Source of the DNA: Vitreoscilla sp.
GTDB lineage: Bacteria; Pseudomonadota; Gammaproteobacteria; Burkholderiales; Burkholderiaceae_C
Reading direction: 5' to 3'
Assembly: GCA_018780145.1 (NCBI GenBank)
Contig: JADMKA010000009.1
Coordinates: 1-64,000 of the forward strand
Length of the DNA stretch: 64,000 nucleotides
Part shown: positions 1 to 64,000 of the stretch, in pieces
Layout: each line of letters opens with the position of its first letter
Numbering within the stretch: position 1 is the stretch's first letter
Notes under the pieces: model-generated
What the model was told of the DNA's origin: nothing
Seen by the model: the letters and a program-made list of their open reading frames with translations, nothing else
The model's database searches: none
Position numbers and translations under genes: made by a program

Positions 1-118
1 TGCTGGCTCCATTACGCCGAACATCGGTGGCTCCATTACGGCGGTCGGTGACAGCTCATTCTGCCTTGCCCGCGCGTGGCGTTCCGATGTTGGCGGCGCC
101 TCAATTCGAACGTTAGAT
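1..118 (+). other. attC site of the upstream cassette (left end cut by the window)
   Basis: The L'' arm CGCCGAACATCGG (15-27) pairs with the L' arm CCGATGTTGGCG (84-95) along 12 bases, leaving one unpaired G at 19. A single extrahelical base is a hallmark of attC folding. The R' core GTTAGAT is at 112-118. The R'' box should lie just left of base 1. Confidence 0.75.
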
Positions 119-151
119 TTCCAAAACACAATCCATGCCACTCGGAGCGCT

Positions 152-1852
152 ATGGACCTCGTAACACAAAGCCTATTGACGTCCTTCGCAAAGGAGGAAT
201 CGCTACCCGGTGATCTGGACGAGGCGGTCCTCTTCGAACACTTCGTCAATTTCGCCGCTGTCTCTAACGAGTATGGCGATGAGTTTGATGTTGAAGACCT
301 TCACACAGGAGGCGGAGAAGACCTTGGAATTGATGGCCTCGCTATCCTCGTCAATGGAAACCTCGTTTCAGACAAAGACGAGGTAGATGATCTAGCCATA
401 GCGAACAAGTACTTAGAAGTTGAAGTAGTTTTCTGTCAAGCCAAATCAGGTGGCAACTTCACTGGCAGTGAGATTTCCAACTTCTTTTTCGGAGTAAAGG
501 ACTTCTTTTCGACCAAGCCGGCCTTTCCTAGAAATACCGAAGTTGCGCAAAAGGAGGCGCTTGTAAAGGAGATATACAAGAAAAGTTCATTATTCAAGCG
601 TGGGAATCCGACGATACGGATGTACTACGCAACCACCGGCAAGTGGCAGGACGACGCGAAACTTGTCGCTAGAATTGAGAATGAGAAAGATACACTTCTC
701 GAACTGAATATTTTCAAGGAAGTCAACTTTACCCCGGTCGATGCGCGGGCACTTCAGCGTCTCTATGCAAGCGCGAAAAATCGCCTCTCAAAGTCCATCG
801 AATTTACAAGCAAGGTGACACTGCCGACACTTCCGGGAATTCAGGAGTCTTACTTGGGGTATCTTCCGGCGGAGCAATACCTAAAGCTAATTATCGACGA
901 CTCAGGAAACATCGTTCGAGGCCTGTTTTACGACAACGTTCGAGACTTTCAGGGAAATAATCCTGTTAACCACGAAATGGACGAAACCCTGAAGTCGCCT
1001 GCGCAACAGTTTTTTGTGCTCATGAATAACGGCGTCACCATTGTCGCCGATTCAATTAGCAAGACTGGCGACACTTTCACGATTGAAGACTATCAGATCG
1101 TGAACGGCTGCCAGACTAGCCACGTGCTATTCAATAATATCTCCAACCTCAATAGTCCGGTTCATATTCCGGTAAAGCTGATAGTTTCCCAGGACGGAGA
1201 AGTCAAGAACAGAATCATCAAAGCGACAAACCGCCAGACGCCAGTGAAGACTGAAGAACTCACAGCGCTGACCGACTTCCAGAAGGCGCTTGAAGACTAT
1301 TACACAGCCATCACTGGCGACTGTCGTCTGTTCTACGAAAGGCGGTCTCAGCAGTACCGGTCGACTCCTGGCATTGAGAAGATTCGGATCGTAAGTATCT
1401 CGAATCAAATACGTTCGTTCGCCTCGGTATTCTTGGGCCTGCCGCACCAAGCAAGCCGCTACTACGGGACTCTTCTAAGCAGCATCGAATCGAAGATCTT
1501 TGTCCCGGGGCATCCTGCGGTAGCCTACTACACAAGTGCGCTCGCTTTGTACCGCTTTGAAGCACTAGTTCGTCGCAAGCAAATACCATCAAAGTATCGC
1601 CCTTTCAAGTATCACCTTATCGCAATCGTAAGAATACAAATCGCCGGCGCGGCCATGCCCGCAATGACTGCCAACAAGTTCGAGAAATATTGTGACTCAG
1701 TTGTCGCGGTCCTGAAGGATGAGAAGAAGTGCGTTGCTTCATTTCAATCAGCTATTTCGATACTTGACCAAGTTCTAGCTGGTGATTTTTCGCGTGATCG
1801 CGCAAAGGACGCATCGCTACTGAATATCGCAGAGACGAAGTGCAAACCATAG
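152..1852 (+). CDS. AIPR-family abortive-infection (anti-phage) protein, integron cassette gene
   Basis: This 566-aa protein resembles the AIPR (abortive infection phage resistance) family. The N-terminal third (about residues 40-110) has the pattern of a PD-(D/E)XK nuclease-like fold: a GIDGLAI segment with an acidic residue, followed by VVFCQAKSGG, which supplies the Q-x-K. The middle (about 270-400) carries the AIPR core, including FVLMNNGVTIVAD, YQIVNGCQTSH and IIKATNRQTPVK. Family members are tied to phage defence, but the exact target is unknown. The start ATG lies 34 bases inside the cassette, after a GGAG at 144-147. The gene fills cassette 1 and stops 11 bases before its attC. Its codon use is more A/T-rich than the chromosome to the right, which supports transfer. 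Family assignment is from recognisable motifs, not from a search. Confidence 0.8.
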   Translation: MDLVTQSLLTSFAKEESLPGDLDEAVLFEHFVNFAAVSNEYGDEFDVEDLHTGGGEDLGIDGLAILVNGNLVSDKDEVDDLAIANKYLEVEVVFCQAKSGGNFTGSEISNFFFGVKDFFSTKPAFPRNTEVAQKEALVKEIYKKSSLFKRGNPTIRMYYATTGKWQDDAKLVARIENEKDTLLELNIFKEVNFTPVDARALQRLYASAKNRLSKSIEFTSKVTLPTLPGIQESYLGYLPAEQYLKLIIDDSGNIVRGLFYDNVRDFQGNNPVNHEMDETLKSPAQQFFVLMNNGVTIVADSISKTGDTFTIEDYQIVNGCQTSHVLFNNISNLNSPVHIPVKLIVSQDGEVKNRIIKATNRQTPVKTEELTALTDFQKALEDYYTAITGDCRLFYERRSQQYRSTPGIEKIRIVSISNQIRSFASVFLGLPHQASRYYGTLLSSIESKIFVPGHPAVAYYTSALALYRFEALVRRKQIPSKYRPFKYHLIAIVRIQIAGAAMPAMTANKFEKYCDSVVAVLKDEKKCVASFQSAISILDQVLAGDFSRDRAKDASLLNIAETKCKP

Positions 1853-1863
1853 CGGCGAAGGAA

Positions 1864-1974
1864 ATCTAACCATTCGCTCAACCGGACATTTTGCGGCGGG
1901 CCGCGTTTGGGCTTTATTTCATTCTCGTCCAAACCCATCCAGCCGCAAAACGCCGGTTAGCTCAAACGTTAGGC
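1864..1974 (+). other. attC site of cassette 1 (111 bp)
   Basis: R'' is ATCTAAC (1864-1870) and R' is GTTAGGC (1968-1974). The L'' arm ACCGGACATTTTGCGGC (1881-1897) pairs with the L' arm GCCGCAAAACGCCGGT (1942-1957). L'' is one base longer, which gives the expected extrahelical base. An inner GTTTGG/CCAAAC pair extends the hairpin. Confidence 0.88.
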
Positions 1975-1983
1975 GTCACCAGA

Positions 1984-2604
1984 GTGCTCGAACCCTACCT
2001 CCAACAGCGATCCGAAGAGCTTGCGGCAGAACTGGCAATCGTCTTCGCCGCTGAACCAGCAGATGATGGTGCTGACTTCGAGCTTGCGAGAGTGGCTGCC
2101 TCTCTTGCGGTAGAGCACTGGCTTGCGTCACTCGCACTTCTGTCTAGTGGCTTGCTATCCGCTGCTGCTGTCGTACATCGCGCGCAGTACGAGGCTGTCC
2201 TCCGGTCGGTTTGGATTCGTTACAGCGCGAGTGAGGTACAGCTAGAAAAGCTTGCCCAGGTGGTGAACACACAAACGTCCCAAGCTGCCCAGAGCCTAGC
2301 TTCCTCATCTGAGATGATGAAGGCCATCGAGCATGACGCTCCCCGACCACTGGTCATTGCGCTACAAACGTTTAGAGATAACTCCTGGAAGTCGCTGAAT
2401 TCCTATGCTCACGCCGGGCTGCACGCGATCCGACATCACGATGTCGGATACCCAGCATATCTGTTCGAGGGAACGGCGAAGAATTCAAATGGCCTCGCGA
2501 TGCTCGGAGCCATGCACGTTGCATCGCTGACGGAAGATGAAGCCCTCATGAAGCACACTCATTCGCTTCAATTCAAATACGCAAACTGTTTCGCGCCAAA
2601 GTGA
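1984..2604 (+). CDS. DUF6988-like helical protein of unknown function, integron cassette gene
   Basis: This 206-aa, largely alpha-helical protein has no signal peptide or membrane segment. Recognisable stretches are HRAQYEAVLRSVWIRYSA (about residues 75-92) and LNSYAHAGLHAIRHH (about 160-174), a pattern I associate with DUF6988/DUF5677-type proteins often met in accessory DNA; the biochemical role is unknown. The reading frame is open further upstream, but that part overlaps attC 1864-1974. The first start codon inside the cassette is GTG 1984, 16 bases after the recombination point, and I take it as the start. It sits immediately downstream of the AIPR cassette, but cassette order does not imply joint function. 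Confidence 0.6.
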   Translation: MLEPYLQQRSEELAAELAIVFAAEPADDGADFELARVAASLAVEHWLASLALLSSGLLSAAAVVHRAQYEAVLRSVWIRYSASEVQLEKLAQVVNTQTSQAAQSLASSSEMMKAIEHDAPRPLVIALQTFRDNSWKSLNSYAHAGLHAIRHHDVGYPAYLFEGTAKNSNGLAMLGAMHVASLTEDEALMKHTHSLQFKYANCFAPK

Positions 2605-2605
2605 C

Positions 2606-2671
2606 GCTTAACCCCGTCAAGGGGACGTCTTGCGGCAAGCCGCAAGCCGCCGGCTACCTCGAACGTTTGGC
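2606..2671 (+). other. attC site of cassette 2 (66 bp)
   Basis: R'' GCTTAAC (2606-2612) begins one base after the stop codon of the preceding gene, and R' is GTTTGGC (2665-2671). The centre is a perfect hairpin, CTTGCGGC-AA-GCCGCAAG (2629-2646). R' departs from the GTTRRRY consensus at its fourth base, so this site may be weak. Confidence 0.7.
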
Positions 2672-2676
2672 CTCTC

Positions 2677-3099
2677 ATGCATTCACCCGCGCCCGATGCC
2701 ACCGCAAGCAAAGCTCCCATCTTCGGCCTGGGTTCCATTGCCGTTGCGGGCTTTCTGGGCGGCCCAATTGCCGTGGGCTTGCTTGCGGGCAAGAACATCC
2801 AGCAACTTGGGCTGTCGCAGCGCGCGCCTCTCGCGATTGCGCTGCTAATGGTCGCAATTGCTGCGTGGGTCTTCATAGCCATCAACACCTCGCCAGATCT
2901 CATCTCGCAGTTGATACCACTCTTGCCCCAGGTAGCACTCTGGTGGCTTTGTGCACGCGAGTTCCTCCGTCAAGCGCATCGCCGACACTCAGCACTTGGC
3001 GGAAGGTATCGCTCAGTCTGGCTCGCAGTTGGTCTAGGTATCCTCGTATCAGCCGCCACCAAGTTTGTCTTTTGGCTCGTCACGTCACCCTCAGCATGA
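2677..3099 (+). CDS. Small integral membrane protein, integron cassette gene
   Basis: I do not recognise a family for this 140-aa protein. It has about four hydrophobic segments: near residues 15-38 (glycine/alanine-rich, IFGLGSIAVAGFLGGPIAVG), 50-70 (LAIALLMVAIAAWVFIAI), 75-92 and 113-135. A basic loop (REFLRQAHRRH) lies between the third and fourth, as expected of a cytoplasmic loop. The ATG at 2677 is 11 bases inside cassette 3, so little leader is possible. Small membrane proteins are common cassette cargo and their functions are mostly unknown. No canonical attC follows the stop codon, so this appears to be the last cassette of the array. Confidence 0.65.
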   Translation: MHSPAPDATASKAPIFGLGSIAVAGFLGGPIAVGLLAGKNIQQLGLSQRAPLAIALLMVAIAAWVFIAINTSPDLISQLIPLLPQVALWWLCAREFLRQAHRRHSALGGRYRSVWLAVGLGILVSAATKFVFWLVTSPSA

Positions 3100-3115
3100 G
3101 TCCCCCAACCCCGAA

Positions 3116-3131
3116 GCCTGACCCCTCAGGC
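3116..3131. terminator. Perfect hairpin after the last cassette
   Basis: GCCTGA-CCCC-TCAGGC forms a six-base-pair stem with a four-base loop, 17 bases after the stop at 3099. It lacks a T tract. It could be a weak terminator or part of a decayed attC, since a CCCCAAC resembling an R'' box precedes it at 3103-3109. Confidence 0.35.
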
Positions 3132-3277
3132 AGGGTGGCGCCCGAGACCCGCACGGCAACATGGGGTGGATCTCACTGCGGACTGTCCAAGAGCCGTACA
3201 CACCATGATGCGGAGAGTGCCCTGGCTGGCCAGGTAACGGGCGACGAAAGGACGACCGCGCAAGAGGCAGGTGTGCT

Positions 3278-4975
3278 TCAGCGCAGCGTCACCTCGGCCC
3301 GCACCGTACCGGCCCGCGCTGCAGTGGCCTGCAGCGTCAGCACCGTGCCCGCGGGGGCCTCGACGGTCCACTCGGCCAGCGCGCGGTCGCCGGTGATCTC
3401 GCGGGTGGGCAGGAAGGCCAGCAGCGAGTTCTTGGCGGCGTGGCCTTCGAGCTGCGGGCCGTCGATGCGCGGCTTGCCGCTGCGCAGCGTGGCGCCCGCG
3501 GGCAGGCCGATCTCGAACACGCAGGGCCGCGCGGCCTTGCGCTCCAGTGCGCGCTTGCTCACATAGGCCGGCAGGTAACCGGCGTTGCCGACGGCGAAGC
3601 GCACGCGCCAGGTCGTCGGGCCCAGGGCCTCGGCGGTGGCGAACAGCACTTCGAGCTTGGGCAAGGTGAGGCCGATCTGCGTCAGCCACGCCGGGAAGCG
3701 CGCGGCCTCGCGCTCGCGCAGGTGCGGGGGCGGGTTGCGCCAGTAGTTCATGCGGTCCCAGCCGCCGATTTCCACCGCACCCAGCTGGGGGTGGGTGAAG
3801 GGCTGCCAGTCGACATGGGCCAGGCCGCCGCACTGCTCGTCGCTCCATTTCAGCAGCTTGAGGTCGTCCTCCGGCGGGTGATCCCGGTACCAGTGGATCC
3901 AGTCGTAGTCGGTGATGCCGGCCTCCTTGTTCGGGGCCCAGATCTCCACCGTCCAGAACAGCGCGCCCAGGTGCTCGTACACCCAGTCCTGGGTGCCGGT
4001 GATGATCTCCTTGGGGTGGTACTTGAAGTCGTGGAAGATGCTGATCGCCGGGTAGCCGGTGAGCTTGGCGCCGATGTCCGACAGGCGCTTGTAGACCCAC
4101 AGGTCCTCGGGCGTCATGTCGTCGTCGCTCTGCGTGCCCATGGGCCGCAGGATCACGCCCGAGTGGGTGTGGAAGCTGACCGCCGCGCCGATGTTGGGGT
4201 GCTTGACGATGAAATCCACCATCGCCCGCACCTCGGGCTCGCTGGTCGGGTAGGGGCCGGCGCCCAACTGCTCGAACTCCTGGCGCCAGAAGGCCGGGAA
4301 GTTGCGGTTCAGGTCCAGGCCCTCGCGGTCGCGGTTGGCGTGGATGGTGACGCCGTCGTAGTTCTCCAGCAGGCCCTCGGGCATCACCCGGTAGTAGGTG
4401 CCGCCGAACTCGCCCGGCTCGCGCGGGATCAGCAGGCGCGGCTCCTGCGGGTGCGGCTTGTAGCTGCCGTGCGGATCTTTCACACGCATCTGCAGGATGC
4501 GGCCGTCGCCGTCCACGTCCTGGATGGTCAGGCCGTCGACATGCGGCTCGTCGTAGGGGTAGGCGCGGGTGGACGAGCGGATGTGGCGCGGCCGGTCGGC
4601 CAGGGCCAGCTCGGCGCCGTCGGGGTTCAGGCGCGGGCAGAGGTAGACCACCCGGGTGTCCAGCAGCTCGGTGACCTGCGCGTCGCTGCCATGGCCCTGC
4701 AGCAGCTGGTGCAGCCAGTACAGGCAGGCGGTGCTGGCGGTCAGCTCGGCGGCGTGGATGTTGCCGTCGACCCAGAAGGCGGGCTTGTCGGTGTCGGCAC
4801 CGGTGGCCCGGTTGGTGACCACGGCCAGCGCGATCTCGCGGCCCTCGTGGCTTTGGCCCAGGCAGCGGATCTCGACGAGGCCGGGGCGCGCCTCGGCGTA
4901 GTCGCGCAGCAGCTGGATCAGTTCATCGTGCTTGTAGAAGCGGTCGAACTGCGGGGTCGGCAGGGGGGTGGTCAT
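3278..4975 (-). CDS. M14-family zinc metallocarboxypeptidase
   Basis: This 565-aa protein should remove C-terminal residues from peptides. Family M14 signatures are present in order: the zinc ligands H-x-x-E in NIHAAELT (about residue 74), the substrate-binding LNRNFP, the third zinc ligand in VSFHTHSG, and the general-base glutamate in WTVEIWAPN. The C-terminal 150 residues form a beta-rich extension beyond the catalytic domain. No signal peptide follows the chosen start, so it is probably cytoplasmic. The frame runs upstream to 5221, but that part is the translated 80-bp repeat. The ATG at 4975 begins the recognisable protein (MTTPLPTPQFDRFY). It is transcribed alone and converges with the integron array. 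Confidence 0.85.
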   Translation of the reverse strand: MTTPLPTPQFDRFYKHDELIQLLRDYAEARPGLVEIRCLGQSHEGREIALAVVTNRATGADTDKPAFWVDGNIHAAELTASTACLYWLHQLLQGHGSDAQVTELLDTRVVYLCPRLNPDGAELALADRPRHIRSSTRAYPYDEPHVDGLTIQDVDGDGRILQMRVKDPHGSYKPHPQEPRLLIPREPGEFGGTYYRVMPEGLLENYDGVTIHANRDREGLDLNRNFPAFWRQEFEQLGAGPYPTSEPEVRAMVDFIVKHPNIGAAVSFHTHSGVILRPMGTQSDDDMTPEDLWVYKRLSDIGAKLTGYPAISIFHDFKYHPKEIITGTQDWVYEHLGALFWTVEIWAPNKEAGITDYDWIHWYRDHPPEDDLKLLKWSDEQCGGLAHVDWQPFTHPQLGAVEIGGWDRMNYWRNPPPHLREREAARFPAWLTQIGLTLPKLEVLFATAEALGPTTWRVRFAVGNAGYLPAYVSKRALERKAARPCVFEIGLPAGATLRSGKPRIDGPQLEGHAAKNSLLAFLPTREITGDRALAEWTVEAPAGTVLTLQATAARAGTVRAEVTLR

Positions 4976-5050
4976 GCGGGTGGCACGGTGGCGAGAAGGG
5001 GGTGAACGAGTGTCGCACCGCCAACCGGGGTGCCGCCCCCCGTGAACGCG

Positions 5051-5130
5051 GCCGGCGCACGGCCGCCCCGAAGCGGCCGCGCGACCCGCCCGGCGGGTGG
5101 GGCTGCGTACCCGCAGCACCGGGTGCGCCA
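5051..5130. repeat. 80-bp repeat, copy 1
   Basis: Copy 1 of a direct repeat with a 90-bp period (copy 2 at 5141-5220). The last 50 bases of the two copies differ at one position only. Each contains ACCCGCCCGGCGGGT, which can fold into a short GC stem. The copies fill the gap between the peptidase start and the response-regulator stop. Confidence 0.85.
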
Positions 5131-5140
5131 TTCCACACGC

Positions 5141-5220
5141 GGCCAGCGCCGGGCCGCTCCCAAGCGGCCGCGTACCCGCCCGGCGGGTGGGGCTGCGTAC
5201 CCGCAGCACCGGGTGCCCCA
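5141..5220. repeat. 80-bp repeat, copy 2
   Basis: Copy 2 of the repeat at 5051-5130. It ends two bases before the response-regulator stop codon at 5223, so its hairpins could act in transcript termination or 3'-end protection. That role is inference. Confidence 0.85.
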
Positions 5221-5222
5221 AT

Positions 5223-5996
5223 TCACTGCCCCTTGAACAGGCCCTGGAAGTGGCGCGACACCGGCAGGCGCTCGTGGCGGCCGCGCAGCGCCAGCACCAT
5301 GCTGCCCTCGTCCACCCTGAGCGCGCTGGCGATGTGGTGGTGGTTGACGATCACCGAGCGGTGCACCTGCCAGAAGCGCTCGCCATCCAGCTCGGCCAGC
5401 AGCTCCTTCAGCGGGGTGCGGATCAGCGCCTCGCCGCCGCCCGCCTCGTCGTCGTAGACCACCCGGGTGTAGCGGGCGTCGGATTCGAAGTAGACGACCT
5501 GCTCGGTGCGGATCAGCCTCACCTCCTTGCCGATGCCGGCCTGGATCACCGACAGCGGGGCCGGCTTGCGCAACTGCCCGGCCAGCTGGCCGAGCAGGGC
5601 CTGCAGCCCCGGCACCTGGTGGGTGGCCTGGCGCACGCGCAGCCGGCTGACCGCCTGCGCCAGCCGCTGGGCGTCGACCGGCTTCAGCACGTAGTCCACC
5701 GCGCCGGCGTCGAAGGCCTGCAACGCGTGGTCGCCATAGGCGCTGACGAAGACCACCTGGGCCCGGCCGCCGATGCGCTGCGCCACCTCGATGCCGGTCA
5801 ACCCGGGCATGCGGATGTCGAGAAAGCAGATGGCCGGCTCGTGCTCCAGGAACGCGTCCCAGGCATCGACGCCATGCGTGGCCTCGGCAACGATCTGCAG
5901 CTCGGGCCAGGCGTGCTGCAGGGCCGCGCGCAGCTGCGCACGCGGGCCCTCCTCGTCGTCGGCGATCAGGGCGGTGGGGGGTGGCAGGTGGCTCAT
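5223..5996 (-). CDS. LytTR-family response regulator
   Basis: This 257-aa cytoplasmic DNA-binding regulator has a receiver domain at about residues 8-125, with acidic residues in IADDEEGP, the phosphoacceptor aspartate in ICFLDIRMPG and the conserved lysine in YVLKPV. A LytTR DNA-binding domain follows at about 155-255 (EVRLIRTEQVVYFESDARYT, FWQVHRSVIVN). LytTR proteins bind DNA through beta-strands rather than a helix-turn-helix. The start ATG at 5996 overlaps the kinase stop by four bases (ATGA), so the pair is translationally coupled. The frame is open upstream to 6848, but that part is a shadow of the kinase gene. AlgR/LytR-type members control surface or stress genes; the targets here are unknown. 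Confidence 0.92.
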   Translation of the reverse strand: MSHLPPPTALIADDEEGPRAQLRAALQHAWPELQIVAEATHGVDAWDAFLEHEPAICFLDIRMPGLTGIEVAQRIGGRAQVVFVSAYGDHALQAFDAGAVDYVLKPVDAQRLAQAVSRLRVRQATHQVPGLQALLGQLAGQLRKPAPLSVIQAGIGKEVRLIRTEQVVYFESDARYTRVVYDDEAGGGEALIRTPLKELLAELDGERFWQVHRSVIVNHHHIASALRVDEGSMVLALRGRHERLPVSRHFQGLFKGQ

Positions 5997-7096
5997 GAGG
6001 CTGCGGGGGTGACAGGGCGGCACGGCCATTCGAGGCGCGCCAGGCAGCCGCCCTCGGGCGGGTTGGTGTGGGTCAGTTGCGCGGCCTCGCCAAAGGCCTG
6101 GGCCATGCGGGCGCGGGTGTTGGCCAGGCCCAGCTGCCCAGGGCCAGGCTCGGCGCCGGTCGCTCCGCAGCCGGGGCCGTTGTCGAGGATCTCCACCGCC
6201 AGCCGGCCGGGCCCCTGACGGCGGGCCGTCACCGTCACCGCGCCGCCGGACAGCCGGGCGCCCGCGCCATGCTCGACGGCGTTCTCCACCAGCGTCAGCA
6301 CGGCACCGGGCGGCAAGGCGGCCTCGCGCAGCAGCGCGTCGTCTTCGGCCTGGACGGACCAGGACAGCCGGGCGCCCCAGCGGGCCTGCATCACCTCCAG
6401 GTAGCGGCGCACCGCCTCCAGCTCGTCGGCCAGGCTGAGCTCGGTGCGCTCGAACAGCGGCAGGGTGGCACGCAGGTAGCCGGTCAGCGAGCGCAGCAGT
6501 GGTGCGGCGCGCGCGTCGCCGGTGTCCACCCAGTGCTGCATCGAGGCCAGGGTGTTGAAGACGAAGTGCGGCTTGACCTGGGCGGTGGCCAGCTGGCGGG
6601 CCAGGGCGACGGCGCGGTCGCGTTCGTCGAGCTCGCGCAGCCTGGCCTCGATCTGCTGGGCGCGGAACACGGTGACGAACCAGAAGCCGATCAGGCTGGC
6701 CGCGAAGGCCGTGGCGGCGGCGTAGAACAGCCACAGGCGGTCCGGCCCGGCGGCCATGCGCCACTTCAGGCCCAACGCGAAGGCCGCATAGACGGCCAGC
6801 ACGGCGAAGGACAGCTGCATCAGCAGCCGGCGCGTGGGCCGGCGCCACAGCATCATGCCGCCCTGGTAGGCGCCCACGAAGATGGCCACCAGGATGCCCA
6901 GCAGCCGCGCGCCCTGGCCCTGCGGTGCATTGAACAGCAGGGCCTGCGCGAACACCGCCAGGTTGACCGCCAGCACCACGGTGAAGGTGCGGCTGGGCCG
7001 GTCGCCGCCGGCGCGGGCCATCTCGGCGTCGCTGAACACGCGGCGCGGGCCTGGGTACCAGAGCTGGCTCCAGTCGATGCGGTCGTCAGAGGTCAT
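5993..7096 (-). CDS. LytS/AlgZ-type sensor histidine kinase
   Basis: This 367-aa membrane kinase is the partner of the adjacent LytTR regulator. Four hydrophobic segments occupy about residues 38-150. They are followed by the His_kinase family core with the phosphoacceptor histidine in QVKPHFVFNTLASMQ and an HATPase domain with N-box LVENAVEHGAG and G-box ILDNGPGCG, ending near GLANTRARM. It lacks a periplasmic sensor domain, so the signal is probably sensed in or near the membrane. The start is ATG 7096 (MTSDDRIDWSQLW). The gene overlaps the regulator by four bases. The leftward transcript should begin in the short gap at 7097-7191. Confidence 0.92.
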   Translation of the reverse strand: MTSDDRIDWSQLWYPGPRRVFSDAEMARAGGDRPSRTFTVVLAVNLAVFAQALLFNAPQGQGARLLGILVAIFVGAYQGGMMLWRRPTRRLLMQLSFAVLAVYAAFALGLKWRMAAGPDRLWLFYAAATAFAASLIGFWFVTVFRAQQIEARLRELDERDRAVALARQLATAQVKPHFVFNTLASMQHWVDTGDARAAPLLRSLTGYLRATLPLFERTELSLADELEAVRRYLEVMQARWGARLSWSVQAEDDALLREAALPPGAVLTLVENAVEHGAGARLSGGAVTVTARRQGPGRLAVEILDNGPGCGATGAEPGPGQLGLANTRARMAQAFGEAAQLTHTNPPEGGCLARLEWPCRPVTPAAS

Positions 7097-7191
7097 GCGG
7101 CCAGTGTAGGCAGCGCCCGGGCGCCGTGGCCGGGAAGTCGGGCGAATGGCGCCCGCGGTGTCATGAACGGCGGCGTATCGCGGCCGATCGG

Positions 7192-7953
7192 TCAGCAGCT
7201 GGCGGCCGGCGCCCCGTCGACGAACACCCGCAACTCGCCGGGCGCGAAGGGCGTCCAGGCCTCGTCGGCCGTCAGCGGCTCGGTGGCGACCACGGCCACC
7301 CGGTCGTCCGGCGTGGTGGCGTGGGCGAAATCGACGGTCACGTCGTCGTCCTTCAGGCTGGCGCTGCGGAACGGGTGCTGGCGGACCAGCCAGTACAGCT
7401 TGGTCGAGCCGTGGGCCCACAGGGCCTGGCCGTTGGACAACAGCATGTTGAAGGTGCCGTGGCGGTGCAGTTCGGGCAGCAGTTCGCGCAGCGTGCAGTT
7501 CAGCTCGGCGATCTCGGGCACGCCGGCGTGGGCCTTGGACAGCTCCTGCATCAACCAGCAGAAGGCGCGCTCGCTGTCGGTGTCGCCCACCGGGCGAAAC
7601 GCCGCATGCAGGCGCGGCTGGAAGTTCTTCAGGTCGCCGTTGTGGGCAAACACCCAGTAGCGCCCCCACAGCTCGCGCACGAACGGGTGGGTGTTTTCCA
7701 GCGACACCCGGCCTTGCGTGGCCTTGCGGATGTGGGCGATGACGTTGCGGCTGTGGATCGGGTAGGTCTTGACCAGCTGGGCGATGGCCGACTCGCACGC
7801 GCTGGCATGGTCGATGAAGACCCGCACGCCCTTGTCCTCGAAGAAGCCGATGCCGAAGCCGTCCTTGTGCTCGTCGGCGCGCGTGGCCAGGCCGGTGAAG
7901 CTGAACATCACGTCGGTCGGCGTGTTGGCATTCATGCCGAGCAGTTGGCACAT
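7192..7953 (-). CDS. Class II glutamine amidotransferase (YafJ-like)
   Basis: This 253-aa protein is an N-terminal-nucleophile (class II) glutamine amidotransferase. Cys2 directly follows the initiator Met (MCQLLGMN), as required after Met removal. The family pattern continues with DGFGIGFFED (about residues 31-40), IAHIRKATQG, NTHPFVRE and the catalytic-site VFAHNGDLKNF. It matches stand-alone YafJ-type proteins, with no synthase domain fused. The acceptor substrate of this family is not established. It is monocistronic, and its start lies about 60 bases from the palindrome at 8013-8032. Confidence 0.9.
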   Translation of the reverse strand: MCQLLGMNANTPTDVMFSFTGLATRADEHKDGFGIGFFEDKGVRVFIDHASACESAIAQLVKTYPIHSRNVIAHIRKATQGRVSLENTHPFVRELWGRYWVFAHNGDLKNFQPRLHAAFRPVGDTDSERAFCWLMQELSKAHAGVPEIAELNCTLRELLPELHRHGTFNMLLSNGQALWAHGSTKLYWLVRQHPFRSASLKDDDVTVDFAHATTPDDRVAVVATEPLTADEAWTPFAPGELRVFVDGAPAASC

Positions 7954-8012
7954 GGTGGTGGTGGGCGAGCGGGCTCCGGCCGATTGTAGGCAGCGGGGCC
8001 GGGCCGGTGCTT

Positions 8013-8032
8013 GTCTTGACGATCGTCAAGAC
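8013..8032. promoter_or_regulatory. Perfect 20-bp palindrome, FNR/FixK-like box, in a divergent promoter
   Basis: GTCTTGACGATCGTCAAGAC is a perfect palindrome. Its core TTGA-N6-TCAA has the spacing of Crp/Fnr-family boxes. It lies between the leftward amidotransferase (start 7953) and the rightward DksA-like gene (start 8084). Its centre, near 8022.5, is about 61 bases before the DksA-like start codon, which suits an activator site at about -41.5 of a promoter starting near 8064. The binding protein is unknown. Confidence 0.55.
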
Positions 8033-8083
8033 GCGCTGCGGCGCACCGGTCCACGATGGAAACCATCCAACGAGGGACACCCC

Positions 8084-8479
8084 ATGAGTTCAGCCCTGCA
8101 CCTCACCACCGGGCAGCGTGCCCTGCTCGAAGCCGAACTGCGCCTGCGCCAGCAGGCGCTGGACAGTGAGCTCGAAAGCCGGCACGAAGGCCGCGGCCGC
8201 GTCGAGCACGCCGAGGAGGTGCTGGCCCAGGACGGCGACGACGCCCCGCAGCGCGACGCCGACCGCGACATCGACCTGGCCCGCTCGGACCGCACGATGG
8301 TCGAGCTGGGCCTCGTCAGCCGCGCGCTGCGCCGCGTCCACGAGCCCGACTATGGCCTGTGCCAAGGCTGCGGCGAACCGATCGCCTTCGACCGCCTGAA
8401 GCTCGAACCCTGGGCCGAGCGCTGCGTGCCCTGCGAGACCGCGCACGAAGGCCCATCACCGGCCCGCCACCGCCTGTAG
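8084..8479 (+). CDS. TraR/DksA-family C4 zinc-finger protein
   Basis: This 131-aa protein has an acidic coiled-coil N-terminal half (about residues 8-75) and a C-terminal C4 zinc finger: CQGCGEPI at about 94-101 and CVPC at about 115-118. It belongs to the DksA/TraR superfamily, whose members bind in the RNA polymerase secondary channel. It lacks the length and coiled-coil tip of canonical DksA and looks like a short stress-type paralogue. The start ATG 8084 is preceded by GAGGGA (8072-8077). The frame is open far upstream but without coding character. The palindrome at 8013-8032 is the obvious regulatory site. Confidence 0.88.
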   Translation: MSSALHLTTGQRALLEAELRLRQQALDSELESRHEGRGRVEHAEEVLAQDGDDAPQRDADRDIDLARSDRTMVELGLVSRALRRVHEPDYGLCQGCGEPIAFDRLKLEPWAERCVPCETAHEGPSPARHRL

Positions 8480-8577
8480 CCGGCAGGGGCCGGGGCCTCT
8501 CCCCCCGATTCGGGATTGCCGGTCCGGCATGCGGTGGCCTATGCTGCGGCGAGCCACGCATCCCGGAGAACGCGCCC

Positions 8578-11439
8578 TTGCCGAGCAACCCGGCCGACCC
8601 GCCGCTGTCCGACCTGCCATTTGCCCATGGCGCCCTGCGTGCCCAGGTGGAGCGGGAGCAGATGGCGGTGCGTGTTCTCGCGCGCCTGACGGCGGGGCTG
8701 GCGGCGCTCACCTGGCTGTCCGTCCCCATCCAGACCTGGCTGGGCGCGCCGACGGCGCACGCCCAGTGGCGGCTGCTGACAGGCACCCTGCTGCTCGCCG
8801 CCACCGGCCTGGGCCTGTGGCTGGACGCCCTCGGCAGGCACCGCCAGGCCACGGCAGCGCTGCTGGGCATGATCCAGTTGTGTGTCGGCCTGTTCGCCTG
8901 GGGCAGCGGGCTGGGCCTGATGTCGGCCTTGCTGGCCGGCTCGCCGGTGCTGCTGGTGCTGGCCGGCGTGCTGGCCAATGCCACGGCGGCCTGGTTGCTG
9001 GCCGGCCTGCAGATGGTGCTGCTCGCCGCGCTGTACCTGGGCGGCACCGCGGAGGCGACGGCGGCAACCGCCAGCGGCGGGGCCCGGCTGTTCTCGCACG
9101 CGCTGGTGACCATCGGCGCGCTGTTTGCCGCCATCACGCTGGGCCGCCAGGTGGCGCGCACGCTGCATGACGCCCTCGTGAAGGAGCATCGGCTGGCGGA
9201 GCTGCTGCGCCTGGGCAGCGACTGGACCTGGGAGGCCGACCGAAAGGGCGTGATGACCTACATCTCGCCCAGCTTCGAGCGGCACACCGGGCACCGGGTG
9301 GCCGAGTTCCTGGGCATCGAGCAACCAGGAGGGCCGCGCATCGTGCGCGACGCCGAGTGGGAGCTGCTGATCGCCGACCTGCGCGCGCGGCGCGCCTACC
9401 GCGGCCGGGTCATCAGCTTCGAGTTGCCTGGCGGGCAGATCCTGTGCGTGCGCGGCACCGGCGAGCCGGTGCTCGACGAGGCCGGCAAGCACGTGGGCTG
9501 GTGGGGTATCAGCCAGAACGTCACCGGCGAGGTGCTGGCTGCCCGCGAGCACGAGCGCTCGCGGGCGATGCTCGACAACCTGGTGCGCCTGTCGCCCGAC
9601 GCGATCACCGTGGTCAGTCTGGGAGATGGCCGCATCATGCTGGCCAACCCGGGTTTCCTGCGCCTGTCCGGCTTCGGCCAGGCCGAGCTGGTGCTGGGCC
9701 GCACCGCGCTCGAGCTGGGCCTGTGGCGCGATCCGGAAGAGCCTCGGCGCCTGGCCGACGCCGTGCAGGCAACCGGGGTGGTGCGCGACCTGCGCAGCCA
9801 GCTCTGGCACCACGGCCAGAACGCGCGCGACGTGATGCTCACAGCCGCCCGTTTCGATTGGGACGGTGAACCGGTGGCGGTGGTCATCAGCCGCGACATC
9901 ACCGACATGGAGCGTGCCCGGCTGCAGGGCGATGCGATCCTGAACCACGCCGCCGTGGGCATGGCGCTGGTCCGCGAGCGCCGGCTGGAGCGCGTCAACC
10001 CCCAGCTGGAACGCATGTTGGGCGAGGCGCCGGGCACCCTGGCCGGCCGATGGGTGGCCTCGGTGTTCGACGACGACGTCAGCTACCAGGCTTTCCTGGC
10101 CCAGGTGCAGAAGCGGGTGCTCGCCGGCCTGCCGGTGGAGGTCGAGCACGAGCTGGGGCGCCGCGACGGCACGCGCTTTCTGGCCCTGCTGCGCTCGAAA
10201 CTGGTCGACCCGCGCCAGCCCGAGGCGGCGGGGGCGATCTGGGTCCTCGAGGACATCACCGCGCGCCGTCGCATCGAGCAGAACCTGGAGCAAGCGCGGC
10301 AACTGGCCGAGGCCGCCAGCGATGCCAAGAGCGCCTTCCTGGCGCATGTCAGCCATGAGATCCGCACGCCGTTGAACGGGGTGCTGGGCCTGGCCCGGTT
10401 GATGGCCGAGCCCGGGCAATCCGACACCCGGCGCCAGGAGTACCTGGCCTACCTGATCGACGCGGCCGAGAGCCTGAACGGCATCGTCTCCAACGTGCTC
10501 GATCTCAGCAAGATGGAAGCCGGCAAGCTGCAGGTCGAGGCGATCGAGTTCGACCTGGTGGACCTGGTCGAGAAGGTGCATGGGGCGCATGCCGTGCTGG
10601 CCGATGCCAAGGGCCTGGCGATGCGCCACCACCTGGCCCCGGGCGTCCCGCGCCGGGTGCGCGGCGACCCGCTGCGCCTGCGCCAGATCGTCAGCAATTT
10701 CATCGCCAACGCGATCAAGTTCACCAACGAAGGGCGGGTCGACCTGCGGGTCCGCGTGGCCGCACCGGGCCGGCTGCGCTTCGAGGTCGAAGATTCGGGC
10801 ATCGGCATCGACCCTGCCGTGCTGTCCAGCCTGTTCCAGCCCTTCGCCCAGGCGGACCACTCCACCACGCGGCGCTTCGGTGGCACCGGCCTGGGCCTGT
10901 CGATCACCCGCGAGCTGGCCCAGCTGATGGGCGGCGAGGTCGGCGTGCACAGCGTCGATGGGCAGGGCGCCTGCTTCTGGGCCGAGCTGCCGCTGCCCAC
11001 CGCCAGCCCCGCCGCCGCCGAGCCCGAGCGGCCGCCACCGCCGATCGACGCGCCGCTGCGCGGCCTGCGCCTGCTGCTGGCCGAAGACAACCCGGTGAAC
11101 ATGCTGATCGCCGTCGAAATGCTGACCCGGCTGGGGGCCGACGTGACCCAGGCCAGCGACGGCGCCCAGGCCGTGATGGCCTGCCAGGCCGCGCCCGCCA
11201 GCGTGGACGTGGTGCTGATGGACCTGCACATGCCGCAACTCGACGGCCTGGCCGCGGCGCGCGAGCTGCGGCGCGACCCGGCCACTTGCCACATCCCGGT
11301 GGTGGCCTTCAGTGCCGCCGCACTGGACCACGAGCGCGAACAGGCCCGTGCCGCCGGCATGGACGAGTTCGTCGGCAAGCCGGTGCAGCGCGACGAGCTG
11401 GTCAGCGTGCTGTCGCGCTACCGGCCCGCGCCTGCCTAG
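8578..11439 (+). CDS. Hybrid sensor histidine kinase (multi-PAS, HisKA, HATPase, receiver)
   Basis: This protein has about 953 aa. A hydrophobic N-terminus with five to six membrane segments (about residues 30-190) is followed by three PAS-like units. The first begins near SDWTWEADRKGVMTYISPSF, the second near LVRLSPDAITVVSL and the third near LNHAAVGMALVRERRLERV. The HisKA domain has the H-box HVSHEIRTPLNG (about 590). The HATPase has an N-box (FIANAIKFT) and G-boxes (EDSGIGID, GGTGLGLSI). A C-terminal receiver (about 830-950) has LLAEDNPVN, the phosphoacceptor in VVLMDLHMPQLDG, and FVGKP. There is no histidine phosphotransfer domain. The start is probably TTG 8578, with GGAGAA at 8565-8570 seven bases upstream. 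An in-frame ATG at 8662 is the alternative. No cognate output regulator is adjacent. Confidence 0.88.
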   Translation: MPSNPADPPLSDLPFAHGALRAQVEREQMAVRVLARLTAGLAALTWLSVPIQTWLGAPTAHAQWRLLTGTLLLAATGLGLWLDALGRHRQATAALLGMIQLCVGLFAWGSGLGLMSALLAGSPVLLVLAGVLANATAAWLLAGLQMVLLAALYLGGTAEATAATASGGARLFSHALVTIGALFAAITLGRQVARTLHDALVKEHRLAELLRLGSDWTWEADRKGVMTYISPSFERHTGHRVAEFLGIEQPGGPRIVRDAEWELLIADLRARRAYRGRVISFELPGGQILCVRGTGEPVLDEAGKHVGWWGISQNVTGEVLAAREHERSRAMLDNLVRLSPDAITVVSLGDGRIMLANPGFLRLSGFGQAELVLGRTALELGLWRDPEEPRRLADAVQATGVVRDLRSQLWHHGQNARDVMLTAARFDWDGEPVAVVISRDITDMERARLQGDAILNHAAVGMALVRERRLERVNPQLERMLGEAPGTLAGRWVASVFDDDVSYQAFLAQVQKRVLAGLPVEVEHELGRRDGTRFLALLRSKLVDPRQPEAAGAIWVLEDITARRRIEQNLEQARQLAEAASDAKSAFLAHVSHEIRTPLNGVLGLARLMAEPGQSDTRRQEYLAYLIDAAESLNGIVSNVLDLSKMEAGKLQVEAIEFDLVDLVEKVHGAHAVLADAKGLAMRHHLAPGVPRRVRGDPLRLRQIVSNFIANAIKFTNEGRVDLRVRVAAPGRLRFEVEDSGIGIDPAVLSSLFQPFAQADHSTTRRFGGTGLGLSITRELAQLMGGEVGVHSVDGQGACFWAELPLPTASPAAAEPERPPPPIDAPLRGLRLLLAEDNPVNMLIAVEMLTRLGADVTQASDGAQAVMACQAAPASVDVVLMDLHMPQLDGLAAARELRRDPATCHIPVVAFSAAALDHEREQARAAGMDEFVGKPVQRDELVSVLSRYRPAPA

Positions 11440-12716
11440 GCCTTCTTCTTCAGCAACCAGTGCAAGGCGATGGCGCCAAAGGTCGCCGTGCCGATGCCCC
11501 CGAGTGCGAAGCCGCCGAACTTCAAGGTGTAGTCGCCGGTCCCTAGCACCAGCGTGACGGCCGCCACGATGAGGTTGGTGTTGTCGGCGAAGTTCACCTT
11601 GTTGTCGACCCAGATCTTCGCGCCGGCCACGGCGATCAGGCCGAAGACGACGATGGACACACCGCCCATCACCGGCAGCGGGATGGCCTGGATCAGCGCG
11701 CCGAACTTGGGTGAGAAGCCCAGCAGCACGGCGATCAGCGCGGCCACCACGAACATCGCGGTCGAGTAGATCTTGGTCGCCGCCATCACGCCGATGTTCT
11801 CGGCGTAGGTGGTGACGCCGGTGCCGCCGGAAGCGCCGCTGACCATCGTCGCGATGCCGTCGCCCAGGAAGGCGCGGCCCATGTAGCGGTCCAGCGGGCG
11901 GCCGGTCATCGCCCCCACGGCTTTCACGTGGCCCAGGTTCTCGGCCACCAGGATGATGGCCACCGGCGCGATCAGCAGGATCGCCGGGCCGCTGAACACC
12001 GGCGCGGCGAACTGCGGCGCACCGAACCACGCCGCCTGCGCCAGGCCGGTGAGGTCGATCGGCTTGCCCCAGTCCAGCCCGTTGGCGAGCACCGCGTAGA
12101 TCAGCGTGGCCGCGATCAGCCCGACCAGGATCAGCAGCCGCTGCGTCATGCCGCTGGTGCGTACCGCCACCAGGCCGACACAGATGAAGGTCACGGCCTG
12201 CATCCACTTGTCGAAATCGGTCGGTGCCATGTTCTTGATCGGGATACCGGCCAGGTTCAGGCCGATCACCGCCACCACCGCGCCGGTGACGACCGGCGGC
12301 ATCAGCGACTCGATCCATGCGGTGCCCACGCCCATCACCAGCAGGCCGATCAACGCATAGACCAGGCCGCAGACGACGATGCCACCCAGCGCCACGCCCA
12401 GGTTGGCGTTGGCCCCGCCGCCCGCATAGCCGGTGGCGGCGATCACCACGCCGATGAAGGCGAAGCTGGAGCCCAGGTAGCTGGGCACCTGGCCGCCGAC
12501 GATGACGAAGAAGATCAGCGTGCCGATGCCCGACATCAGGATCGCCACATTGGGGTCGAAGCCCATCAGGATGGGCGCCAGCACGGTGGCGCCGAACATC
12601 GCGATCACGTGCTGCACGCCCATCGCCACGGTCTGTGGCCAGGGCAGGCGTTCATCGGGGGCGACGACGGCGCCCGGCGTGGCCGGGACTTCGCGCCAGG
12701 TGGGTAACAGGCTCAT
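11436..12716 (-). CDS. NCS2-family nucleobase permease (uracil/xanthine type)
   Basis: This 426-aa inner-membrane protein has about 12-14 hydrophobic segments and is typical of the nucleobase:cation symporter-2 (UraA/RutG) family. The N-terminal motif QHVIAMFGATVLAPILMG and the substrate-site regions LVAENLGHVKAVGAMTGRPL and GASGGTGVTTYAENIGVM are well preserved. The conserved acidic residues in AENLGH and YAENIG fit uracil-type members better than ascorbate-type ones. The ATG at 12716 is preceded by an AGGAAT-like site in the leader. Its 3' end overlaps that of the hybrid kinase by four bases. Substrate (uracil, xanthine or thymine) cannot be decided from sequence alone. Confidence 0.9.
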   Translation of the reverse strand: MSLLPTWREVPATPGAVVAPDERLPWPQTVAMGVQHVIAMFGATVLAPILMGFDPNVAILMSGIGTLIFFVIVGGQVPSYLGSSFAFIGVVIAATGYAGGGANANLGVALGGIVVCGLVYALIGLLVMGVGTAWIESLMPPVVTGAVVAVIGLNLAGIPIKNMAPTDFDKWMQAVTFICVGLVAVRTSGMTQRLLILVGLIAATLIYAVLANGLDWGKPIDLTGLAQAAWFGAPQFAAPVFSGPAILLIAPVAIILVAENLGHVKAVGAMTGRPLDRYMGRAFLGDGIATMVSGASGGTGVTTYAENIGVMAATKIYSTAMFVVAALIAVLLGFSPKFGALIQAIPLPVMGGVSIVVFGLIAVAGAKIWVDNKVNFADNTNLIVAAVTLVLGTGDYTLKFGGFALGGIGTATFGAIALHWLLKKKA

Positions 12717-12818
12717 GGGGATTCCTCCGGGTTTGTTCGCCCTGCGCTCCGCGGCGTGCGGAGGCGCCGGGCAGTGTAGAGGCCGGGCGGTCCGGGCGAG
12801 CCGGCGGTCTGGCGGAGC

Positions 12819-14195
12819 TCAGTCGCGGCGTTCGGGCCACAGCAGCTCGACCCGCAGCCCGCTGCCGCCACCCGGGACCTCGGTGAGCGTCAGGCCCACG
12901 CCGTGCCGCGCGCAGATCTCCTTGGCGATGGCCAGGCCCAGGCCGCTGCCCTGGGGCACCGTGCCGGGCGACCGGTAGAACCGTTCGAGCACGCGCTCGC
13001 GCTCGGCCGCCGCGATGCCCGGCCCGTCGTCGTCCACGGTCAGCACCGCCTGCCCGGGTTGGCGCTCGCCCACGGTGACGGTCACCTTGCCGCGCTCTGG
13101 CGTGTAGACGATGGCGTTGTGGACCAGGTTGGTGACCAGTTCGCGCAGCAGCACCCGCTCACCGTGGACGATGACCGGCTGCGCCCCCTCGAACCCCAGG
13201 TCGATGCGCTTGGCCCGGGCCGGGGCCAGCAGCTCGAAGGTCGCGTCATGGGCCAGCGCCGTCAGGTCCAGCGCCTCGGCCTGCACCAACACGGGCAGCT
13301 CGCTGCGCGCCAGGGACAGCAGCTGTCCCACCAGCCGGCCGGTGCTCTCGGTGGTGCCGTTGAGCCGCTCGACGACGGCGCGCATCGCGTCGGCCTGGGT
13401 CTGCTGCAAGGCCTCGGCGGCCTGGGCGCGCAGCAGGGTCAGTGGCGTCTTCAGCTGATGCGAGGCATTGGCGACGAAACGAAGCTGAGCCTCGCTGAGC
13501 TGGCGCTGGCGCTCGGTGTGGGTGTTGATCGCATGGATCAGCGGCGCCACCTCGCGTGGCACCGCGCGGGTGTCGATCGGGGTCAGGTCGTTCGCGCCGC
13601 GCCGGCGCACGGCGTCGCGCAGCGCCTTCAGCGGCGCCAGGCCGCGCCGCACGCCGAACGAGATCAGCGCCGCCGCGAGGCCGATCAGCAGCAGCTGGGC
13701 CAGCGCGGACTGCAGCACCAGCCGCCGCGTGAGCTGGTGGCGGGCCTCCAGCGTCTCGGCCACCTGCACCAGCAGCGGCCGGCTCTGGCTGCCCACGAGC
13801 ACCATCTGCCGCAGCGCGACGATGCGCACCGGCAGGTCCTTGTAGGTCGCGTCGTAGAACGCGGGCGCGTCGCCGACCGGTGCGGGTGGTGCGGGCAGGT
13901 CCGCGTAGCCGGTGATCGGGCGCCCGTCGTCCAGACCGGCCACGCGGTAGTAGATGCGGTCGTGCGCGTCGGTGCGCAGCATTTCGAAGGCCGCGAAGGG
14001 CGCCTGCGCCACCACCAGGCCGTCACTGGCGCGCAGGGTCTCGCCCAGCACCAGGGCCGACCCGAGCAGGGTCCGGTCGTAGGCCTCGTGGGCCTGGGCC
14101 AGGCTGTGCAGGTAGCCCACGGTGAACGCCAGCGCCCACAGCGCCATCGTGGGTGGCAACAGCCAGCGCAGCAGCAGGCTACGCAGGTGGATCAT
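12819..14195 (-). CDS. TctE-like sensor histidine kinase
   Basis: This protein has about 458 aa. A first membrane helix (about residues 6-30) is followed by a periplasmic 2CSK_N-type sensor domain (about 31-155). Then come a second helix (LAQLLLIGLAAALISFGV), a HAMP-like linker, the H-box VANASHQLKTPLTLL (about 235) and an HATPase with N-box ELVTNLVHNAIVYTP, DDDGPGI and GSGLGLAI. This layout is that of TctE/QseC kinases, and TctE controls tricarboxylate uptake in other proteobacteria. The ATG at 14195 (MIHLRSLLLRW) overlaps the regulator's 3' end by 17 bases. An in-frame ATG at 14219 is the alternative. Proximity to tctCBA and a binding protein supports a tricarboxylate-sensing role, by inference. 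Confidence 0.88.
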   Translation of the reverse strand: MIHLRSLLLRWLLPPTMALWALAFTVGYLHSLAQAHEAYDRTLLGSALVLGETLRASDGLVVAQAPFAAFEMLRTDAHDRIYYRVAGLDDGRPITGYADLPAPPAPVGDAPAFYDATYKDLPVRIVALRQMVLVGSQSRPLLVQVAETLEARHQLTRRLVLQSALAQLLLIGLAAALISFGVRRGLAPLKALRDAVRRRGANDLTPIDTRAVPREVAPLIHAINTHTERQRQLSEAQLRFVANASHQLKTPLTLLRAQAAEALQQTQADAMRAVVERLNGTTESTGRLVGQLLSLARSELPVLVQAEALDLTALAHDATFELLAPARAKRIDLGFEGAQPVIVHGERVLLRELVTNLVHNAIVYTPERGKVTVTVGERQPGQAVLTVDDDGPGIAAAERERVLERFYRSPGTVPQGSGLGLAIAKEICARHGVGLTLTEVPGGGSGLRVELLWPERRD

Positions 14196-14859
14196 CGCTG
14201 GCCTCGAGCACGTAGCCAAGCCCGCGCAAGGTGTGGATCGCCGCGCCGCTGCCCTCCAGCCGGCGGCGCAGCCGATGCACGTAGACCTCCAGCGCGTCGT
14301 GGCTCAGCACCGCGTCGGCGCAGCGCAGGCGCTCCGCCAGCAAGAGCTTGCTGACCGGGCGCCCGGTCTGCACGATCAAGGCCTCGAGCAGGTCGTGTTC
14401 GCGGGGCGGCAGATCCCAGTGCGACCCGGCCAACGAGAAGCGGCGGGTGACCGTGTCGAAGGACAGCGCACCCAATCTCAGCACCGAGTGCACCGACCCC
14501 AGGCGGCGGCGGAAGAGCGCCCGCAGCCGGGCCTCCAGCTCGCTCAGGTCGAAGGGCTTGGGCAGATAGTCGTCGGCGCCGGCGTTCAGGCCCTGCACGC
14601 GGTCGTGGATGTCGGCACTGGCCGTGAGCACCAGCACCGGCACCGGGTCGCCGCGCTCGCGCAGGCGGCGCAGCACCTCCAGGCCGGGCAGGCGCGGCAA
14701 CGCCAGGTCGAGCACCACCACGTCGTAGGCGTGCTGGCGCAGCGCCGCGTCGGCCTGCAAGCCGTCGCCGCAGGACTCGGCGTGGATACCCAGCACCCCC
14801 AGCGACTGGGTCAGCGTCAACACCAGATCCACCTGGTCCTCGATCAGCAGGATTCGCAT
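14179..14859 (-). CDS. TctD-like OmpR-family response regulator
   Basis: This 226-aa regulator has a receiver domain (MRILLIEDQVDL, the phosphoacceptor aspartate in VVVLDLALPRLPG, and YLPKPFD) and a C-terminal OmpR winged helix (about residues 130-220: LPPREHDLLEALI, EVYVHRLRRRL, IHTLRGLGYVLE). It is first in a two-gene operon with the TctE-like kinase. The ATG at 14859 is at the natural start of the receiver; the frame open to 15204 is a shadow. It is divergent from the binding-protein gene at 14907 across a 47-base gap, so both promoters must overlap. The regulator probably controls that gene. Confidence 0.9.
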   Translation of the reverse strand: MRILLIEDQVDLVLTLTQSLGVLGIHAESCGDGLQADAALRQHAYDVVVLDLALPRLPGLEVLRRLRERGDPVPVLVLTASADIHDRVQGLNAGADDYLPKPFDLSELEARLRALFRRRLGSVHSVLRLGALSFDTVTRRFSLAGSHWDLPPREHDLLEALIVQTGRPVSKLLLAERLRCADAVLSHDALEVYVHRLRRRLEGSGAAIHTLRGLGYVLEASDDPPA

Positions 14860-14906
14860 GTCGGCCTGTCTTCCACCGGTGCCCGCAGCGTACACCTGCC
14901 GCAATA

Positions 14907-15989
14907 ATGCCCAGAACCATGAAAACCAAGAATGGAGACAAGGCCGGCCCGGGGCGGCGTGCGGTGCTGGCCGCCGGCGTGCTCGGCGCGGCCGCGCTGG
15001 TGCCGCGCCCGGCCCGCGCCGCCGCACGGCCGGTGCGTGTGCTCTCCACCACCGACCAGCCGGTGATCCAGCCGCTGATCGACGATTTCGAGCGCCGCCA
15101 TCCGTCGCTGCGGGTGGATTACCTCCAGCTCGGCAGCGTCGAGATCGTGCAACACCTGCTCGCCGCAGGCGGGCCCGCGCCGGACGTCCTGTGGAGCTCG
15201 GCAATGGACCTGCAGATCAAGCTGGTCAACGACGGCCATGCGGCGCGCCACGACAGCCCGCACGAGCCGCAGCTGCCGCGCTGGGCGGTGTGGAAGCGCG
15301 AGGCCTATGCCACCACCTACGAGCCGGTGGGCCTGCTGTTCCACCGCGGCCTGTGGCCGGGCGCCGAGTTGCCGCGCACGCACGCCGCACTGGCCGCGGC
15401 GCTGGCCGCCGACCCCGAGCGCTGGCGCGCCCGGGTGGCCACCTACGACATCGAGCGCGCCGGCCTCGGCTACCTGCTGGCGGCCCACGACGACAAGGTC
15501 TCGCCGCAGGCCTGGCACCTGCTCGAACGCCTGGCCGCGTGCCGGGCCACGCTGCATGCCCAGACCCAAGCCATGCTCGACAGCGTGGGCAGCGGCCAGG
15601 CGCTGGTCGCCTACAACGTGCTGGGGCCCTACGCCGAAGCCTTTGCGCTGGGCCGGCCCGAGCTGGCCGTGGTCTACCCGGCCGACTACACCTTGATCGC
15701 CTCGCGTGTCGCGTTCATCGCGCGCCGCGCCCCCAACCCCGATGGCGCCCGCCTGTGGCTGGACCACCTCCTGTCGCCGCAAGGCCAGCGCATCCTCGGC
15801 GACGAGTGCGGCCTGTACCCGGTGCGCGCCGACACCTCGTCGAAGCGCAACGGCGCCGCGCTGCAACGTCAGCTGGGCCACGCGGCGCGCCCGATCGCCC
15901 TCGGGCCCGGCCTGCTGGCGCACCTGGACAGCAGCCGGCGTGAGGCCTTCATCGAGCGTTGGCGGAAGGCCTTCGCGCCGGCGCCCTGA
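14907..15989 (+). CDS. Periplasmic extracellular solute-binding protein (AfuA/family 1 type)
   Basis: This protein has about 360 aa. A twin-arginine-containing signal peptide (RRAVLAAGVLGAAALVPRPARA, about residues 17-38) precedes an ABC-type binding fold: VLSTTDQPVIQPLIDDFE, PDVLWSSAMDLQIKLVNDG, VAYNVLGPY, and a C-terminal AFIARRAPNPDGARLWLDH. This resembles family-1/AfuA-like proteins that bind iron chelates, organophosphates or other anions. Neither ABC permease nor ATPase genes are adjacent. It is divergent from the TctDE-like pair, as tctC is in classical systems, so it may act as a signal-binding accessory. The start is ATG 14907 or the in-frame ATG 14919; neither has a clear ribosome site. 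Confidence 0.8.
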   Translation: MPRTMKTKNGDKAGPGRRAVLAAGVLGAAALVPRPARAAARPVRVLSTTDQPVIQPLIDDFERRHPSLRVDYLQLGSVEIVQHLLAAGGPAPDVLWSSAMDLQIKLVNDGHAARHDSPHEPQLPRWAVWKREAYATTYEPVGLLFHRGLWPGAELPRTHAALAAALAADPERWRARVATYDIERAGLGYLLAAHDDKVSPQAWHLLERLAACRATLHAQTQAMLDSVGSGQALVAYNVLGPYAEAFALGRPELAVVYPADYTLIASRVAFIARRAPNPDGARLWLDHLLSPQGQRILGDECGLYPVRADTSSKRNGAALQRQLGHAARPIALGPGLLAHLDSSRREAFIERWRKAFAPAP

Positions 15990-16006
15990 GGCGCGCCGGG
16001 CCGGGT

Positions 16007-17500
16007 TCAGGCAGCGGCCCGGCGCCGCCGGGCGAGCAGGCGCGGCACCACCAGCACCGCCAGCACGATGGCCAGCAGCACGGCCGACACCGGGCGTTCG
16101 ACGAAGACGGTCCATCGGCCCTCGCCGATCGACATGGCGTTGCGCAGCTGCGCCTCGGCCATCGGCCCGAGGATCATGCCGACGATGATGGGCGCGGTCG
16201 GGAAATCGAAGCGCCGCGCCAGCACGCCGAACAGGCCGATGGTGTACATCAGGAACAGGTCGAACGAGCTTTGCCGCATCCCGTAGACACCCACGGTCGC
16301 GAAGATCAGGATGCCGGCGTACAGCGGCGCGCGCGGGATCTTCAGCAGCTTGACCCACAGCCCCACCAGCGGCAGGTTGAGCACCAGCAGCATCAGGTTG
16401 CCGATGTACAGACTGGCGATCAGGGCCCAGACCAGCGAGGCCGAGGTCTGGAACAGCTGGGGGCCGGGCTGGATGCCGTAGTTCTGGAACGCCGACAGGA
16501 TGATGGCCGCGGTGGTCGAGGTGGGGATGCCCAACGTCAGCATCGGCACCAGGGTGGCGGTGATCGCCGAGTTGTTGGCCGCCTCGGGCCCCGCCACGCC
16601 CTCGATGGCACCGGTGGTGCCGAACTCCTCGGGGTGCTTCGAGAGCTTCTTCTCGGTGGCATAACTCAGGAAGGTGGGGATCTCGCTGCCGCCGGCCGGC
16701 ACGGTGCCGAACGGGAACCCGAGGAAGGTGCCGCGCAGCCAGGCCGGCCAGGAACGGCGCCACTCGTCGCGCGTCATGTGCACCCGGCTCATGCGGTTGA
16801 GCTGCGACTGGGTGCGCCCCTCGTAGAGCGCGGTGTACAGCGTCTCGCCGACGGCGAACAGGCCGACGGCGACCAGCACCACCTCCAGCCCGTCGAGGAA
16901 CTCCGGCACCCCGGCGGTGTAGCGCACCTGGCCGCTGATCTGGTCCAGCCCGACCAGGCCCGCCGCCAGGCCGACGACCAGCGCGGTGACGCCGCGCAGC
17001 GTGCTCTTGCCGAGCACCGCCGTCACCGTGGTGAAGGCCAGCAGCATCAGCATGAAGTACTCGGGCGGCCCGAGCCGCACCGCGTAGGTGGCGACGATGG
17101 GCGCGAACAGCGTCACCAGCACGGTGGCGATGGTGCCGGCGACGAAGGAGCCGATGGCCGCGGTAGCCAGGGCCGCGCCGGCGCGGCCGCTCTTGGCCAT
17201 CTTGAAGCCCTCGAGGGCGGTCACCATCGAGCCGGTCTCGCCCGGGGTGTTGAGCAGGATCGAGGTCGTCGAGCCGCCGTACATCGCGCCGTAGTAGATG
17301 CCGGCAAAGAAGATCATCGACGCCGTCGGCTCGACCTGGCTGGTGATCGGCAGCAGCATCGCCACCGTGACGGCCGGGCCGAGCCCGGGCAGCACGCCGA
17401 TCGCCGTGCCGAGCGCGCAGCCGACAAAGGCCCACAGCAGGTTGATCGGCGCCGCCGCGGTGACGAAGCCGCCGATCAGTTGCGGCAACAGGTTGTCCAT
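16007..17500 (-). CDS. tctA: Tripartite tricarboxylate transporter large membrane subunit TctA
   Basis: This 497-aa, very hydrophobic protein with about 12 membrane helices is typical of TctA. The N-terminal [21 protein letters not shown] and the repeat-like [22 protein letters not shown] are the strongly conserved TctA motifs. A second pair occurs near [20 protein letters not shown] and [15 protein letters not shown]. It should form the translocation pore for a TctC-delivered carboxylate, driven by ion gradients. It is the last gene of the leftward tctC-tctB-tctA operon. The TctB stop lies 13 bases upstream of its start. It converges with the binding-protein gene across 17 bases. Confidence 0.95.
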
Positions 17501-17513
17501 GGAGGCTCCCGTG

Positions 17514-18026
17514 CTAGATCCAGCCGGTGGCCGTGAGGCCCGGCAGGTTGATGGCCAGCAGCTTGGTGAACAGCCAGAAGGCGGGTGCGGCGATCAACAG
17601 CCCGGTGACGATGTCGACCACGGTGGGCACCAGGCCGTTCACGACGCGGCCCTCGGAGCGGCGCAGGCCGCGCACCGCGAAGGCGTAGCACAGCGCGCAG
17701 CTGAGCACGAAGCCGATGCGCTCGATCGCCGCCGCGTTGAGCAGCACGCCGGCGGAGATCCAGGCCAGCGCGTCCCAATCGCCGCGCTCGCCGCCCGAGG
17801 GCTCGTCCAGGTGGCGAAAGCCGCCGCTGCGGGCCTCCCAGACCAGGGCCGCACCACACACCAGGAGCAACACAGACACCAGCCAGGGGAGGAAGTTCGG
17901 GCCGACACCCGAGTAGCCCGCATCGGAGGCGATGTCGGTCGCGCCAACCGCATAGGCCAGCCCCAGCAGGCAGGCGCCGGCGCCAACCAGGGTCTGGTGC
18001 AGGCGGGGAGATTCCGTGGAAGACAT
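17514..18026 (-). CDS. tctB: Tripartite tricarboxylate transporter small membrane subunit TctB
   Basis: This 170-aa protein has about four membrane segments (residues 12-30, 44-62, 85-120 with a break, and 135-160), in the size range and layout of TctB. It has no catalytic motif; TctB subunits assist TctA in the inner membrane and are poorly conserved. The ATG at 18026 is preceded by a good ribosome site (GAGAGG seven bases upstream), which is why I prefer it to the ATG at 18044. The gene lies 23 bases after tctC and 13 before tctA, consistent with one transcript. Confidence 0.9.
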
Positions 18027-18049
18027 CGTGGACCTCTCTTGCATCAGGC

Positions 18050-19009
18050 TCAGACCATGCCCGCGCGGCTCATCGTCGCGCGCAGGCTCGCCTGGTCGCG
18101 CTCGACGAACTGGCCGAAGGCGTCGCCGGTGAGCAGCGCCGGCGTCCAGCCGTTCTTGTCCAGCGCGTCGATCCAGGCCTTGGCCTGGGTCGCCTTGACG
18201 ATCATGTCGACCAGCGCCTTGCGCTGCTCGGGCGTGATGCCCGGGCCGCCGTAGACGCCACGCCAGTTGCCGATCTCGACCGGGATGCCCTGTTCCTTCA
18301 GCGTCGGCACGTTGACGCCCTTCAGGCGCTCGGCGGAGGTGATCCCGACGGCCCGCATCTTGCCGGCGTCGATGTACTGCTGGAACTCGCTGTAGCCGCT
18401 GCCGCCGATGGTGACGTTGCCACCGAGGATGGCCGCCGTCGCCTCGCCGCCGCCGCGGAACGCGACGTAGTTGATCTTCGACGGGTCGACACCGGCCTCC
18501 TGGGCGATCATGGCCGCGGCGATGTGCTCGGTGGAGCCGCGCGAGCCGCCGCCCCACTTGACACTGCCCGGGTCCTTCTTCAGCTGCTCGACCACGTCCT
18601 TCATCGACTTCAGCGGCGAGGCCTCGGGCAGCACGAAGACGTTGTATTCGCTGGTCAGGCGGGCCAGCGGCGTGGCCTGGCCCAGGCTCAGCGGCGACTT
18701 CGAGGTGATCAGGCCCCCCAGCATCACCGCGCCCATCACCATCAATGCGTTCGGGTCGCCCTTGCTGCTGCTGAGGAACTGCGCCAGCCCGAGCGCCCCG
18801 GCGGCGCCGCCCTTGTTGTCGAAGCTCACCGACGCGGCAACGCCGGCCTCTTGCAGCGCGCGCCCCAGGGTTCGACCGGTCGTGTCCCAACCGCCGCCGG
18901 GGTTGGCGGGGATCAGCATCTTCAGGTTGGCGTTCGCGCGGGCGGCTTGTGGCAGAGCCGCCGTGGCGGCCAGCGCCGCCAGCGACTTCACGAAGGTATC
19001 TCGTCGCAT
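18050..19009 (-). CDS. tctC: Tripartite tricarboxylate transporter substrate-binding protein TctC (Bug family)
   Basis: This 319-aa periplasmic protein has a signal peptide (MRRDTFVKSLAALAATAAL, cleavage near ARA-NA) and the Bug/TctC fold: LKMLIPANPGGGWDTTGRTL (substrate loop 1), NKGGAAGALG, KWGGGSRGSTEH (loop 2) and YVAFRGGGEATAAILGG. These two loops bind a carboxylate through backbone and water contacts in known members. It is first in the tctCBA operon and divergent from the ATP-citrate-lyase-like genes across 230 bases. Citrate or another di/tricarboxylate is the natural guess from context; Bug proteins are diverse, so the ligand is not proven. Confidence 0.93.
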   Translation of the reverse strand: MRRDTFVKSLAALAATAALPQAARANANLKMLIPANPGGGWDTTGRTLGRALQEAGVAASVSFDNKGGAAGALGLAQFLSSSKGDPNALMVMGAVMLGGLITSKSPLSLGQATPLARLTSEYNVFVLPEASPLKSMKDVVEQLKKDPGSVKWGGGSRGSTEHIAAAMIAQEAGVDPSKINYVAFRGGGEATAAILGGNVTIGGSGYSEFQQYIDAGKMRAVGITSAERLKGVNVPTLKEQGIPVEIGNWRGVYGGPGITPEQRKALVDMIVKATQAKAWIDALDKNGWTPALLTGDAFGQFVERDQASLRATMSRAGMV

Positions 19010-19097
19010 GGAGTGTCTCCTTGGCAGGCCCTTCGGAGGGTGGGGCCCGGCGCCGGATCATGCGGCGCGCCGCGCGGGCCAAGCTTTCGACCGGCTT

Positions 19098-19140
19098 TCA
19101 TCGGGTGCCCCGAATGACCCCGGACTTGCCCGCATCGGGT
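19098..19140. promoter_or_regulatory. Repeated CATCGGGT elements in the tctC / citrate-lyase-like divergent promoter
   Basis: CATCGGGT occurs at 19099-19106 and again at 19133-19140, 34 bases apart. The first copy is part of an imperfect dyad, TCATCGGG-TGC-CCCG-A-ATGA (about 19098-19117). The region lies between the divergent starts at 19009 and 19240 and is a plausible operator for joint control. The binding protein is not known. Confidence 0.4.
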
Positions 19141-19239
19141 AAGCGATAGGTGCGGTTGAAAGGCAATCGAAAGGCGCCTGGCGGCGCAGCTTCCTAGCAT
19201 CGCCGACATCGACGAGCCACGACGCACGAAGGACCGCCC

Positions 19240-20514
19240 ATGAACATCACCGGCATGCTGCACGGCGCCCGCCTTCTCAGGCTGGCCGGCTTCCCGACGC
19301 CCGAGATCCTCGGGCCCGACGCCACCGAAACCGAGATCAAGGCGCTGATCGCCAAGCACGGCATGGTCTTCGTCAAGCCGGTGTTCAAGGGCGGCGTGGG
19401 CAAGAAGGGCAAGGCCGGCCTGGTGGGCCGCGCCACCGACCTGAAGACCGCGCTGGCCGAGAAGGAACGGCTGTACTTCTGCGAGCACCAGCACGGCCAC
19501 CAGCGCGCCAAATCCAACGGCGTGACCTTCGAGGCCGGCGTGCCGGCCGAGCACGAGGTGTACTTCTCGCTGACCGACAACACCCACTTCCGTGCGCCGA
19601 CGATGACGCTGACGCACCACGGCGGCATGGACATCGAGGAGCTGGACAAGACCCAGATCGTCAGCGTGCCCTTCAACCCGCTGACCGGGCTGAAGGCCTT
19701 CATCGTGGCCAACGCGCTGTCGGAGCTGAAGGCACCCAAGCAGATCATTTCGCCGCTGGTGCAGCACCTGCCCAACCTGTGGGACCTGTTCCACGACTAC
19801 GGCATGACCACGCTGGAGCTCAACCCGATCCGCCTGCGCCCCGATTCGAAGGGCCGGCTGACCCCGGTGGCCTGCGACTTCAAGTGCGGCTTCGACCGCG
19901 ACGACCCGCGCTGGCAGCGGCTGGATCTGCCGGCCGACCTGTTCGCCGCCGACTACTCCGACTTCGAGCAGGAGATCAACCAGCTGCGCACCTACCAGGG
20001 CCAGAGCGACGTCTACGTGATCAACCCCAGCGGCACCATCCTCGCGCCCACCTTCGGCGGCGGCGCGAACTCGCTGGTCACCGAGATGCTGGGCGACGAC
20101 GCGATCATCTCGTCGGATTTCGGCGGCAACCCGCCCTACGAGAAGATGAAGGCGGTGGCGCGCATCTGCTTCAAGCACTGGCTCAAGCAGAGCAACGTGC
20201 TGTTCATCATCGGCGGCAAGAGCAACAACACCGACATCTTCGAGACCTTCCGCGCGATGGCCGACGCGCTGCGCGAGCACTTCGGCAAGTACGGCCCGCA
20301 GCCGCTGTATGTGGTGGTCGGCCGCGGCGGGCCGAACCTGGTGCGCGGCATGGGCGTGATGCGCGACACCTGCGAGTCGCTCGGCATCCCCTACCGCATC
20401 TTCGGCTTCGACTCGGCGATGAGCGAGGTGGTGGACTACGCGCGCCGCGTCGACGGCTGGATGAAGGCCGGCGGCCGCGCCCAGCTCGCCACCCGCTTGA
20501 GCCTCGCGGCCTGA
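19240..20514 (+). CDS. ATP-citrate-lyase-like small subunit (ATP-grasp plus citrate-binding domain)
   Basis: This 424-aa protein matches the AclB-like half of ATP-citrate lyase. An ATP-grasp succinyl-CoA-synthetase-beta-like domain (about residues 1-235: FVKPVFKGGVGKKGKAG, LELNPIRL, DFKCGFDRDD) is followed by the citrate-binding domain (about 250-400). In the latter, FGGGANSLVTEMLGDD, SDFGGNPPYEK, IIGGKSNNTDIFETF and VVGRGGPN align with the human citrate-site segments. The Asn/Thr and Arg that hold citrate appear present, by memory-based alignment. It should activate a tricarboxylate with ATP together with the large subunit. The next gene begins 16 bases after its stop. Divergent tctCBA supports a tricarboxylate substrate. 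Confidence 0.8.
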   Translation: MNITGMLHGARLLRLAGFPTPEILGPDATETEIKALIAKHGMVFVKPVFKGGVGKKGKAGLVGRATDLKTALAEKERLYFCEHQHGHQRAKSNGVTFEAGVPAEHEVYFSLTDNTHFRAPTMTLTHHGGMDIEELDKTQIVSVPFNPLTGLKAFIVANALSELKAPKQIISPLVQHLPNLWDLFHDYGMTTLELNPIRLRPDSKGRLTPVACDFKCGFDRDDPRWQRLDLPADLFAADYSDFEQEINQLRTYQGQSDVYVINPSGTILAPTFGGGANSLVTEMLGDDAIISSDFGGNPPYEKMKAVARICFKHWLKQSNVLFIIGGKSNNTDIFETFRAMADALREHFGKYGPQPLYVVVGRGGPNLVRGMGVMRDTCESLGIPYRIFGFDSAMSEVVDYARRVDGWMKAGGRAQLATRLSLAA

Positions 20515-20530
20515 ACCAGGAGGAATGCAC

Positions 20531-23230
20531 ATGTTTCGCAACAGCGTCGGGCCTTTCAAGTACTTCACCGGCGTCGAGTCGCTGGCACAGATCGCCACCC
20601 GCGACGACCGGGTCTGCGTGCTCAACATCCTGGGCGGCGAGTCCAGCGACGTGACCCCGGTGGGCCACGCCTGGAGCGGCGGCAACGTCGTCTTCGGCAC
20701 CTCGCCCGGCCGGCGCGGCCAGGTGCTGGAAACGCCCCAGGGCGACATCCCCGTCTACAACAACGTGCGCGAGGGGCTGGAGGCTGGCCACCGCTTCAAC
20801 TGCGGCGTGGTCTACCTGCCGCCCAGCGCGGCCGACGACGGCGTGGTGGAGCTCATCCGCGTCAACCCCGAGCTGACCAAGATCTTCATCCCGACCGAGA
20901 AGATGAGCGTGCACGACGCGCGCGAGATCCGCGCCATGGCGCAGGCCCGCGGCATCGACATCTTCGGCGGCAACAGCCTGGGCGTGGCCGACAGCTGGAA
21001 CCAGGTGCGCATCGGCGGCGCGCTCGGCGGCGACAAGCCCGGCGACACGCTGCGCAAGGGCTCGGTGGCCATCCTGTCCAACTCCGGCGGCTTCACCACC
21101 ACCATCGCGCAGTACCTGCGCATGGGCGGCTGGGGCACGACCACGCTGGTGTCCTCGGGCAAGGATGTCTACATCCACTACGCCGCGCCCGAGTTCGCGT
21201 TCGCGCTCGGCAACGACGCGCGCAGCCAGGCCGCGGTGCTGTACTGCGAGCCGGGCGGCTACTACGAGCTCGACGCCGAGTTCACCAAGCCGGTGGTGGC
21301 CTGCGTGGTGGGGCGCTGGAAGAGCAAGCTCACGCGCGCCGTCGGCCATGCCGGTGCGATGTCGGGCGGCGGCGACGATGCCCAGTCCAAGGAACGCTGG
21401 TTCATGGACAAGTTCGGCGTCGACGCGCTGTTCTCGCCGGAGCGGCCGGTGTGCTCGGCCAAGGGCGCGGTGGTGACCAACATCGCCCACATCCCGGCCG
21501 CGCTGAGCGCGGTGATGGCGAAGAACGGTGTCCAACCCGATTTCGCGCCCGAGGGCACGATGGAGCTCAAGCCCTGGTTCGGCTCCAACATGGGGCTGGC
21601 CTTGCCACCCGAGCTGGACCTGCCGGTGGTGCGCGCGGTGCCGCCCTACGACACACAGGTCGACGCGCTGGCGCGGCAGGTCGGCGCGGTGTTCGCCCGC
21701 GAGACGCTCAAGGATGCGTCGGGCGCCTCGCAGATGGACCCAAAGACCCAGGTCACCCGGCTGAACGGCGTGACCATGCTCGACGCGGCGCAGTTCTCGC
21801 TGGAAGGCAACGTCGGCCTGGCCCTGCTGAAGGAGCCCGGCGGCGAGAACGACCGCAAGCTGGTCAACGTCGCGATCGGCGCCTTCCTCAACCTGCACGG
21901 CGACGCCACGCTGGCTGCGGCGCAGGCCGCGCGCGAGGCCGGCAACGCACCGAACGCGGTGCTGACCGCGGCGCTCGCCATCGTCGGGCCGCGCCGCACC
22001 GAGCGCTCGCGCGCCATTGCCCGCGAGCTGATCGAGCGCTTCGCCGCCGCGGGGCTGCGTGACGCACTGGACGAGAGCTTCGACACCAGCGCGCTGCGCG
22101 AAGCCGGCGGCGCCAGCCTGCTGGCCCGCGAGCCCGACCCGCGCGCCCAGGCCATGCTGGCCGGGCTGCATGAACGCGGTGCCCGCTCGGTGTTCGTGCG
22201 CTTCGTCGAATCACTCGGCGGCCACCCGAGCGCCGACGCGGTGCTGGCCGCCGTCACCACCACCCTGGCCTGGGGCCCGCTGATGCGCAAGCGCGTCTCG
22301 CGCCTGACGGTGGAGTGCCTGCCGGCGTGGATGCAGCTCTTCGGCACCCTGCTCGGTGCGTCGGTGGACGCCTCACGCCACCAGCCGACGCGCTTTTGCG
22401 GCATCGCCGAGGCCGATCTGCTGGGCAAGCGCTCGCTGGGCGAAGTGGCCTACCACGCGCTGCTGCACGCCGCGCCGGGCGCCAGCGAGCTGTTCGGCTT
22501 CCAGACCCTTGTGGGCCTGCTGCTCTCCAACGGCCCGGGCACGATCTCGGCGCAGGGCGCCAAGGGCGCCGTCTCGTCCGACGGCCCCGAGCAGCCCGAG
22601 CGGGTGCAGCTCAACAAGGGCCTGATCGGCTTCCTCAGTCACTGCGGCTACGCGCACGGCGGCAACGGCTACGAGGGCGTGGCCTTCCTGCTCGACCAGT
22701 TCAAGGACACCGGCCTGGTGGACCCCGGCAGCGCGGCGCACGGCGTGGACGTGGACGCACTGGCGGCGCGCTATGTGGAGACCTATGCCCGCTACAAGGC
22801 GGACAAGAAGAACAGCGGCAACCTGGACATCCAGAAGATCCCCGGCGTCAACCACCCGGTGTTCAAGGACAAGCCGGTCAACCACGACCCGCGGGAGGTC
22901 TTCGTCGCCGAGCTGATGGCCCAGCGCGGCGAGCACAACGTCTTTCACGATTTCTACCGTGCCGTGGTGCAGAAGCTCTACGACGAAGGCGTGTCGCGCA
23001 ATGTGTACTGCGTGAACATCGACGCGGTGATCGCCGCGCTGCTGCTCAAGCTGGTCTGGCCGGCCTATCGCTCGGGGGCCATCGGCGCCGACGCCCTCGA
23101 AACGGCGGCGTTCACGATCTTCCTCTATGCGCGCATGCTGGGCTGCGCCGCCGAGGTGGACGACCACCTCAACCGCGGCCGCAACATGGACACTCGCGCC
23201 GCCGCATCCGCCTGCCGCTTCGTCGCCTAA
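20531..23230 (+). CDS. ATP-citrate-lyase-like large subunit (CoA ligase plus divergent citrate-synthase-like domain)
   Basis: This 899-aa protein is much longer than the roughly 600 aa of bacterial AclA. Residues 1-330 are the CoA-binding/CoA-ligase part, with the phosphohistidine motif AVGHAGAM (His near 273) and SNSGGFTTTIAQ. Residues about 340-600 form an alanine-rich linker I cannot assign. The C-terminal third resembles the citrate-synthase/citryl-CoA-lyase domain, with GVNHPVFKDKPVNHDPR (about 773), VNIDAVIAALL (about 827) and a terminal LNRGRNMDTR. The segment that in true lyases reads like DHGPAVSGAHNT is here SNGPGTISAQGAK (about 670), so the usual histidines are missing. The AGGAGG at 20518-20523 fits the ATG at 20531 (seven-base gap) better than the ATG at 20525. 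The reaction is therefore uncertain. Confidence 0.75.
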   Translation: MFRNSVGPFKYFTGVESLAQIATRDDRVCVLNILGGESSDVTPVGHAWSGGNVVFGTSPGRRGQVLETPQGDIPVYNNVREGLEAGHRFNCGVVYLPPSAADDGVVELIRVNPELTKIFIPTEKMSVHDAREIRAMAQARGIDIFGGNSLGVADSWNQVRIGGALGGDKPGDTLRKGSVAILSNSGGFTTTIAQYLRMGGWGTTTLVSSGKDVYIHYAAPEFAFALGNDARSQAAVLYCEPGGYYELDAEFTKPVVACVVGRWKSKLTRAVGHAGAMSGGGDDAQSKERWFMDKFGVDALFSPERPVCSAKGAVVTNIAHIPAALSAVMAKNGVQPDFAPEGTMELKPWFGSNMGLALPPELDLPVVRAVPPYDTQVDALARQVGAVFARETLKDASGASQMDPKTQVTRLNGVTMLDAAQFSLEGNVGLALLKEPGGENDRKLVNVAIGAFLNLHGDATLAAAQAAREAGNAPNAVLTAALAIVGPRRTERSRAIARELIERFAAAGLRDALDESFDTSALREAGGASLLAREPDPRAQAMLAGLHERGARSVFVRFVESLGGHPSADAVLAAVTTTLAWGPLMRKRVSRLTVECLPAWMQLFGTLLGASVDASRHQPTRFCGIAEADLLGKRSLGEVAYHALLHAAPGASELFGFQTLVGLLLSNGPGTISAQGAKGAVSSDGPEQPERVQLNKGLIGFLSHCGYAHGGNGYEGVAFLLDQFKDTGLVDPGSAAHGVDVDALAARYVETYARYKADKKNSGNLDIQKIPGVNHPVFKDKPVNHDPREVFVAELMAQRGEHNVFHDFYRAVVQKLYDEGVSRNVYCVNIDAVIAALLLKLVWPAYRSGAIGADALETAAFTIFLYARMLGCAAEVDDHLNRGRNMDTRAAASACRFVA

Positions 23231-23240
23231 AGTCGAGCGC

Positions 23241-24005
23241 GTGGAACTCGCCTTCGAGGCCATCGGCGACGGCCCGCCGGTCGTGCTGCTGCACGGTTTG
23301 TTCGCCAGCGCGGCGAGCTGGCGCGGTGTGGCCCGCGCGCTGGCCGACTCCCACCGCGTGCTCAGCGTCGACCTGCGCAACCACGGCCGCTCGCCGCGCG
23401 CGATCAGCATGGCCTACACCGAGATGGCCGACGATGTGCTGAGCCTGATCGAGCGCGAGTCGCTCGGCCGCGCCGCGGTGATCGGGCACAGCGTGGGGGG
23501 CAAGGTCGCGATGGCGCTCGCGCTCAGCGCGCCCTACGCCGTCGGCCGGCTGGCGGTGATCGACATCGCCCCCGCGGCCTACCTGGAGCAGTGGGGCCAG
23601 CAGCTGCGCGCCATGCATGACGCCGCGACCGGCCTGGGCCCCGCGCCGGCGCACGGCGCGGACCCGTTGTCTGCCAGCGAGATGCTCGCGGAGATTTTGC
23701 TGCCGCGCGCGGCCACGCGCAACGCCCACGTCGATTGGCGCAGCCACCTGCCGGCGATTGCCTTGTCGCTGCCCGAGCTGTGCAACTTCCCCGGCCTGCT
23801 GCGCTACCTGCGCTCGGACGCCGCGTTGCACGCGATCGTCGGCGCCCGCTCGCCCTGCGTGAGCCCCGCCAGCGCTGCAGCGTTTGCGCCGATGTTCCCG
23901 AACGCGAGCGTCGAGGTGATCCCCGACGCCGGCCACTGGGTGCACGCCGACCAGCCGCACGCGCTGGTCGCCAGCCTGCGCCGCGCACTCGCGACCTGCC
24001 ACTGA
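23241..24005 (+). CDS. Alpha/beta-fold hydrolase
   Basis: This 254-aa cytoplasmic hydrolase has the oxyanion-hole HG motif in VVLLHGLFASAASW (about residues 12-25), the nucleophile serine in VIGHSVGGKVAMAL (about 84) and the catalytic histidine in IPDAGHWVHAD (about 232). It resembles YbfF-type esterases and thioesterases. The start is GTG 23241, ten bases after the lyase-like stop, which implies co-transcription. An acyl-CoA thioesterase role would fit the neighbours, but substrate cannot be read from sequence. Confidence 0.82.
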   Translation: MELAFEAIGDGPPVVLLHGLFASAASWRGVARALADSHRVLSVDLRNHGRSPRAISMAYTEMADDVLSLIERESLGRAAVIGHSVGGKVAMALALSAPYAVGRLAVIDIAPAAYLEQWGQQLRAMHDAATGLGPAPAHGADPLSASEMLAEILLPRAATRNAHVDWRSHLPAIALSLPELCNFPGLLRYLRSDAALHAIVGARSPCVSPASAAAFAPMFPNASVEVIPDAGHWVHADQPHALVASLRRALATCH

Positions 24006-24059
24006 GGGTGCATTGGAAAGCCCCTCAAGCTCTGACCCGAACCCACGAAGGCACCACCC

Positions 24060-26381
24060 ATGAGCGACACCCTGAAGCACGACGCGCTGGACTACCACCG
24101 CCTGCCGACGCCCGGCAAGATCTCGGTCACCCCGACCAAATCGATGGCCACGCAGCGCGACCTCGCATTGGCCTACTCGCCTGGCGTGGCCGAAGCCTGC
24201 CTGGAGATCGTGCGCGACCCGCTGCTGGCCGGCGAGATGACGGCGCGCGCCAACCTGGTGGCGGTGGTCACCAACGGCACCGCGGTGCTCGGCCTGGGCA
24301 ACATCGGCCCGCTCGCCTCCAAGCCGGTGATGGAGGGCAAGGGCTGCCTGTTCAAGAAGTTCGCCGGCATCGACGTGTTCGACATCGAGCTGGCCGAGAA
24401 CGACCCCGACGCGCTGATCGAGACCATCGCCCGCATGGAGCCCACCTTCGGCGGCATCAACCTGGAGGACATCAAGGCCCCCGAGTGCTTCTACATCGAG
24501 AAGAAGCTGCGCGAGCGGATGAAGATCCCTGTCTTCCACGACGACCAGCACGGCACGGCCATCGTGGCCGCCGCGGCCATCCTCAACGGGCTGAAGCACG
24601 TCTGCAAGGACATCGGCCAGGTCAAGCTGGTGGCCTCCGGCGCCGGCGCCGCCGCGCTGGCCTGCCTGGATCTGGCGGTGAGCCTGGGCCTGAAGCGCGA
24701 AAACATCTGGGTCACCGACGCCAAGGGCGTGGTCTACATCGGCCGCAGCGAGGGCATGGACGACAACAAGGCCCGCTATGCGCAGGAGACCAACGCGCGC
24801 ACGCTGGCCGATTTGATGCCAGGCGCCGACATCTTCCTGGGCCTGTCGGCGGCCGGCGCCCTCAAGCCCGAATGGGTCAAGGGCATGGCGCGCGACCCGT
24901 TGATCTTCGCGATGGCCAACCCGACGCCGGAGGTGATGCCCGAGGAGGCGCTGGCGGTGCGGCCGGACGCGATCATCGGCACCGGCCGTTCGGACTACCC
25001 GAACCAGATCAACAACGTGCTGTGCTTCCCGTTCATCTTCCGCGGCGCGTTGGACGTGGGCGCCACCACGATCAACGAGGCGATGAAGCTGGCCACGGTG
25101 CGCGCGCTCGCGGCGCTGGCCCATGCCGAGATCCCCGAAACCGTGGCCCGAGCCTACGGCACCGCCGGCCTGCGCTTCGGCCGCGACTACCTGATCCCCA
25201 AGCCCTTCGACCCGCGGCTGATCGCGGCGGTGGCGCCGGAGGTGGCGCAGGCGGCGATGGACTCGGGCGTGGCCACCCGCCCGATCGCCGACATGGAGGC
25301 CTACCGCGCCGGCCTGGCGCGTTTCGTCTACCACTCCAGCTCGGTGATGCAGCCGGTGTTCGACGGCGCGCAGCAATCACCGAAGCGCGTGGTCTACGCC
25401 GAGGGCGAGGACGAGCGCGTGCTGCGCGCAGTGCAGATCGTCGTCGACGAGAGGCTGGCCAAGCCCATCCTGGTCGGCCGCGCGGCAGTGATCGGCGAGC
25501 GCATCCGCGCGTTCGGGCTGCGCCTGGAGGCCGGGCGCGATTTCGAGCTGGTGGACGCCGACACCGATGCCCGCATTGCCAAGGCCGCCCAGGGCTACCA
25601 CCAGCTCGCCCGGCGGCATGGCGTGACCCCGGCGGCGGCCGAGCTCGCGCTGCGGCGCAACCCCACGGTGCTGGCCGCGATGCTGCTGCGCCGCGGCGAG
25701 GCGGACGCGCTGCTGTGCGGCATGCACGGCAGCTTCCGCGGGCACCTGGACATCCTGTCCACGGTGGTCGGCTTGCGCGAAGGGGTGGAGACCCTGGCGG
25801 CCATGAACCTGCTGATGCTGCCCGAGCGCACGCTGTTCGTCTGCGACACCTATGTGAACCCCGACCCCAGCCCCGAGCAACTGGCCGAGATCGTGGTGCT
25901 CGCCGCCGACGAGGTGCGCCGCTTCGGCCTCACCCCCAGTGTGGCGCTGCTGTCGCACTCCAACTTCGGCAGCGAGGACACACCCAGCGCGCGCAAGATG
26001 CGCCGTGCACTCGAACTGATCCGCTCGCTCAAGCCGCCCTTCGAGGTGGAGGGCGAGATGCATGGCGACGCCGCGCTCTCGAAGGACATCCTGGACCAGG
26101 TCTTCCCCGGCGCAGCCCTCAGCCGCGAGGCCAACCTGCTGGTGATGCCGACGCTGGACGCGGCGAACATCACCTTCAACGTGCTGAAGGCCACCTCGGG
26201 CCGCGGCATCACCATCGGCCCGCTGCTGCTCGGCCTGGCCAGCCCGGCCCATGTGCTGACACCTACCGCCAGCGTGCGGCGCATCGTCAACATGTCGGCG
26301 CTCGCCTCGGTCGACGTCGCCGCGCATTGGCGCAGCCACACGGCCACCTCGGTGCTGTCGCGCATCAACGCGGGGGCCTGA
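24060..26381 (+). CDS. maeB: NADP-dependent malic enzyme with C-terminal phosphotransacetylase-like domain (MaeB type)
   Basis: This 773-aa protein has the classic MaeB layout. The malic N-domain (about residues 10-145) has [37 protein letters not shown] and the metal-binding HDDQHGTAI. The NAD(P)-binding domain (about 160-400) has [20 protein letters not shown] and AMANPTPEV. The C-terminal third (about 440-770) resembles phosphate acetyltransferase but is usually regulatory in this family. It converts malate to pyruvate and CO2 with NADPH formation. The ATG at 24060 follows the hydrolase by 54 bases. With the lyase-like genes it could feed acetyl-CoA, pyruvate and NADPH into biosynthesis. 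Confidence 0.93.
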
Positions 26382-26513
26382 GGGGAAACCGGAGCCTCTT
26401 GCATTGCCTGGGGGGAGGCCGTCGGGGGGGGGGCCAGAAGCGGGCATTCAGCAACGACCGGTCCGGGGCCGCCTGATCCGGCGCCTTGCGGTGGATCCGA
26501 GAACTGAGCTGGC

Positions 26514-26533
26514 GATACCGCGCACACGGCATC
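26514..26533. promoter_or_regulatory. GATACCG...CGGCATC dyad upstream of the kinase locus
   Basis: The half-site GATACCG (26514-26520) faces CGGCATC (26527-26533) across six bases, one mismatch from a perfect dyad. A related perfect dyad occurs at 28711-28735. This may be an operator of the locus's own response regulator. The gap 26382-26582 otherwise shows only a G-rich tract near 26,410-26,440. Confidence 0.35.
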
Positions 26534-26582
26534 GGGCCCGCGAGCCATCCCGCCGTCGCGGTTTCCCTGCGGCGGCGACTCG

Positions 26583-26798
26583 GTGCAGAATCGGCCGCAG
26601 ACCCCGCAGCGAGGCCCCGTGCGCACCAGCGTGTTGATCGTCGAGGACGAACCCGAGTTCCTGCAGCGCTTCACCGAGGCCGTGCTGGCAGACCCCGAAC
26701 TGACCGTGGTCACGCACCTGAAGAAGATCCACCGCAAGCTGGCGGTTCATTCACGCGGGGAGGCGGTGTATGAAGCCAGCCAGATGGGGCGGCTCTAG
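26583..26798 (+). pseudogene. NarL/LuxR-type response regulator with an internal deletion
   Basis: The frame encodes 71 aa. It starts as a receiver domain (SVLIVEDEPEFLQRFTEAVL, about residues 16-35) and, right after a few residues, becomes the last part of a NarL-type helix-turn-helix (HLKKIHRKLAVHSRGEAVYE). The receiver phosphorylation site and most of the DNA-binding domain, about 130-150 residues in a normal 210-aa protein, are absent. The joint keeps frame, at about 26,709-26,720. A start at GTG 26620 or upstream would be natural for the intact gene. The ORF ends one base before the likely kinase start at 26800, the spacing expected of an operon partner. It probably cannot function as a regulator. 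Confidence 0.8.
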
Positions 26799-26799
26799 C

Positions 26800-28704
26800 A
26801 TGCTGTCGCGGCCGGCGGCGGCATGGGCGGCCACGCTGGCCACCACCTTGGCCCTCGCACTGGCCGTGGCGCTGGCAGCCGCCGGCCCAGCCCAGGCCGG
26901 CATGGTGGAGCCGCTGCGCGCCGACATGATCGCTTCCGATCACAGCGTCGGACCCGCCGTCGATGACCCACGCTGGCAGGAGGTGGCGCTGACGCACATC
27001 GAGCGAGCGCCAGTGGTTTGGTTTCGCGTCCGCTTCGACGCCGACCTGACTGAACCGTTCTGGATGGTCTACCTGCCCTTCCTTTACGGGGGCGGTCAGG
27101 TCAGCGTCAACGGCTTCCCGGTGGCCAACGTGACCCAGACCACGCCCGACCTGTACGTGCGCTGGGAGCACCCCTTCCTGCTGCCGCTGCCGGCCGGCAC
27201 CCTGCGCGCCAAGGACAACATGCTGCTGATCCGGCTGGTGCCGGCCCATGACACCACGCAGGCCATGATGCCGCGGCTGGCCCTGGGGCCGCATGCCGCG
27301 CTGCAGCCCCTGTTCGACCGCCGGCTGTTCATGGTGCGCACGGTGCCTGTGGTGACCTTGGTCTCGGGCCTCGTGGTCGGTGCCCTCGTGCTGCTGATCT
27401 GGTACCGCCGCCGGCAGGAAGTGCTGTACGGCTGGTTCGGCCTGGCGGCCATCCTCTGGGCCCTGCGCACCACCACCTTCGTCTTCGATGCCTTGCCTGC
27501 CGGCGCCTGGCAGCTCTGGCGGCTGCTGTACTTCATGAGCACCGGCGGCTTCATCGTGGTGCTGGCCATGTTCACGCTGGGCTTGGCCGGTTGGTCGCGC
27601 CCGCTCATCACACGGTTGCTGCTGGGCTACTGGGCGCTGGGGCCGGTGGCCTACTTCGTCGGCGGGCATGCATTCACGTCCGAGGTTTGGGTGGCGGGGC
27701 TGATCCCGGTGGGCATGGGGCTGGCCGTGGTGGCCTTCGTCGCGGCCTGGCGGCGGCGCAGCGGCGAGACCCTGGCCATTGCTTCGGCCCTGGCTCTGGC
27801 CTTCGGTGCCGGCCTGCACGACTACCTGGTCGCCGACAGTTCAACGCTCTTGAAGGCGTTGGCACCCAGCTGGTCAGACCACCGCCTGTTCCTGCTGCAC
27901 CATGCGGCCAACGTGCTGCTGATGGTGATGGGCGTGCTGCTGGCGGTGCGCTTCGTGCGTACGCTGGGCGAGGTGGAAGCGGCCAACCGGACACTGGAAG
28001 CGCGCGTGCTAGAACGCGAACGCCAGATCAGCGCGAGCTACGCGCGCATCGCCGTGTTGCAACGCGAACAAGCCGCCACCGACGAGCGCCAGCGCATCAT
28101 GCGCGACCTGCACGACGGCCTGGGCTCGCAGCTGTTCATCTCGCTGTCTCGCGCCGAGCGCGGCGCGCTGGACCCGTCGGCCGTGTCCGACACGCTGCGC
28201 GGCGCCATCGACCAGATGCGGGTCGCGCTCGAGGCGCTGGCGTCGGAGGAGCAGGACTTCGGCACCGCCTTCGGCAACTTCCGCTTCCGCTGGGACGCAC
28301 GCCTGCGCGACTGCGGCCTCAAGCCGGTCTGGCAGATGGACCTGCCCGACGCGATGCCGGCCATCGCGCCGCACGACGCGCTGCAGATCCTGCACATCGT
28401 GCAGGAGTCCCTCACCAACGTGGTCAAGCACGCGCGTGCGAGCACGGTGACGGTGCGCATGCAGCACGCCGGGGGCGTGCTGGCGGTGGACGTGGTGGAC
28501 GACGGCGTAGGCGGCGCAGCGGCCAAGCCAGCCACCGGCGGCGGGCGTGGCCAATCGAACATGGCCAAGCGAACGCAGCGTCTGGGCGGCACGCTGGAGA
28601 CCGAGTTCGGCGCCCACGGCGGCCGGGTCAGCCTGCGCATGCGGCTGGCCGACACGCCGCCCGGCGGCCCGCAGGCGCCAGAGCCTGGGCTGGCCCTACC
28701 GTGA
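26800..28704 (+). CDS. NarX/DesK-type sensor histidine kinase with 7TM-DISM-like input
   Basis: This protein has about 634 aa. A signal peptide (first about 34 residues, ending AGPAQA) leads to a beta-rich periplasmic domain (about 35-180: VVWFRVRFDADL, GGGQVSVNGFPVANV). About seven membrane helices (185-400), a coiled coil and a HisKA_3 domain with the phosphoacceptor in RQRIMRDLHDGLGSQ (about 445) follow, then an HATPase with N-box IVQESLTNVVKHA and DDGVGG. This is the 7TMR-DISM plus HisKA_3 layout. Upstream in-frame ATG 26770 overlaps the remnant regulator gene; ATG 26800 fits the signal peptide and the operon spacing. Its natural partner regulator appears broken, so it may be an orphan or signal elsewhere. 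Confidence 0.85.
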   Translation: MLSRPAAAWAATLATTLALALAVALAAAGPAQAGMVEPLRADMIASDHSVGPAVDDPRWQEVALTHIERAPVVWFRVRFDADLTEPFWMVYLPFLYGGGQVSVNGFPVANVTQTTPDLYVRWEHPFLLPLPAGTLRAKDNMLLIRLVPAHDTTQAMMPRLALGPHAALQPLFDRRLFMVRTVPVVTLVSGLVVGALVLLIWYRRRQEVLYGWFGLAAILWALRTTTFVFDALPAGAWQLWRLLYFMSTGGFIVVLAMFTLGLAGWSRPLITRLLLGYWALGPVAYFVGGHAFTSEVWVAGLIPVGMGLAVVAFVAAWRRRSGETLAIASALALAFGAGLHDYLVADSSTLLKALAPSWSDHRLFLLHHAANVLLMVMGVLLAVRFVRTLGEVEAANRTLEARVLERERQISASYARIAVLQREQAATDERQRIMRDLHDGLGSQLFISLSRAERGALDPSAVSDTLRGAIDQMRVALEALASEEQDFGTAFGNFRFRWDARLRDCGLKPVWQMDLPDAMPAIAPHDALQILHIVQESLTNVVKHARASTVTVRMQHAGGVLAVDVVDDGVGGAAAKPATGGGRGQSNMAKRTQRLGGTLETEFGAHGGRVSLRMRLADTPPGGPQAPEPGLALP

Positions 28705-28710
28705 TCGCGG

Positions 28711-28735
28711 GATACCGCGCCGTCTATGCGGTATC
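28711..28735. promoter_or_regulatory. Perfect GATACCGC-N9-GCGGTATC dyad
   Basis: Eight-base half-sites at 28711-28718 and 28728-28735 are separated by nine bases, six bases after the kinase stop and upstream of the small gene at 28808. The half-site recurs at 26514. It could be an operator or a short hairpin; there is no T tract for a terminator. Confidence 0.45.
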
Positions 28736-28807
28736 GCCAGGCCAGGCACGGTTTTCTACAGTCTCTTCACCGCTTCACAACGAAGCGAAACCCACCGGAG
28801 AGACCTC

Positions 28808-29011
28808 ATGAACATGACTTCCACCACCGCCCGCCTCATCACCCGTTTCACCGCCTTCTTCGCCGCCGCCGTCGTCACCACCTTGATCGTGGGCAGCCAG
28901 TTCGGCCTCGCCCAGCGCTACGACGCCCAGGCCCATGCGGTGATGGCCGGCCAGCCAGCCGCCGGACTCATGGCACAGGCCAAGACCCCGGCACAGACCA
29001 CCTTGGGTTGA
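28808..29011 (+). CDS. Small single-span membrane or secreted protein
   Basis: This 67-aa protein has a hydrophobic N-terminal segment (TAFFAAAVVTTLIVGSQFGLA, about residues 14-34), which is a signal anchor or a signal peptide, and a short polar tail. No family is recognised. A strong ribosome site (GGAGAGA, 28797-28803) precedes ATG 28808, which argues it is real. The dyad at 28711-28735 lies in its leader, so it may be controlled separately from the kinase. Confidence 0.6.
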   Translation: MNMTSTTARLITRFTAFFAAAVVTTLIVGSQFGLAQRYDAQAHAVMAGQPAAGLMAQAKTPAQTTLG

Positions 29012-29064
29012 GGTTCCGCCCCAGGAGGCTGTCGGGCTTCATCAAGGCTGAGTCCGGAATCGAA

Positions 29065-29079
29065 CAGTCCAGTGGACTG
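29065..29079. repeat. CAGTCCA-G-TGGACTG hairpin (REP-like candidate)
   Basis: A perfect seven-base inverted repeat with a one-base centre lies in the 175-base gap between 29,012 and 29,186. This compact palindrome looks like the core of an interspersed intergenic repeat, but I see only one copy in the window. The rest of the gap shows no gene. Confidence 0.4.
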
Positions 29080-29186
29080 CTTGTGCCCGGCGAAGGCACA
29101 GCCCTTGCGTGGGCACCGCCACGAGCCTGGCGGGCGGGTGTCTGCTGCACCACGCCGACGGGCTCGTGCACAGCCGGAGTGCACCC

Positions 29187-29876
29187 ATGCCCCTTACTGC
29201 CCTCGCTTCGATACCGCTCACCCAGCCGCAGCCACGCCTTCATCAATCGTCCAGCCTTGGAGCCGAAGGCTGGACGCAGCTCGTCAACCAGGCGGGACGC
29301 CAGAGGATGCTGTCGCAACGCATCATCCTGCACGCCGTGCTGGCCTCGCAGGGTGACGAGGGCGCCCGGCAGACCGCACACGACGCCCTGGCCTTGTTCG
29401 AGCGCAGCCATGAGACGCTCAGTCGTGGCAGCCCGGAGCTGCCGATGCCAGCCGATCGGCGCCTGGTCGACGCTTTTCACGGCCCTCAAGGCGCCGACAC
29501 TCCCATCCGCGAGTTCATCGGCCTGGCCCACCGCGCTTTGCAACCCGCCGGCCGGCTTGGCCCACACACCGTGCCGGCGCTGCCACGGCTGACGGCCCAG
29601 GCGACGCCGGTGCTGAACCTCCTGCAGCGCTTGACCCAGCTCTATGAAACCTTGGCGCTCGAATCCGCCAAGACGCGGCGCCGCCAGTCGGCGGACTTGA
29701 TCGATCGCATTCAACGCGTCGCACGCGAGGCCCGGATCGTCACCTTCAACGCCCGCGTCGGCGCGGCGAGGGCCGGCGCGGTCGGCCGCGAATTCGCCGC
29801 CGTCGCCGACATCCTGGCGCGCATCACCGAAGAGGTCGAACACTTGGCGAAGCAGGCCGGGCAGATGAACGCCTAG
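29187..29876 (+). CDS. Soluble PilJ-N/chemoreceptor-tip chimera
   Basis: This 229-aa protein has no membrane segment. Residues about 25-50 (LVNQAGRQRMLSQRIIL) match the P-box helix of PilJ/NarX-type sensor domains, which in NarX binds nitrate. The C-terminal 60 residues (ARIVTFNARVGAARAGAVG, REFAAVADILARITEEVE) match the hairpin tip of chemoreceptor signalling domains but without the long methylation helices. A normal transducer would have two membrane helices between these parts. The ATG at 29187 follows GGAG (29176-29179) with seven bases spacing; the frame extends to 29109 without support. It may sit on chemoreceptor arrays or interfere with them, by inference. Confidence 0.65.
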   Translation: MPLTALASIPLTQPQPRLHQSSSLGAEGWTQLVNQAGRQRMLSQRIILHAVLASQGDEGARQTAHDALALFERSHETLSRGSPELPMPADRRLVDAFHGPQGADTPIREFIGLAHRALQPAGRLGPHTVPALPRLTAQATPVLNLLQRLTQLYETLALESAKTRRRQSADLIDRIQRVAREARIVTFNARVGAARAGAVGREFAAVADILARITEEVEHLAKQAGQMNA

Positions 29877-30059
29877 CGCGGTGTCGCCTCGCCGAGTCAG
29901 GCCGTCACGCGCCACACCGTGTCGCCCAAACCCGAAAGCACCGCAGACCGGCGATCCGAAACTCAAGTCGGGGGCACCCGTGAATCCCTCGAACCTCGCG
30001 TCAACGTTGGCTTTGCGGCCCGTTGGTCGCAAGTAAGCCGGACAGCTGCAAGCCGACCT

Positions 30060-30117
30060 TATCCCCATAACAGAGACGACTATCCCCATTTCATGGATAT
30101 ACTTATAATAGGGATGA
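30060..30117 (+). promoter_or_regulatory. Promoter and operator of the MNT/HEPN pair
   Basis: A perfect -10 hexamer TATAAT lies at 30104-30109 in a locally AT-rich stretch. TATCCCCAT occurs at 30060-30068 and 30081-30089, exactly 21 bases (two helical turns) apart. An inverted relative (ATAGGGATG) overlaps the -10 region at 30107-30115. No good -35 is visible; the second repeat occupies that position. This arrangement suits autorepression by the winged-helix protein encoded next. Confidence 0.6.
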
Positions 30118-30138
30118 GTAGCCACAATTCAGGGCAGG

Positions 30139-30714
30139 ATGAGTTCAGTCGACTTTCTCTTCACGCCGACCGTTCAGCGGGTGCTCGGAACGACGCTGAC
30201 CCATCCAGGCCGGTCGTTCACGCTCCAGGAACTGCTCCGCCGGGCCGGCACCGGCCGGGGGAGCGCCCAGCAGCAGATCGACCGCCTCGTGCGCGCCGGT
30301 GTGCTCGTGGAGGAGCCGCGTCGCGGTCGCCAGAGGAGCATCCGAGCCAATACCGAGTTCTTCCTGTACCCCGAGCTCAAGAGCATCGCCCTGAAGACCT
30401 TTGGTCTCATCGAGCCAGTGCGCGAAGCTTTGCAGATTCACGCCGATCGCATCGAGGAGGCGTTCATCTTCGGTTCGGTGGTCAAAGGAACCGACACCGG
30501 CAAGAGCGACATTGACGTCATGGTCGTGGGGGATGTGCCTCAGTTGGAGCTGTTCGAGGCCGCAGGTCAGTTACAGCAGCGGCTCGGGCGCGTGGTGCAA
30601 TTCAACGTCTACGCGCCGGACGAGTGGCGCGACCTGGTCAAGGACGACCCGGTGGTTTCCCAGATCGCCGATGGCCCCAAACTGCAGGTGATGCCGCATG
30701 CCAAGACCTACTGA
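30139..30714 (+). CDS. Nucleotidyltransferase (MNT type) with N-terminal winged helix
   Basis: This 191-aa protein has a winged helix-turn-helix (about residues 14-60: GRSFTLQELLRRAG, QQQIDRLVRAGVLVEE) followed by a minimal nucleotidyltransferase domain (about 95-170). The catalytic signature is GSVVKGTDTGKSDIDVMVVG, with the G-S and D-x-D residues intact. In MNT/HEPN toxin-antitoxin systems this partner can add AMP to the HEPN toxin and neutralise it; here the DNA-binding domain suggests it also regulates the operon. The ATG at 30139 follows a GGGCAGG sequence. The next gene begins 17 bases before its stop codon. Confidence 0.82.
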   Translation: MSSVDFLFTPTVQRVLGTTLTHPGRSFTLQELLRRAGTGRGSAQQQIDRLVRAGVLVEEPRRGRQRSIRANTEFFLYPELKSIALKTFGLIEPVREALQIHADRIEEAFIFGSVVKGTDTGKSDIDVMVVGDVPQLELFEAAGQLQQRLGRVVQFNVYAPDEWRDLVKDDPVVSQIADGPKLQVMPHAKTY

Positions 30715-31147
30715 ATACGAGAACCTCATCAAGACGCGCGCGCTCGAAGCCGTGCAGCCCACGCCTGGCGCGGTGGCCGGCTTCCTGAAGAACGCCGAGA
30801 ACTTTCTGACCCTGTCGAAGACGCTTCTCGCAGGCGCGCCTGTGGCGACCGAGCCCATGCAGGTCTTCACGAACGCGTATGAAGGCTACCACCAGGTGGT
30901 GCAGGCAGTGCTCGAGTTCCACGAGGTGCGCACGAAGGAATCGGGCCGCGCTCTGGCAATCCAGCGGGTCAGCGCCGACCTGAAGCTGTCGGCGGCAGAG
31001 ATGGCCGCCGTCATTCGCGCGCACGACAGGCGCAACGACACCTCGTACAGGTCGCCGTTTCCGCCGCTGTCCAGGGCCGACGCGGCGACGATGGTCGCCA
31101 TACTGGAGACGTATCTCCCGGCAGCACGAACTCTCACTGGCGCCTGA
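30698..31147 (+). CDS. HEPN-like helical protein, partner of the MNT protein
   Basis: This 149-aa all-helical protein overlaps the nucleotidyltransferase gene by 17 bases. Its size, helicity and position fit the HEPN half of an MNT/HEPN pair. The canonical HEPN RNase motif R-x4-6-H is not obvious: the corresponding region reads RAHDRRNDTSYRS (about residues 107-119), an R-x4-Y variant. It may therefore be a weak or modified nuclease, or a non-catalytic HEPN. The ATG at 30698 is the natural start. The 3' end is 24 bases from the convergent acetyltransferase gene. Confidence 0.6.
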   Translation: MPRPTEYENLIKTRALEAVQPTPGAVAGFLKNAENFLTLSKTLLAGAPVATEPMQVFTNAYEGYHQVVQAVLEFHEVRTKESGRALAIQRVSADLKLSAAEMAAVIRAHDRRNDTSYRSPFPPLSRADAATMVAILETYLPAARTLTGA

Positions 31148-31171
31148 AGAAACCGCCGGAGGTCGCGCAGC

Positions 31172-31642
31172 TCAGCGATCCAGCGCAAACCAGGCGTATT
31201 CGACATCCGGCTCGCTCTCGGGCGCCGGGCTAACGCCCAGCCGCTGCAGCACGAAGCCGTGGTGCTCGTAGAAGGCGCGTGCGGCCTCGTTGCGCTGGAA
31301 GGTGAACAGGCGCAACTCGCGCGGCGACTGTGCCCGGGCCACCGCCAGCAGCGCGCTGGCCACGCCGTGGCGGCGGAATTCGGCGAACACCGCCAGGTGG
31401 CGGATCCAGGGCGGCTCGACGGCGATCAGGCCTCCCAGGCGGCCCGCCACGTTGGCCACATGGATCGCGCAGGCAGGCATCACCTGGCTGGTGAAGAAGA
31501 CGCGTGCGCCGTCCAGCGTGTGGCTCTGGTGCTCGTCGTTGTACCAGTAGCTGTCGATGCTGGTGCCGTGCCAGCGGCGAACGATCTCCTCCACCTCCGC
31601 CGGGTCGCCCGCGTTCAGCGGGCGCACCACCAAGGGAGGCAT
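31172..31642 (-). CDS. GNAT-family N-acetyltransferase
   Basis: This 156-aa protein has the GNAT fold: IRHLAVFAEFRRHGVASALL (about residues 78-98, the acetyl-CoA-binding R-x-x-G-x-A loop) and NEAARAFYEHHGFVL (about 118-132). The substrate is unknown. The ATG at 31642 lies five bases after the stop of the upstream ABC ATPase gene, so it is the last gene of the leftward transporter operon. A role in modifying an imported peptide or amino compound is possible, by inference. Confidence 0.85.
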   Translation of the reverse strand: MPPLVVRPLNAGDPAEVEEIVRRWHGTSIDSYWYNDEHQSHTLDGARVFFTSQVMPACAIHVANVAGRLGGLIAVEPPWIRHLAVFAEFRRHGVASALLAVARAQSPRELRLFTFQRNEAARAFYEHHGFVLQRLGVSPAPESEPDVEYAWFALDR

Positions 31643-31647
31643 GCTGC

Positions 31648-33339
31648 TCAGGCCGCGGCCGGCGTCCAGCCGCGCGGCACGGCGCCGATCAGGCGCTTGG
31701 TGTACTCCTGCTGCGGCGCGCGCAGGATGGCGTCCGCGCTGGCCTGCTCGACGACCTCGCCGTCCTTCATCACCAGCACCTCGTCGCTGATGAAGCGCAC
31801 CACCGCGAGATCGTGGCTGATGAAGATGTAGGCCAGGCCCAGTTCGTCCTGCAGGTCCTTCAGCAGGTTCAGCACCTGGGCCTGCACCGACACATCCAGC
31901 GCGCTGACCGCCTCGTCCAGCACCAGCACCTCGGGGTTCAGCGTCAGGCAGCGGGCGATGGCCACGCGCTGGCGCTGGCCGCCGGAGAACTCGTGCGGGT
32001 ACTTGGCGAAGGCGCGGTCGTCCAGCCCCACCTTGACCAACAGATCGCGGGCGCGCTGCTCGCGCTCGGCCGTGCTGGCGCCGATGCCGTGGATGGCCAT
32101 CGGCTCGATCAGGGTCTGGCCGATGGTGAAGCGCGGGTTCAGCGAGGCATAGGGGTTCTGGAAGACGATCTGGATGCGCTGGCGCATGCGCTGGCGCTCG
32201 GCGTCGTCCAGCGTCAGCAGGTTCTTGCCCTCGAAGAGCACCTGGCCGGCGGTGGGCTCGTGCAGGCGCAGCAGGGTGAGCCCCATGGTGGTCTTGCCCG
32301 AGCCGGATTCGCCCACCACGCCCAGCGTGTGGCCGCGGCGCAGCTTGAAGTTCACATCCCGCACGGCCTTGAACTCGCGCTTGCCGAACAGGCCCGTCTT
32401 CAGCCAGAAGCTCTTGGCCAGCGACGAGACCTCCAGCACCACCGGCGCCTCGGGGTTCTTGGCGGCGGCCGCGCCGTGCGCGTCGCGGCCGGCGATGTGG
32501 TCGTCGATGACCATCAGGCGCGCCGGGTTGTGCGTGAGGCTGGGGCGGCAGGCCAGCAGCGCCCGCGTGTAGGCATCCTGTGGGGCATTGAAGATGCCGG
32601 CCACCGGGCCCTGCTCGCGCACCGTGCCCTGGCGCATCACCACCACGTGGTCGGCGATCTCGCCCACCAGCGCCAGGTCGTGGCTGATGAACAGCACCGA
32701 CAGGCCGTGTTTCGCCTTCAGGCCGGCCAGCAGCTCGATGATCTGGCGCTGGATGGTCACGTCCAGCGCGGTGGTGGGCTCGTCGGCGATCAGCAGCTTG
32801 GGCTCGCAGGCCAGGGCCATGGCGATCATCACCCGCTGCTGCTGGCCGCCGGAGAGCTCGTGCGGATACGCATCCAGCCGGCGCTTCGGCTCGGGGATGC
32901 CCACCTCCACCAGCAACTGCTCGGCGCGCTCCAGCGCCTGCCGGGGCCGCAGCCCGAGGTGAACGACCAGCGGCTCGATCAGCTGCTGGCCGATCGTGAA
33001 GACCGGGTTCAGCGAGGACATCGGATCCTGGAACACACAGGCGATCTCGCGGCCGCGCAGCGCCCGCAGCTCGGCCTGGCTGGCCTGCAGCAGGTCCTTG
33101 CCCTGCCACAGCACGCGGCCGGAGCGCTCGGCGTTGTCGGGCAGCAGGTTGACGATGGACATCGCCGTGACGCTCTTGCCCGAGCCGGATTCGCCCACCA
33201 GCGCCACCGTGCTGTTGGCCGGCACGTCGAAGCTGACGGCCTGCGCCCCCCGGCCCACCGCCTCGGCGCGTTGCACGACACCGCCCACGCTGCCCATGCG
33301 GAAGGCCACCCTCAGGTCCTGGATGGACAGCAACATCAT
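31648..33339 (-). CDS. yejF: Oligopeptide ABC transporter ATP-binding protein, double NBD (YejF-like)
   Basis: This 563-aa protein fuses two nucleotide-binding domains. The first has Walker A VALVGESGSGKSVT (about residue 50), signature LSGGQQQR and Walker B LLIADEPTTALD. The second has Walker A GESGSGKTT (about 345), signature FSGGQRQR and Walker B LVLDEAVSALD. Each carries the C-terminal oligopeptide/dipeptide extension typical of Dpp/Opp ATPases. It powers the YejB/YejE pore. Its start overlaps the yejE-like stop by four bases (ATGA), so translation is coupled. Confidence 0.92.
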   Translation of the reverse strand: MMLLSIQDLRVAFRMGSVGGVVQRAEAVGRGAQAVSFDVPANSTVALVGESGSGKSVTAMSIVNLLPDNAERSGRVLWQGKDLLQASQAELRALRGREIACVFQDPMSSLNPVFTIGQQLIEPLVVHLGLRPRQALERAEQLLVEVGIPEPKRRLDAYPHELSGGQQQRVMIAMALACEPKLLIADEPTTALDVTIQRQIIELLAGLKAKHGLSVLFISHDLALVGEIADHVVVMRQGTVREQGPVAGIFNAPQDAYTRALLACRPSLTHNPARLMVIDDHIAGRDAHGAAAAKNPEAPVVLEVSSLAKSFWLKTGLFGKREFKAVRDVNFKLRRGHTLGVVGESGSGKTTMGLTLLRLHEPTAGQVLFEGKNLLTLDDAERQRMRQRIQIVFQNPYASLNPRFTIGQTLIEPMAIHGIGASTAEREQRARDLLVKVGLDDRAFAKYPHEFSGGQRQRVAIARCLTLNPEVLVLDEAVSALDVSVQAQVLNLLKDLQDELGLAYIFISHDLAVVRFISDEVLVMKDGEVVEQASADAILRAPQQEYTKRLIGAVPRGWTPAAA

Positions 33340-34388
33340 TCAGCTCCGCGAAGCTTGGGGTCCAGCGCATCGCGCCAGGCATCCGCCATCAGCGAGAACG
33401 CCGTGACGAACACCGCCATGAACAGCGTGGCCGCGGCCAGCTGCCACCAGAAGCCGAGGATCAGCTCGCCCTGGGCCTCGGCCAGCATGGTGCCCCAGCT
33501 GACCTGATCCACCGGCACGCCCAGCCCCAGGTAGGACAGGATCACCTCGCTCTTGATGAAGCCCACCACCAGCAGGCTCATGCGCACCAGGATCACGTGG
33601 CTCACGTTGGGCAGGATGTGGCGGAACATGCGCGACGCCTGCGAGGCGCCGATGGCCTCGGCCGCGCGCACGTACTCGCGGGTGCGGTGCTTCATGAACT
33701 CGGCCCGCACCTGGCGGTACAGCCCCGTCCAGCCCACCAGCCCGAGGATCAGCACCACCGTGCCGATGCCACGGCCGAACACGGCCGCAAAGGCGAAGAT
33801 CAGCAGGATGTCGGGGATCGAGGTGAAGACGTTGTAGAGCCACTCCAGGAAGTCGCCGATCTTGCCGCCGAAGTAGCCGCCCAGCGCCCCCAGCAGGGTG
33901 CCGATGCCGGTGGCCAGCAGGGCCGCCAGCACGCCGACGAAGACGGAGATCTCGGTGCCCTTGATGGCCTTGGCCAGCACGTCGCGGCCCAACCGGTCGC
34001 CGCCCAGCGGCAGCGTCTCGGCCTTGGGGGACTCGGCCGTCTGGTACTGCTTGGCGCGCTCGGCCCACTCCTTGTACTTGGGCGCCAGCGGGTCGATGTC
34101 GCTGATGTCGACGTTGGGGCCGGCCACCTGCTCGATGGCGCCGGTGGCCTCCGGCGGCGCCGGGCCCAGGAAGGTCGGCGGCGCATTCGGCACGCCGGTC
34201 TCCTGCTGCCAGTCCTTCGCCACCAGGCCAACGGCCGCCAGCGCGATCAGCAGCAGGAAGGCGAGCACGATGACCATCGACACCACGCCGACCCGGTCTC
34301 CCTTGAAGCGCCGCCAGGCGGCATGCCAGACGCCTTCGGAGTGCTCGACGGGCACCGGCACGGCGCTGCTTTGAATGACTGCGCTCAT
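33336..34388 (-). CDS. yejE: Oligopeptide ABC transporter permease (YejE-like)
   Basis: This 350-aa inner-membrane permease has an N-terminal helix (about residues 35-57) and a large periplasmic insert (60-140). Five C-terminal helices contain the EAA loop (YVRAAEAIGASQASRMFRHILPN), which contacts the ATPase. This is the DppC/YejE architecture. The ATG at 34388 overlaps the yejB-like stop by four bases; the longer open frame to 35426 is a shadow of yejB. Confidence 0.92.
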   Translation of the reverse strand: MSAVIQSSAVPVPVEHSEGVWHAAWRRFKGDRVGVVSMVIVLAFLLLIALAAVGLVAKDWQQETGVPNAPPTFLGPAPPEATGAIEQVAGPNVDISDIDPLAPKYKEWAERAKQYQTAESPKAETLPLGGDRLGRDVLAKAIKGTEISVFVGVLAALLATGIGTLLGALGGYFGGKIGDFLEWLYNVFTSIPDILLIFAFAAVFGRGIGTVVLILGLVGWTGLYRQVRAEFMKHRTREYVRAAEAIGASQASRMFRHILPNVSHVILVRMSLLVVGFIKSEVILSYLGLGVPVDQVSWGTMLAEAQGELILGFWWQLAAATLFMAVFVTAFSLMADAWRDALDPKLRGAE

Positions 34389-35323
34389 TTGAGAACCACC
34401 CGCGGGTCGACCACCTTGTAGAGCAGGTCCGTGGCCAGGTTGATCAGCATCGTCAGCGCCGCCAGGTAGACCGTGACCGCCTGGATGACCGGGTAGTCGC
34501 TGCGGTTCACCGCCAGCAGCACCTCGCGGCCGAGGCCGGGGATCGAGAAGAAGACCTCGATCAGGAAGGAGCCGACGAAGATGCCGGGCAGCGCCAGGCC
34601 GACGTTGGTGAGGATCGGAATCATCGCGTTGCGCAGCACGTGCTTGAACAGCACCGTGCCCTCGCCCAGGCCCTTGGCGCGCGCGGTGCGCACGTAGTCC
34701 TGCCCCAGCTCGTCGAGGAAGAAGCTGCGGTACAGGCGCGTCTGCGGCGAGATGCCCACCGCCACCGCCAGCAGCACCGGCAGCGGCGCGTAGATGGCCA
34801 GGTTCTTCAACGTGGAATCGCTCCAGCCCTGCACCGGGAACCAGCCGAGCTGGAAGCCGAAGACGTACTGGCCGACGATCACGTAGACCAGGAACGAGAT
34901 CGACAGTGCCACCGTGGTGACGACCATGATGGTGCGGTCGGTCAGCGAGCCGCGCACATAGGCCACACCCAGCGCGATCGGCACCGCCAGCAGCGTGTCC
35001 AGCAGCAGGATGGGTGTCATCACCGTCAGCGTGGCCGGCAGGCGGGTGGCGAAGAGGTTGCTCACCGCCTCGTTGGTGGCCCAGCTCTTGCCCCAGTCGA
35101 AGGTGGCGATCTGCTTGATGAAGATGCCCAGCTGCACCCACCAGGGCTCGTTCAGGCCCAGCTGCTGGCGGATGGCATCCACCTGCTCGGGCGTGGCGTT
35201 GAGGCCACCAAGGATCTCGGCCGGGTCGCCGCCGAAGAATTTGAACAGCACGAACACCAGAAGCACGACGCCGACCAGGGTCGGGACCATCTGCCACAGG
35301 CGCCGGATCAGATAGGCCGCCAT
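34385..35323 (-). CDS. yejB: Oligopeptide ABC transporter permease (YejB-like)
   Basis: This 312-aa permease of the DppB/YejB class has the N-terminal MAAYLIRRLWQMVPTLVGVV helix and the EAA loop YVRTARAKGLGEGTVLFKHV. It is first in the leftward yejB-yejE-yejF-acetyltransferase operon. The ATG at 35323 is divergent from the first of four binding-protein genes (start 35449), so about 125 bases hold both promoters. Confidence 0.92.
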   Translation of the reverse strand: MAAYLIRRLWQMVPTLVGVVLLVFVLFKFFGGDPAEILGGLNATPEQVDAIRQQLGLNEPWWVQLGIFIKQIATFDWGKSWATNEAVSNLFATRLPATLTVMTPILLLDTLLAVPIALGVAYVRGSLTDRTIMVVTTVALSISFLVYVIVGQYVFGFQLGWFPVQGWSDSTLKNLAIYAPLPVLLAVAVGISPQTRLYRSFFLDELGQDYVRTARAKGLGEGTVLFKHVLRNAMIPILTNVGLALPGIFVGSFLIEVFFSIPGLGREVLLAVNRSDYPVIQAVTVYLAALTMLINLATDLLYKVVDPRVVLK

Positions 35324-35448
35324 GCGCTCCTCTTTCTGCCACGCTGCACCGCCTCGTGGGCGGCACCGATGCGCGAGTGTAGGGGCGCATGCAAGACCCG
35401 CGCCTTGGCGTTTGCCCCGCGTCCACACCGATGCGCAGGGTGTTCCCG

Positions 35449-37239
35449 ATGCACTATCGTCGCGTGGTGAAGCGAACCCTCGCCCTCCTCTTCCTCTGGC
35501 TGGCCCTGGCCGGCACCGTGGCGGCCACGCCGGCCAAGGTGCTGCGCTACGCCCTGGTGGAGGACGCGACCACGCTGGATCCAGTGGCCATCAGCGACAT
35601 CTACAGCCAGGAGGTGGCCGGCAGCATCTTCGAGCCGCTCTACCGCTTCGACTACCTGGCCCGGCCGGTGGCCATCCGGCCCCAGGTGGCGGCCGCGCTG
35701 CCGGAGGCCAGCGCGGATTTCCGCGAGTTCACCGTGCGGCTGAAGCCCGGCATCCACTTTGCCGACGACCCGGCCTTCGGCGGCCAGCCGCGCGAGGTGG
35801 TGGCGCAGGATGTGGTCTACGCCATCCAGCGCATCTTCGACCCGCGCTGGAAGAGCCCTCAGTACCCCACCTGGGTCAGCCTGGGCCTGCTCGGGCTGGA
35901 GGCCCGGCGCCAGCAGGCGCTGGACGACAAGCGGCCCTTCGACTACGCACGCCCGGTCGAGGGCGTGGTGGCACTGGACCGCCGCACCCTGCGCTTCCGG
36001 CTGGACAAACCCAACCCGCGCTTCGTCTTCGAGCTGACCGGCATCGTCGCCGCGGCGCCGGTGGCGCGCGAGGTGGTCGAGCGCTATGGCGACGCGATCG
36101 GCGAGCACCCGGTGGGCAGCGGCCCGTTCATGCTGGCCTCGTGGCGTCGTGGCTCGCAGATCGTGCTGGCGCGCAACCCCGGCTACCGCGACGTACGCTA
36201 CGACGAGCAGGCACCAACTGGCGATGCAGCGGCCACGAGGGTGGCAAACCGGCTGTCCGGCCGCCGCCTGCCGATGGTGGACCGGGTCGAGATCGCGGTC
36301 ATCCACGAAGACCAGCCACGCTGGCTGGCCTTCCTGAACGGTGACTTCGACCTCGCCGGTGTGCCCGGCACCTTCGCGCCGGTGGCCTATCCGGGCGGCA
36401 GGCTGGCACCGGGTCTGGCCCGCCAGGGCATCCAGGCGCAGCGCCAGGCCCGGCCCGACGTGGTCTACACCGTGTTCAACATGGACGACCCGGTGGTGGG
36501 CGGCTACGGTGCGGCGCAGGTGGCGCTGCGCCGCGCCATCGGCTTGGGCTACGACAACCATGAGGAGATCCGCACCCTGCGCCGCAGCCTGGGCGTGCCG
36601 GCGCAATCGGTGGTGCCGCCTTCCACTTACGGGTACGACGCGGCGATGCGCAGCGAGATGAGCCGGTACGACCCGGCGCAGGCCAATGCCCTGCTCGATC
36701 TCTACGGCTTCCTGGACCGTGACGGCGACGGCTGGCGCGAGCGGCCCGACGGTTCGCCGCTGGTGCTGCAGTACCACACCGACAAGACCCTGCGCCCCTT
36801 CAACGAGCTGTGGCGGCGCCGCATGGACGCCCTGCGCCTGCGCATCGAGTTCGTCCCGGGCCAGTGGACCGAACAGGCCAAGGCCGCACGCGCCGGCAAG
36901 CTGATGATGTGGTTCCTGTCGTGGAACGCCGATGCGCCCGACGCCGAGGCCTTCCTGCGCCTGGGCTACGGCCCGGCGGTCGGCGGCGACAACATGTCGC
37001 GTTTCAATCTGCCGGCCTACAACACCTTGTACGACAGGCAGGCCGCGCTGCCCGACGGCCCGGAGCGCCTGGCCGCCATGGCCGAGGCCCAGCGCCTGCT
37101 GCTGGCCTACCTGCCGATCAAGGCCCATGTGCACCGCGCCAGCGTGACGATGAACTGGCCGCGCCTGGTGGGCTACCGGCCGCACCCCTTCCTGCGGCCG
37201 TTCCATGCGTACGTCGACATCGACGCCGCCACGCCATGA
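35449..37239 (+). CDS. Family 5 (oligopeptide-type) extracellular solute-binding protein, copy 1 of 4
   Basis: This 596-aa periplasmic binding protein (SBP_bac_5) has a signal peptide (KRTLALLFLWLALAGTVAA) and then VLRYALVEDATTLDPVAISD, the family-5 entry motif. Other shared landmarks are GIHFADDPAF, HPVGSGPFML, DPVVGGYGAAQVALRRAI and an EF-hand-like loop LDRDGDGWRE. ATG 35449 is favoured by AGGGTG at 35437-35442; in-frame ATGs at 35389 and 35431 are possible. It is first of four tandem paralogues, and its stop overlaps the next start by four bases. It should deliver a peptide-like ligand to the divergent Yej-type permease. Confidence 0.88.
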   Translation: MHYRRVVKRTLALLFLWLALAGTVAATPAKVLRYALVEDATTLDPVAISDIYSQEVAGSIFEPLYRFDYLARPVAIRPQVAAALPEASADFREFTVRLKPGIHFADDPAFGGQPREVVAQDVVYAIQRIFDPRWKSPQYPTWVSLGLLGLEARRQQALDDKRPFDYARPVEGVVALDRRTLRFRLDKPNPRFVFELTGIVAAAPVAREVVERYGDAIGEHPVGSGPFMLASWRRGSQIVLARNPGYRDVRYDEQAPTGDAAATRVANRLSGRRLPMVDRVEIAVIHEDQPRWLAFLNGDFDLAGVPGTFAPVAYPGGRLAPGLARQGIQAQRQARPDVVYTVFNMDDPVVGGYGAAQVALRRAIGLGYDNHEEIRTLRRSLGVPAQSVVPPSTYGYDAAMRSEMSRYDPAQANALLDLYGFLDRDGDGWRERPDGSPLVLQYHTDKTLRPFNELWRRRMDALRLRIEFVPGQWTEQAKAARAGKLMMWFLSWNADAPDAEAFLRLGYGPAVGGDNMSRFNLPAYNTLYDRQAALPDGPERLAAMAEAQRLLLAYLPIKAHVHRASVTMNWPRLVGYRPHPFLRPFHAYVDIDAATP

Positions 37240-39041
37240 TCCGCCCGCTCGTGGCCGCCGCGCTGATCGCCGCATTCAGCCCCACCCAGGCGGGCGACGC
37301 GCCCAAGGTACTGCGCTATGCGTTCCCCATCGCCGAGACGGGCTTCGACCCAGCGCAGATCAGCGATGTCTACTCGCGCATCGTCGTCGCCAACATCTTC
37401 GAGGCGCCACTCACCTACGACTACCTGGCCCGCCCGGCGCAACTGCGGCCCGCCACCGCCGCGGCGCTGCCCGAGGTCTCGGCGGATTTCCGCACCTGGA
37501 CCTTCCGCCTGAAGCCCGGCATCCACTTTGCCGACGACCCGGTGTTCAAGGGCCAGCCGCGCGAGCTGGTGGCGGCCGACTACGTCTACTCGATCAAGCG
37601 CCACTACGACCCGCGCTGGAAGAGCCCCAATCTCTACAATTTCGAGAACGCGAAGATCGTCGGCCTGTCCGAGCTGCGGCAGAAGGCCCTGAAGGACAAG
37701 ACGCCGTTCGACTACGACAGCGAGGTCGCCGGCCTGAAGGCGGTGGACCGCTACACCTTCGTCGTCACCGTGGCCGAGCCGCTGCCGCGGCTGGCCAATG
37801 CCTTCGCCGACGCCGGCATGACTGGCGCGGTGGCGCGCGAGGTGATCGAGGCGGCGCCGGACAAGACCATGGAGCACCCGGTCGGCACCGGGCCCTACCG
37901 GCTGGCCGAGTGGCGGCGCTCGTCGCGCATCGTGCTGGAACGCAACCCGGGTTTTCGCGAGCAGCGCTACGACGCGCAGCCACCGGCCCACGATGCCCGT
38001 TCGCAGGCCATCGCCGCGCGCATGGCAGGCAAGCGCCTGCCGCTGATTGACCGGGTGGAGGTCTCCATCGTCGAGGAGTCGCAGCCACGGCTGTTGGGGT
38101 TCCTGAACGGCGAGCACGACTGGATCGAGCGCCTGCCGCCCGAGCTCTCGCCACCCATCATCCCCAACGGCCGGCTCGCGCCGCACCTGCAGAAGAAGAG
38201 CCTGCAACTGGAGCGGGTGCCGGCGGTGGACGTCGGCTTCAGCTACTTCGGCATGGAGAACCCGGTGGTCGGTGGCTACACGCCCGCCAAGGTGGCGTTG
38301 CGACGCGCCATCGGCCTGGCCTATGACGTCGAGGCCGAGATCACCCAGGCGCGCAAGGGCCAGGCGGTGCTGGCGCAAAGCATCGTGCCGCCGCAGATGA
38401 GCGGGTACGAGGCGGCGTTCCGCAGCGAGATGAGCGAGCACAGCGTCGCCCGCGCCCGTGGCCTGCTGGATCTGTACGGCTACCTCGACCGAGACGGCGA
38501 CGGCTTTCGCGAACAGCCCGACGGCAGCCCCTTGACCATCGAGTACTCGGCCCAGCCCGACCAGGCCTCGCGCCTGACGCAGGACCTGTGGAGCAAGGCC
38601 ATGCAGCGCATCGGCGTGCGCATGGAGTTCAAGATCGCCAAGTGGCCCGAGCAACTCAAGGCCTCGCGCGCCGGCAAGCTGATGATGTGGGGGCTCTTCT
38701 GGAGCGCCACCATGCCCGACGGCAGCGATTTCCTCGGCCTGATGTACGGGCCCAACAAGGGCCAGTCCAACCACGCCCGCTTCGACCTGCCGGCCTACAA
38801 CGATCTCTACCAGCGCCAGGCCCGGCTGCCCGACGGCCCGGAGCGCGAGGCGCTGATCCGCGAGGCCAAGAAGCTGGGCGTGGCCTACATGCCCTACAAG
38901 GTCACCGGCCACCGTATCCTGACGGATGTGCTGCACCCGTGGGTGATCGGCTACCGCCGGCACCCGTTCCTGCGCGACTCGTGGCGCTACCTCGACATCG
39001 ACAACGCGCTGCGGCCCGACCCGGGCCCGAACCCCCACTGA
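37236..39041 (+). CDS. Family 5 extracellular solute-binding protein, copy 2 of 4
   Basis: This 601-aa paralogue of the preceding gene has a short signal peptide (MIRPLVAAALIAAFSPTQAG). Landmarks are VLRYAFPIAETGFDPAQISD, GIHFADDPVFKGQPREL, HPVGTGPYRL, ENPVVGGYTPAKVALRRAI and LDRDGDGFRE. The ATG at 37236 overlaps the previous stop (ATGA), so the two are translationally coupled. The binding-site stretch before ENPVVGG (VPAVDVGFSYFGM) differs from copies 1, 3 and 4, consistent with altered ligand preference. Confidence 0.88.
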   Translation: MIRPLVAAALIAAFSPTQAGDAPKVLRYAFPIAETGFDPAQISDVYSRIVVANIFEAPLTYDYLARPAQLRPATAAALPEVSADFRTWTFRLKPGIHFADDPVFKGQPRELVAADYVYSIKRHYDPRWKSPNLYNFENAKIVGLSELRQKALKDKTPFDYDSEVAGLKAVDRYTFVVTVAEPLPRLANAFADAGMTGAVAREVIEAAPDKTMEHPVGTGPYRLAEWRRSSRIVLERNPGFREQRYDAQPPAHDARSQAIAARMAGKRLPLIDRVEVSIVEESQPRLLGFLNGEHDWIERLPPELSPPIIPNGRLAPHLQKKSLQLERVPAVDVGFSYFGMENPVVGGYTPAKVALRRAIGLAYDVEAEITQARKGQAVLAQSIVPPQMSGYEAAFRSEMSEHSVARARGLLDLYGYLDRDGDGFREQPDGSPLTIEYSAQPDQASRLTQDLWSKAMQRIGVRMEFKIAKWPEQLKASRAGKLMMWGLFWSATMPDGSDFLGLMYGPNKGQSNHARFDLPAYNDLYQRQARLPDGPEREALIREAKKLGVAYMPYKVTGHRILTDVLHPWVIGYRRHPFLRDSWRYLDIDNALRPDPGPNPH

Positions 39042-39047
39042 GCCACC

Positions 39048-40862
39048 ATGCAACGACCCGCCCGACTCGCCTCCCTGGCCCTCGCCTTCGCCCTGGCCCT
39101 GCCCGCCGGTGCGCAGGAGGCCGCGCCGCAGAAGGTGCTGCGCTACGCCTTCCGCGCCGCCGAGACCAGCTTCGACCCGACGCAGATCAACGACATCTAC
39201 TCGCGCACCGTCACGGCGCACATCTTCGAGGCGCTCTACACCTACGACCACCTGGCACGGCCGTCCGCCTTCAAGCCGCTGACCGCCGAAGCGATGCCCG
39301 AGGCCAGCGACAACCACCGCACCTGGACGATGCGGGTCAAGCCCGGCATCTACTTCGCCGACGACCCGGTCTTCAAGGGCGCCAAGCGCGAGCTGGTGGC
39401 CGAGGACTATGTGTTCGCCATCAAGCGCTTTGCCGATCCGGCGTTGAAGAGCCCCGTCTGGAGCTACGTGGACGGCTTCAAGCTGCTCGGCCTGGCAGAG
39501 GAGCGCCAACGCGCCATCGGCAGCAAGCAGCCTTTCGACTACGACGCGCCCGTCGAGGGCCTGCGCGCGCTGGACCGCTACACCGTGCAGATCCGGCTGG
39601 CCGAGCCGCGGCCGCGCTTCATCGAGTTCCTCGCCGCGAGCGACCTGTTCGGTGGCGTGGCGCGCGAGGTGGTGCGGGCCTATGGCGACAAGCTCGCCGA
39701 GCACCCGGTGGGCACCGGGCCGTTCAAGCTGGTGCAGTGGCGGCGCGCCAGCTTCATCGCACTGGAGCGCAACCCCGGCTACCGCGAGCGCTTCTACGAC
39801 GCCGAGCCCGCGCCCGATGACGCCGAGGGCCAGGCCATCCTGGCGCGCCTGAAGGGGCGGCGCCTGCCGATGGTCGACCGGGTCGAACTGTCCATCATCG
39901 AGGAGAACCAGCCGCGCTGGCTGGCCTTCCTGAACGGCCAGCACAACTTCATCGAACAGGTGCCGGCCGAGTACAGCAGCCTGGCCATGCCCCAAGGCAA
40001 GCTGGCGCCCAACCTGGCCAAGCAGGGCGTGCAAGGCTGGCGCCGGGTGCGCTCGGATCTGTACGCCACCTTCTTCAACCTCGACGACCCGGTGGTCGGT
40101 GGCTACACGCCGGAGCGCGTGGCGCTGCGCCGCGCGATCTCGCTGGGGCTGGACGTGGCACGCGAGATCCGCCTCGTCCACAAGGGCCAGGGCATCCTGG
40201 CGCAGGCGCCGGTGATCCCCCACACCCGCTCCTACGACCCGGCCTTCAAGAGCGAGATGAGCGAATACAGCCCGGCCAAGGCCGCCGCGCTGCTGGATCT
40301 GTACGGCTATGTCGACCAGGACGGCGACGGCTGGCGCGACCAGCCCGGCGGGGCGCCGCTGGTGCTGCAATGGTCGATCGAGACCGACCAGCGCGCGCGC
40401 CAGATCTCCGAGCAGTACCAGCGCGACATGAGCGCGCTGAAGATCAAGGTCCAGTTCAAGCAAGGCAAGTGGCCCGAGCTGTTGAAGGCCGCCCGCGCCG
40501 GCAGCTTCCAGATCTGGCACGTGGGTGGTGTCTCCGCGTCGCCGGACAGCCAGGGCGCCTTGCAGCGCTTCGACGGCAAGCAGGTGGGCGGGCAGAACAT
40601 GGCGCGTTTTCGCCGGCCGGAGTTCGACGAGGTCTACCGCCGCTTGAGCGAGCTGCCGGACGGCCCCGAGCGCGAGGCGCTGTTCGTCGAGGCCAAACGC
40701 CTGGCCGTGGCCTGGATGCCCTACCGCATCCGCTTCCACACCCTGGTCACCGACCTCGCGCGGCAGGACCTGCACGGGTTCCGCCGCCCGGCCTTCTGGC
40801 TCGACTGGTGGCAGTACGCCGACGTGAGCGCCGACCTGAGCGCCGGGGCGGCCGGGCGCTGA
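39048..40862 (+). CDS. Family 5 extracellular solute-binding protein, copy 3 of 4
   Basis: This 604-aa paralogue has a signal peptide (RLASLALAFALALPAGAQ). Landmarks are VLRYAFRAAETSFDPTQIND, GIYFADDPVFKGAKREL, HPVGTGPFKL, LDDPVVGGYTPERVALRRAI and VDQDGDGWRD. It starts six bases after copy 2. Its C-terminal region (SFQIWHVGGVSASPDSQGAL) is the most divergent of the four, which hints at a different ligand or partner. Confidence 0.88.
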   Translation: MQRPARLASLALAFALALPAGAQEAAPQKVLRYAFRAAETSFDPTQINDIYSRTVTAHIFEALYTYDHLARPSAFKPLTAEAMPEASDNHRTWTMRVKPGIYFADDPVFKGAKRELVAEDYVFAIKRFADPALKSPVWSYVDGFKLLGLAEERQRAIGSKQPFDYDAPVEGLRALDRYTVQIRLAEPRPRFIEFLAASDLFGGVAREVVRAYGDKLAEHPVGTGPFKLVQWRRASFIALERNPGYRERFYDAEPAPDDAEGQAILARLKGRRLPMVDRVELSIIEENQPRWLAFLNGQHNFIEQVPAEYSSLAMPQGKLAPNLAKQGVQGWRRVRSDLYATFFNLDDPVVGGYTPERVALRRAISLGLDVAREIRLVHKGQGILAQAPVIPHTRSYDPAFKSEMSEYSPAKAAALLDLYGYVDQDGDGWRDQPGGAPLVLQWSIETDQRARQISEQYQRDMSALKIKVQFKQGKWPELLKAARAGSFQIWHVGGVSASPDSQGALQRFDGKQVGGQNMARFRRPEFDEVYRRLSELPDGPEREALFVEAKRLAVAWMPYRIRFHTLVTDLARQDLHGFRRPAFWLDWWQYADVSADLSAGAAGR

Positions 40863-40864
40863 GC

Positions 40865-42640
40865 ATGGGCCCGGGTTCACCGCGGCGCCGCCACCTGCTG
40901 CTGGCCGGTGCCGCGGCGGGCGCGTTGCCCGCGCTGGCGTCGGGCCGCGGCCCCAAGACCCTGCGCCTGGCCTACAACTTCGCCGAGACCGGGTTCGACC
41001 CGCCGCAGGTCAGCGACCAGTCCTCGGTGCAGGTCGACGCCCACATCTTCGAGCCGCTGCTGACCTACGACTACCTGGCCCGTCCGGCCCGGCTGCAGCC
41101 GCTCACCGCCGCCGCGCTGCCGGAGGTCTCGGCCGATTTCAAGCGCTTCGTGTTCACGGTCAGGCCGGGCATTTTCTTCGCCGACGACCCGGTGTTCAAG
41201 GGCCAGCCACGCGAGCTGGTGGCCGCCGACTATGCCTACAGCATCCGGCGCTTCTACGACCCGCGCTGGAAATCCGAGCACCTCTACCAGTTCGAGAACG
41301 CCAAGATCCTGGGCCTGTCCGAGCTGCGCCAGCAGGCACTGAAGGGCAAGGCCGGGTTCGACTACGACGCCCCGGTCGACGGCCTGCGGGTGCTGGACCG
41401 GTACCGGCTGGAGCTGCGCCTGGCCGACCCGGCGCCGCGCTTCACCCACGTCTTCGCCTCGCCGTTGCTCGCCGCCGCGGTGGCGCGCGAGGTGGTGGAG
41501 GCCTATGGCGACGACCTGATGGCGCACCCGGTCGGCACCGGGCCCTTCCGCCTGGTGCAGTGGCGGCGCGGCTCGCTGATCGTGCTGGAGCGCAACCCGC
41601 GCTATCGCGAGGAGGTGTTCGATGCCGGCAGCGCGGCGGACCATCCCGACTGCCAGGCCGCCGCCGCCCACCTGGCCGGCCAGCGCCTGCCGCTGCTGGA
41701 CCGGGTGGAGATCAGCATCGTCAACGAGGCCCAGCCGCGCTGGCTGGCCTTTGCCGGCGGCCAGCATGATCTGCTGGAGCTGCCGCCCGAGTTCGCGCCC
41801 ATCGCCGTGCCCGGCGGCCGCGTCGCACCCCACCTGGCCAAGCGTGGCGTGCGGGCCCAGCGCACCGCCGAGGCGGTGGTGGCACACACTTTCTTCAACT
41901 GTGCCGACCCGGTGGTGGGTGGCTACACGCCGGAGAAGGTGGCGCTGCGCCGCGCCATCTCGATGGCGCACGACACGGCCCGCATGGTCGACGGCGTGCT
42001 GAACGGGCAGGCGGTGGTGGCGCAATCGATGATCCCGCCGCACTGCTACGGCCACGACGCCGCCTACACCACCCGCTCGCGCGGGCCGGCGAAGGCGCGG
42101 GCCCAGGCCCTGCTGGACACCTACGGCTACCTCGACCGCGATGGTGACGGCTGGCGCGAGGCGCCCGATGGCTCGCCGCTGGTGCTGCGCAAGGCCAGCC
42201 CGGAGGACCAGCGCTCGCGGGCCTTCAACGACATCTGGCGCGCCAGCATGAACGCCATCGGCCTGCGCATCGAGTTCGAGGTGCACACCTTCGGCGACCT
42301 GATCAAGCGCTCGCTGGCCGGGCAGTTGCCGATGTGGGGCTTCGCCTGGACGGACGGCGACTTCTTCCTGGGCCTGGCCTACGGGCCCAACGGCGATCAG
42401 TCCAACGACGCGCGCTTCCAGCTGCCCGCCTTCGACGCCCTGTACCAGCGCCAGCGCCGCCTGCCCGACGGCCCCGAACGCCTGGCCCTGATCCGCGATG
42501 CCCAGCGCTGCATGCACGCCTGGGCGCCGTACCTGCCGCACTACCACCCCATCACCACCGACCTGCTGGCGCCGGCCGTGCGCGGCTACGTGCGCCACCC
42601 GTTCCGGCGCGACGAACTGCGCTTCGTCGACGTGTTATGA
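40865..42640 (+). CDS. Family 5 extracellular solute-binding protein, copy 4 of 4
   Basis: This 591-aa paralogue has an arginine-rich signal (SPRRRHLLLAGAAAGALPAL), which looks Tat-like, unlike the Sec-type signals of copies 1-3. Landmarks are LRLAYNFAETGFDPPQVSD, GIFFADDPVFKGQPREL, HPVGTGPFRL, ADPVVGGYTPEKVALRRAI and LDRDGDGWRE. It starts two bases after copy 3. The following CoA-ligase gene begins 11 bases after its stop. Confidence 0.87.
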   Translation: MGPGSPRRRHLLLAGAAAGALPALASGRGPKTLRLAYNFAETGFDPPQVSDQSSVQVDAHIFEPLLTYDYLARPARLQPLTAAALPEVSADFKRFVFTVRPGIFFADDPVFKGQPRELVAADYAYSIRRFYDPRWKSEHLYQFENAKILGLSELRQQALKGKAGFDYDAPVDGLRVLDRYRLELRLADPAPRFTHVFASPLLAAAVAREVVEAYGDDLMAHPVGTGPFRLVQWRRGSLIVLERNPRYREEVFDAGSAADHPDCQAAAAHLAGQRLPLLDRVEISIVNEAQPRWLAFAGGQHDLLELPPEFAPIAVPGGRVAPHLAKRGVRAQRTAEAVVAHTFFNCADPVVGGYTPEKVALRRAISMAHDTARMVDGVLNGQAVVAQSMIPPHCYGHDAAYTTRSRGPAKARAQALLDTYGYLDRDGDGWREAPDGSPLVLRKASPEDQRSRAFNDIWRASMNAIGLRIEFEVHTFGDLIKRSLAGQLPMWGFAWTDGDFFLGLAYGPNGDQSNDARFQLPAFDALYQRQRRLPDGPERLALIRDAQRCMHAWAPYLPHYHPITTDLLAPAVRGYVRHPFRRDELRFVDVL

Positions 42641-42651
42641 GAGGCCCGACG

Positions 42652-44682
42652 ATGCCCCTGCCCGAACCCCGCATCACCGCCTACCAGCGCTGGCTGGCCG
42701 AGACCCGTGGCCTGCACTTCCCGCACTACGAGGATCTGTGGCAATGGTCGGTCACCGACCTGGAGGCCTTCTGGCGCTCCATCTGGGACTGGTTCGAGCT
42801 CGAGTCGCCCACGCCCTTCGGCGCCGTGCTGGCCGAGCGCCGCATGCCGGGCGCCCGCTGGTTCCCGGGCGCCCAGGTCAACTACGCGCAGCAGGCGCTG
42901 CGGCATGGCGCGCGGGCCGATGCGGCCGGCCACCCGGCCATCGTCTGGAGCGACGAGGTCTCGCTGGCGCGCGGCGAACTGCACCAGCTGAGCTGGCCCG
43001 AGCTGGCCCGCCAGGTGGGCACGCTGGCGGCCTCGCTGCGCCGACTCGGCGTGGCCCGCGGCGACCGGGTGGTGGCCGTGCTGCCGAACCGGCCCGAGAC
43101 GGCGGTGGCCTTTCTCGCGGTGGCCAGCGTAGGCGCCGTCTGGTCGCTGTGCTCGCCCGACATGGGGCCGGTGGCGGTGCTGGACCGCTTCCGCCAGATC
43201 GAGCCGGTGCTGCTGTTCGCGGCCGACGGCTACCGCTTCGGCGGCGTGGCGCACGAGCGCAGTGCGCTGGTCGGCGAGCTGGTGGGCCACCTGCCCAGCC
43301 TGCGCCACGTGGTGCAGGTGCCGGTGCTGGGGGCCGGCGCGGACCCGGCCGCGTTCGCCGGGCCCGGCCGGGCCGCGCACCGCTGGGCCGAGCTGCTGGC
43401 CGGCGACGACCGGCTGGCGCCCGAGTGGCTGCCGTTCGACCACCCGCTGTGGATCGTCTACTCCAGCGGCACCACCGGCCTGCCCAAGCCGATCGTGCAC
43501 GGCCACGGCGGGGTGATGCTGGAGTCGCTCAAGGGCGGCGCGCTGCACAACAACCTGGGCGCCACGGTGGACACCGGCGACCGCTTCTTCTGGTACAGCT
43601 CGACCGGCTGGATCATGTGGAACAGCCAGATCAGCGGCCTGCTGGGCGGCACCACGATCGCCTTGTTCGACGGCTCGCCGGCCGGGCCGTCCAACGCGCC
43701 GGACTGGGGCACGCTGTGGCGCTTCGCCGCGCTGTCGCGCTGCACCTTCTTCGGCGCCGGCGCGGCCTTCTACGCGAGTGGCCTGAAGGCCGGCGTGGTG
43801 CCGCAGCTCGGCAACGACCTCTCGGCCCTGCGCGCCGTGGGCTCCACCGGCTCACCACTGGCCGAGGAGGCCTACCGCTGGATCTGGCAGCAACTGCCGA
43901 AGGTCGACGGGCGCGACATCTGGATCGCCTGCATCTCCGGCGGCACCGATTTCGCCGGCGCCTTCGTGGCCGGCCTGCCGACGCTGCCGCTGGTGGCCGG
44001 CGAGATGCAGTGCCGCTGCCTGGGCGCCGCCGTGCAGGCCTTCAGCGAGGCCGACGCCGAGGGCCGCGGCCGGCCGCTGATGGACGAGGTGGGCGAACTC
44101 GTCTGCACCGAGCCGATGCCGTCGATGCCGCTGTACCTGTGGGGCGATGCGAGCGGCCAGCGCCTGCACGACAGCTACTTCGACATGTACCCCGGCATCT
44201 GGCGCCATGGCGACTGGATCCGCCTGGTGCCGCACCCCGAGGCGGCCGGCGCCATCATCTACGGCCGCAGCGACGCCACCATCAACCGCCACGGCATCCG
44301 CATGGGCACGGCCGAGCTGTACCGCGCGGTCGAGGCCCTGCCCGAGGTGCTGGACAGCCTGGTGGTCGATCTGGAGTACCTGGGGTGCGAAAGCTACATG
44401 CCCTTGTTCGTGGTGCTGCGCGAGGGCCTGTTGCTCGACGAGGCGCTCACGCAGCGCTTGAAGGCCGGCATCCGCAGCGCCCTGTCACCCCGCCACGTGC
44501 CCAACGAGATCTGGCAGGTGCCGGCCATCCCACGCACCTTGTCCGGCAAGAAGATGGAGCTGCCGGTCAAGAAGCTGCTGCAGGGCGCCGACCCGGCCAA
44601 GGTGATGAACCGCGACGCGATGGCCAACGCGGCGGCTGTCGACTGGTTCGTCGGCTTCGCCGCGCGGCGGCCTGCGCGCTGA
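42652..44682 (+). CDS. Acetoacetate-CoA ligase (acetoacetyl-CoA synthetase)
   Basis: This 676-aa ANL-superfamily enzyme has the AMP-binding P-loop YSSGTTGLPKPIVHGHGG (about residues 275-292), the acetoacetyl-CoA-synthetase-like segment FFWYSSTGWIMWN, the adenylate-contact motif HGDWIRLVPH and the C-terminal GKKMELPVKK that supplies the catalytic lysine. The N-terminal 90 residues (RITAYQRWLAETRGLHF, DLWQWSVTDLEAFWRSI) match the AcsA-like cap of AacS enzymes. It activates acetoacetate with ATP and CoA. ATG 42652 has GAGAGG seven bases upstream, better than ATG 42637, which overlaps the upstream stop. It appears to be the last gene of the binding-protein operon. Confidence 0.88.
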   Translation: MPLPEPRITAYQRWLAETRGLHFPHYEDLWQWSVTDLEAFWRSIWDWFELESPTPFGAVLAERRMPGARWFPGAQVNYAQQALRHGARADAAGHPAIVWSDEVSLARGELHQLSWPELARQVGTLAASLRRLGVARGDRVVAVLPNRPETAVAFLAVASVGAVWSLCSPDMGPVAVLDRFRQIEPVLLFAADGYRFGGVAHERSALVGELVGHLPSLRHVVQVPVLGAGADPAAFAGPGRAAHRWAELLAGDDRLAPEWLPFDHPLWIVYSSGTTGLPKPIVHGHGGVMLESLKGGALHNNLGATVDTGDRFFWYSSTGWIMWNSQISGLLGGTTIALFDGSPAGPSNAPDWGTLWRFAALSRCTFFGAGAAFYASGLKAGVVPQLGNDLSALRAVGSTGSPLAEEAYRWIWQQLPKVDGRDIWIACISGGTDFAGAFVAGLPTLPLVAGEMQCRCLGAAVQAFSEADAEGRGRPLMDEVGELVCTEPMPSMPLYLWGDASGQRLHDSYFDMYPGIWRHGDWIRLVPHPEAAGAIIYGRSDATINRHGIRMGTAELYRAVEALPEVLDSLVVDLEYLGCESYMPLFVVLREGLLLDEALTQRLKAGIRSALSPRHVPNEIWQVPAIPRTLSGKKMELPVKKLLQGADPAKVMNRDAMANAAAVDWFVGFAARRPAR

Positions 44683-46662
44683 TCAGCCGATCAGCACATT
44701 GACGATCGCGTTGCCGATGCCCATCAGCGCGGCACCGGAGATCAGGCCAGCGCAGATCGGCTCGCAGCCCTCGACCCAGACCGCGTGGCCGCGCGTGCCC
44801 GGCGCCTTGTGGCGCAGGCCCATCAGCCAGAAGAGCAGGGCGCCGACGAACATCGCGAAGGTGGCCTCGGGCGGCAGCACCACGCCCAGGCCGATGGACA
44901 CCGACGACAGCGGGAAGCGGCCCTTGCTGGCCACCCGCGCCAGCTCGATCACCACCGCCGTGGCGGCGGCCACGCCCATGGCGATCAGTGCCGAGACCGG
45001 CAGGCCGCCGAAGCCCTTGGCGATGATCTCGGCCACGCCCTTCCACTGCAGCGCACCGGGCATCGCGAACTGCTCGGAGACCAGCGTGGCCGCCGAGCGC
45101 ACGCCGCTCGCGTCGGCCGGCAGGAACAGCAGGAAGTACAGCGGCACGCAGGCCATCACCCCGGCGAACAGGCCGATCACATGGCCCACCGCCTGGTGGC
45201 GCGGCTTGCCGCCCAGCATGTAGCCGGGCTTGATGTCGGAGAGCAGGTTGGCCGCGTTGGCGGCGATCTCGCCGGTCATGCCGGCGGGCAGCAGGTTGCT
45301 GGCCGGGTTGGTGTTGTCGATCGCGCCCATCGTGAACTGGGTGATCTTGGACAGCGAGCCGGTGGGTGTCCACGAGGTCAGCGCCATCGAGTTGGTGCAG
45401 ATCACGGTGAGCACGAAGATCAGCGGCAGCGCGGCCAGCGCCAGGCCCATGCTGACGCCGAAGAACTGGTGGGTGACCCAGGCACCGAGCACGCTGAACA
45501 CCGGCACGCCGACCCAGCTCATCCACAGTGGCAGCTCGATGTGGGCCAGCGGGTCCGGGCCGGCCGGTGCGGCCGGCTTGCCGGTGCCGCGCAGCGACTT
45601 GAAGGCCGAGGTGAACAGCTCGGGCTTGGCCGCCAGGCTGACCAGCGAGCCGGCGACCATCATCGTCACGCCCCACCACATCGACCACTGGTTGACGATC
45701 TCGGCGCGCGAGATCGGCACCACCTTGCCGCCCTCCAGCACGCGGGCGACGATGTCGCCGCGCTCGATCATCAGCGGTGCGAGCACCGCGAAGTTGACGA
45801 AGGCGCCCAGCACGCAGCTGGTGGCCACCGCGATGCCCATCAGGCCGCCGACGCCCAGCATGGCGGCGTCCAGCGTCAGGCGCAGGCCGAGCGAGCGGAT
45901 GTCGGAGTTGAGGATCTTCAGCGCCGCGCCGCCGGCCTGGTAGTAGTAGGTGTCCAGCCGTTCATGGAAGGTCCAGGGCTCCTTCATGCCGGCCCACTGG
46001 TCCAGGCGCAGGATCTTGAACTGGATCAGCTTCATCCAGCCGTCGCTGACCAGCGCCTGGTACAGGCCGGTGGCCACCGCCACGTAGCCCAGCAGCCGGG
46101 CCTTGAACATGCCCGCCCCGGCGGCCCCGTGGTAGAGCGAATCCAGCACCACGCCGCTGGCGCGGCCCTCGGGAAAGGGCATCTGCTCTTCGTTGATGAA
46201 GCGCCGCTTCATCGGGAAGGCGATCAGCACGCCGATGATGGAGATCACCACCATCCAGACCATCATCTGCCACCAGGGCACGACGATGCCGGTGATCAGC
46301 ATGTAGGCCGCCAGGCTGGAGGTGAGCGGCGTCACCACGTAGCCGGCCGCCGTGGCGATCGACTGGGTGCAGTTGTTCTCCAGAATGGTGAAGTCGCGCG
46401 AGATGCCCGCGTTGTGCAGCGCGCGCCCCAGCGCGAAGGCCAGGATCACCGAGGTCAGCCCCACACCGATGGTGATGCCGGTCTTGGCAGCGATGTACAG
46501 GCCCGTGGCCGCCAGCACGCCGCCCAGCAGGAAGCCTGTCAGGGCCGAGCGCAGCGTCAGCTGCGCCATGTCACCGCGGTAGACGTTCTTCAGCCACCAG
46601 TCGTCCTTCTCGCGGCGCGTCCACGTGCGGATCTGTTCTTCGGTGAGTTGCAGCAAGGCCAT
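44683..46662 (-). CDS. OPT-family oligopeptide transporter
   Basis: This 659-aa inner-membrane protein has about 15-16 hydrophobic segments. The N-terminal LTLRSALTGFLLGGVLAATG and LENNCTQSIATAAGYVVTPL are typical of bacterial OPT transporters, as is MPFPEGRASGVVLDSLYHG. OPT proteins import oligopeptides or metal-siderophore-type compounds using proton gradients; which applies here is unknown. It converges on the CoA-ligase gene with no spacer (44682/44683). A second peptide-type transporter next to the Yej system is notable. Confidence 0.9.
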   Translation of the reverse strand: MALLQLTEEQIRTWTRREKDDWWLKNVYRGDMAQLTLRSALTGFLLGGVLAATGLYIAAKTGITIGVGLTSVILAFALGRALHNAGISRDFTILENNCTQSIATAAGYVVTPLTSSLAAYMLITGIVVPWWQMMVWMVVISIIGVLIAFPMKRRFINEEQMPFPEGRASGVVLDSLYHGAAGAGMFKARLLGYVAVATGLYQALVSDGWMKLIQFKILRLDQWAGMKEPWTFHERLDTYYYQAGGAALKILNSDIRSLGLRLTLDAAMLGVGGLMGIAVATSCVLGAFVNFAVLAPLMIERGDIVARVLEGGKVVPISRAEIVNQWSMWWGVTMMVAGSLVSLAAKPELFTSAFKSLRGTGKPAAPAGPDPLAHIELPLWMSWVGVPVFSVLGAWVTHQFFGVSMGLALAALPLIFVLTVICTNSMALTSWTPTGSLSKITQFTMGAIDNTNPASNLLPAGMTGEIAANAANLLSDIKPGYMLGGKPRHQAVGHVIGLFAGVMACVPLYFLLFLPADASGVRSAATLVSEQFAMPGALQWKGVAEIIAKGFGGLPVSALIAMGVAAATAVVIELARVASKGRFPLSSVSIGLGVVLPPEATFAMFVGALLFWLMGLRHKAPGTRGHAVWVEGCEPICAGLISGAALMGIGNAIVNVLIG

Positions 46663-46757
46663 GGTGTGGGGGGTGCAGAGGCGGCCGGGGTCGGGCCGGG
46701 GCGGATTGTGTCAGGCCCAGGCCACTTGCATAGACAGGGATTCGCCCAGGGCCGCCT

Positions 46758-47006
46758 TCACTTGTAGAAAGCCTCGACCGTGCCCTTGAGCTTGATCGTC
46801 AGCGGCTTGCCCTTGCGGTCCAGCGTTCGGCTGGCGGGCACCCGCACCCAGCCTTCGCTGATGCAGTACTCCTCGACATCGGACCGCTCCCTGCCGTTCA
46901 GGCGGATGCCGATGTCACGCTCGAAGATCGCGGCCACATGGTGCGGGCTGCGGGGGTCGACGGACAGGCGGTCGGGCAGGGGCGGCGGGGTGTCGGCTTC
47001 GGTCAT
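46758..47006 (-). CDS. DUF3297 family protein
   Basis: This 82-aa cytoplasmic protein matches DUF3297: LPDRLSVDPRSPHHVAAIFE, IGIRLNGRERSDVEEYC and KGKPLTIKLKGTVEAFYK. It is compact, basic and conserved in proteobacteria; function is unknown. A GAAAGGAAG ribosome site precedes ATG 47006. It is divergent from the methyltransferase gene at 47075 across 68 bases. Confidence 0.88.
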   Translation of the reverse strand: MTEADTPPPLPDRLSVDPRSPHHVAAIFERDIGIRLNGRERSDVEEYCISEGWVRVPASRTLDRKGKPLTIKLKGTVEAFYK

Positions 47007-47074
47007 GGGGGCTTCCTTTCAGTGGGGCAGGGCATGCATGCGACGATACGGGACTGTTGTCGACCGGGCGCCCG

Positions 47075-47698
47075 ATGACGCACGATGCTCTTCCCTTCAG
47101 TCCCGCGGCGGACCGCAACAAGGCGCCCATTCTCGGCGCCTTGCAGCGGCTGCTGCCTGGCGCGGCGCAGGTGCTCGAGATCGCCTCGGGCACCGGGCAG
47201 CATGCGGCGCACTTTGCTGCGGCTTGCCCGGGCTGGCAGTGGCAGCCGACCGAAGCCGACGAATTGGCGCTGCCGGTGCTGGCGGCGCGCTGCGCCGGCC
47301 TGCCCCATGTGCTGCCCCCGCAGCGGCTGGATGTGCTGGCCCCGGCCTGGCCGGTCGAGCCGGCGTCGTTTGACGCCGTGTTCTGCGCCAACCTGCTGCA
47401 CATCTCGCCCTGGCCCACCTGCGCGGCACTGATGCAGGGCGCGGCCGGCGCGCTGCGGCCGGGCGGCATGCTGCTGGTCTACGGCCCCTTCGTCGTCGAC
47501 GGCGAGCCCACCACCGCCAGCAACCTCGGGTTCGACGCCGATCTGCGGGCCCGCGATACGCGTTGGGGGCTGCGTCGCCTGGCGGATGTCGATGCGCAAG
47601 CCAGGCTGCATGGCCTGGCGCTGGCCGAGCGGATCGCGCTGCCGGCCAACAACCTGCTGCTGGTCTTCAGTAGGGCAGGCCCGGCACGTCGAGCTTGA
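47075..47698 (+). CDS. DUF938-type SAM-dependent methyltransferase
   Basis: This 207-aa protein has the DUF938 signature FSPAADRNKAPILGAL at the N-terminus and a class I methyltransferase core: VLEIASGTGQHAAHFA (motif I, about residues 34-49), WQPTEAD (acidic end of strand 2) and FDAVFCANLLHI (motif IV). The substrate is unknown. ATG 47075 is preferred to an in-frame TTG at 47057. The 3' end overlaps that of the SMP-30 gene by 32 bases on the opposite strand. Confidence 0.86.
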   Translation: MTHDALPFSPAADRNKAPILGALQRLLPGAAQVLEIASGTGQHAAHFAAACPGWQWQPTEADELALPVLAARCAGLPHVLPPQRLDVLAPAWPVEPASFDAVFCANLLHISPWPTCAALMQGAAGALRPGGMLLVYGPFVVDGEPTTASNLGFDADLRARDTRWGLRRLADVDAQARLHGLALAERIALPANNLLLVFSRAGPARRA

Positions 47699-48647
47699 CC
47701 TTGAAGACGCCGCGCGCGCTGCCGCTGCCCATGGCGGTGATGTAGAGCGTCTTGCGCTTCGGCCCGCCGAAGGCGAGGTTGGTGATCTGGCCGGCGCCCA
47801 CCGGCATCACGATGCGGCCGATCTCCAGGCCCGCCGGGTCCAGCACCACCACGTCGGTGGAGGTCACGTAGAGGTTGCCGGCGCAGTCGACCACCATGCC
47901 GTCGCCCTGGCTGATCTGCGGGGCGAACCGCACGGCCGGCCCGGCCGAGCCATCCGGTGCCACGGCATAGCGGTACAGGCCGTCGCGCGCCGTCACGTAC
48001 AGCACCTGCTCGTCGGGCGACAGCGTGATGCCGTTGGGCTGGTCGCGCTGGTCGTCGACGACCTTGGCGTTGCCTGCGCCCGGCGCGACACGGTAGACAC
48101 GGGTGCGCTTCTGCGGCGCGGGTTGGGGCGCCTGCCAGGTGGGGTCGGTGAAGTAGATCGTGCCGTCGCTGCGGAAAGTCAGGTCATTGGGCGAGTTGAA
48201 GCGCACGCCCTTGTAGCTGCCGACCACGACGGTGGGCTCCTGCCCCGGCAGGCCGAAGCGCACGATGCCGCCGATCTTGTGGCTGGCCCCGTGCAACACG
48301 CCCGCCGCGTCGGTGGCCAGGCCGTTGGTGCCGGCATCGGCGGCGAACACCACGCCAGGCTGGTTGCCGATGATCTGCAGGATGCGCGACGGCGGCGGGT
48401 GCGCGCCCTCTCCGAACTCGCTGACGTAGAGCGATCCGCTGCGCCACAGCGCGCCCTCGACATTCGCGCTCAGCGTGCCGAAGTGGTTGAACTCATCCAG
48501 CGGCAGGGCGTTGTCCAGGTGGACAGGCTGGGCGCCGTCGGGGATCGGGAAGCCATAGGGCCCGCCAGGGCAAGTGGCCGCACACGCCGTGAAGGCGCCG
48601 CTGGCCAGCGTCAGCAGCCACGCGGCCAAGTTGGCAGGTGTCGTCAT
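47667..48647 (-). CDS. Secreted SMP-30/gluconolactonase-like beta-propeller protein
   Basis: This 326-aa protein has a signal peptide (AAWLLTLASGAFTACAA) and a six-bladed-propeller pattern. Landmarks are NSPNDLTFRSDGTIYFTDP (about residues 165-183), which supplies metal ligands in SMP-30 enzymes, DQPNGITLSPDEQVLYVT, GDGMVVDCAGNLYVTS and ITNLAFGGPKRKTLYIT. It may hydrolyse a lactone in the periplasm; the substrate is unknown. The start is ATG 48647. Its terminal codons overlap the convergent methyltransferase gene. Confidence 0.85.
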   Translation of the reverse strand: MTTPANLAAWLLTLASGAFTACAATCPGGPYGFPIPDGAQPVHLDNALPLDEFNHFGTLSANVEGALWRSGSLYVSEFGEGAHPPPSRILQIIGNQPGVVFAADAGTNGLATDAAGVLHGASHKIGGIVRFGLPGQEPTVVVGSYKGVRFNSPNDLTFRSDGTIYFTDPTWQAPQPAPQKRTRVYRVAPGAGNAKVVDDQRDQPNGITLSPDEQVLYVTARDGLYRYAVAPDGSAGPAVRFAPQISQGDGMVVDCAGNLYVTSTDVVVLDPAGLEIGRIVMPVGAGQITNLAFGGPKRKTLYITAMGSGSARGVFKVKLDVPGLPY

Positions 48648-48753
48648 GCGACCTCCATCGGTAGGGGCACAGCGGAGCATGGTAGGTGCGGTTGGGGGTC
48701 GGGCGCGCAACAATCGGTGTCCCCGGGTCCAACGGCGGCCAACCGCACACGGC

Positions 48754-49695
48754 ATGAAGCTCCCCGCATCCATCGGCGTCGAGGCATTCGACGCGCTGCA
48801 CGACGACATCCCGCGCTGGCAGGACCTCATCGCCTCGATCGCCGCGGAGCACAGCGCGGCGCCCGTGCGGCCGATGGAGGAGGGCACGGTGCTGGTGGCC
48901 CTGGTGGGCACGGACCTGGTGGTCAAGCTGTATCCGCCCTTCCTGCGCGACCACTTCGAGTTCGAACGCGCGGCGCTCGGCCACCTGCATGGGCAGTTGA
49001 GCGTGCCCACGCCGCGCCTGGTGGCCCACGGCGAGCGCGATGGCTGGCCCTACACCGTGATGACCCAGCTGGCCGGCCAGCCGCTGACCGAGGTCTGGCC
49101 CGAGCTTGCGGAAGCGCAGAAGTGCGGGCTGCTGACCGCACTCGGCCGGCTCGCGGCCGAGGTGCATGCCTTGCCGGTGGCCGGCATGGCCGCGCTCGCG
49201 CCGGAGTGGGGCGACTTCATCGCCGGGCAACGCGCCCGCTGCCGGCAGCGGCAGCAGCGCACCGGGCTGCCTGCGCACCTGCTGGCGCTGCTGGAGCCCT
49301 TCGTGGCGGGTGAGTTGCCGGCCGGGCCACCGGTGATCCTGACCGGGGAGTACACGCCGATGAACCTGCTGTACGGTCCGGCTGCCACGGGCGGCCTGGC
49401 CGGCATGTTCGACTTCGGCGACGGCCTCGTCGGCCCACGCGAGTACGACTGGCTGGGCCCGCTGTGCTTCCTGGCGGCCGGCCAACCGGCCCGACTCGAA
49501 GCGTTCTTCGGCGGCTACGGTGCCACGCCTGGGCGTGCCGAGCGCCTGGCCCTGCTGCGCCTGTTGCTGCTGCACCGCTACAGCTGCCTGCGCGCGCAGA
49601 TCGCCTGCCCCGGCTGGGAGCGGGCCGAGAGCTTCGAGGCGCTGGCCGAGCTGATCTGGCCCACCGCTGCGGCCCCTGACGGCGCGGTGGGTTGA
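48754..49695 (+). CDS. APH-like phosphotransferase with altered catalytic loop
   Basis: This 313-aa protein has the aminoglycoside-phosphotransferase/choline-kinase-like fold: a lysine in DLVVKLYPPF (about residues 54-63), GLLTALGRLAAEVHALP, the catalytic loop and a DFGD metal site (GMFDFGDGL). The loop reads TGEYTPMNLLYG rather than H-G-D-x-x-x-x-N, so Glu replaces the catalytic Asp and the His is lost. Activity may be modified or absent. The start is ATG 48754. The gene is divergent from the SMP-30 gene and followed by a VOC gene 56 bases later. Confidence 0.72.
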   Translation: MKLPASIGVEAFDALHDDIPRWQDLIASIAAEHSAAPVRPMEEGTVLVALVGTDLVVKLYPPFLRDHFEFERAALGHLHGQLSVPTPRLVAHGERDGWPYTVMTQLAGQPLTEVWPELAEAQKCGLLTALGRLAAEVHALPVAGMAALAPEWGDFIAGQRARCRQRQQRTGLPAHLLALLEPFVAGELPAGPPVILTGEYTPMNLLYGPAATGGLAGMFDFGDGLVGPREYDWLGPLCFLAAGQPARLEAFFGGYGATPGRAERLALLRLLLLHRYSCLRAQIACPGWERAESFEALAELIWPTAAAPDGAVG

Positions 49696-49751
49696 CAGCG
49701 GCGGTCAGCGTTCGCAGAGTGCGAAGCCTCACCTCACGCCAGGATCCCGCC

Positions 49752-50198
49752 ATGAACCCCACCCCGCCCGATTGGCCGCGCATCTCGTCCAGCCTGGTCT
49801 GCCAGGATCCGGCGGCGATGATCGACTGGCTGTGCCGTGCCTTCGGCTTTCAGCTGCGGCTGAAGGTGGAGGGCGAAGACGGCCGCATCGAGCACAGCGA
49901 GCTCTGTTACGGGGAGGGCGTGGTGATGGTCTGCGGCGAGAGCGGCCCGGGCGCGCCGAGGTTCGGCACGCCGTTGCTCAGCCCGCGCGCGGCCGGCGGC
50001 AACACCCAGTCGATGATGGTCTACGTGGACGACGCCGACGCGCACTGCGCCCAGGCCCGCGCCGCCGGCGCACGCATCGTGGCCGAGCCGGCCCTGCACG
50101 ACTACGGCGAGGCCTACTGGGCCGACCGCAGCTACGGCGCGATCGACCCCGAGGGCCACCTGTGGTGGATCACCCAGCGGATCCGCTCTGCGCCGTGA
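49752..50198 (+). CDS. VOC-superfamily (glyoxalase/PhnB-like) protein
   Basis: This 148-aa vicinal-oxygen-chelate protein has the paired beta-alpha-beta-beta-beta pattern: SSLVCQDPAAMIDWLCRAFG at the N-terminus and VYVDDADAHCAQARAAGARI in the second module, ending with DPEGHLWWITQR. This PhnB-like subgroup has no firmly known substrate. The start is ATG 49752. It probably shares a transcript with the upstream phosphotransferase. Its last 29 bases overlap the 3' end of trxC. Confidence 0.87.
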   Translation: MNPTPPDWPRISSSLVCQDPAAMIDWLCRAFGFQLRLKVEGEDGRIEHSELCYGEGVVMVCGESGPGAPRFGTPLLSPRAAGGNTQSMMVYVDDADAHCAQARAAGARIVAEPALHDYGEAYWADRSYGAIDPEGHLWWITQRIRSAP

Positions 50199-50625
50199 CG
50201 GCCCACGCGGCGATCTGCGCCGCCGGCCGCGCCCCGCTGACGCGGCCCACCTCGCGCCCGCCGCTGAGCTTGACCATGGTCGGGATGCTGCGGATGCCGA
50301 ACCGGGCCGAGGTGCGCGGGTTGTCGTCGCTGTTGACCTTGACGAACAGCGCGCGGCCCTTCAACTGGGCCGCCGCCTGGGCGAACTGCGGCGCCATCTG
50401 GCGGCACGGGCCGCACCAGGGGGCCCAGAAATCCACCACCACCGGCAGGCCGCTGGCCTGGGTGACGCGGTCGAAATCGGCGTCGGTGAGCTCCACCGGC
50501 TGACCGCTCAGCAACTCGGCACCGCAGCGGCCACAGACCGGGTCCTCGGCCAGGCGTGCGGCAGGCACGCGGTTGGTGGCGCCGCAGGCGGGGCAGGGCA
50601 CGTGGGTCGATGCGGGCGTGTTCAT
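50170..50625 (-). CDS. trxC: Thioredoxin 2 (TrxC) with N-terminal zinc finger
   Basis: This 151-aa protein has two N-terminal C-x-x-C pairs (CPAC at about residues 11-14, CGRC at about 32-35) that bind zinc in TrxC. They are followed by a thioredoxin domain with the redox site FWAPWCGPCRQM (about 67-78) and the cis-proline in IRSIPTM. TrxC is a redox-stress thioredoxin. It is transcribed alone and converges with the VOC gene. Confidence 0.94.
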   Translation of the reverse strand: MNTPASTHVPCPACGATNRVPAARLAEDPVCGRCGAELLSGQPVELTDADFDRVTQASGLPVVVDFWAPWCGPCRQMAPQFAQAAAQLKGRALFVKVNSDDNPRTSARFGIRSIPTMVKLSGGREVGRVSGARPAAQIAAWAVTAQSGSAG

Positions 50626-50655
50626 GCCACCCAGGTGGGTACGGTCACCGGTATC

Positions 50656-51585
50656 TCAAGATGCCGCCTGCAGGCGCTCGGCGATCGCATCGCCCACGTG
50701 CTGCATGAAGACGCGCACCCGGCCGGTGTCGCGCAGGTCGGGGTGGGTCAGCATCCAGACCGGCACGCTCAGCTCGGGGATGGGTTCGGACACCGCCACC
50801 AGCTCGGGGTGGCGCGCCTCCATGAAGGTGGGCAGCATGCCGACGCCGATGCCGGTGCGCAGCATGGCCGCCATCGCATTGAAGATGTCCACCCGCACCC
50901 GCACGCGGGCAGACGCCAGGTGCTGGCGCATCCAGCGGTCGTAGACCCGCGAGCGGGCGTCGCGCTCGAAAGCCACCCAGGGCGCCTCCTTCAGCAGCAC
51001 CGGCACCGGGGTCACGGCCTGCGGCAGATCCGGCGCACCGCGCAGCGCGTAGATGCGGCAGGGCGCGGGCCCCAGCGGCCGGCCCACCAGATGTTCGGCC
51101 ACCTGGCTGGACAGGCGCAGCGCCACATCCGCCTGGCGCTGCGACCAGCTGGTGGACGATTCGGCGCTGCGCCGCGCCAGATCCACCAGGAAGGCGTTCT
51201 CCAGCACCTCCACCTCGATACCCGGGTAGGCCTGGGCGAAACGCGCCAGCGGATCGGGCAGCAGGTGCTCCATCACCACGAAGGCGGTGGTCACGCGCAA
51301 CTCGCCGGTCAGCTCGCGGTCGCGGCCGATCACGCGGCGCTCGATCTCGTCGGCCTGGTCGGCCATGCGCCGGGCCTGCTCCAGCAGCAGCGCACCGGCT
51401 TCGGTGGGCTGGTAGCCCTGGCGTTGCCGCTCGAACAGGCGGGCGCCGAGCCGCGCCTCCAGCGCGTCGAGGCGGCGCAGCACGGTGGTGTGGTTCACCC
51501 CGAGCTGGCGCGCCGCCGCCGCCAGCGAGCCGCCCTGGCCGATGGCCAGCGCGTAACGCAGATCGCTCCAGTCGAGTCCGGGCAT
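50656..51585 (-). CDS. LysR-family transcriptional regulator
   Basis: This 309-aa protein has an N-terminal winged helix (LDWSDLRYALAIGQGGSLAAA and QLGVNHTTVLRRLDALEARLG) and an effector-binding domain (about residues 90-300). It resembles AmpR/GcvA-like LysR proteins that act on one divergent target. I place the start at ATG 51585 (MPGLDWSDLRY); an ATG at 51606 would add seven residues. A perfect palindrome at 51623-51641 lies just upstream and is probably its site. Confidence 0.9.
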   Translation of the reverse strand: MPGLDWSDLRYALAIGQGGSLAAAARQLGVNHTTVLRRLDALEARLGARLFERQRQGYQPTEAGALLLEQARRMADQADEIERRVIGRDRELTGELRVTTAFVVMEHLLPDPLARFAQAYPGIEVEVLENAFLVDLARRSAESSTSWSQRQADVALRLSSQVAEHLVGRPLGPAPCRIYALRGAPDLPQAVTPVPVLLKEAPWVAFERDARSRVYDRWMRQHLASARVRVRVDIFNAMAAMLRTGIGVGMLPTFMEARHPELVAVSEPIPELSVPVWMLTHPDLRDTGRVRVFMQHVGDAIAERLQAAS

Positions 51586-51622
51586 GGTGCGAGTGTCGCA
51601 GTTCACTGCAAATCCGCAAACT

Positions 51623-51641
51623 CAGACTGCATGACAGTCTG
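51623..51641. promoter_or_regulatory. CAGACTG-N5-CAGTCTG palindrome in the LysR divergent promoter
   Basis: Perfect seven-base half-sites are separated by five bases, between the leftward LysR gene (start 51585) and the rightward small gene (start 51709). Position and symmetry fit a LysR-type operator, by inference. Confidence 0.55.
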
Positions 51642-51708
51642 TTGCAGGCGTTTATGCGGCGCCCTACAGTGTCTTCACCCAGGCGTATGCCGGGTAAACA
51701 CTGAGACC

Positions 51709-51900
51709 ATGCCGCACTTGCCCCTCACCTCCGACACGCTGCACAGCCTGGACGCCCTGCCGGGTGAAGCCGTGCGGCCGCCGTTGCGCCTGCTGGAGCG
51801 GCCGGCACCAGGGCGCTCGCAGGGCAGCCGACGCGCCGCGCCCCGCGGCCCGCAGGCCGGCTGGCTGGATCGCCTGCGCCAGGCACTTTCCTTGTCCTGA
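51709..51900 (+). CDS. Small basic protein divergent from the LysR gene
   Basis: This 63-aa arginine-rich protein has no signal peptide, and I do not recognise a family. Its C-terminus (WLDRLRQALSLS) forms a short amphipathic helix. The ATG at 51709 has no strong ribosome site. Support for it being real is its position downstream of a palindromic operator and its ending just ahead of the sigma-factor gene. It could be a spurious ORF. Confidence 0.4.
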   Translation: MPHLPLTSDTLHSLDALPGEAVRPPLRLLERPAPGRSQGSRRAAPRGPQAGWLDRLRQALSLS

Positions 51901-51947
51901 GGCAGCGCCGGCCCCGTTGCGGGCCTCACTCGGCGGAATAATCGGGG

Positions 51948-52496
51948 GTGCCCTTCCGTAAGCCAGGGGTGAACGCCCCGGAGCCCTTCCGCCAGCAACT
52001 GCTCGACACCTTGCCGCGCTTGCGCCGCTATGCGCGCTCGCTGTGCTTCGACCACGCCACCGCCGACGACCTGGTGCAGACCACCGCCGAGCGTGCACTG
52101 GCCCACTGGCACCAGTTCGACCAGCGGCGCGACATCCGCGTCTGGCTGCTCTCCATCGCCCACAACGCCCACCTCGACAGGCTCCGCCGCGAGCAGCGCT
52201 ACACCGTGGTCGACCCCGACCATCTGGCCGAACGGCGCGAGACACCGGCCCCCGGCGACCCTGGGCTGCGCATGGATCTGCTGGCCGCCCTGGCCCGCCT
52301 CAGTGCCGCGCACCGCGAGGTGCTGCTGCTGGTGGGTGTGGAACAACTGTCCTACGCCGAGTGCGCCGAGGTGCTGGGGGTGCCGGCCGGCACCGTGATG
52401 TCGCGCCTGGCGCGCGCCCGGGTGGCGATGCGCACGGCGCTGGATGGCGGCGCGGCGCGGCCCGAGGCAGCCCCCAACCTGCGGCGGGTGGTCTGA
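51948..52496 (+). CDS. ECF-family RNA polymerase sigma factor
   Basis: This protein has about 182 aa. The sigma-2 domain (LLDTLPRLRRYARSLCF, DDLVQTTAERALAHWHQF, DIRVWLLSIAHNAHLDRLRR) is followed by a linker and the sigma-4 domain (LSAAHREVLLLVGVEQLSYA, VPAGTVMSRLARARVAMR). It should direct RNA polymerase to a small regulon under control of the adjacent anti-sigma factor. The start is uncertain: GTG 51948 or the in-frame GTG 51969. The stop overlaps the anti-sigma ATG (TGATG). Confidence 0.9.
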   Translation: MPFRKPGVNAPEPFRQQLLDTLPRLRRYARSLCFDHATADDLVQTTAERALAHWHQFDQRRDIRVWLLSIAHNAHLDRLRREQRYTVVDPDHLAERRETPAPGDPGLRMDLLAALARLSAAHREVLLLVGVEQLSYAECAEVLGVPAGTVMSRLARARVAMRTALDGGAARPEAAPNLRRVV

Positions 52497-53374
52497 TGAC
52501 GAACAACAAGCTCCAAATGCCGGACGACGAGCTGCTGTCGGCCTGGCTGGACGCCGAGTTGAACGAGCCCACGCAAGCCAGCGTCCAGGATTGGTTGCAG
52601 ACGCATCCCGACGACGCGGCCCGCGTGCGGCTGTGGGCCGCCGACCGAGACGCCCTGCGTGCCCGCCTGGCGCCCGTGCTGGACGAACCGATGCCCGGCG
52701 CCTGGGTGGATCTGGTGACCGCCACGGCGCCGGCGCGGCGCCTGGGTGGCTCCTGGGAAGCGTTGGCGGCGCAATGGGTGTTGGCGGTCGGGCTGGGCGC
52801 GGCGACGGGGGCCTGGTGGGCGCGGCCAGGCGGCGAGCCGCCGGTGGTGTCCGGCGCCGCCCCGCTGGCCGCTGCCTCGGCAACCACCGCCGCCGAAACC
52901 CAGGAATCATGGCTCCACTTTGCGGCGCTGGCGCATGCCGTCTATGTGCCGGAGAAGCGCCACCCGGTGGAGGTGGCGGTGGAGGGCGACCCGGCGGCGC
53001 AGAAGGCCCAGGAGGAACACCTGTCGCGTTGGCTGACCAAGCGGCTGGACGTTCCGGTGAAGATGTTCGACCTGCGCGACCAGGGCTACCGCCTGGTCGG
53101 CGGCCGCCTGCTGCCCGAGGGCAACGGCCCCTGCGCGCAGCTGATGTACGAGGACAGCACCGGCCAGCGTGTCACCGTCTACCTGCGCCGCAAGGGTGCG
53201 GATGCGCCCGCCAGTTTCCGCTACGAGGAGCTCAACGGCCTGGGCCTGTTCTACTGGGTCGACGGGCCGGCCGGTTATGCGCTGGTGGGCCTGGCACAGC
53301 GTGAGCGCCTGCTGGCGCTCGCCGAGGCGATCTACCGGTCGGGCAAGGATTCCATCGGCAGCGTCACCGAGTAA
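52496..53374 (+). CDS. Membrane-anchored anti-sigma factor
   Basis: This 292-aa protein has an N-terminal cytoplasmic anti-sigma-like domain (about residues 9-85: DELLSAWLDAEL, LQTHPDDAARVRLW) without the zinc-binding H-x3-C-x2-C motif. One membrane helix (AAQWVLAVGLGAATGAWWA, about 95-113) leads to a periplasmic domain (WLHFAALAHAVYVPEKRHPV, DVPVKMFDLRDQGYRLVGGR). This is the layout of DUF4880/RskA-like anti-sigma factors that hold ECF sigma factors at the membrane. The ATG at 52496 shares a base with the sigma stop, so translation is coupled. Its last 43 bases overlap the convergent gene. Confidence 0.85.
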   Translation: MTNNKLQMPDDELLSAWLDAELNEPTQASVQDWLQTHPDDAARVRLWAADRDALRARLAPVLDEPMPGAWVDLVTATAPARRLGGSWEALAAQWVLAVGLGAATGAWWARPGGEPPVVSGAAPLAAASATTAAETQESWLHFAALAHAVYVPEKRHPVEVAVEGDPAAQKAQEEHLSRWLTKRLDVPVKMFDLRDQGYRLVGGRLLPEGNGPCAQLMYEDSTGQRVTVYLRRKGADAPASFRYEELNGLGLFYWVDGPAGYALVGLAQRERLLALAEAIYRSGKDSIGSVTE

Positions 53375-53958
53375 TCGGTGGGGCCGCCACGGCTGCCGGG
53401 CGAGCCGGGGGCCACCCCGCCGGGCCCCGGGCGGGTCGACGGCGACAGCGTACCGGGCCCCGACGAGAAGCCGCTGCGGCGCGAATCCTGGCGCGCCTTC
53501 TCCAGCTCGGCCTCCAGCAGCTTGACCTGCTCGGCATGCGCCTTGTTCAGCGCATCGACCTGCTCGACCAGGGTGTTCATCAGGTGCGACAGCTCGCCGG
53601 AGTGCGCCTGGCGAAGCTCCTCCAACGCACGCTCATGGCGCAGCCGCTCGGACTGCCGCTCCTGCTCGCGCTCCTGGCTCTGGCGCGAGTTCGCCTCGGC
53701 CAGCGATTTCATCTGGGCGCTGAGCTGCAGGTTGGCGGCGCGCAGCCGCTCGAGCAGGCGCTGCTGCGGGGTCGAGTCGCCCGGTGCGGCGCGGCCGGCC
53801 GCGGCATTGTCGGCGGCCAGGCGCGAGGGCGTTGCGTCCTCCGGCTCGTCATCGGCCACGGGCTCGGCGCGCTGGCGCCGCGCGCCCAGCACGATGCCCA
53901 GTGCCAGACCCACCACCACGGCCGCCAGCGGCCACACCCAGCCCGGTATCTCGCTCAT
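53332..53958 (-). CDS. Membrane-anchored coiled-coil protein of unknown function
   Basis: This 208-aa protein has an N-terminal membrane helix (WVWPLAAVVVGLALGIVLGA, about residues 7-26). A long charged coiled coil (about 63-160, rich in E, Q and R) and a glycine/proline-rich disordered tail (about 165-195) follow. No family is recognised. Such proteins often act as envelope scaffolds. The start ATG 53958 precedes a plausible signal anchor; the frame open further upstream is a shadow. It runs antisense to the 3' end of the anti-sigma gene. Confidence 0.72.
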   Translation of the reverse strand: MSEIPGWVWPLAAVVVGLALGIVLGARRQRAEPVADDEPEDATPSRLAADNAAAGRAAPGDSTPQQRLLERLRAANLQLSAQMKSLAEANSRQSQEREQERQSERLRHERALEELRQAHSGELSHLMNTLVEQVDALNKAHAEQVKLLEAELEKARQDSRRSGFSSGPGTLSPSTRPGPGGVAPGSPGSRGGPTDYSVTLPMESLPDR

Positions 53959-54141
53959 TGGTTCTTCCTCGCCTCCGCGACCACGAACTCTCCGGGAGAA
54001 GGAATCCCGGCCGAAGTGATTGTGAGGCCATTGATGCGTCGGCGCCATCCTCTCCCCTGGGGGGCAGGCGGCAATCGGTCCTGTGCTCGTCTCTTCGGCG
54101 CGACGCGGCGAACACTTGAGGGCGCCTCCTAGAATCCGCCG

Positions 54142-55683
54142 ATGAACGCACTGCACCGGCTGGTCGTCGTCACCGTGCTGGGCTTTGCCTCCGGCCTGCC
54201 CTTGGCGCTGACCGGCCAGGCCATGCAGGCCTGGCTGAGCCTCGACGGCCTGGACATCAAGACCATCGGTTTCCTGAGCCTGGTCGGGCTGCCCTACACC
54301 TTCAAGTTCCTCTGGGCCCCGCTGCTCGATCGGGTCGATCTGCCCTTTCTGGGCCGGCGCCGGGGCTGGCTGGTGCTGAGCCAGCTGTTGCTGGCCGGCG
54401 CGCTGTGGCTTCTCTCCAATGCCTCGCCCAAAGGCAACCTGCAGGCGTTCGGCCTGCTCGCCGTGCTGGTGGCCTTTCTCTCGGCCACGCAGGATGCCGT
54501 CTACGACGCCTACCGAAGCGACCTGCTGCCACCCCGCGAGCGAGGCCTGGGTTCGTCGCTGAACACCATGGGCTACCGGCTGGCCATGATCCTGTCCGGC
54601 GGCGTGGCCCTGATCTGGACCGACCCGGCACAAGGCAACGGCTGGAGCTGGCCCGACGTCTACCGGGTGATGGCCGGGCTGATGGTGGGCGCCGCCGTGT
54701 TCAGTGCCCTGCTGTTGCCGCGCCTGCCGATGCCGAAGGCGCCGGCCACGCCGTTGCGGCGCGACCTGACCGGCTTCCTGGCCCTGGCGGCGGCCGTGGT
54801 GGTGGGCTACCTGGCCACCGACCGCCTGATCGGCCCGGCGGCCCGCGCGCTGTTCGCCGAGCTGCTGGCCAGCCGGCCGGCCGCCAAGGGCTGGGTGGAC
54901 CTCGGCGTGCTGCTGGCCGGCATCGGCCTGACGCTGCCGCTGGCCGCCTGGGCGGCGCGCCGGGCGCGCTTCGAGACCCTGCTGTCCGGCCTGGGCCAGT
55001 ACTTTGCACAACCCGGCGCGGTGGCGATCCTGGTCTTCATCGTGCTGTACAAGCTCGGCGATGCCTTCGCCGGCTCGTTGATGACGCCCTTCCTGCTGCA
55101 GGGCGTGGGCTTTGCGCCGGCCGAGGTCGGCCTGGTCAACAAGGTCATGGGCCTGTGGCTGACCATCCTCGGCGCGCTGGCCGGCGGGGCGCTGATGTGG
55201 CGCATCGGCCTGTGGCGCGCGCTGATGGCCTTCGGCGTGCTGCAGCTGCTGAGCAACCTCGGCTTCTGGTGGCTGGCGGTGCACGGGCAGGGGGCGATGC
55301 CGGGCCTGTCGGTGCCGCCGTTCGACCTCGGCTTCGTCAAGCTGGCGCAGGCCACGCCGGTCGACGGCGGCCTGCTGATGGTCATCGCCTTCGAGAACCT
55401 CTCCGGCGGCATGGGCACCGCCGCCTTCGTGGCCTTCCTGATGAGCCTGACCAGCCAGCGCTTCTCGGCCACGCAGTACGCGCTGCTCAGCGCCTTCGCC
55501 TCGATCGGGCGTGTCTGGGTCGGCCCCCTGGCCGGGGTGCTGGTCGAGGCCATCGGCTGGCCGGCGTTCTTCGTCGTGTCCACCGTACTCGCCGCGCCCG
55601 CGTTGCTGATGCTGGTCAGCCTGCGCAGCAGCGTGCAGGCCCTGGAACTGGAACCGCGCTCGGGCAGCGCGGTCGATGACTGA
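54142..55683 (+). CDS. AmpG-like MFS transporter
   Basis: This 513-aa protein has about 12-14 membrane segments and resembles AmpG-type permeases. SGLPLALTGQAMQAWLSLDG, LPYTFKFLWAPLLDRVDLPF and LSATQDAVYDAYRSDLLPP are the typical N-terminal landmarks. AmpG imports anhydromuropeptides from the periplasm during wall recycling. A membership in the wider PAT family is an alternative. The ATG at 54142 is the natural start. The M48 protease gene follows 77 bases later. Confidence 0.85.
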   Translation: MNALHRLVVVTVLGFASGLPLALTGQAMQAWLSLDGLDIKTIGFLSLVGLPYTFKFLWAPLLDRVDLPFLGRRRGWLVLSQLLLAGALWLLSNASPKGNLQAFGLLAVLVAFLSATQDAVYDAYRSDLLPPRERGLGSSLNTMGYRLAMILSGGVALIWTDPAQGNGWSWPDVYRVMAGLMVGAAVFSALLLPRLPMPKAPATPLRRDLTGFLALAAAVVVGYLATDRLIGPAARALFAELLASRPAAKGWVDLGVLLAGIGLTLPLAAWAARRARFETLLSGLGQYFAQPGAVAILVFIVLYKLGDAFAGSLMTPFLLQGVGFAPAEVGLVNKVMGLWLTILGALAGGALMWRIGLWRALMAFGVLQLLSNLGFWWLAVHGQGAMPGLSVPPFDLGFVKLAQATPVDGGLLMVIAFENLSGGMGTAAFVAFLMSLTSQRFSATQYALLSAFASIGRVWVGPLAGVLVEAIGWPAFFVVSTVLAAPALLMLVSLRSSVQALELEPRSGSAVDD

Positions 55684-55760
55684 TACGCGCTTACGATGAG
55701 TCGGGCACCCTGGCGCTCGGCCCACAATGCCCTGCACTCGCCTTGCCCGCACACCGCTTC

Positions 55761-56675
55761 ATGCCCGACCAGTCCGACCTGACCCCACCCCCCCTGGCCG
55801 GCGCCGGCGGCTGCGGCTGCCCCTGGCATGCCCGGCGGCGCTTCACCGGCGGCCTGCTGACGCTCGGCATGCTGGGGCCGCTGGCCGCCTGGGGCCAGGA
55901 CGGCGTGCGGGGCGACGTGGGCCGGCAGTCCAAGTTCACCAAGCTGGTCTCTGCCGACCAGGTGGAGCAAGCCGCCACCCAGCAGTACGGCCAGTTGAAG
56001 CGCGAGGCCTTCGCCAAGGAGGCCCTGGCGCCGGGCAGCGACCCGCAGGTGGTGCGGCTGCGCGCCATCGCCGCGCGCATCATCCCGTTCGCCGCCTCCT
56101 GGAACGGCCGCGCCGCCCAGTGGCAGTGGGAGATCAACATGATCCGCCAGAAGGACCTGAACGCCTTCTGCATGCCGGGCGGCAAGATCGCCTTCTACGC
56201 CGGCCTGTTGGCGCGGCTGCAGCTGAGCGACGACGAGGTGGCGATGATCATGGGCCACGAGATGGCCCATGCGCTGCGCGAACATGCACGCGAACGCATG
56301 GGCAAGACGGCTGCCACCCGGATCGGTGCCGGCCTGTTCAGCTCGCTGCTGGGCCTGGGCAACCTGGGCGACGCCGCCCTGAACATGGGGGCGCAGATCC
56401 TGACCCTGAAGTTCAGCCGCGAGGACGAATCCGAGGCCGACCTGATCGGCCTGGATCTCGCCGCCCGCGCGGGCTACGACCCGCGCGCCGGCGTGACGCT
56501 GTGGCAGAAGATGACCAAGGCCGCCGAGGGTGCACCGCCGGAGTTCCTGTCCACCCACCCGGCGTCGAACACCCGCATCCAGGAGATCGAGGCGGCGCTG
56601 CCCAAGGTCGAGCCGCTCTACGCGGCCGCGCCGCGGCCACCGAAGCGCTACGCGCCGCCGGCGGCGCGGCCCTGA
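55761..56675 (+). CDS. M48-family zinc metalloprotease, exported
   Basis: This 304-aa protein has a late, arginine-led export signal (HARRRFTGGLLTLGMLGPLA, about residues 29-48), followed by the M48 catalytic domain. The zinc site is HEMAH (about 172) and the third ligand is in EDESEADLIG (about 223). NAFCMPGGKIAFYAGLLARL is the conserved approach strand. It resembles LoiP/BepA-type periplasmic quality-control proteases, without BepA's TPR tail. ATG 55761 is preferred to an in-frame TTG at 55743. It converges with the Crp/Fnr gene across 13 bases. Confidence 0.88.
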   Translation: MPDQSDLTPPPLAGAGGCGCPWHARRRFTGGLLTLGMLGPLAAWGQDGVRGDVGRQSKFTKLVSADQVEQAATQQYGQLKREAFAKEALAPGSDPQVVRLRAIAARIIPFAASWNGRAAQWQWEINMIRQKDLNAFCMPGGKIAFYAGLLARLQLSDDEVAMIMGHEMAHALREHARERMGKTAATRIGAGLFSSLLGLGNLGDAALNMGAQILTLKFSREDESEADLIGLDLAARAGYDPRAGVTLWQKMTKAAEGAPPEFLSTHPASNTRIQEIEAALPKVEPLYAAAPRPPKRYAPPAARP

Positions 56676-56688
56676 CGGGGCCCGTTCG

Positions 56689-57348
56689 TCACCAGCGCGG
56701 CGGCAGCCGGCCGCGCAGGCGCAGGCCCCGGCCTTCGACGAGCGCGTAGTCGCCGGTGACCAGATCCTTCATGACCCGGCTGACCATCTCGCGCGAGCAG
56801 CCCAGGTGTTGCGACATCTGGTGGTGGGTCAGGCGCTCGGCGATCCACAGGCTGCCGTCGGGCTGCAGCTCGGCGCTGGCCTCCAGCAACAGCTTCAGCC
56901 GGCCATAGACATCGTTCAGCGCGAGCTGCTTGGCCGACATGGTGGCGGCCCGGGCACGGCGGATCACCTTGGCCAGCAGCTCGAAGGCGAAGGCCGGGTG
57001 CTCGGTGATGTGCTGGTTGAGGGTGGCGCGGGTGATCACCGCACAGGTGGTGGCCTCCAGCGTCTCCACGCTGGCCGAGCGCGGCCCGCCGTCCAGGCTC
57101 ATCTCGCCCAGGTACTCGCCGGGGCCGTAGCTGCCATAGGTGATCTCGCGCTCGTTCGGCCCCTCGGAGAAGGCCCGCAGCCGGCCCGCCAGGATGATGT
57201 AGAGCGTGTCGCCGAGGTCGCCCTCCTGGATCAGCAGGGTGCCCTTGCGATAGCGCCGCACCTCGCCACGCGAGGCCAGGGCCGCCACCGCCGGTGGCAG
57301 GGCGTCGATCAGGTCGGCGGGCTGCGGCGGCTGGGCGGGGGCGGGCAT
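56689..57348 (-). CDS. Crp/Fnr-family transcriptional regulator
   Basis: This 219-aa protein has a cyclic-nucleotide-binding-like beta roll (about residues 25-130: GTLLIQEGDLGDTLYIILAG, GEYLGEMSLDGGPRSASVE) and a C-terminal winged helix with LTHHQMSQHLGCSREMVSRV (about 168-187). The beta roll keeps the GEMSLDGGPRSAS stretch where cAMP-type ligands bind. No N-terminal cysteine cluster is seen, so it is not an FNR-type oxygen sensor. The FNR-like palindrome at 8013-8032 could be a target of this class, but no link is shown. Confidence 0.9.
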   Translation of the reverse strand: MPAPAQPPQPADLIDALPPAVAALASRGEVRRYRKGTLLIQEGDLGDTLYIILAGRLRAFSEGPNEREITYGSYGPGEYLGEMSLDGGPRSASVETLEATTCAVITRATLNQHITEHPAFAFELLAKVIRRARAATMSAKQLALNDVYGRLKLLLEASAELQPDGSLWIAERLTHHQMSQHLGCSREMVSRVMKDLVTGDYALVEGRGLRLRGRLPPRW

Positions 57349-57385
57349 GGGCGCATGCTAGCGCCAGCCCTGCCCGCGTGCCAAT

Positions 57386-58168
57386 TCAGGCCACGGCCTG
57401 GCACGCCTCTTCGCTCATCGCACTGGCATTGGCCGCGGCGCGCTGCTGGGCCTCGGCGTCCACCTGGCAGCGCAGGGTGCCGACCAGCGGCGGCAGCATG
57501 GCCACCTGCTTGACGAGTTGGCGGATGCTGTCGGCCCCCGTCTTGGCGCGGATGTTGGCGATCTGCGTGCGCACGGTGGCGATCTTGACGCCGTTGCGCG
57601 CCGCGATGGCGTTCGGGCTGAGGCCCTCGCACAGGGCCGCCATCACCTGCTCCTCGCTCGGCGAGAGCCGGTGCTCGCGCGCGAAGCCCTGCACCGACAG
57701 GCCGCCGCAGACCTGGCGGCGCCCCAGCACCAGCAGGGTGGCCGGCACCCCAGCCAGGGCACCGAAGCCGCTGGCCGAGCCGGCGCCCAGCAAGGGCACC
57801 ACCGAGATGCCGGCCCGGTGCTCGCCCTCGCCCAGCGTGAGCAGACGGCGCAGGCCGCGGTTGGTGGCCGACTGCAGCGCGCTGTGCAGCGGGGCCACAT
57901 CCTTGGCCAGGCGGGCACGCAGTTCGTGGCCATGCAGTTCCAGCGGGTACTGGTCGGTCAGGCAGGCACGCGCCGCGTGGTTGGCGTGCAGCACCCGCGG
58001 GCCGTCACCCAGCAGCAGCAGGCCGTAGTCGATCTCGTCCAGCATCATCGTCATCAGCCGCGCCACCAGCGCGGCGCCGCCCCGGCGCTCGGGGCCGCAA
58101 TAGCCCAGGGTCTCGGCCAGCGTGCGGGGCGCGGCCCGGGGCTCGTGGTGGACACTCGGTTCGAACAT
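57386..58168 (-). CDS. LuxR-family regulator with PAS-like N-terminal domain
   Basis: This 260-aa protein has a PAS-like N-terminus (about residues 40-165: IDYGLLLLGDGPRVLHANHA) and a C-terminal LuxR helix-turn-helix (LSPSEEQVMAALCEGLSPNA and ARNGVKIATVRTQIANIRAK, about 185-235). The start ATG 58168 has an AAGGAGG ribosome site, one of the best in the window, and ends the protein ahead of the open frame to 58234. The dyad at 58278-58294 lies 110 bases upstream. Confidence 0.85.
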   Translation of the reverse strand: MFEPSVHHEPRAAPRTLAETLGYCGPERRGGAALVARLMTMMLDEIDYGLLLLGDGPRVLHANHAARACLTDQYPLELHGHELRARLAKDVAPLHSALQSATNRGLRRLLTLGEGEHRAGISVVPLLGAGSASGFGALAGVPATLLVLGRRQVCGGLSVQGFAREHRLSPSEEQVMAALCEGLSPNAIAARNGVKIATVRTQIANIRAKTGADSIRQLVKQVAMLPPLVGTLRCQVDAEAQQRAAANASAMSEEACQAVA

Positions 58169-58277
58169 GGTGTGCCTCCTTGAGGCTCCGGCACAAAACC
58201 GCTCCCGAAAGGGGGTGCGCAGTTCCGGAGTCAAGCCAGCTTAGGAACGCCGGGCCTGCGCAGGGGGCCACTTTGCC

Positions 58278-58294
58278 TGTCACCGGATGTGACA
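58278..58294. promoter_or_regulatory. TGTCAC-N5-GTGACA dyad upstream of the LuxR gene
   Basis: Perfect six-base half-sites with a five-base centre lie between the LuxR gene start (58168) and the hydrolase stop (58298). It is a likely operator for the leftward LuxR promoter. The binding factor is unknown. Confidence 0.45.
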
Positions 58295-58297
58295 AAT

Positions 58298-58936
58298 TCA
58301 CGTCCCACCGACGTAGGGGTTGGTCCGCCGCTCCTGTCCGAAGCTGCTTTCCGGCCCGTGGCCAGGGATGAACACCGTGTCGTCGCCCATGGGCCACAGT
58401 CGCTGGGTGATGCTGGCGACCAGGGTGGCGTGGTCGCCGCCAGGGAAATCGGTGCGGCCCATCGAACCGGCGAACAGCACGTCGCCGACGAAACAACGCT
58501 TCGCCTCGGCACTGTGGAAGACCACGTGGCCCGGCGTGTGGCCCGGGCAGTGGCGCACCGTGAGCCGGCTCTCGCCCAGGGTGAGCTCGTCGCCGTCCGC
58601 CAGCCAGCGGGTCGGGGTGAACGGCTCGGCCGGCGGGAAGCCGAACATCTTGCTCTGCTGTGGCAGCCCGTCGATCCAGAACTGGTCGCCCGGGTGCGGG
58701 CCGACGATGGGCAGGCCCAGCTCGCGGGCCAGCGTGCCGGTGCCGCCGGCGTGGTCGATGTGGGCGTGGGTCAGCCACAGCGCGACGAGCGTCAGGCCGC
58801 GCCGGGCCACCTCGGCCTTCAGCCGCTCGACCTCGCCACCGGGGTCGATCAAGGCGGCCTGGTTCGTGCGGTCGCACCAGACGAGCGAACAGTTCTGCTG
58901 GAAGGGCGTGACGGGGATGGTGTGGTAGCGCAGCAT
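58298..58936 (-). CDS. Metallo-beta-lactamase-fold hydrolase (YcbL/GloB-like)
   Basis: This 212-aa protein has the metal-binding THAHIDHAGG motif (about residues 56-65), a distal HCPGHTPGHVVF and the DVLFAGSMGRTDFPGG stretch. These are the marks of type I/II glyoxalase-II-like (YcbL) proteins, which hydrolyse thioesters such as lactoylglutathione. Length matches stand-alone YcbL. The start is ATG 58936; the frame open to 59017 lacks support. Confidence 0.9.
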   Translation of the reverse strand: MLRYHTIPVTPFQQNCSLVWCDRTNQAALIDPGGEVERLKAEVARRGLTLVALWLTHAHIDHAGGTGTLARELGLPIVGPHPGDQFWIDGLPQQSKMFGFPPAEPFTPTRWLADGDELTLGESRLTVRHCPGHTPGHVVFHSAEAKRCFVGDVLFAGSMGRTDFPGGDHATLVASITQRLWPMGDDTVFIPGHGPESSFGQERRTNPYVGGT

Positions 58937-59189
58937 GGGCGAGAGTGTCCTTTGGCAACTCAGTGTCGACCTTCGCCGCTCTGTGTCGGCTTGACCTGAC
59001 GCCACCGTGGCGCCCAATGCTACCCAAGTGAGGTCTCGCCCGAGATGGTGTCGCGCAACATGGGCTCGACACCGACGAGCCGTTCGGCGACGGCTGTCAG
59101 TTCTCGGTGCTGGCGGCCAGGCGCCATCCAGTGACCATGACCACCCGGGCCGTGCTGGGATCGCCTCGCTTGAACGAACCCGGTCGAGG
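58937..59189. other. Intergenic region, possible decayed gene fragment
   Basis: The 253 bases between the hydrolase start and the ferredoxin-reductase stop hold no convincing gene. A leftward open frame here ends at 59020 with a protein-like tail (RLVGVEPMLRDTISGETSLG), but no start or family can be assigned. It also overlaps the reductase gene. Confidence 0.3.
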
Positions 59190-60407
59190 CTAGAGGTGTT
59201 GCTTGAGCGGCACCGACGGGTCGCAGGCCAGGGGCGGTGCCGGGCTCTTGCCGGCCTCCAGCAGCTTGCGCGCTGCCATGTGATCGAGGGGCGCGTTCAC
59301 GCTTTCCACACACACGAGCTGCTCGCCCAGGTAGTGCAGGATCGAGAAGCTCGCCGGCGCGGCACCGGCGCGGCGGTGCCGCGTGCCGTCGGCAGGAATC
59401 AGCCCGGCCATCTGCAGGCGCAGGCTGCCCTGCTCCGACCAGAACCAGGGCACGGCACGGTAGGGCTCGTGCCGGCCCATCAAGGTGGCCGCCGCCGTGC
59501 GCGCCTGGTCGTTGGCGTTCTGAACCGATTCGAGCCGCAAGCGGCGGCCGCTACCGTGCGTGGGGAAGCTGGCGCAGTCGCCGATGGCAAGAATCAACGG
59601 ATCGGACGTGCGCAGGCCCTCGTCCACGACGACGCCGTTGTCGCAGTCCAGCCCGGCCGCCTGCGCCAGACGCATCTCGGGTGCGGCGCCGATGCCCATC
59701 ACCAGCAGGTCCACGCTGATGCACTGCCCGGCGACGGACAGGGCGGTGAGCCGGTCGCCTGCATGTTCGAACTCGCTGACCGCAACGCCCAGGCGGATGT
59801 CGATGCCGCTGGCACGGTGCGTGGCCAGCACGTGCTCGGCGAGCTCGGGTGACACGGAGCGCGAGAGCAGCCGCGGTGCGGACTCGAGCACCGTCACCGC
59901 CTTGCCCAGCGCCTGTGCGGAGGCTGCGATCTCCAGGCCGATGAAACCGCCGCCCAGCACGGTGATGCGTGGTGCCGCGCCGAGCTGTTCGCGCAGGCGC
60001 AGCGCATCGGCCGCGCTGCGCAGCACCGCGACGTTGGCCAGCGAAGGCGGCAGCGATGGCAGCCTGCGGGCCGTGGCGCCAGTGGCCAGCACGAGCTGCC
60101 CGTAGAGCAGCGTCGCACCCGAGCGCAGCTGCACCCGTTGCGCCAGGCGGTCGATCGACACCGCCGCGTCGCCGCGGTGCAGCGTGATTCCGGCGTCGGC
60201 GTACCAGGCTTCGGCACGGTGCAGCTGAAGTTGCTCCTGCGGGTTCTTCAAGAAGGCCTTGGACAACGGCGGCCGCTGGTACGGCAACTCGGCCTCGTCG
60301 CACACCAGGTGCACGCGTGCACCGAGGCCGGCGCTGACCAGCGCGCCGCACAGCTGCGCACCGGCGTGGCCGCCACCGATGATCACGATCGGTCCCTGCT
60401 CAGTCAT
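59190..60407 (-). CDS. FAD-dependent ferredoxin reductase of a P450 system
   Basis: This 405-aa protein belongs to the putidaredoxin-reductase/rubredoxin-reductase-like family. An N-terminal FAD dinucleotide motif (IVIIGGGHAGAQLCGAL), the PYQRPPLSKAFL contact, an NAD(P)-binding second Rossmann motif (ITVLGGGFIGLEIAASAQAL, about residues 150-169) and the FAD-binding ILAIGDCASF are all present. It should pass electrons from NAD(P)H to the [2Fe-2S] ferredoxin two genes upstream. Its start overlaps the MarR gene's 3' end by eight bases (60400-60407), so it is the last gene of the operon. Confidence 0.92.
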   Translation of the reverse strand: MTEQGPIVIIGGGHAGAQLCGALVSAGLGARVHLVCDEAELPYQRPPLSKAFLKNPQEQLQLHRAEAWYADAGITLHRGDAAVSIDRLAQRVQLRSGATLLYGQLVLATGATARRLPSLPPSLANVAVLRSAADALRLREQLGAAPRITVLGGGFIGLEIAASAQALGKAVTVLESAPRLLSRSVSPELAEHVLATHRASGIDIRLGVAVSEFEHAGDRLTALSVAGQCISVDLLVMGIGAAPEMRLAQAAGLDCDNGVVVDEGLRTSDPLILAIGDCASFPTHGSGRRLRLESVQNANDQARTAAATLMGRHEPYRAVPWFWSEQGSLRLQMAGLIPADGTRHRRAGAAPASFSILHYLGEQLVCVESVNAPLDHMAARKLLEAGKSPAPPLACDPSVPLKQHL

Positions 60408-60984
60408 CGCCGTTGTCCTCGTGGCTGCCGGTGCGGCTGCCCCGCTTCGCCGCGGCGGCGGGATAGCGCCGCGCGACGTAGCGCGCGGTAGCGGTTTCCA
60501 CCGCGGGCAGGTTCTCGTGCAGGCGCTTGAGCAGGCCGATCAGCGTCTCCGTCTCGGCCGGATTCAGCACCGACAGGAAGGCGCGTTCGCGCTCCAAGGC
60601 AATGCCCAGGATCTGGTCGTGCAGTTCGCGGCCCTTCGGGGTCAGCGTGGCGATGCGCAGCCGACCATCGTCGGCGCCCAGCCCGATCGTCACCAGGCCG
60701 CGTGACTGCATGCTCTTGAAACAGCGGCTGACCGAGGCCTTGTCCATGCCGATGATGCGCGAGACCTGCTGCGCCGAGATCGAGCCGTGGATGGCCAGCA
60801 GCACCAGGCAGCGCCAGGTCTCGATGCCGACGTCGAACACGTTCAGGTAGTGCTGCGAGGCGCCGCGCGACAGCTTGTTGGCGATCCAGGTCAGGAAGGC
60901 CGGGACGTAACGTTCGAGGTCGACGTTCTGCGGCGCCGCACCCGCGGGCGGTGTTGCAGCGGCCTTGCGCCGGGACGTGGCCAT
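60400..60984 (-). CDS. MarR-family transcriptional regulator inside the P450 operon
   Basis: This 194-aa protein has a MarR winged helix: ISAQQVSRIIGMDKASVSRC (recognition helix, about residues 68-87), FKSMQSRGLVTIG and the wing DDGRLRIATLTPKG. MarR proteins near aromatic catabolic genes usually repress until an aromatic acid binds. Being encoded within the operon suggests autoregulation. The start ATG 60984 is three bases from the ferredoxin stop. Confidence 0.9.
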   Translation of the reverse strand: MATSRRKAAATPPAGAAPQNVDLERYVPAFLTWIANKLSRGASQHYLNVFDVGIETWRCLVLLAIHGSISAQQVSRIIGMDKASVSRCFKSMQSRGLVTIGLGADDGRLRIATLTPKGRELHDQILGIALERERAFLSVLNPAETETLIGLLKRLHENLPAVETATARYVARRYPAAAAKRGSRTGSHEDNGDD

Positions 60985-60987
60985 CGC

Positions 60988-61311
60988 CTACTGCTGCCGG
61001 TGCGGGATGCGCACCACGAGGCCCTGCAGCGCGGCGGTGAGCTTGATCTGGCACGACAGCCGGCTGGTCGGGCCGCGCTCGGCGGCGGTGCACTCGAGCA
61101 TCTCCAGCTCGTTGGCAAGCGGCGCGGGCAGCCGGTCGGCCCAGGCCGGGTCGACGTAGACATGGCAGGTGGCACACATCGCCGAGCCACCGCACTCGGC
61201 GACGATGCCGGGCACGCCGGCGCCGGTGGCCGCGGCCATGACGCTGACGCCCTCGGGCGCCTCGAGGCCGCGCTCGCTGCCGTCGGCCAGGATGAAGGTG
61301 ATGTCGGGCAT
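60988..61311 (-). CDS. [2Fe-2S] ferredoxin (putidaredoxin-like)
   Basis: This 107-aa protein has the C-x5-C-x2-C cluster motif (CGGSAMCATC, about residues 40-49) and the fourth cysteine in RLSCQI, as in the adrenodoxin/putidaredoxin class. It should shuttle electrons between the reductase and the P450 encoded 30 bases upstream. The acidic ELEMLECTAAE helix is the usual partner-docking surface. Confidence 0.92.
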   Translation of the reverse strand: MPDITFILADGSERGLEAPEGVSVMAAATGAGVPGIVAECGGSAMCATCHVYVDPAWADRLPAPLANELEMLECTAAERGPTSRLSCQIKLTAALQGLVVRIPHRQQ

Positions 61312-61341
61312 GGTCTGTCTCTAACGGTGATCAGGTGGCAA

Positions 61342-62541
61342 TCAGGCGGGGATGAGCCGCAACGGCAGGGTGTCCAGCGCACGCAGGGTATTGTTCAGGC
61401 GCCGGGTGTGCGGCCCGGCGAGCTCGATGCGCTTGACGCGTCGCGCCAGCGCCGTCAGCACCACCTCGCCCTCGAGCCGCGCCACCGCCTGCCCCACGCA
61501 ACCGTGGATGCCGGCCCCGAAGGCCACGTGCCCGCTCGGCCGGCGCTCGATATCGTAGCGGCCCGGATCCGGCCACTTGCGCGGGTCGCGGTTGGCGGCG
61601 GCGAGCATGCACAGCACCTTGCTGTTCTCGGCCACCGGCAGCCCGGCGATCTCGCAGTCGCGCACCGCGGTGCGGAAGAAGGTCTGTGCGGTCGATTCCC
61701 AGCGCAAGCCCTCCTCGAAGGCCGGGCGGGCGAGCGCGGCGTCGGCATGCAGCCTGGCGTACTGCTCGGGGTGGTGGGCCAGCGCGTAGAGCACGTTGCC
61801 CAGGCCGTTGATGGTGGTGTCCACGCCGGCGGAGAGGAAGGAGCGCACCAGCAGCGGCGCCTGCTCGTGCGTGATCTCGCCGGCATCGGCGGCCTGGTAG
61901 ATCTGGTCGCCGAAGCCGCCGGGGCGCAGGTTCTCGCGCTGGCAGTGCGCCATGATCCACTGCGTCACCGGCCCCATGCGCTCGGCGGCCTTGGCGAGCA
62001 GCGCGTTGCGCGGGCCCATCGAATTGAAGATCAGGTCGCCGTAGATCAGCAGGTTGTCGCGGCCCTCGTCGCCCACGCCCACCGCGTCGGGGAAGACCTT
62101 CAACGGGTAGATCTGCGCCAGGTCGTGGATGCCGCAGATCGTGCCCTTCTCGACGCAGCGATCGACCATCTGCTCGGCCACCGCGGTGAAGGTGGCGCGG
62201 ATCTGCATCACCGCCTTCGGGCTGAGGATGCGCGACAGCACCGTGCGTGTCTGCGTGTGCAGCGGCGGGTCGGCCTCGAGGATCAGGCTCTTCGGCCGGA
62301 AGGGCGTCTCGAGGTTGAAGTTGGTCAGGCCCACGCCGGCGCCGGAGATGAAGGTGGCGTGGTCATTGAAGACCGCGTGCACCTGCTCGTGCCGGGCGCA
62401 GACCACCACGCTCGGGTAGGGCGTCAGCCGCACCACCGGCCCGGCCTCGCGCAGGTGCTCGTGCATCGGATAGGGGTCGATGAGGTTCTCGGCCGAGTAG
62501 GGGTCGATGTCCAGCTCGGGGAGGTTCGCGGTCTCGTTCAT
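61342..62541 (-). CDS. Cytochrome P450 (CYP199A-like)
   Basis: This 399-aa class I P450 has the heme-ligand loop FGAGIHGCVGQAVAR (Cys near residue 343), the ExxR motif in FEEGLRWES (about 271-279) and the I-helix oxygen-activation motif SAGVDTT (about 232-238). Overall it resembles CYP199A enzymes, which oxidise para-substituted benzoates and O-demethylate methoxybenzoates; this call is by recall of the family. Its own ferredoxin, reductase and a MarR regulator follow, and branched-chain-type ABC ATPases precede it, all in one direction. An aromatic acid substrate is likely but not proven. Confidence 0.87.
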   Translation of the reverse strand: MNETANLPELDIDPYSAENLIDPYPMHEHLREAGPVVRLTPYPSVVVCARHEQVHAVFNDHATFISGAGVGLTNFNLETPFRPKSLILEADPPLHTQTRTVLSRILSPKAVMQIRATFTAVAEQMVDRCVEKGTICGIHDLAQIYPLKVFPDAVGVGDEGRDNLLIYGDLIFNSMGPRNALLAKAAERMGPVTQWIMAHCQRENLRPGGFGDQIYQAADAGEITHEQAPLLVRSFLSAGVDTTINGLGNVLYALAHHPEQYARLHADAALARPAFEEGLRWESTAQTFFRTAVRDCEIAGLPVAENSKVLCMLAAANRDPRKWPDPGRYDIERRPSGHVAFGAGIHGCVGQAVARLEGEVVLTALARRVKRIELAGPHTRRLNNTLRALDTLPLRLIPA

Positions 62542-62561
62542 CGTTCGTCCTTTCGATGCGT

Positions 62562-63275
62562 TCAGTGCACGGCCATGCCGACCAGGCGTTCGAGGGTGGC
62601 GCTGTCGTGGCGCAGCGCCTGCGCGTCCGCGGCGTGCACCACGGCGCCGCGCTCCACCACCAGGGCGCGGTCGGCGTAGCCGAGCGCCTCCTGCACCTGT
62701 TGCTCGACGATCACCACCGTGATGCCCATGTCGCGGCTCAGGCGCGCGAAGGCGGCGAGCAACTCCTGGCGGATCAGCGGGGCCAGGCCCTCGAGCGGCT
62801 CGTCGAGCAGCAGCAGGCGCGGTTGGCCCAGCAGCGTGCGCGCCACCGACAGCATCTGCTGCTCGCCGCCGGAGAGCTGCGCGCCGCCGTTGCGGCGCCG
62901 CTCGGCCAGCCGCGGGAAGAGCGCATAAGCCTCGTCGAGCGCGCTGCGCGGGCGGCGCTTGCAGCCGGCGAGCAGGTTCTCCTCGACCGTCAGCGTGGGG
63001 AAGATGTCGCGTGTCTGCGGCACCAGGCCGAGACCGCGCTGCGCGCGCTGGTGCGGCGCGAGACCGGCGAGGTCCTCGCCATCGAAGACGATGCGCCCGT
63101 GCGTGAGTTCCGCGAGGCCCATCACGGCCGACAAGGTCGTCGTCTTCCCCACGCCGTTGCGGCCGATGATGGCGAGCTTCTCCTGCGGCATGACGGCCAG
63201 ACTCAGGCCGTTGAGCACGGTGACCGGGCCGTAGCCGGCGACCACGTCCTGCAGTTCGAGCAGCGGTGTCGTCAT
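62562..63275 (-). CDS. livF: Branched-chain-type ABC transporter ATPase LivF
   Basis: This 237-aa nucleotide-binding protein has Walker A IGRNGVGKTT (about residues 38-47), the LivF-type Q-loop region VPQTRDIFPTLTVEENL, signature LSGGEQQML and Walker B LLLLDEPLEGL. LivF-like proteins also serve aromatic-acid importers. Its stop lies 20 bases from the P450 start, which supports one operon. The start ATG 63275 is one base from the LivG stop. Confidence 0.93.
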   Translation of the reverse strand: MTTPLLELQDVVAGYGPVTVLNGLSLAVMPQEKLAIIGRNGVGKTTTLSAVMGLAELTHGRIVFDGEDLAGLAPHQRAQRGLGLVPQTRDIFPTLTVEENLLAGCKRRPRSALDEAYALFPRLAERRRNGGAQLSGGEQQMLSVARTLLGQPRLLLLDEPLEGLAPLIRQELLAAFARLSRDMGITVVIVEQQVQEALGYADRALVVERGAVVHAADAQALRHDSATLERLVGMAVH

Positions 63276-63276
63276 C

Positions 63277-64000
63277 TCACTGCCCCAGGTAGGCGGCGCG
63301 CACGCGCGCGTCGCTGCGGATCGCCTCGGGCGTACCGTCGGCGAGCACCGCGCCGTCGGCAAGGACGACGATGCGCTTCGCGAAGCGGAACACCAGATCC
63401 ATGTCGTGCTCGATGATCAGCACGGCGAGTTCCTTCGGCAGCGCGGCCAGCGCCGTCAGCAGGCGTGCGCCTTCGCCCTGCGGCACGCCGGCCATCGGCT
63501 CGTCGAGCAGCAGCACGCGCGGGCGCAGCGCCAGCGCGAGCGCGAGTTCCACCAGCCGCTGCTCGCCGTAGGCCAGGCGCTCCGTCGGCCAGGCGGCGTG
63601 TTCGCCCAGGCCCAGTTCGCGCAGCAGCGCCTGGGCCTCGGCGGCAAGCACCGGGTAGCCGTCGATCGAGCGCCAGGCGCGGCCGGTCAGGCCCTCGCGT
63701 TCGAACAGCGCCAGCTCGATCTGCCGCTGCACCGGCAGGTGCGGCGCCAGCGTGGTGATCTGGAAGGTGCGCGCCAGGCCGGCGCGCACACGCAGCGCCT
63801 GCGCGCGCCGCGTCACGTCCTCGCCGGCCAGCCACACGCTGCCCGAGCTCGGCGCCACCGTGCCGCTGATCTGGTTGACCAGCGTGGTCTTGCCGGCCCC
63901 GTTCGGGCCGATCAGCGCGAGCCGGTCGCCGGCGTGCAGTTGCAGCGAGACACTGCGCGTGACGTGCAGGCCGCCGTAGTGCTTGTCGAGCGCCCGAGTC
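63277..64000 (-). CDS. livG: Branched-chain-type ABC transporter ATPase LivG (5' end beyond the window)
   Basis: The reading frame continues unbroken to base 64000, so the start is outside the window. Visible are Walker A LIGPNGAGKTTL, the LivG-typical GLARTFQITTL Q-loop, the signature-like LAYGEQRLVELALAL and Walker B LLLDEPMAGV. The C-terminal IRSDARVRAAYLGQ is the standard LivG tail. The rest of the transporter (permeases LivH/LivM and a binding protein) is expected to the right. Confidence 0.92.
   Translation of the reverse strand, partial: TRALDKHYGGLHVTRSVSLQLHAGDRLALIGPNGAGKTTLVNQISGTVAPSSGSVWLAGEDVTRRAQALRVRAGLARTFQITTLAPHLPVQRQIELALFEREGLTGRAWRSIDGYPVLAAEAQALLRELGLGEHAAWPTERLAYGEQRLVELALALALRPRVLLLDEPMAGVPQGEGARLLTALAALPKELAVLIIEHDMDLVFRFAKRIVVLADGAVLADGTPEAIRSDARVRAAYLGQ

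Follow-up and report, generated by a model that had tools for sequence, protein, structure and literature searches.

The window, the 64,000-nucleotide stretch of a Vitreoscilla sp. draft genome analysed here (contig JADMKA010000009.1, from its first base), opens with the end of an insertion sequence (IS), followed by half of an attC site, two intact attC sites and three ORFs, all on the + strand, before a chromosomal gene for an M14 zinc carboxypeptidase is reached. The features are as follows.

1..53, no strand assigned: istB-side end of an IS21-like element present in several copies; its body is unassembled (window and contig start at the same base)
54..58, no strand assigned: 5-bp target-site duplication GCTCA, shared with the IS flank on contig C197
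54..118, +: right half-site of an attC, comprising arms L' and R' (R' core GTTAGAT at 112-118), with the left half at C197:8319-8389
113..1968, +: cassette 2, with the AbiU/AIPR gene (R'' 1864-1870 complements border 112)
152..1852, +: AbiU-like AIPR protein, 566 aa (Pfam AIPR 7.7e-47; PADLOC AbiU 3.7e-141)
1861..1977, +: intact attC found with model R1 (111 bases from R'' at 1864 to the R' end at 1974)
1969..2665, +: cassette 3, with the DUF6988 gene (borders 1968 and 2665; R'' 2606-2612)
1984..2604, +: DUF6988/PDC-S52 protein, 206 aa, GTG start (Pfam 2e-51; PADLOC PDC-S52 5.4e-60)
2603..2674, +: intact attC, the final one of the array, found with model R1
2666..3277, +: distal segment, G+C about 0.6, with an ORF 12 bases past the border G and no attC after it
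2677..3099, +: 140-aa protein with hydrophobic stretches (by eye), of no known family
3278..4975, -: M14 zinc carboxypeptidase, chromosomal flank (Pfam Peptidase_M14 1.2e-45 for the containing ORF)

attC sites and cassette borders

An Rfam scan of positions 1-4000 returned no attC, only a single snoRNA match far under the cut-off, and for this reason we built our own attC covariance model, R1, from 15 sites of contig C243 and two of contig C54, with the window sites excluded. Such a model had been proposed as a check in the preliminary description of this DNA, and in the 64-kb window it recovers the sites at 2603-2674 (61.4 bits, E 1.9e-14) and 1861-1977 (60.6 bits, E 3.1e-14), with no attC past 3099. 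The third site scores only 15.7 bits (E 0.09, positions 43-121), because its 5' half is absent from the window. The original claim of three attC sites therefore stands as to the three borders, which are all true, but only two of the sites are intact and the third is cut by the IS end.

The bottom strand of the 1861-1977 site has a DNA fold of -29.3 kcal/mol. In an alignment of 19 attC sites, including the two from the window, compensatory changes keep the pairing in 6 of the 14 predicted pairs, and columns 19 and 26 of the L arm are unpaired. The exact complementarity that had been noticed between R'' at 1864-1870 and the border at 112-118 extends to 11 bases (GTTAGATTTCC), and any 11-base pair of that kind occurred in 6 of 500 dinucleotide shuffles of positions 1-3300. 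R'' complements the left border of its own cassette in 12/13 bases for cassette 1 (located on C197), 11/11 for cassette 2 and 10/11 for cassette 3, the last with one mismatch between R'' 2606-2612 and border 1968; the counts for cassettes 1 and 3 were read by eye. G+C is 0.47-0.61 in 500-base intervals within 1-3250, against 0.66-0.76 over 3001-12000, where the profile ends. Both the drop in base composition and the common gene orientation are as first described, and the genes of this region are, as had been proposed, integron cassettes foreign to a high-GC chromosome.

The distal segment may represent a fourth cassette whose attC has been lost, or DNA of another kind lying between the final attC and M14; as no attC was found after 3099, its ORF is only a putative cassette gene. 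The encoded 140-aa protein gave nothing above the Pfam cut-off, and its search in 299 genomes of the family returned, besides itself, two weak partial matches.

The IS21-like element and the left neighbour

The IS end is found, with 53-55 identical bases, at six other contig ends. Sequences 80-82% identical to it are present on two plasmids, where they lie 31 bases past the istB gene in annotated istA-istB pairs, and it is by similarity to these two annotated elements that the end is placed beside istA-istB, as in the IS21 family. An IstB on contig C154 has an internal stop, and no IS end of this type was seen on that contig. When the flanks of C197 and the window are joined, they fold as an attC-like hairpin with a bottom-strand energy of -49.1 kcal/mol (153-base stretch), and this pair has the best hairpin gain among 42 flank pairs (-27.8 versus -13.1 kcal/mol for the next). 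The 5-bp flank match alone has a chance of ~4% among the 42 pairs, and two other flank pairs, C2-C25 and C23-C54, match at 6 bases. The IS21-like element interrupts one of the array's three attC sites.

The gene order in relatives points to the same junction. The iorA/iorB pair, which is present on C197, lies 3' of the M14 gene in three of 11 relatives and in 11 of 80 named loci, and in a fourth relative (L105) other C197 genes are beside M14. In loci L197 and L215 the gap between M14 and iorA is 175 and 192 bp, respectively, without cassettes, and no attC at E <= 0.01 was detected in the 11-relative and 80-locus sets (one match each, E 0.018 and 0.051). From the target duplication, the split attC and synteny we infer that C197 is the left neighbour of the window; the join could not be read through, because the assembly comprises 280 contigs and the IS copy between the two is unassembled.

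C197 contributes one further cassette (cassette 1, about 1.4 kb, with three ORFs), followed by chromosomal iorA/iorB. The prediction that the array runs left of base 1 is borne out by this one cassette, but a continuation to attI and a leftward intI is not: iorA/iorB comes next, and C197 contains no intI match. The array therefore ends at iorA on the left and at M14 on the right, and comprises three cassettes, plus possibly a fourth that lacks an attC.

Predicted functions of the cassette genes

In the AbiU-like protein the PADLOC profile spans residues 2-556 and the Pfam profile residues 259-499, and the predicted parts are an N-terminal PD-(D/E)XK-like region (about 3-210) and a ParB-like region (about 226-364). 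D61 and Q96 are invariant in 6/6 aligned proteins, and K98 is present in 5/6 (alignment A4, six of seven proteins, with L118 left out). The structural model has a mean pLDDT of 69.9 and yielded nothing at E <= 0.001 in Foldseek against the PDB; a second look at the Foldseek list with VIA-align gave FokI (Z 9.0, rmsd 4.1, 147 aligned), MspJI (7.9), the ParB N-domain (5.6) and SspE (3.7), on a scale where Z below 8, or below about 13 for helical bundles, may reflect a mere common arrangement. The prediction for this protein is a nuclease of the abortive-infection type, which the ParB-like part would gate. A related-locus search with it found no relative; relatives on plasmids, with identities of up to 46%, carry the annotation AIPR family protein, and for six relatives among 399 genomes of the order the examined flanks contained no attC (0/6).

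The DUF6988 protein is modelled as all-helical (pLDDT 89.8), again with nothing at E <= 0.001 in Foldseek against the PDB. HEPN folds, sacsin HEPN included (Z 10.0, rmsd 2.9, 126 aligned), are among its top VIA-align rows at Z 8.9-10.0, where unrelated helical bundles score equally well. To judge from the model, the protein is possibly HEPN-like, and it may be considered a defence candidate, perhaps an HEPN-type RNase. Searches of solved-structure sequences with the AbiU and DUF6988 alignments (the latter, A5, comprising 13 of 26 loci) returned nothing, and a scan of positions 1-3400 for E. coli-type promoters gave none (1.7 expected by chance).

Integrase, origin and comparison with known systems

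A genome-wide profile search found one integron integrase over the curated cut-off, an open frame on C243 that is accompanied by an attI-like border and an array of its own, and none on C197 or C192. A permissive tblastn of IntI against C197, C54, C100 and window positions 1-3400, run with no composition correction, matched throughout GC-rich DNA, was uninformative on an intI relic and was set aside. Some C243 cassettes are ORF-less and form a family A of three copies (95% mean column identity) and a family B of two (90%), with no Pfam match in the tested frames; we do not put them forward as a new class of RNA. Single attC-like sites, some degenerate, are present on seven other contigs (C246, C231, C148, C168, C196, C248 and C101); no matching left border of >= 6 bases was found within the <= 4 kb scanned upstream, and we did not treat them as arrays. 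R1 searches give lower bounds, with 150 of 5719 first-look candidates scored in this genome and, under stricter filters, 32 per genome in further genomes.

Very probably, then, the feature is a CALIN, located between an M14 gene and an iorA/iorB pair of an Ideonella-like chromosome. It has at least two attC sites (two R1 matches plus the split one) and, across the C197-window join, no adjacent intI, which separates it from a complete integron. Integrase-less arrays are frequently called in draft genomes, and contig breaks can fake them, as the IntegronFinder authors warn in their text on such clusters (PMC9024848); here the break is resolved by the target duplication, the halves of the split attC and the gene adjacency in relatives, and the absence of an integrase is therefore well supported. 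The proposed order is iorA, a LexA-type box, an attI-like border, cassette 1, the IS21-split attC, cassette 2 (AbiU/AIPR), attC, cassette 3 (DUF6988), attC, a possible cassette 4 and M14. The IS would block hairpin folding of the first attC and leave the array partly frozen. Since the substrate of an integron integrase is the folded bottom strand of attC, the C243 IntI, acting in trans under SOS, could still cleave the intact sites.

Regarding the origin of this CALIN, the motif CTGTN8ACAG has a single copy on C197, roughly 125 bp ahead of the left border, none in the 64-kb window, and one in the 1.12 Mb that the 80 loci span; it is also found inside a C243 cassette, and is therefore not confined to intI. 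The left border (ACACGTTAG) is closer to attI borders (TCACGTTAG) than to the attC borders AACGTT, its score being reached by 3 of 1000 shuffles against the C243 attI and by 150 of 1000 against that of C54. The spacer that separates iorA from the first border showed no recognisable remnant of intI. The LexA-type box and attI-like border suggest an integron that lost its intI, and we lean towards a former integron platform that kept its SOS box and insertion border. The fuller scenario, in which such an abandoned integron was later locked at attC by the IS21-like element, with AbiU and DUF6988 fixed as chromosomal defence loci, is more tentative; if true, the locus would be a snapshot of mobile defence cassettes turning permanent and chromosomal.

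The main alternative, plausible if not favoured, is that the locus never had an integrase and that the C243 enzyme placed the cassettes in trans between M14 and iorA, at a genomic site of non-classical type (attG). The open intI frame agrees with this, as do the lone attC-like sites found on seven further contigs, and attG insertion is reportedly a published process (Loot et al. 2024). However, one would not expect attG to have a perfect CTGTN8ACAG box next to an attI-like border, and M14 and iorA are separated by 175-192 bases in L197 and L215, whereas about 550 bases lie between iorA and the first border in this genome. Far less probable is a reading of the window as the distal end of the C243 integron, in the order C243, lost contigs and C192: C243 does end within an attC in the correct orientation and the last window attC is near the C243 consensus, but C197 adjoins the window at the left and leads into iorA/iorB without further cassettes, and most C243 sites are of a different length from the 1861-1977 and split sites. 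Hairpins arisen by chance in foreign DNA of low GC, without integron history, to which the 15.7 bits of the third site alone might have pointed, are refuted at the thresholds used by the two held-out sites at E about 1e-14, the covariation over 19 sites, the border matches and the recovery of the split attC from two contigs.

The array, favoured here as a CALIN, is a clear example of an already known structure; in it, an AbiU-type protein and a DUF6988 defence candidate are each encoded by a cassette of one gene, and it defines a locus at which to ask whether a distant integrase still mobilises stranded cassettes. The interrupting element resembles the IS21 family in having an end like those beside istA-istB and a 5-bp duplication, and differs in that this copy, unassembled and with its transposase unread, is known from its end alone. 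The AbiU/AIPR family (PADLOC PDLC02357, Pfam PF10592) is matched over residues 2-556 of 566, whereas the gene here is a single-gene cassette and the six order relatives have no attC in their examined flanks. Defence genes in chromosomal and mobile integrons were reportedly described in three 2025 papers by Darracq, Getz and Kieffer and colleagues; what these share with our array is the presence of predicted anti-phage genes in cassettes, although ours lacks an integrase and in which the prediction is by profile only. Integron-cassette HEPN proteins, as treated in PMC3710099 (PDB 3jrt), are also small helical cassette proteins, the DUF6988 protein being only possibly HEPN. In the account of Xanthomonas given in PMC12444791, CALINs away from ilvD occupy chromosomal positions distinct from that of intI, even where the genome has kept this gene, and some cassettes match abortive-infection systems; the present genome likewise has an array apart from a retained intI, in another bacterial order and with other loci and cargo. 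Finally, a CALIN in the IntegronFinder definition (PMC9024848) is a cluster of attC sites lacking an integron integrase, and the present array, with two intact and one split attC, no adjacent intI and fewer cassettes than the complete integron of its own genome, corresponds to this, differing in the IS21-like element within one attC and in the LexA-type box and attI-like border at its left end.

attC sites and cassette borders

The window starts at the first base of contig C192 (82,057 bases), in an assembly of 280 contigs (5.57 Mb). It was searched with an attC covariance model, R1, trained on an alignment of 15 sites from the integrase-bearing contig C243 and two from contig C54, with the window sites excluded.

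Integron features used in the analysis
2603-2674, window: attC (R1 61.4 bits, E 1.9e-14 in the 64-kb window)
1861-1977, window: attC (R1 60.6 bits, E 3.1e-14 in the 64-kb window)
C243:41000-51341 (locus L018): complete integron; an intI gene preceded by a LexA-type box, then an attI-like border, 15 whole cassettes and a sixteenth cut by the contig end, which falls inside an attC

The preliminary description had proposed three attC sites with matching borders, and genes on one strand, within 1-3099, the sites to be checked with such a model, and this held-out search recovered two of them at E ~1e-14. The next matches in the window reached 16.8 bits, on the opposite strand inside the first site listed, and only 15.7 bits at 43-121, the position of the proposed third site, where window 1-53 is not cassette DNA. 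In a 19-site alignment that includes the two window sites, 6 of the 14 predicted pairs present compensatory changes, and the L arm has single unpaired columns; known attC sites carry single unpaired bases in this arm. The matched borders described earlier were also confirmed, the R'' box at 1864-1870 and the border at 112 sharing an 11-base match (any such 11-base pair was present in 6 of 500 shuffles).

The left end of the array and the same locus in relatives

An exact copy of the sequence at window 1-53, 53-55 bases long, terminates six other contigs; a related version, 75-80% identical to it, stands at six further contig ends and is taken to be the other end of the same IS element. Since matching ends, 80-82% identical, follow istA-istB in two annotated plasmids, we assign window 1-53 to the end of an IS21-like element. 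GCTCA directly follows this end (window 54-58) and directly precedes the related end on C197, the putative left-neighbour contig. When joined, the flanks of C197 and the window fold as an attC-type hairpin that has its R'' at C197:8319-8326 and -49.1 kcal/mol for the bottom strand, and this pair gives the largest pairing gain of all 42 pairings (7 x 6 flanks), -27.8 versus -13.1 kcal/mol for the next. Two other flank pairs have 6 common bases, without comparable pairing gain, so that the target duplication is not decisive by itself. The attC split by the IS would presumably be blocked. The same IS21-like end also begins contig C100, which has at least three minus-strand attC sites in C100:1-15000 (L071; 4041-4115, 6081-6164 and 6856-6939).

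The array had been expected to continue to the left, and if C197 is the neighbour it does so by one cassette of ~1.4 kb, followed by a ~550-base spacer and by iorA and iorB oriented away (named by sequence reading), with no intI match at the locus. This cassette has three ORFs, two without a Pfam match and one with weak sub-cut-off matches only, and its left border GTTAGGGCGCAGG matches its own R'' at 12 of 13 bases. The spacer contains CTGTATACACATACAG, a CTGTN8ACAG box of the LexA consensus, ~125 bases before the border. On C243 one such box lies upstream of intI and another within a cassette; none was found in the 64-kb window or in eight other loci scanned, and 1.12 Mb of related loci held a single occurrence. 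The border ACACGTTAG resembles attC less than it does the attI-like borders found on C243 and C54, and the bases upstream of it compare with the C243 attI at a score reached by 3 of 1000 shuffles (C54 attI, 150 of 1000; three window attC borders as controls, 292 to 961 of 1000). The resemblance of this border to attI is suggestive only. We lean towards the loss of intI from a former integron platform at this locus; insertion of the cassettes in trans at an attG site, a non-classical genomic insertion site, is a less likely alternative.

To the right, the array is flanked by the zinc carboxypeptidase gene M14 (3278-4975, minus strand). Three of 11 relatives (L106, L107, L110) and 11 of 80 named loci, two overlapping sets, likewise have iorA/iorB after this gene and oriented alike; 12 of the 80 loci extend <1 kb past M14. 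A further relative, L105, has other genes of C197 next to M14, and the remaining relatives and loci have neither near it within the bases covered. L106 and L107 have a porin-like gene (by sequence reading) between M14 and iorA/iorB. At L197 and L215, M14 and iorA/iorB are separated by 175 and 192 bases, too few to hold a cassette. No R1 match reached E <= 0.01, either among the 11 relatives plus C197, where one 20-bit match (E 0.018) lies far from M14, or among the 80 loci, where there is one of 21 bits (E 0.051). The relatives independently support the C197-window neighbourhood and show the array to be an insertion relative to them. The anatomy of the array, its interruption by the IS and its insertion relative to the relatives are established, as is the lack of any intI match here; the C197-window join is the one link that we infer.

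Cassette cargo

The protein encoded at 152-1852 (cassette 2) matches AIPR and AbiU profiles. In its structural model (mean pLDDT 69.9), residues 3-210 align with FokI (Z 9.0), MspJI (7.9), nicking enzymes, Avs4 and HamA, and residues 226-364 with ParB N-domains (Z 5.6) and weakly with SspE (3.7); Foldseek alone gave no significant match for this model. We read the protein as a fusion of a predicted PD-(D/E)XK-like nuclease with a ParB-like part. Few genomes of the order encode such a protein (7 of 399, this one included), the searched flanks of the other six contain no attC (0/6), and relatives also occur in 57 plasmid records, the best ~46% identical. DUF6988, in cassette 3 (1984-2604), is encoded by 19 of the 150 genomes searched in the family, counting this one, with an attC within ~1.5-kb flanks at 6 of 26 loci (window included), 5 on the gene's strand. 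Its model is confident and helical, with HEPN folds among the top structural rows, tied with unrelated bundles. Both cassettes may have a defence function. The 140-aa product of 2677-3099 has almost no relatives. This genome carries another DUF6988 gene (C196:59918-60412, L149), near an attC-like site on the opposite strand.

Integrase, other integron-type loci and class of the array

Only one IntI in the genome, on C243, exceeds the curated cut-off (473.7 versus 435 bits); seven other profile matches fall far below it and are other tyrosine recombinases by sequence reading. The window array is thus a CALIN, an attC array without integrase, whose cassettes the C243 integrase could possibly mobilise in trans.

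Most attC sites of C243 are nearly identical. Its integron, L018, contains two families of repeated cassettes without convincing gene, family A in three copies (L018:4503-4912, 6569-6978, 9909-10320) and family B in two (L018:5409-5817, 9437-9845); frames of two A copies and one B copy continue into attC, with a peptide like NPSVKGTSCGKPQAAPYLE. Contig C54 has another attI-like region (L032; C54:1-20000, reverse strand), which over 221 bases is 73% identical to that of C243. A Zot-family (filamentous-phage type) gene precedes it by ~300 bases, and cassettes come after it; the IntI profile search of the genome listed no match on C54. One C54 attC is seemingly interrupted at L032 ~2200-2610 by a fragment that we take to resemble an IS110-type transposase gene, with an R1 match of 41.5 bits remaining at L032:2146-2221. 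Single attC-like sites without matching left borders on C246, C231, C148, C168, C196, C248 and C101 (L080-L086) are perhaps left over from cassettes inserted earlier.

attC-type sites are common across the family, with at least 90 of the 150 genomes searched having them at E <= 1e-5, and the window array is therefore ordinary in kind; its value lies in the resolved junction and the cargo. The counts given for IntegronFinder 2.0 are 2961 CALIN versus 2760 complete integrons, with its authors' caution that draft genomes inflate CALIN counts (PMC9024848), which the junction, synteny and integrase evidence presented here is intended to answer. In Xanthomonas, CALINs lie away from the integrase locus in about half of the genomes (PMC12444791).
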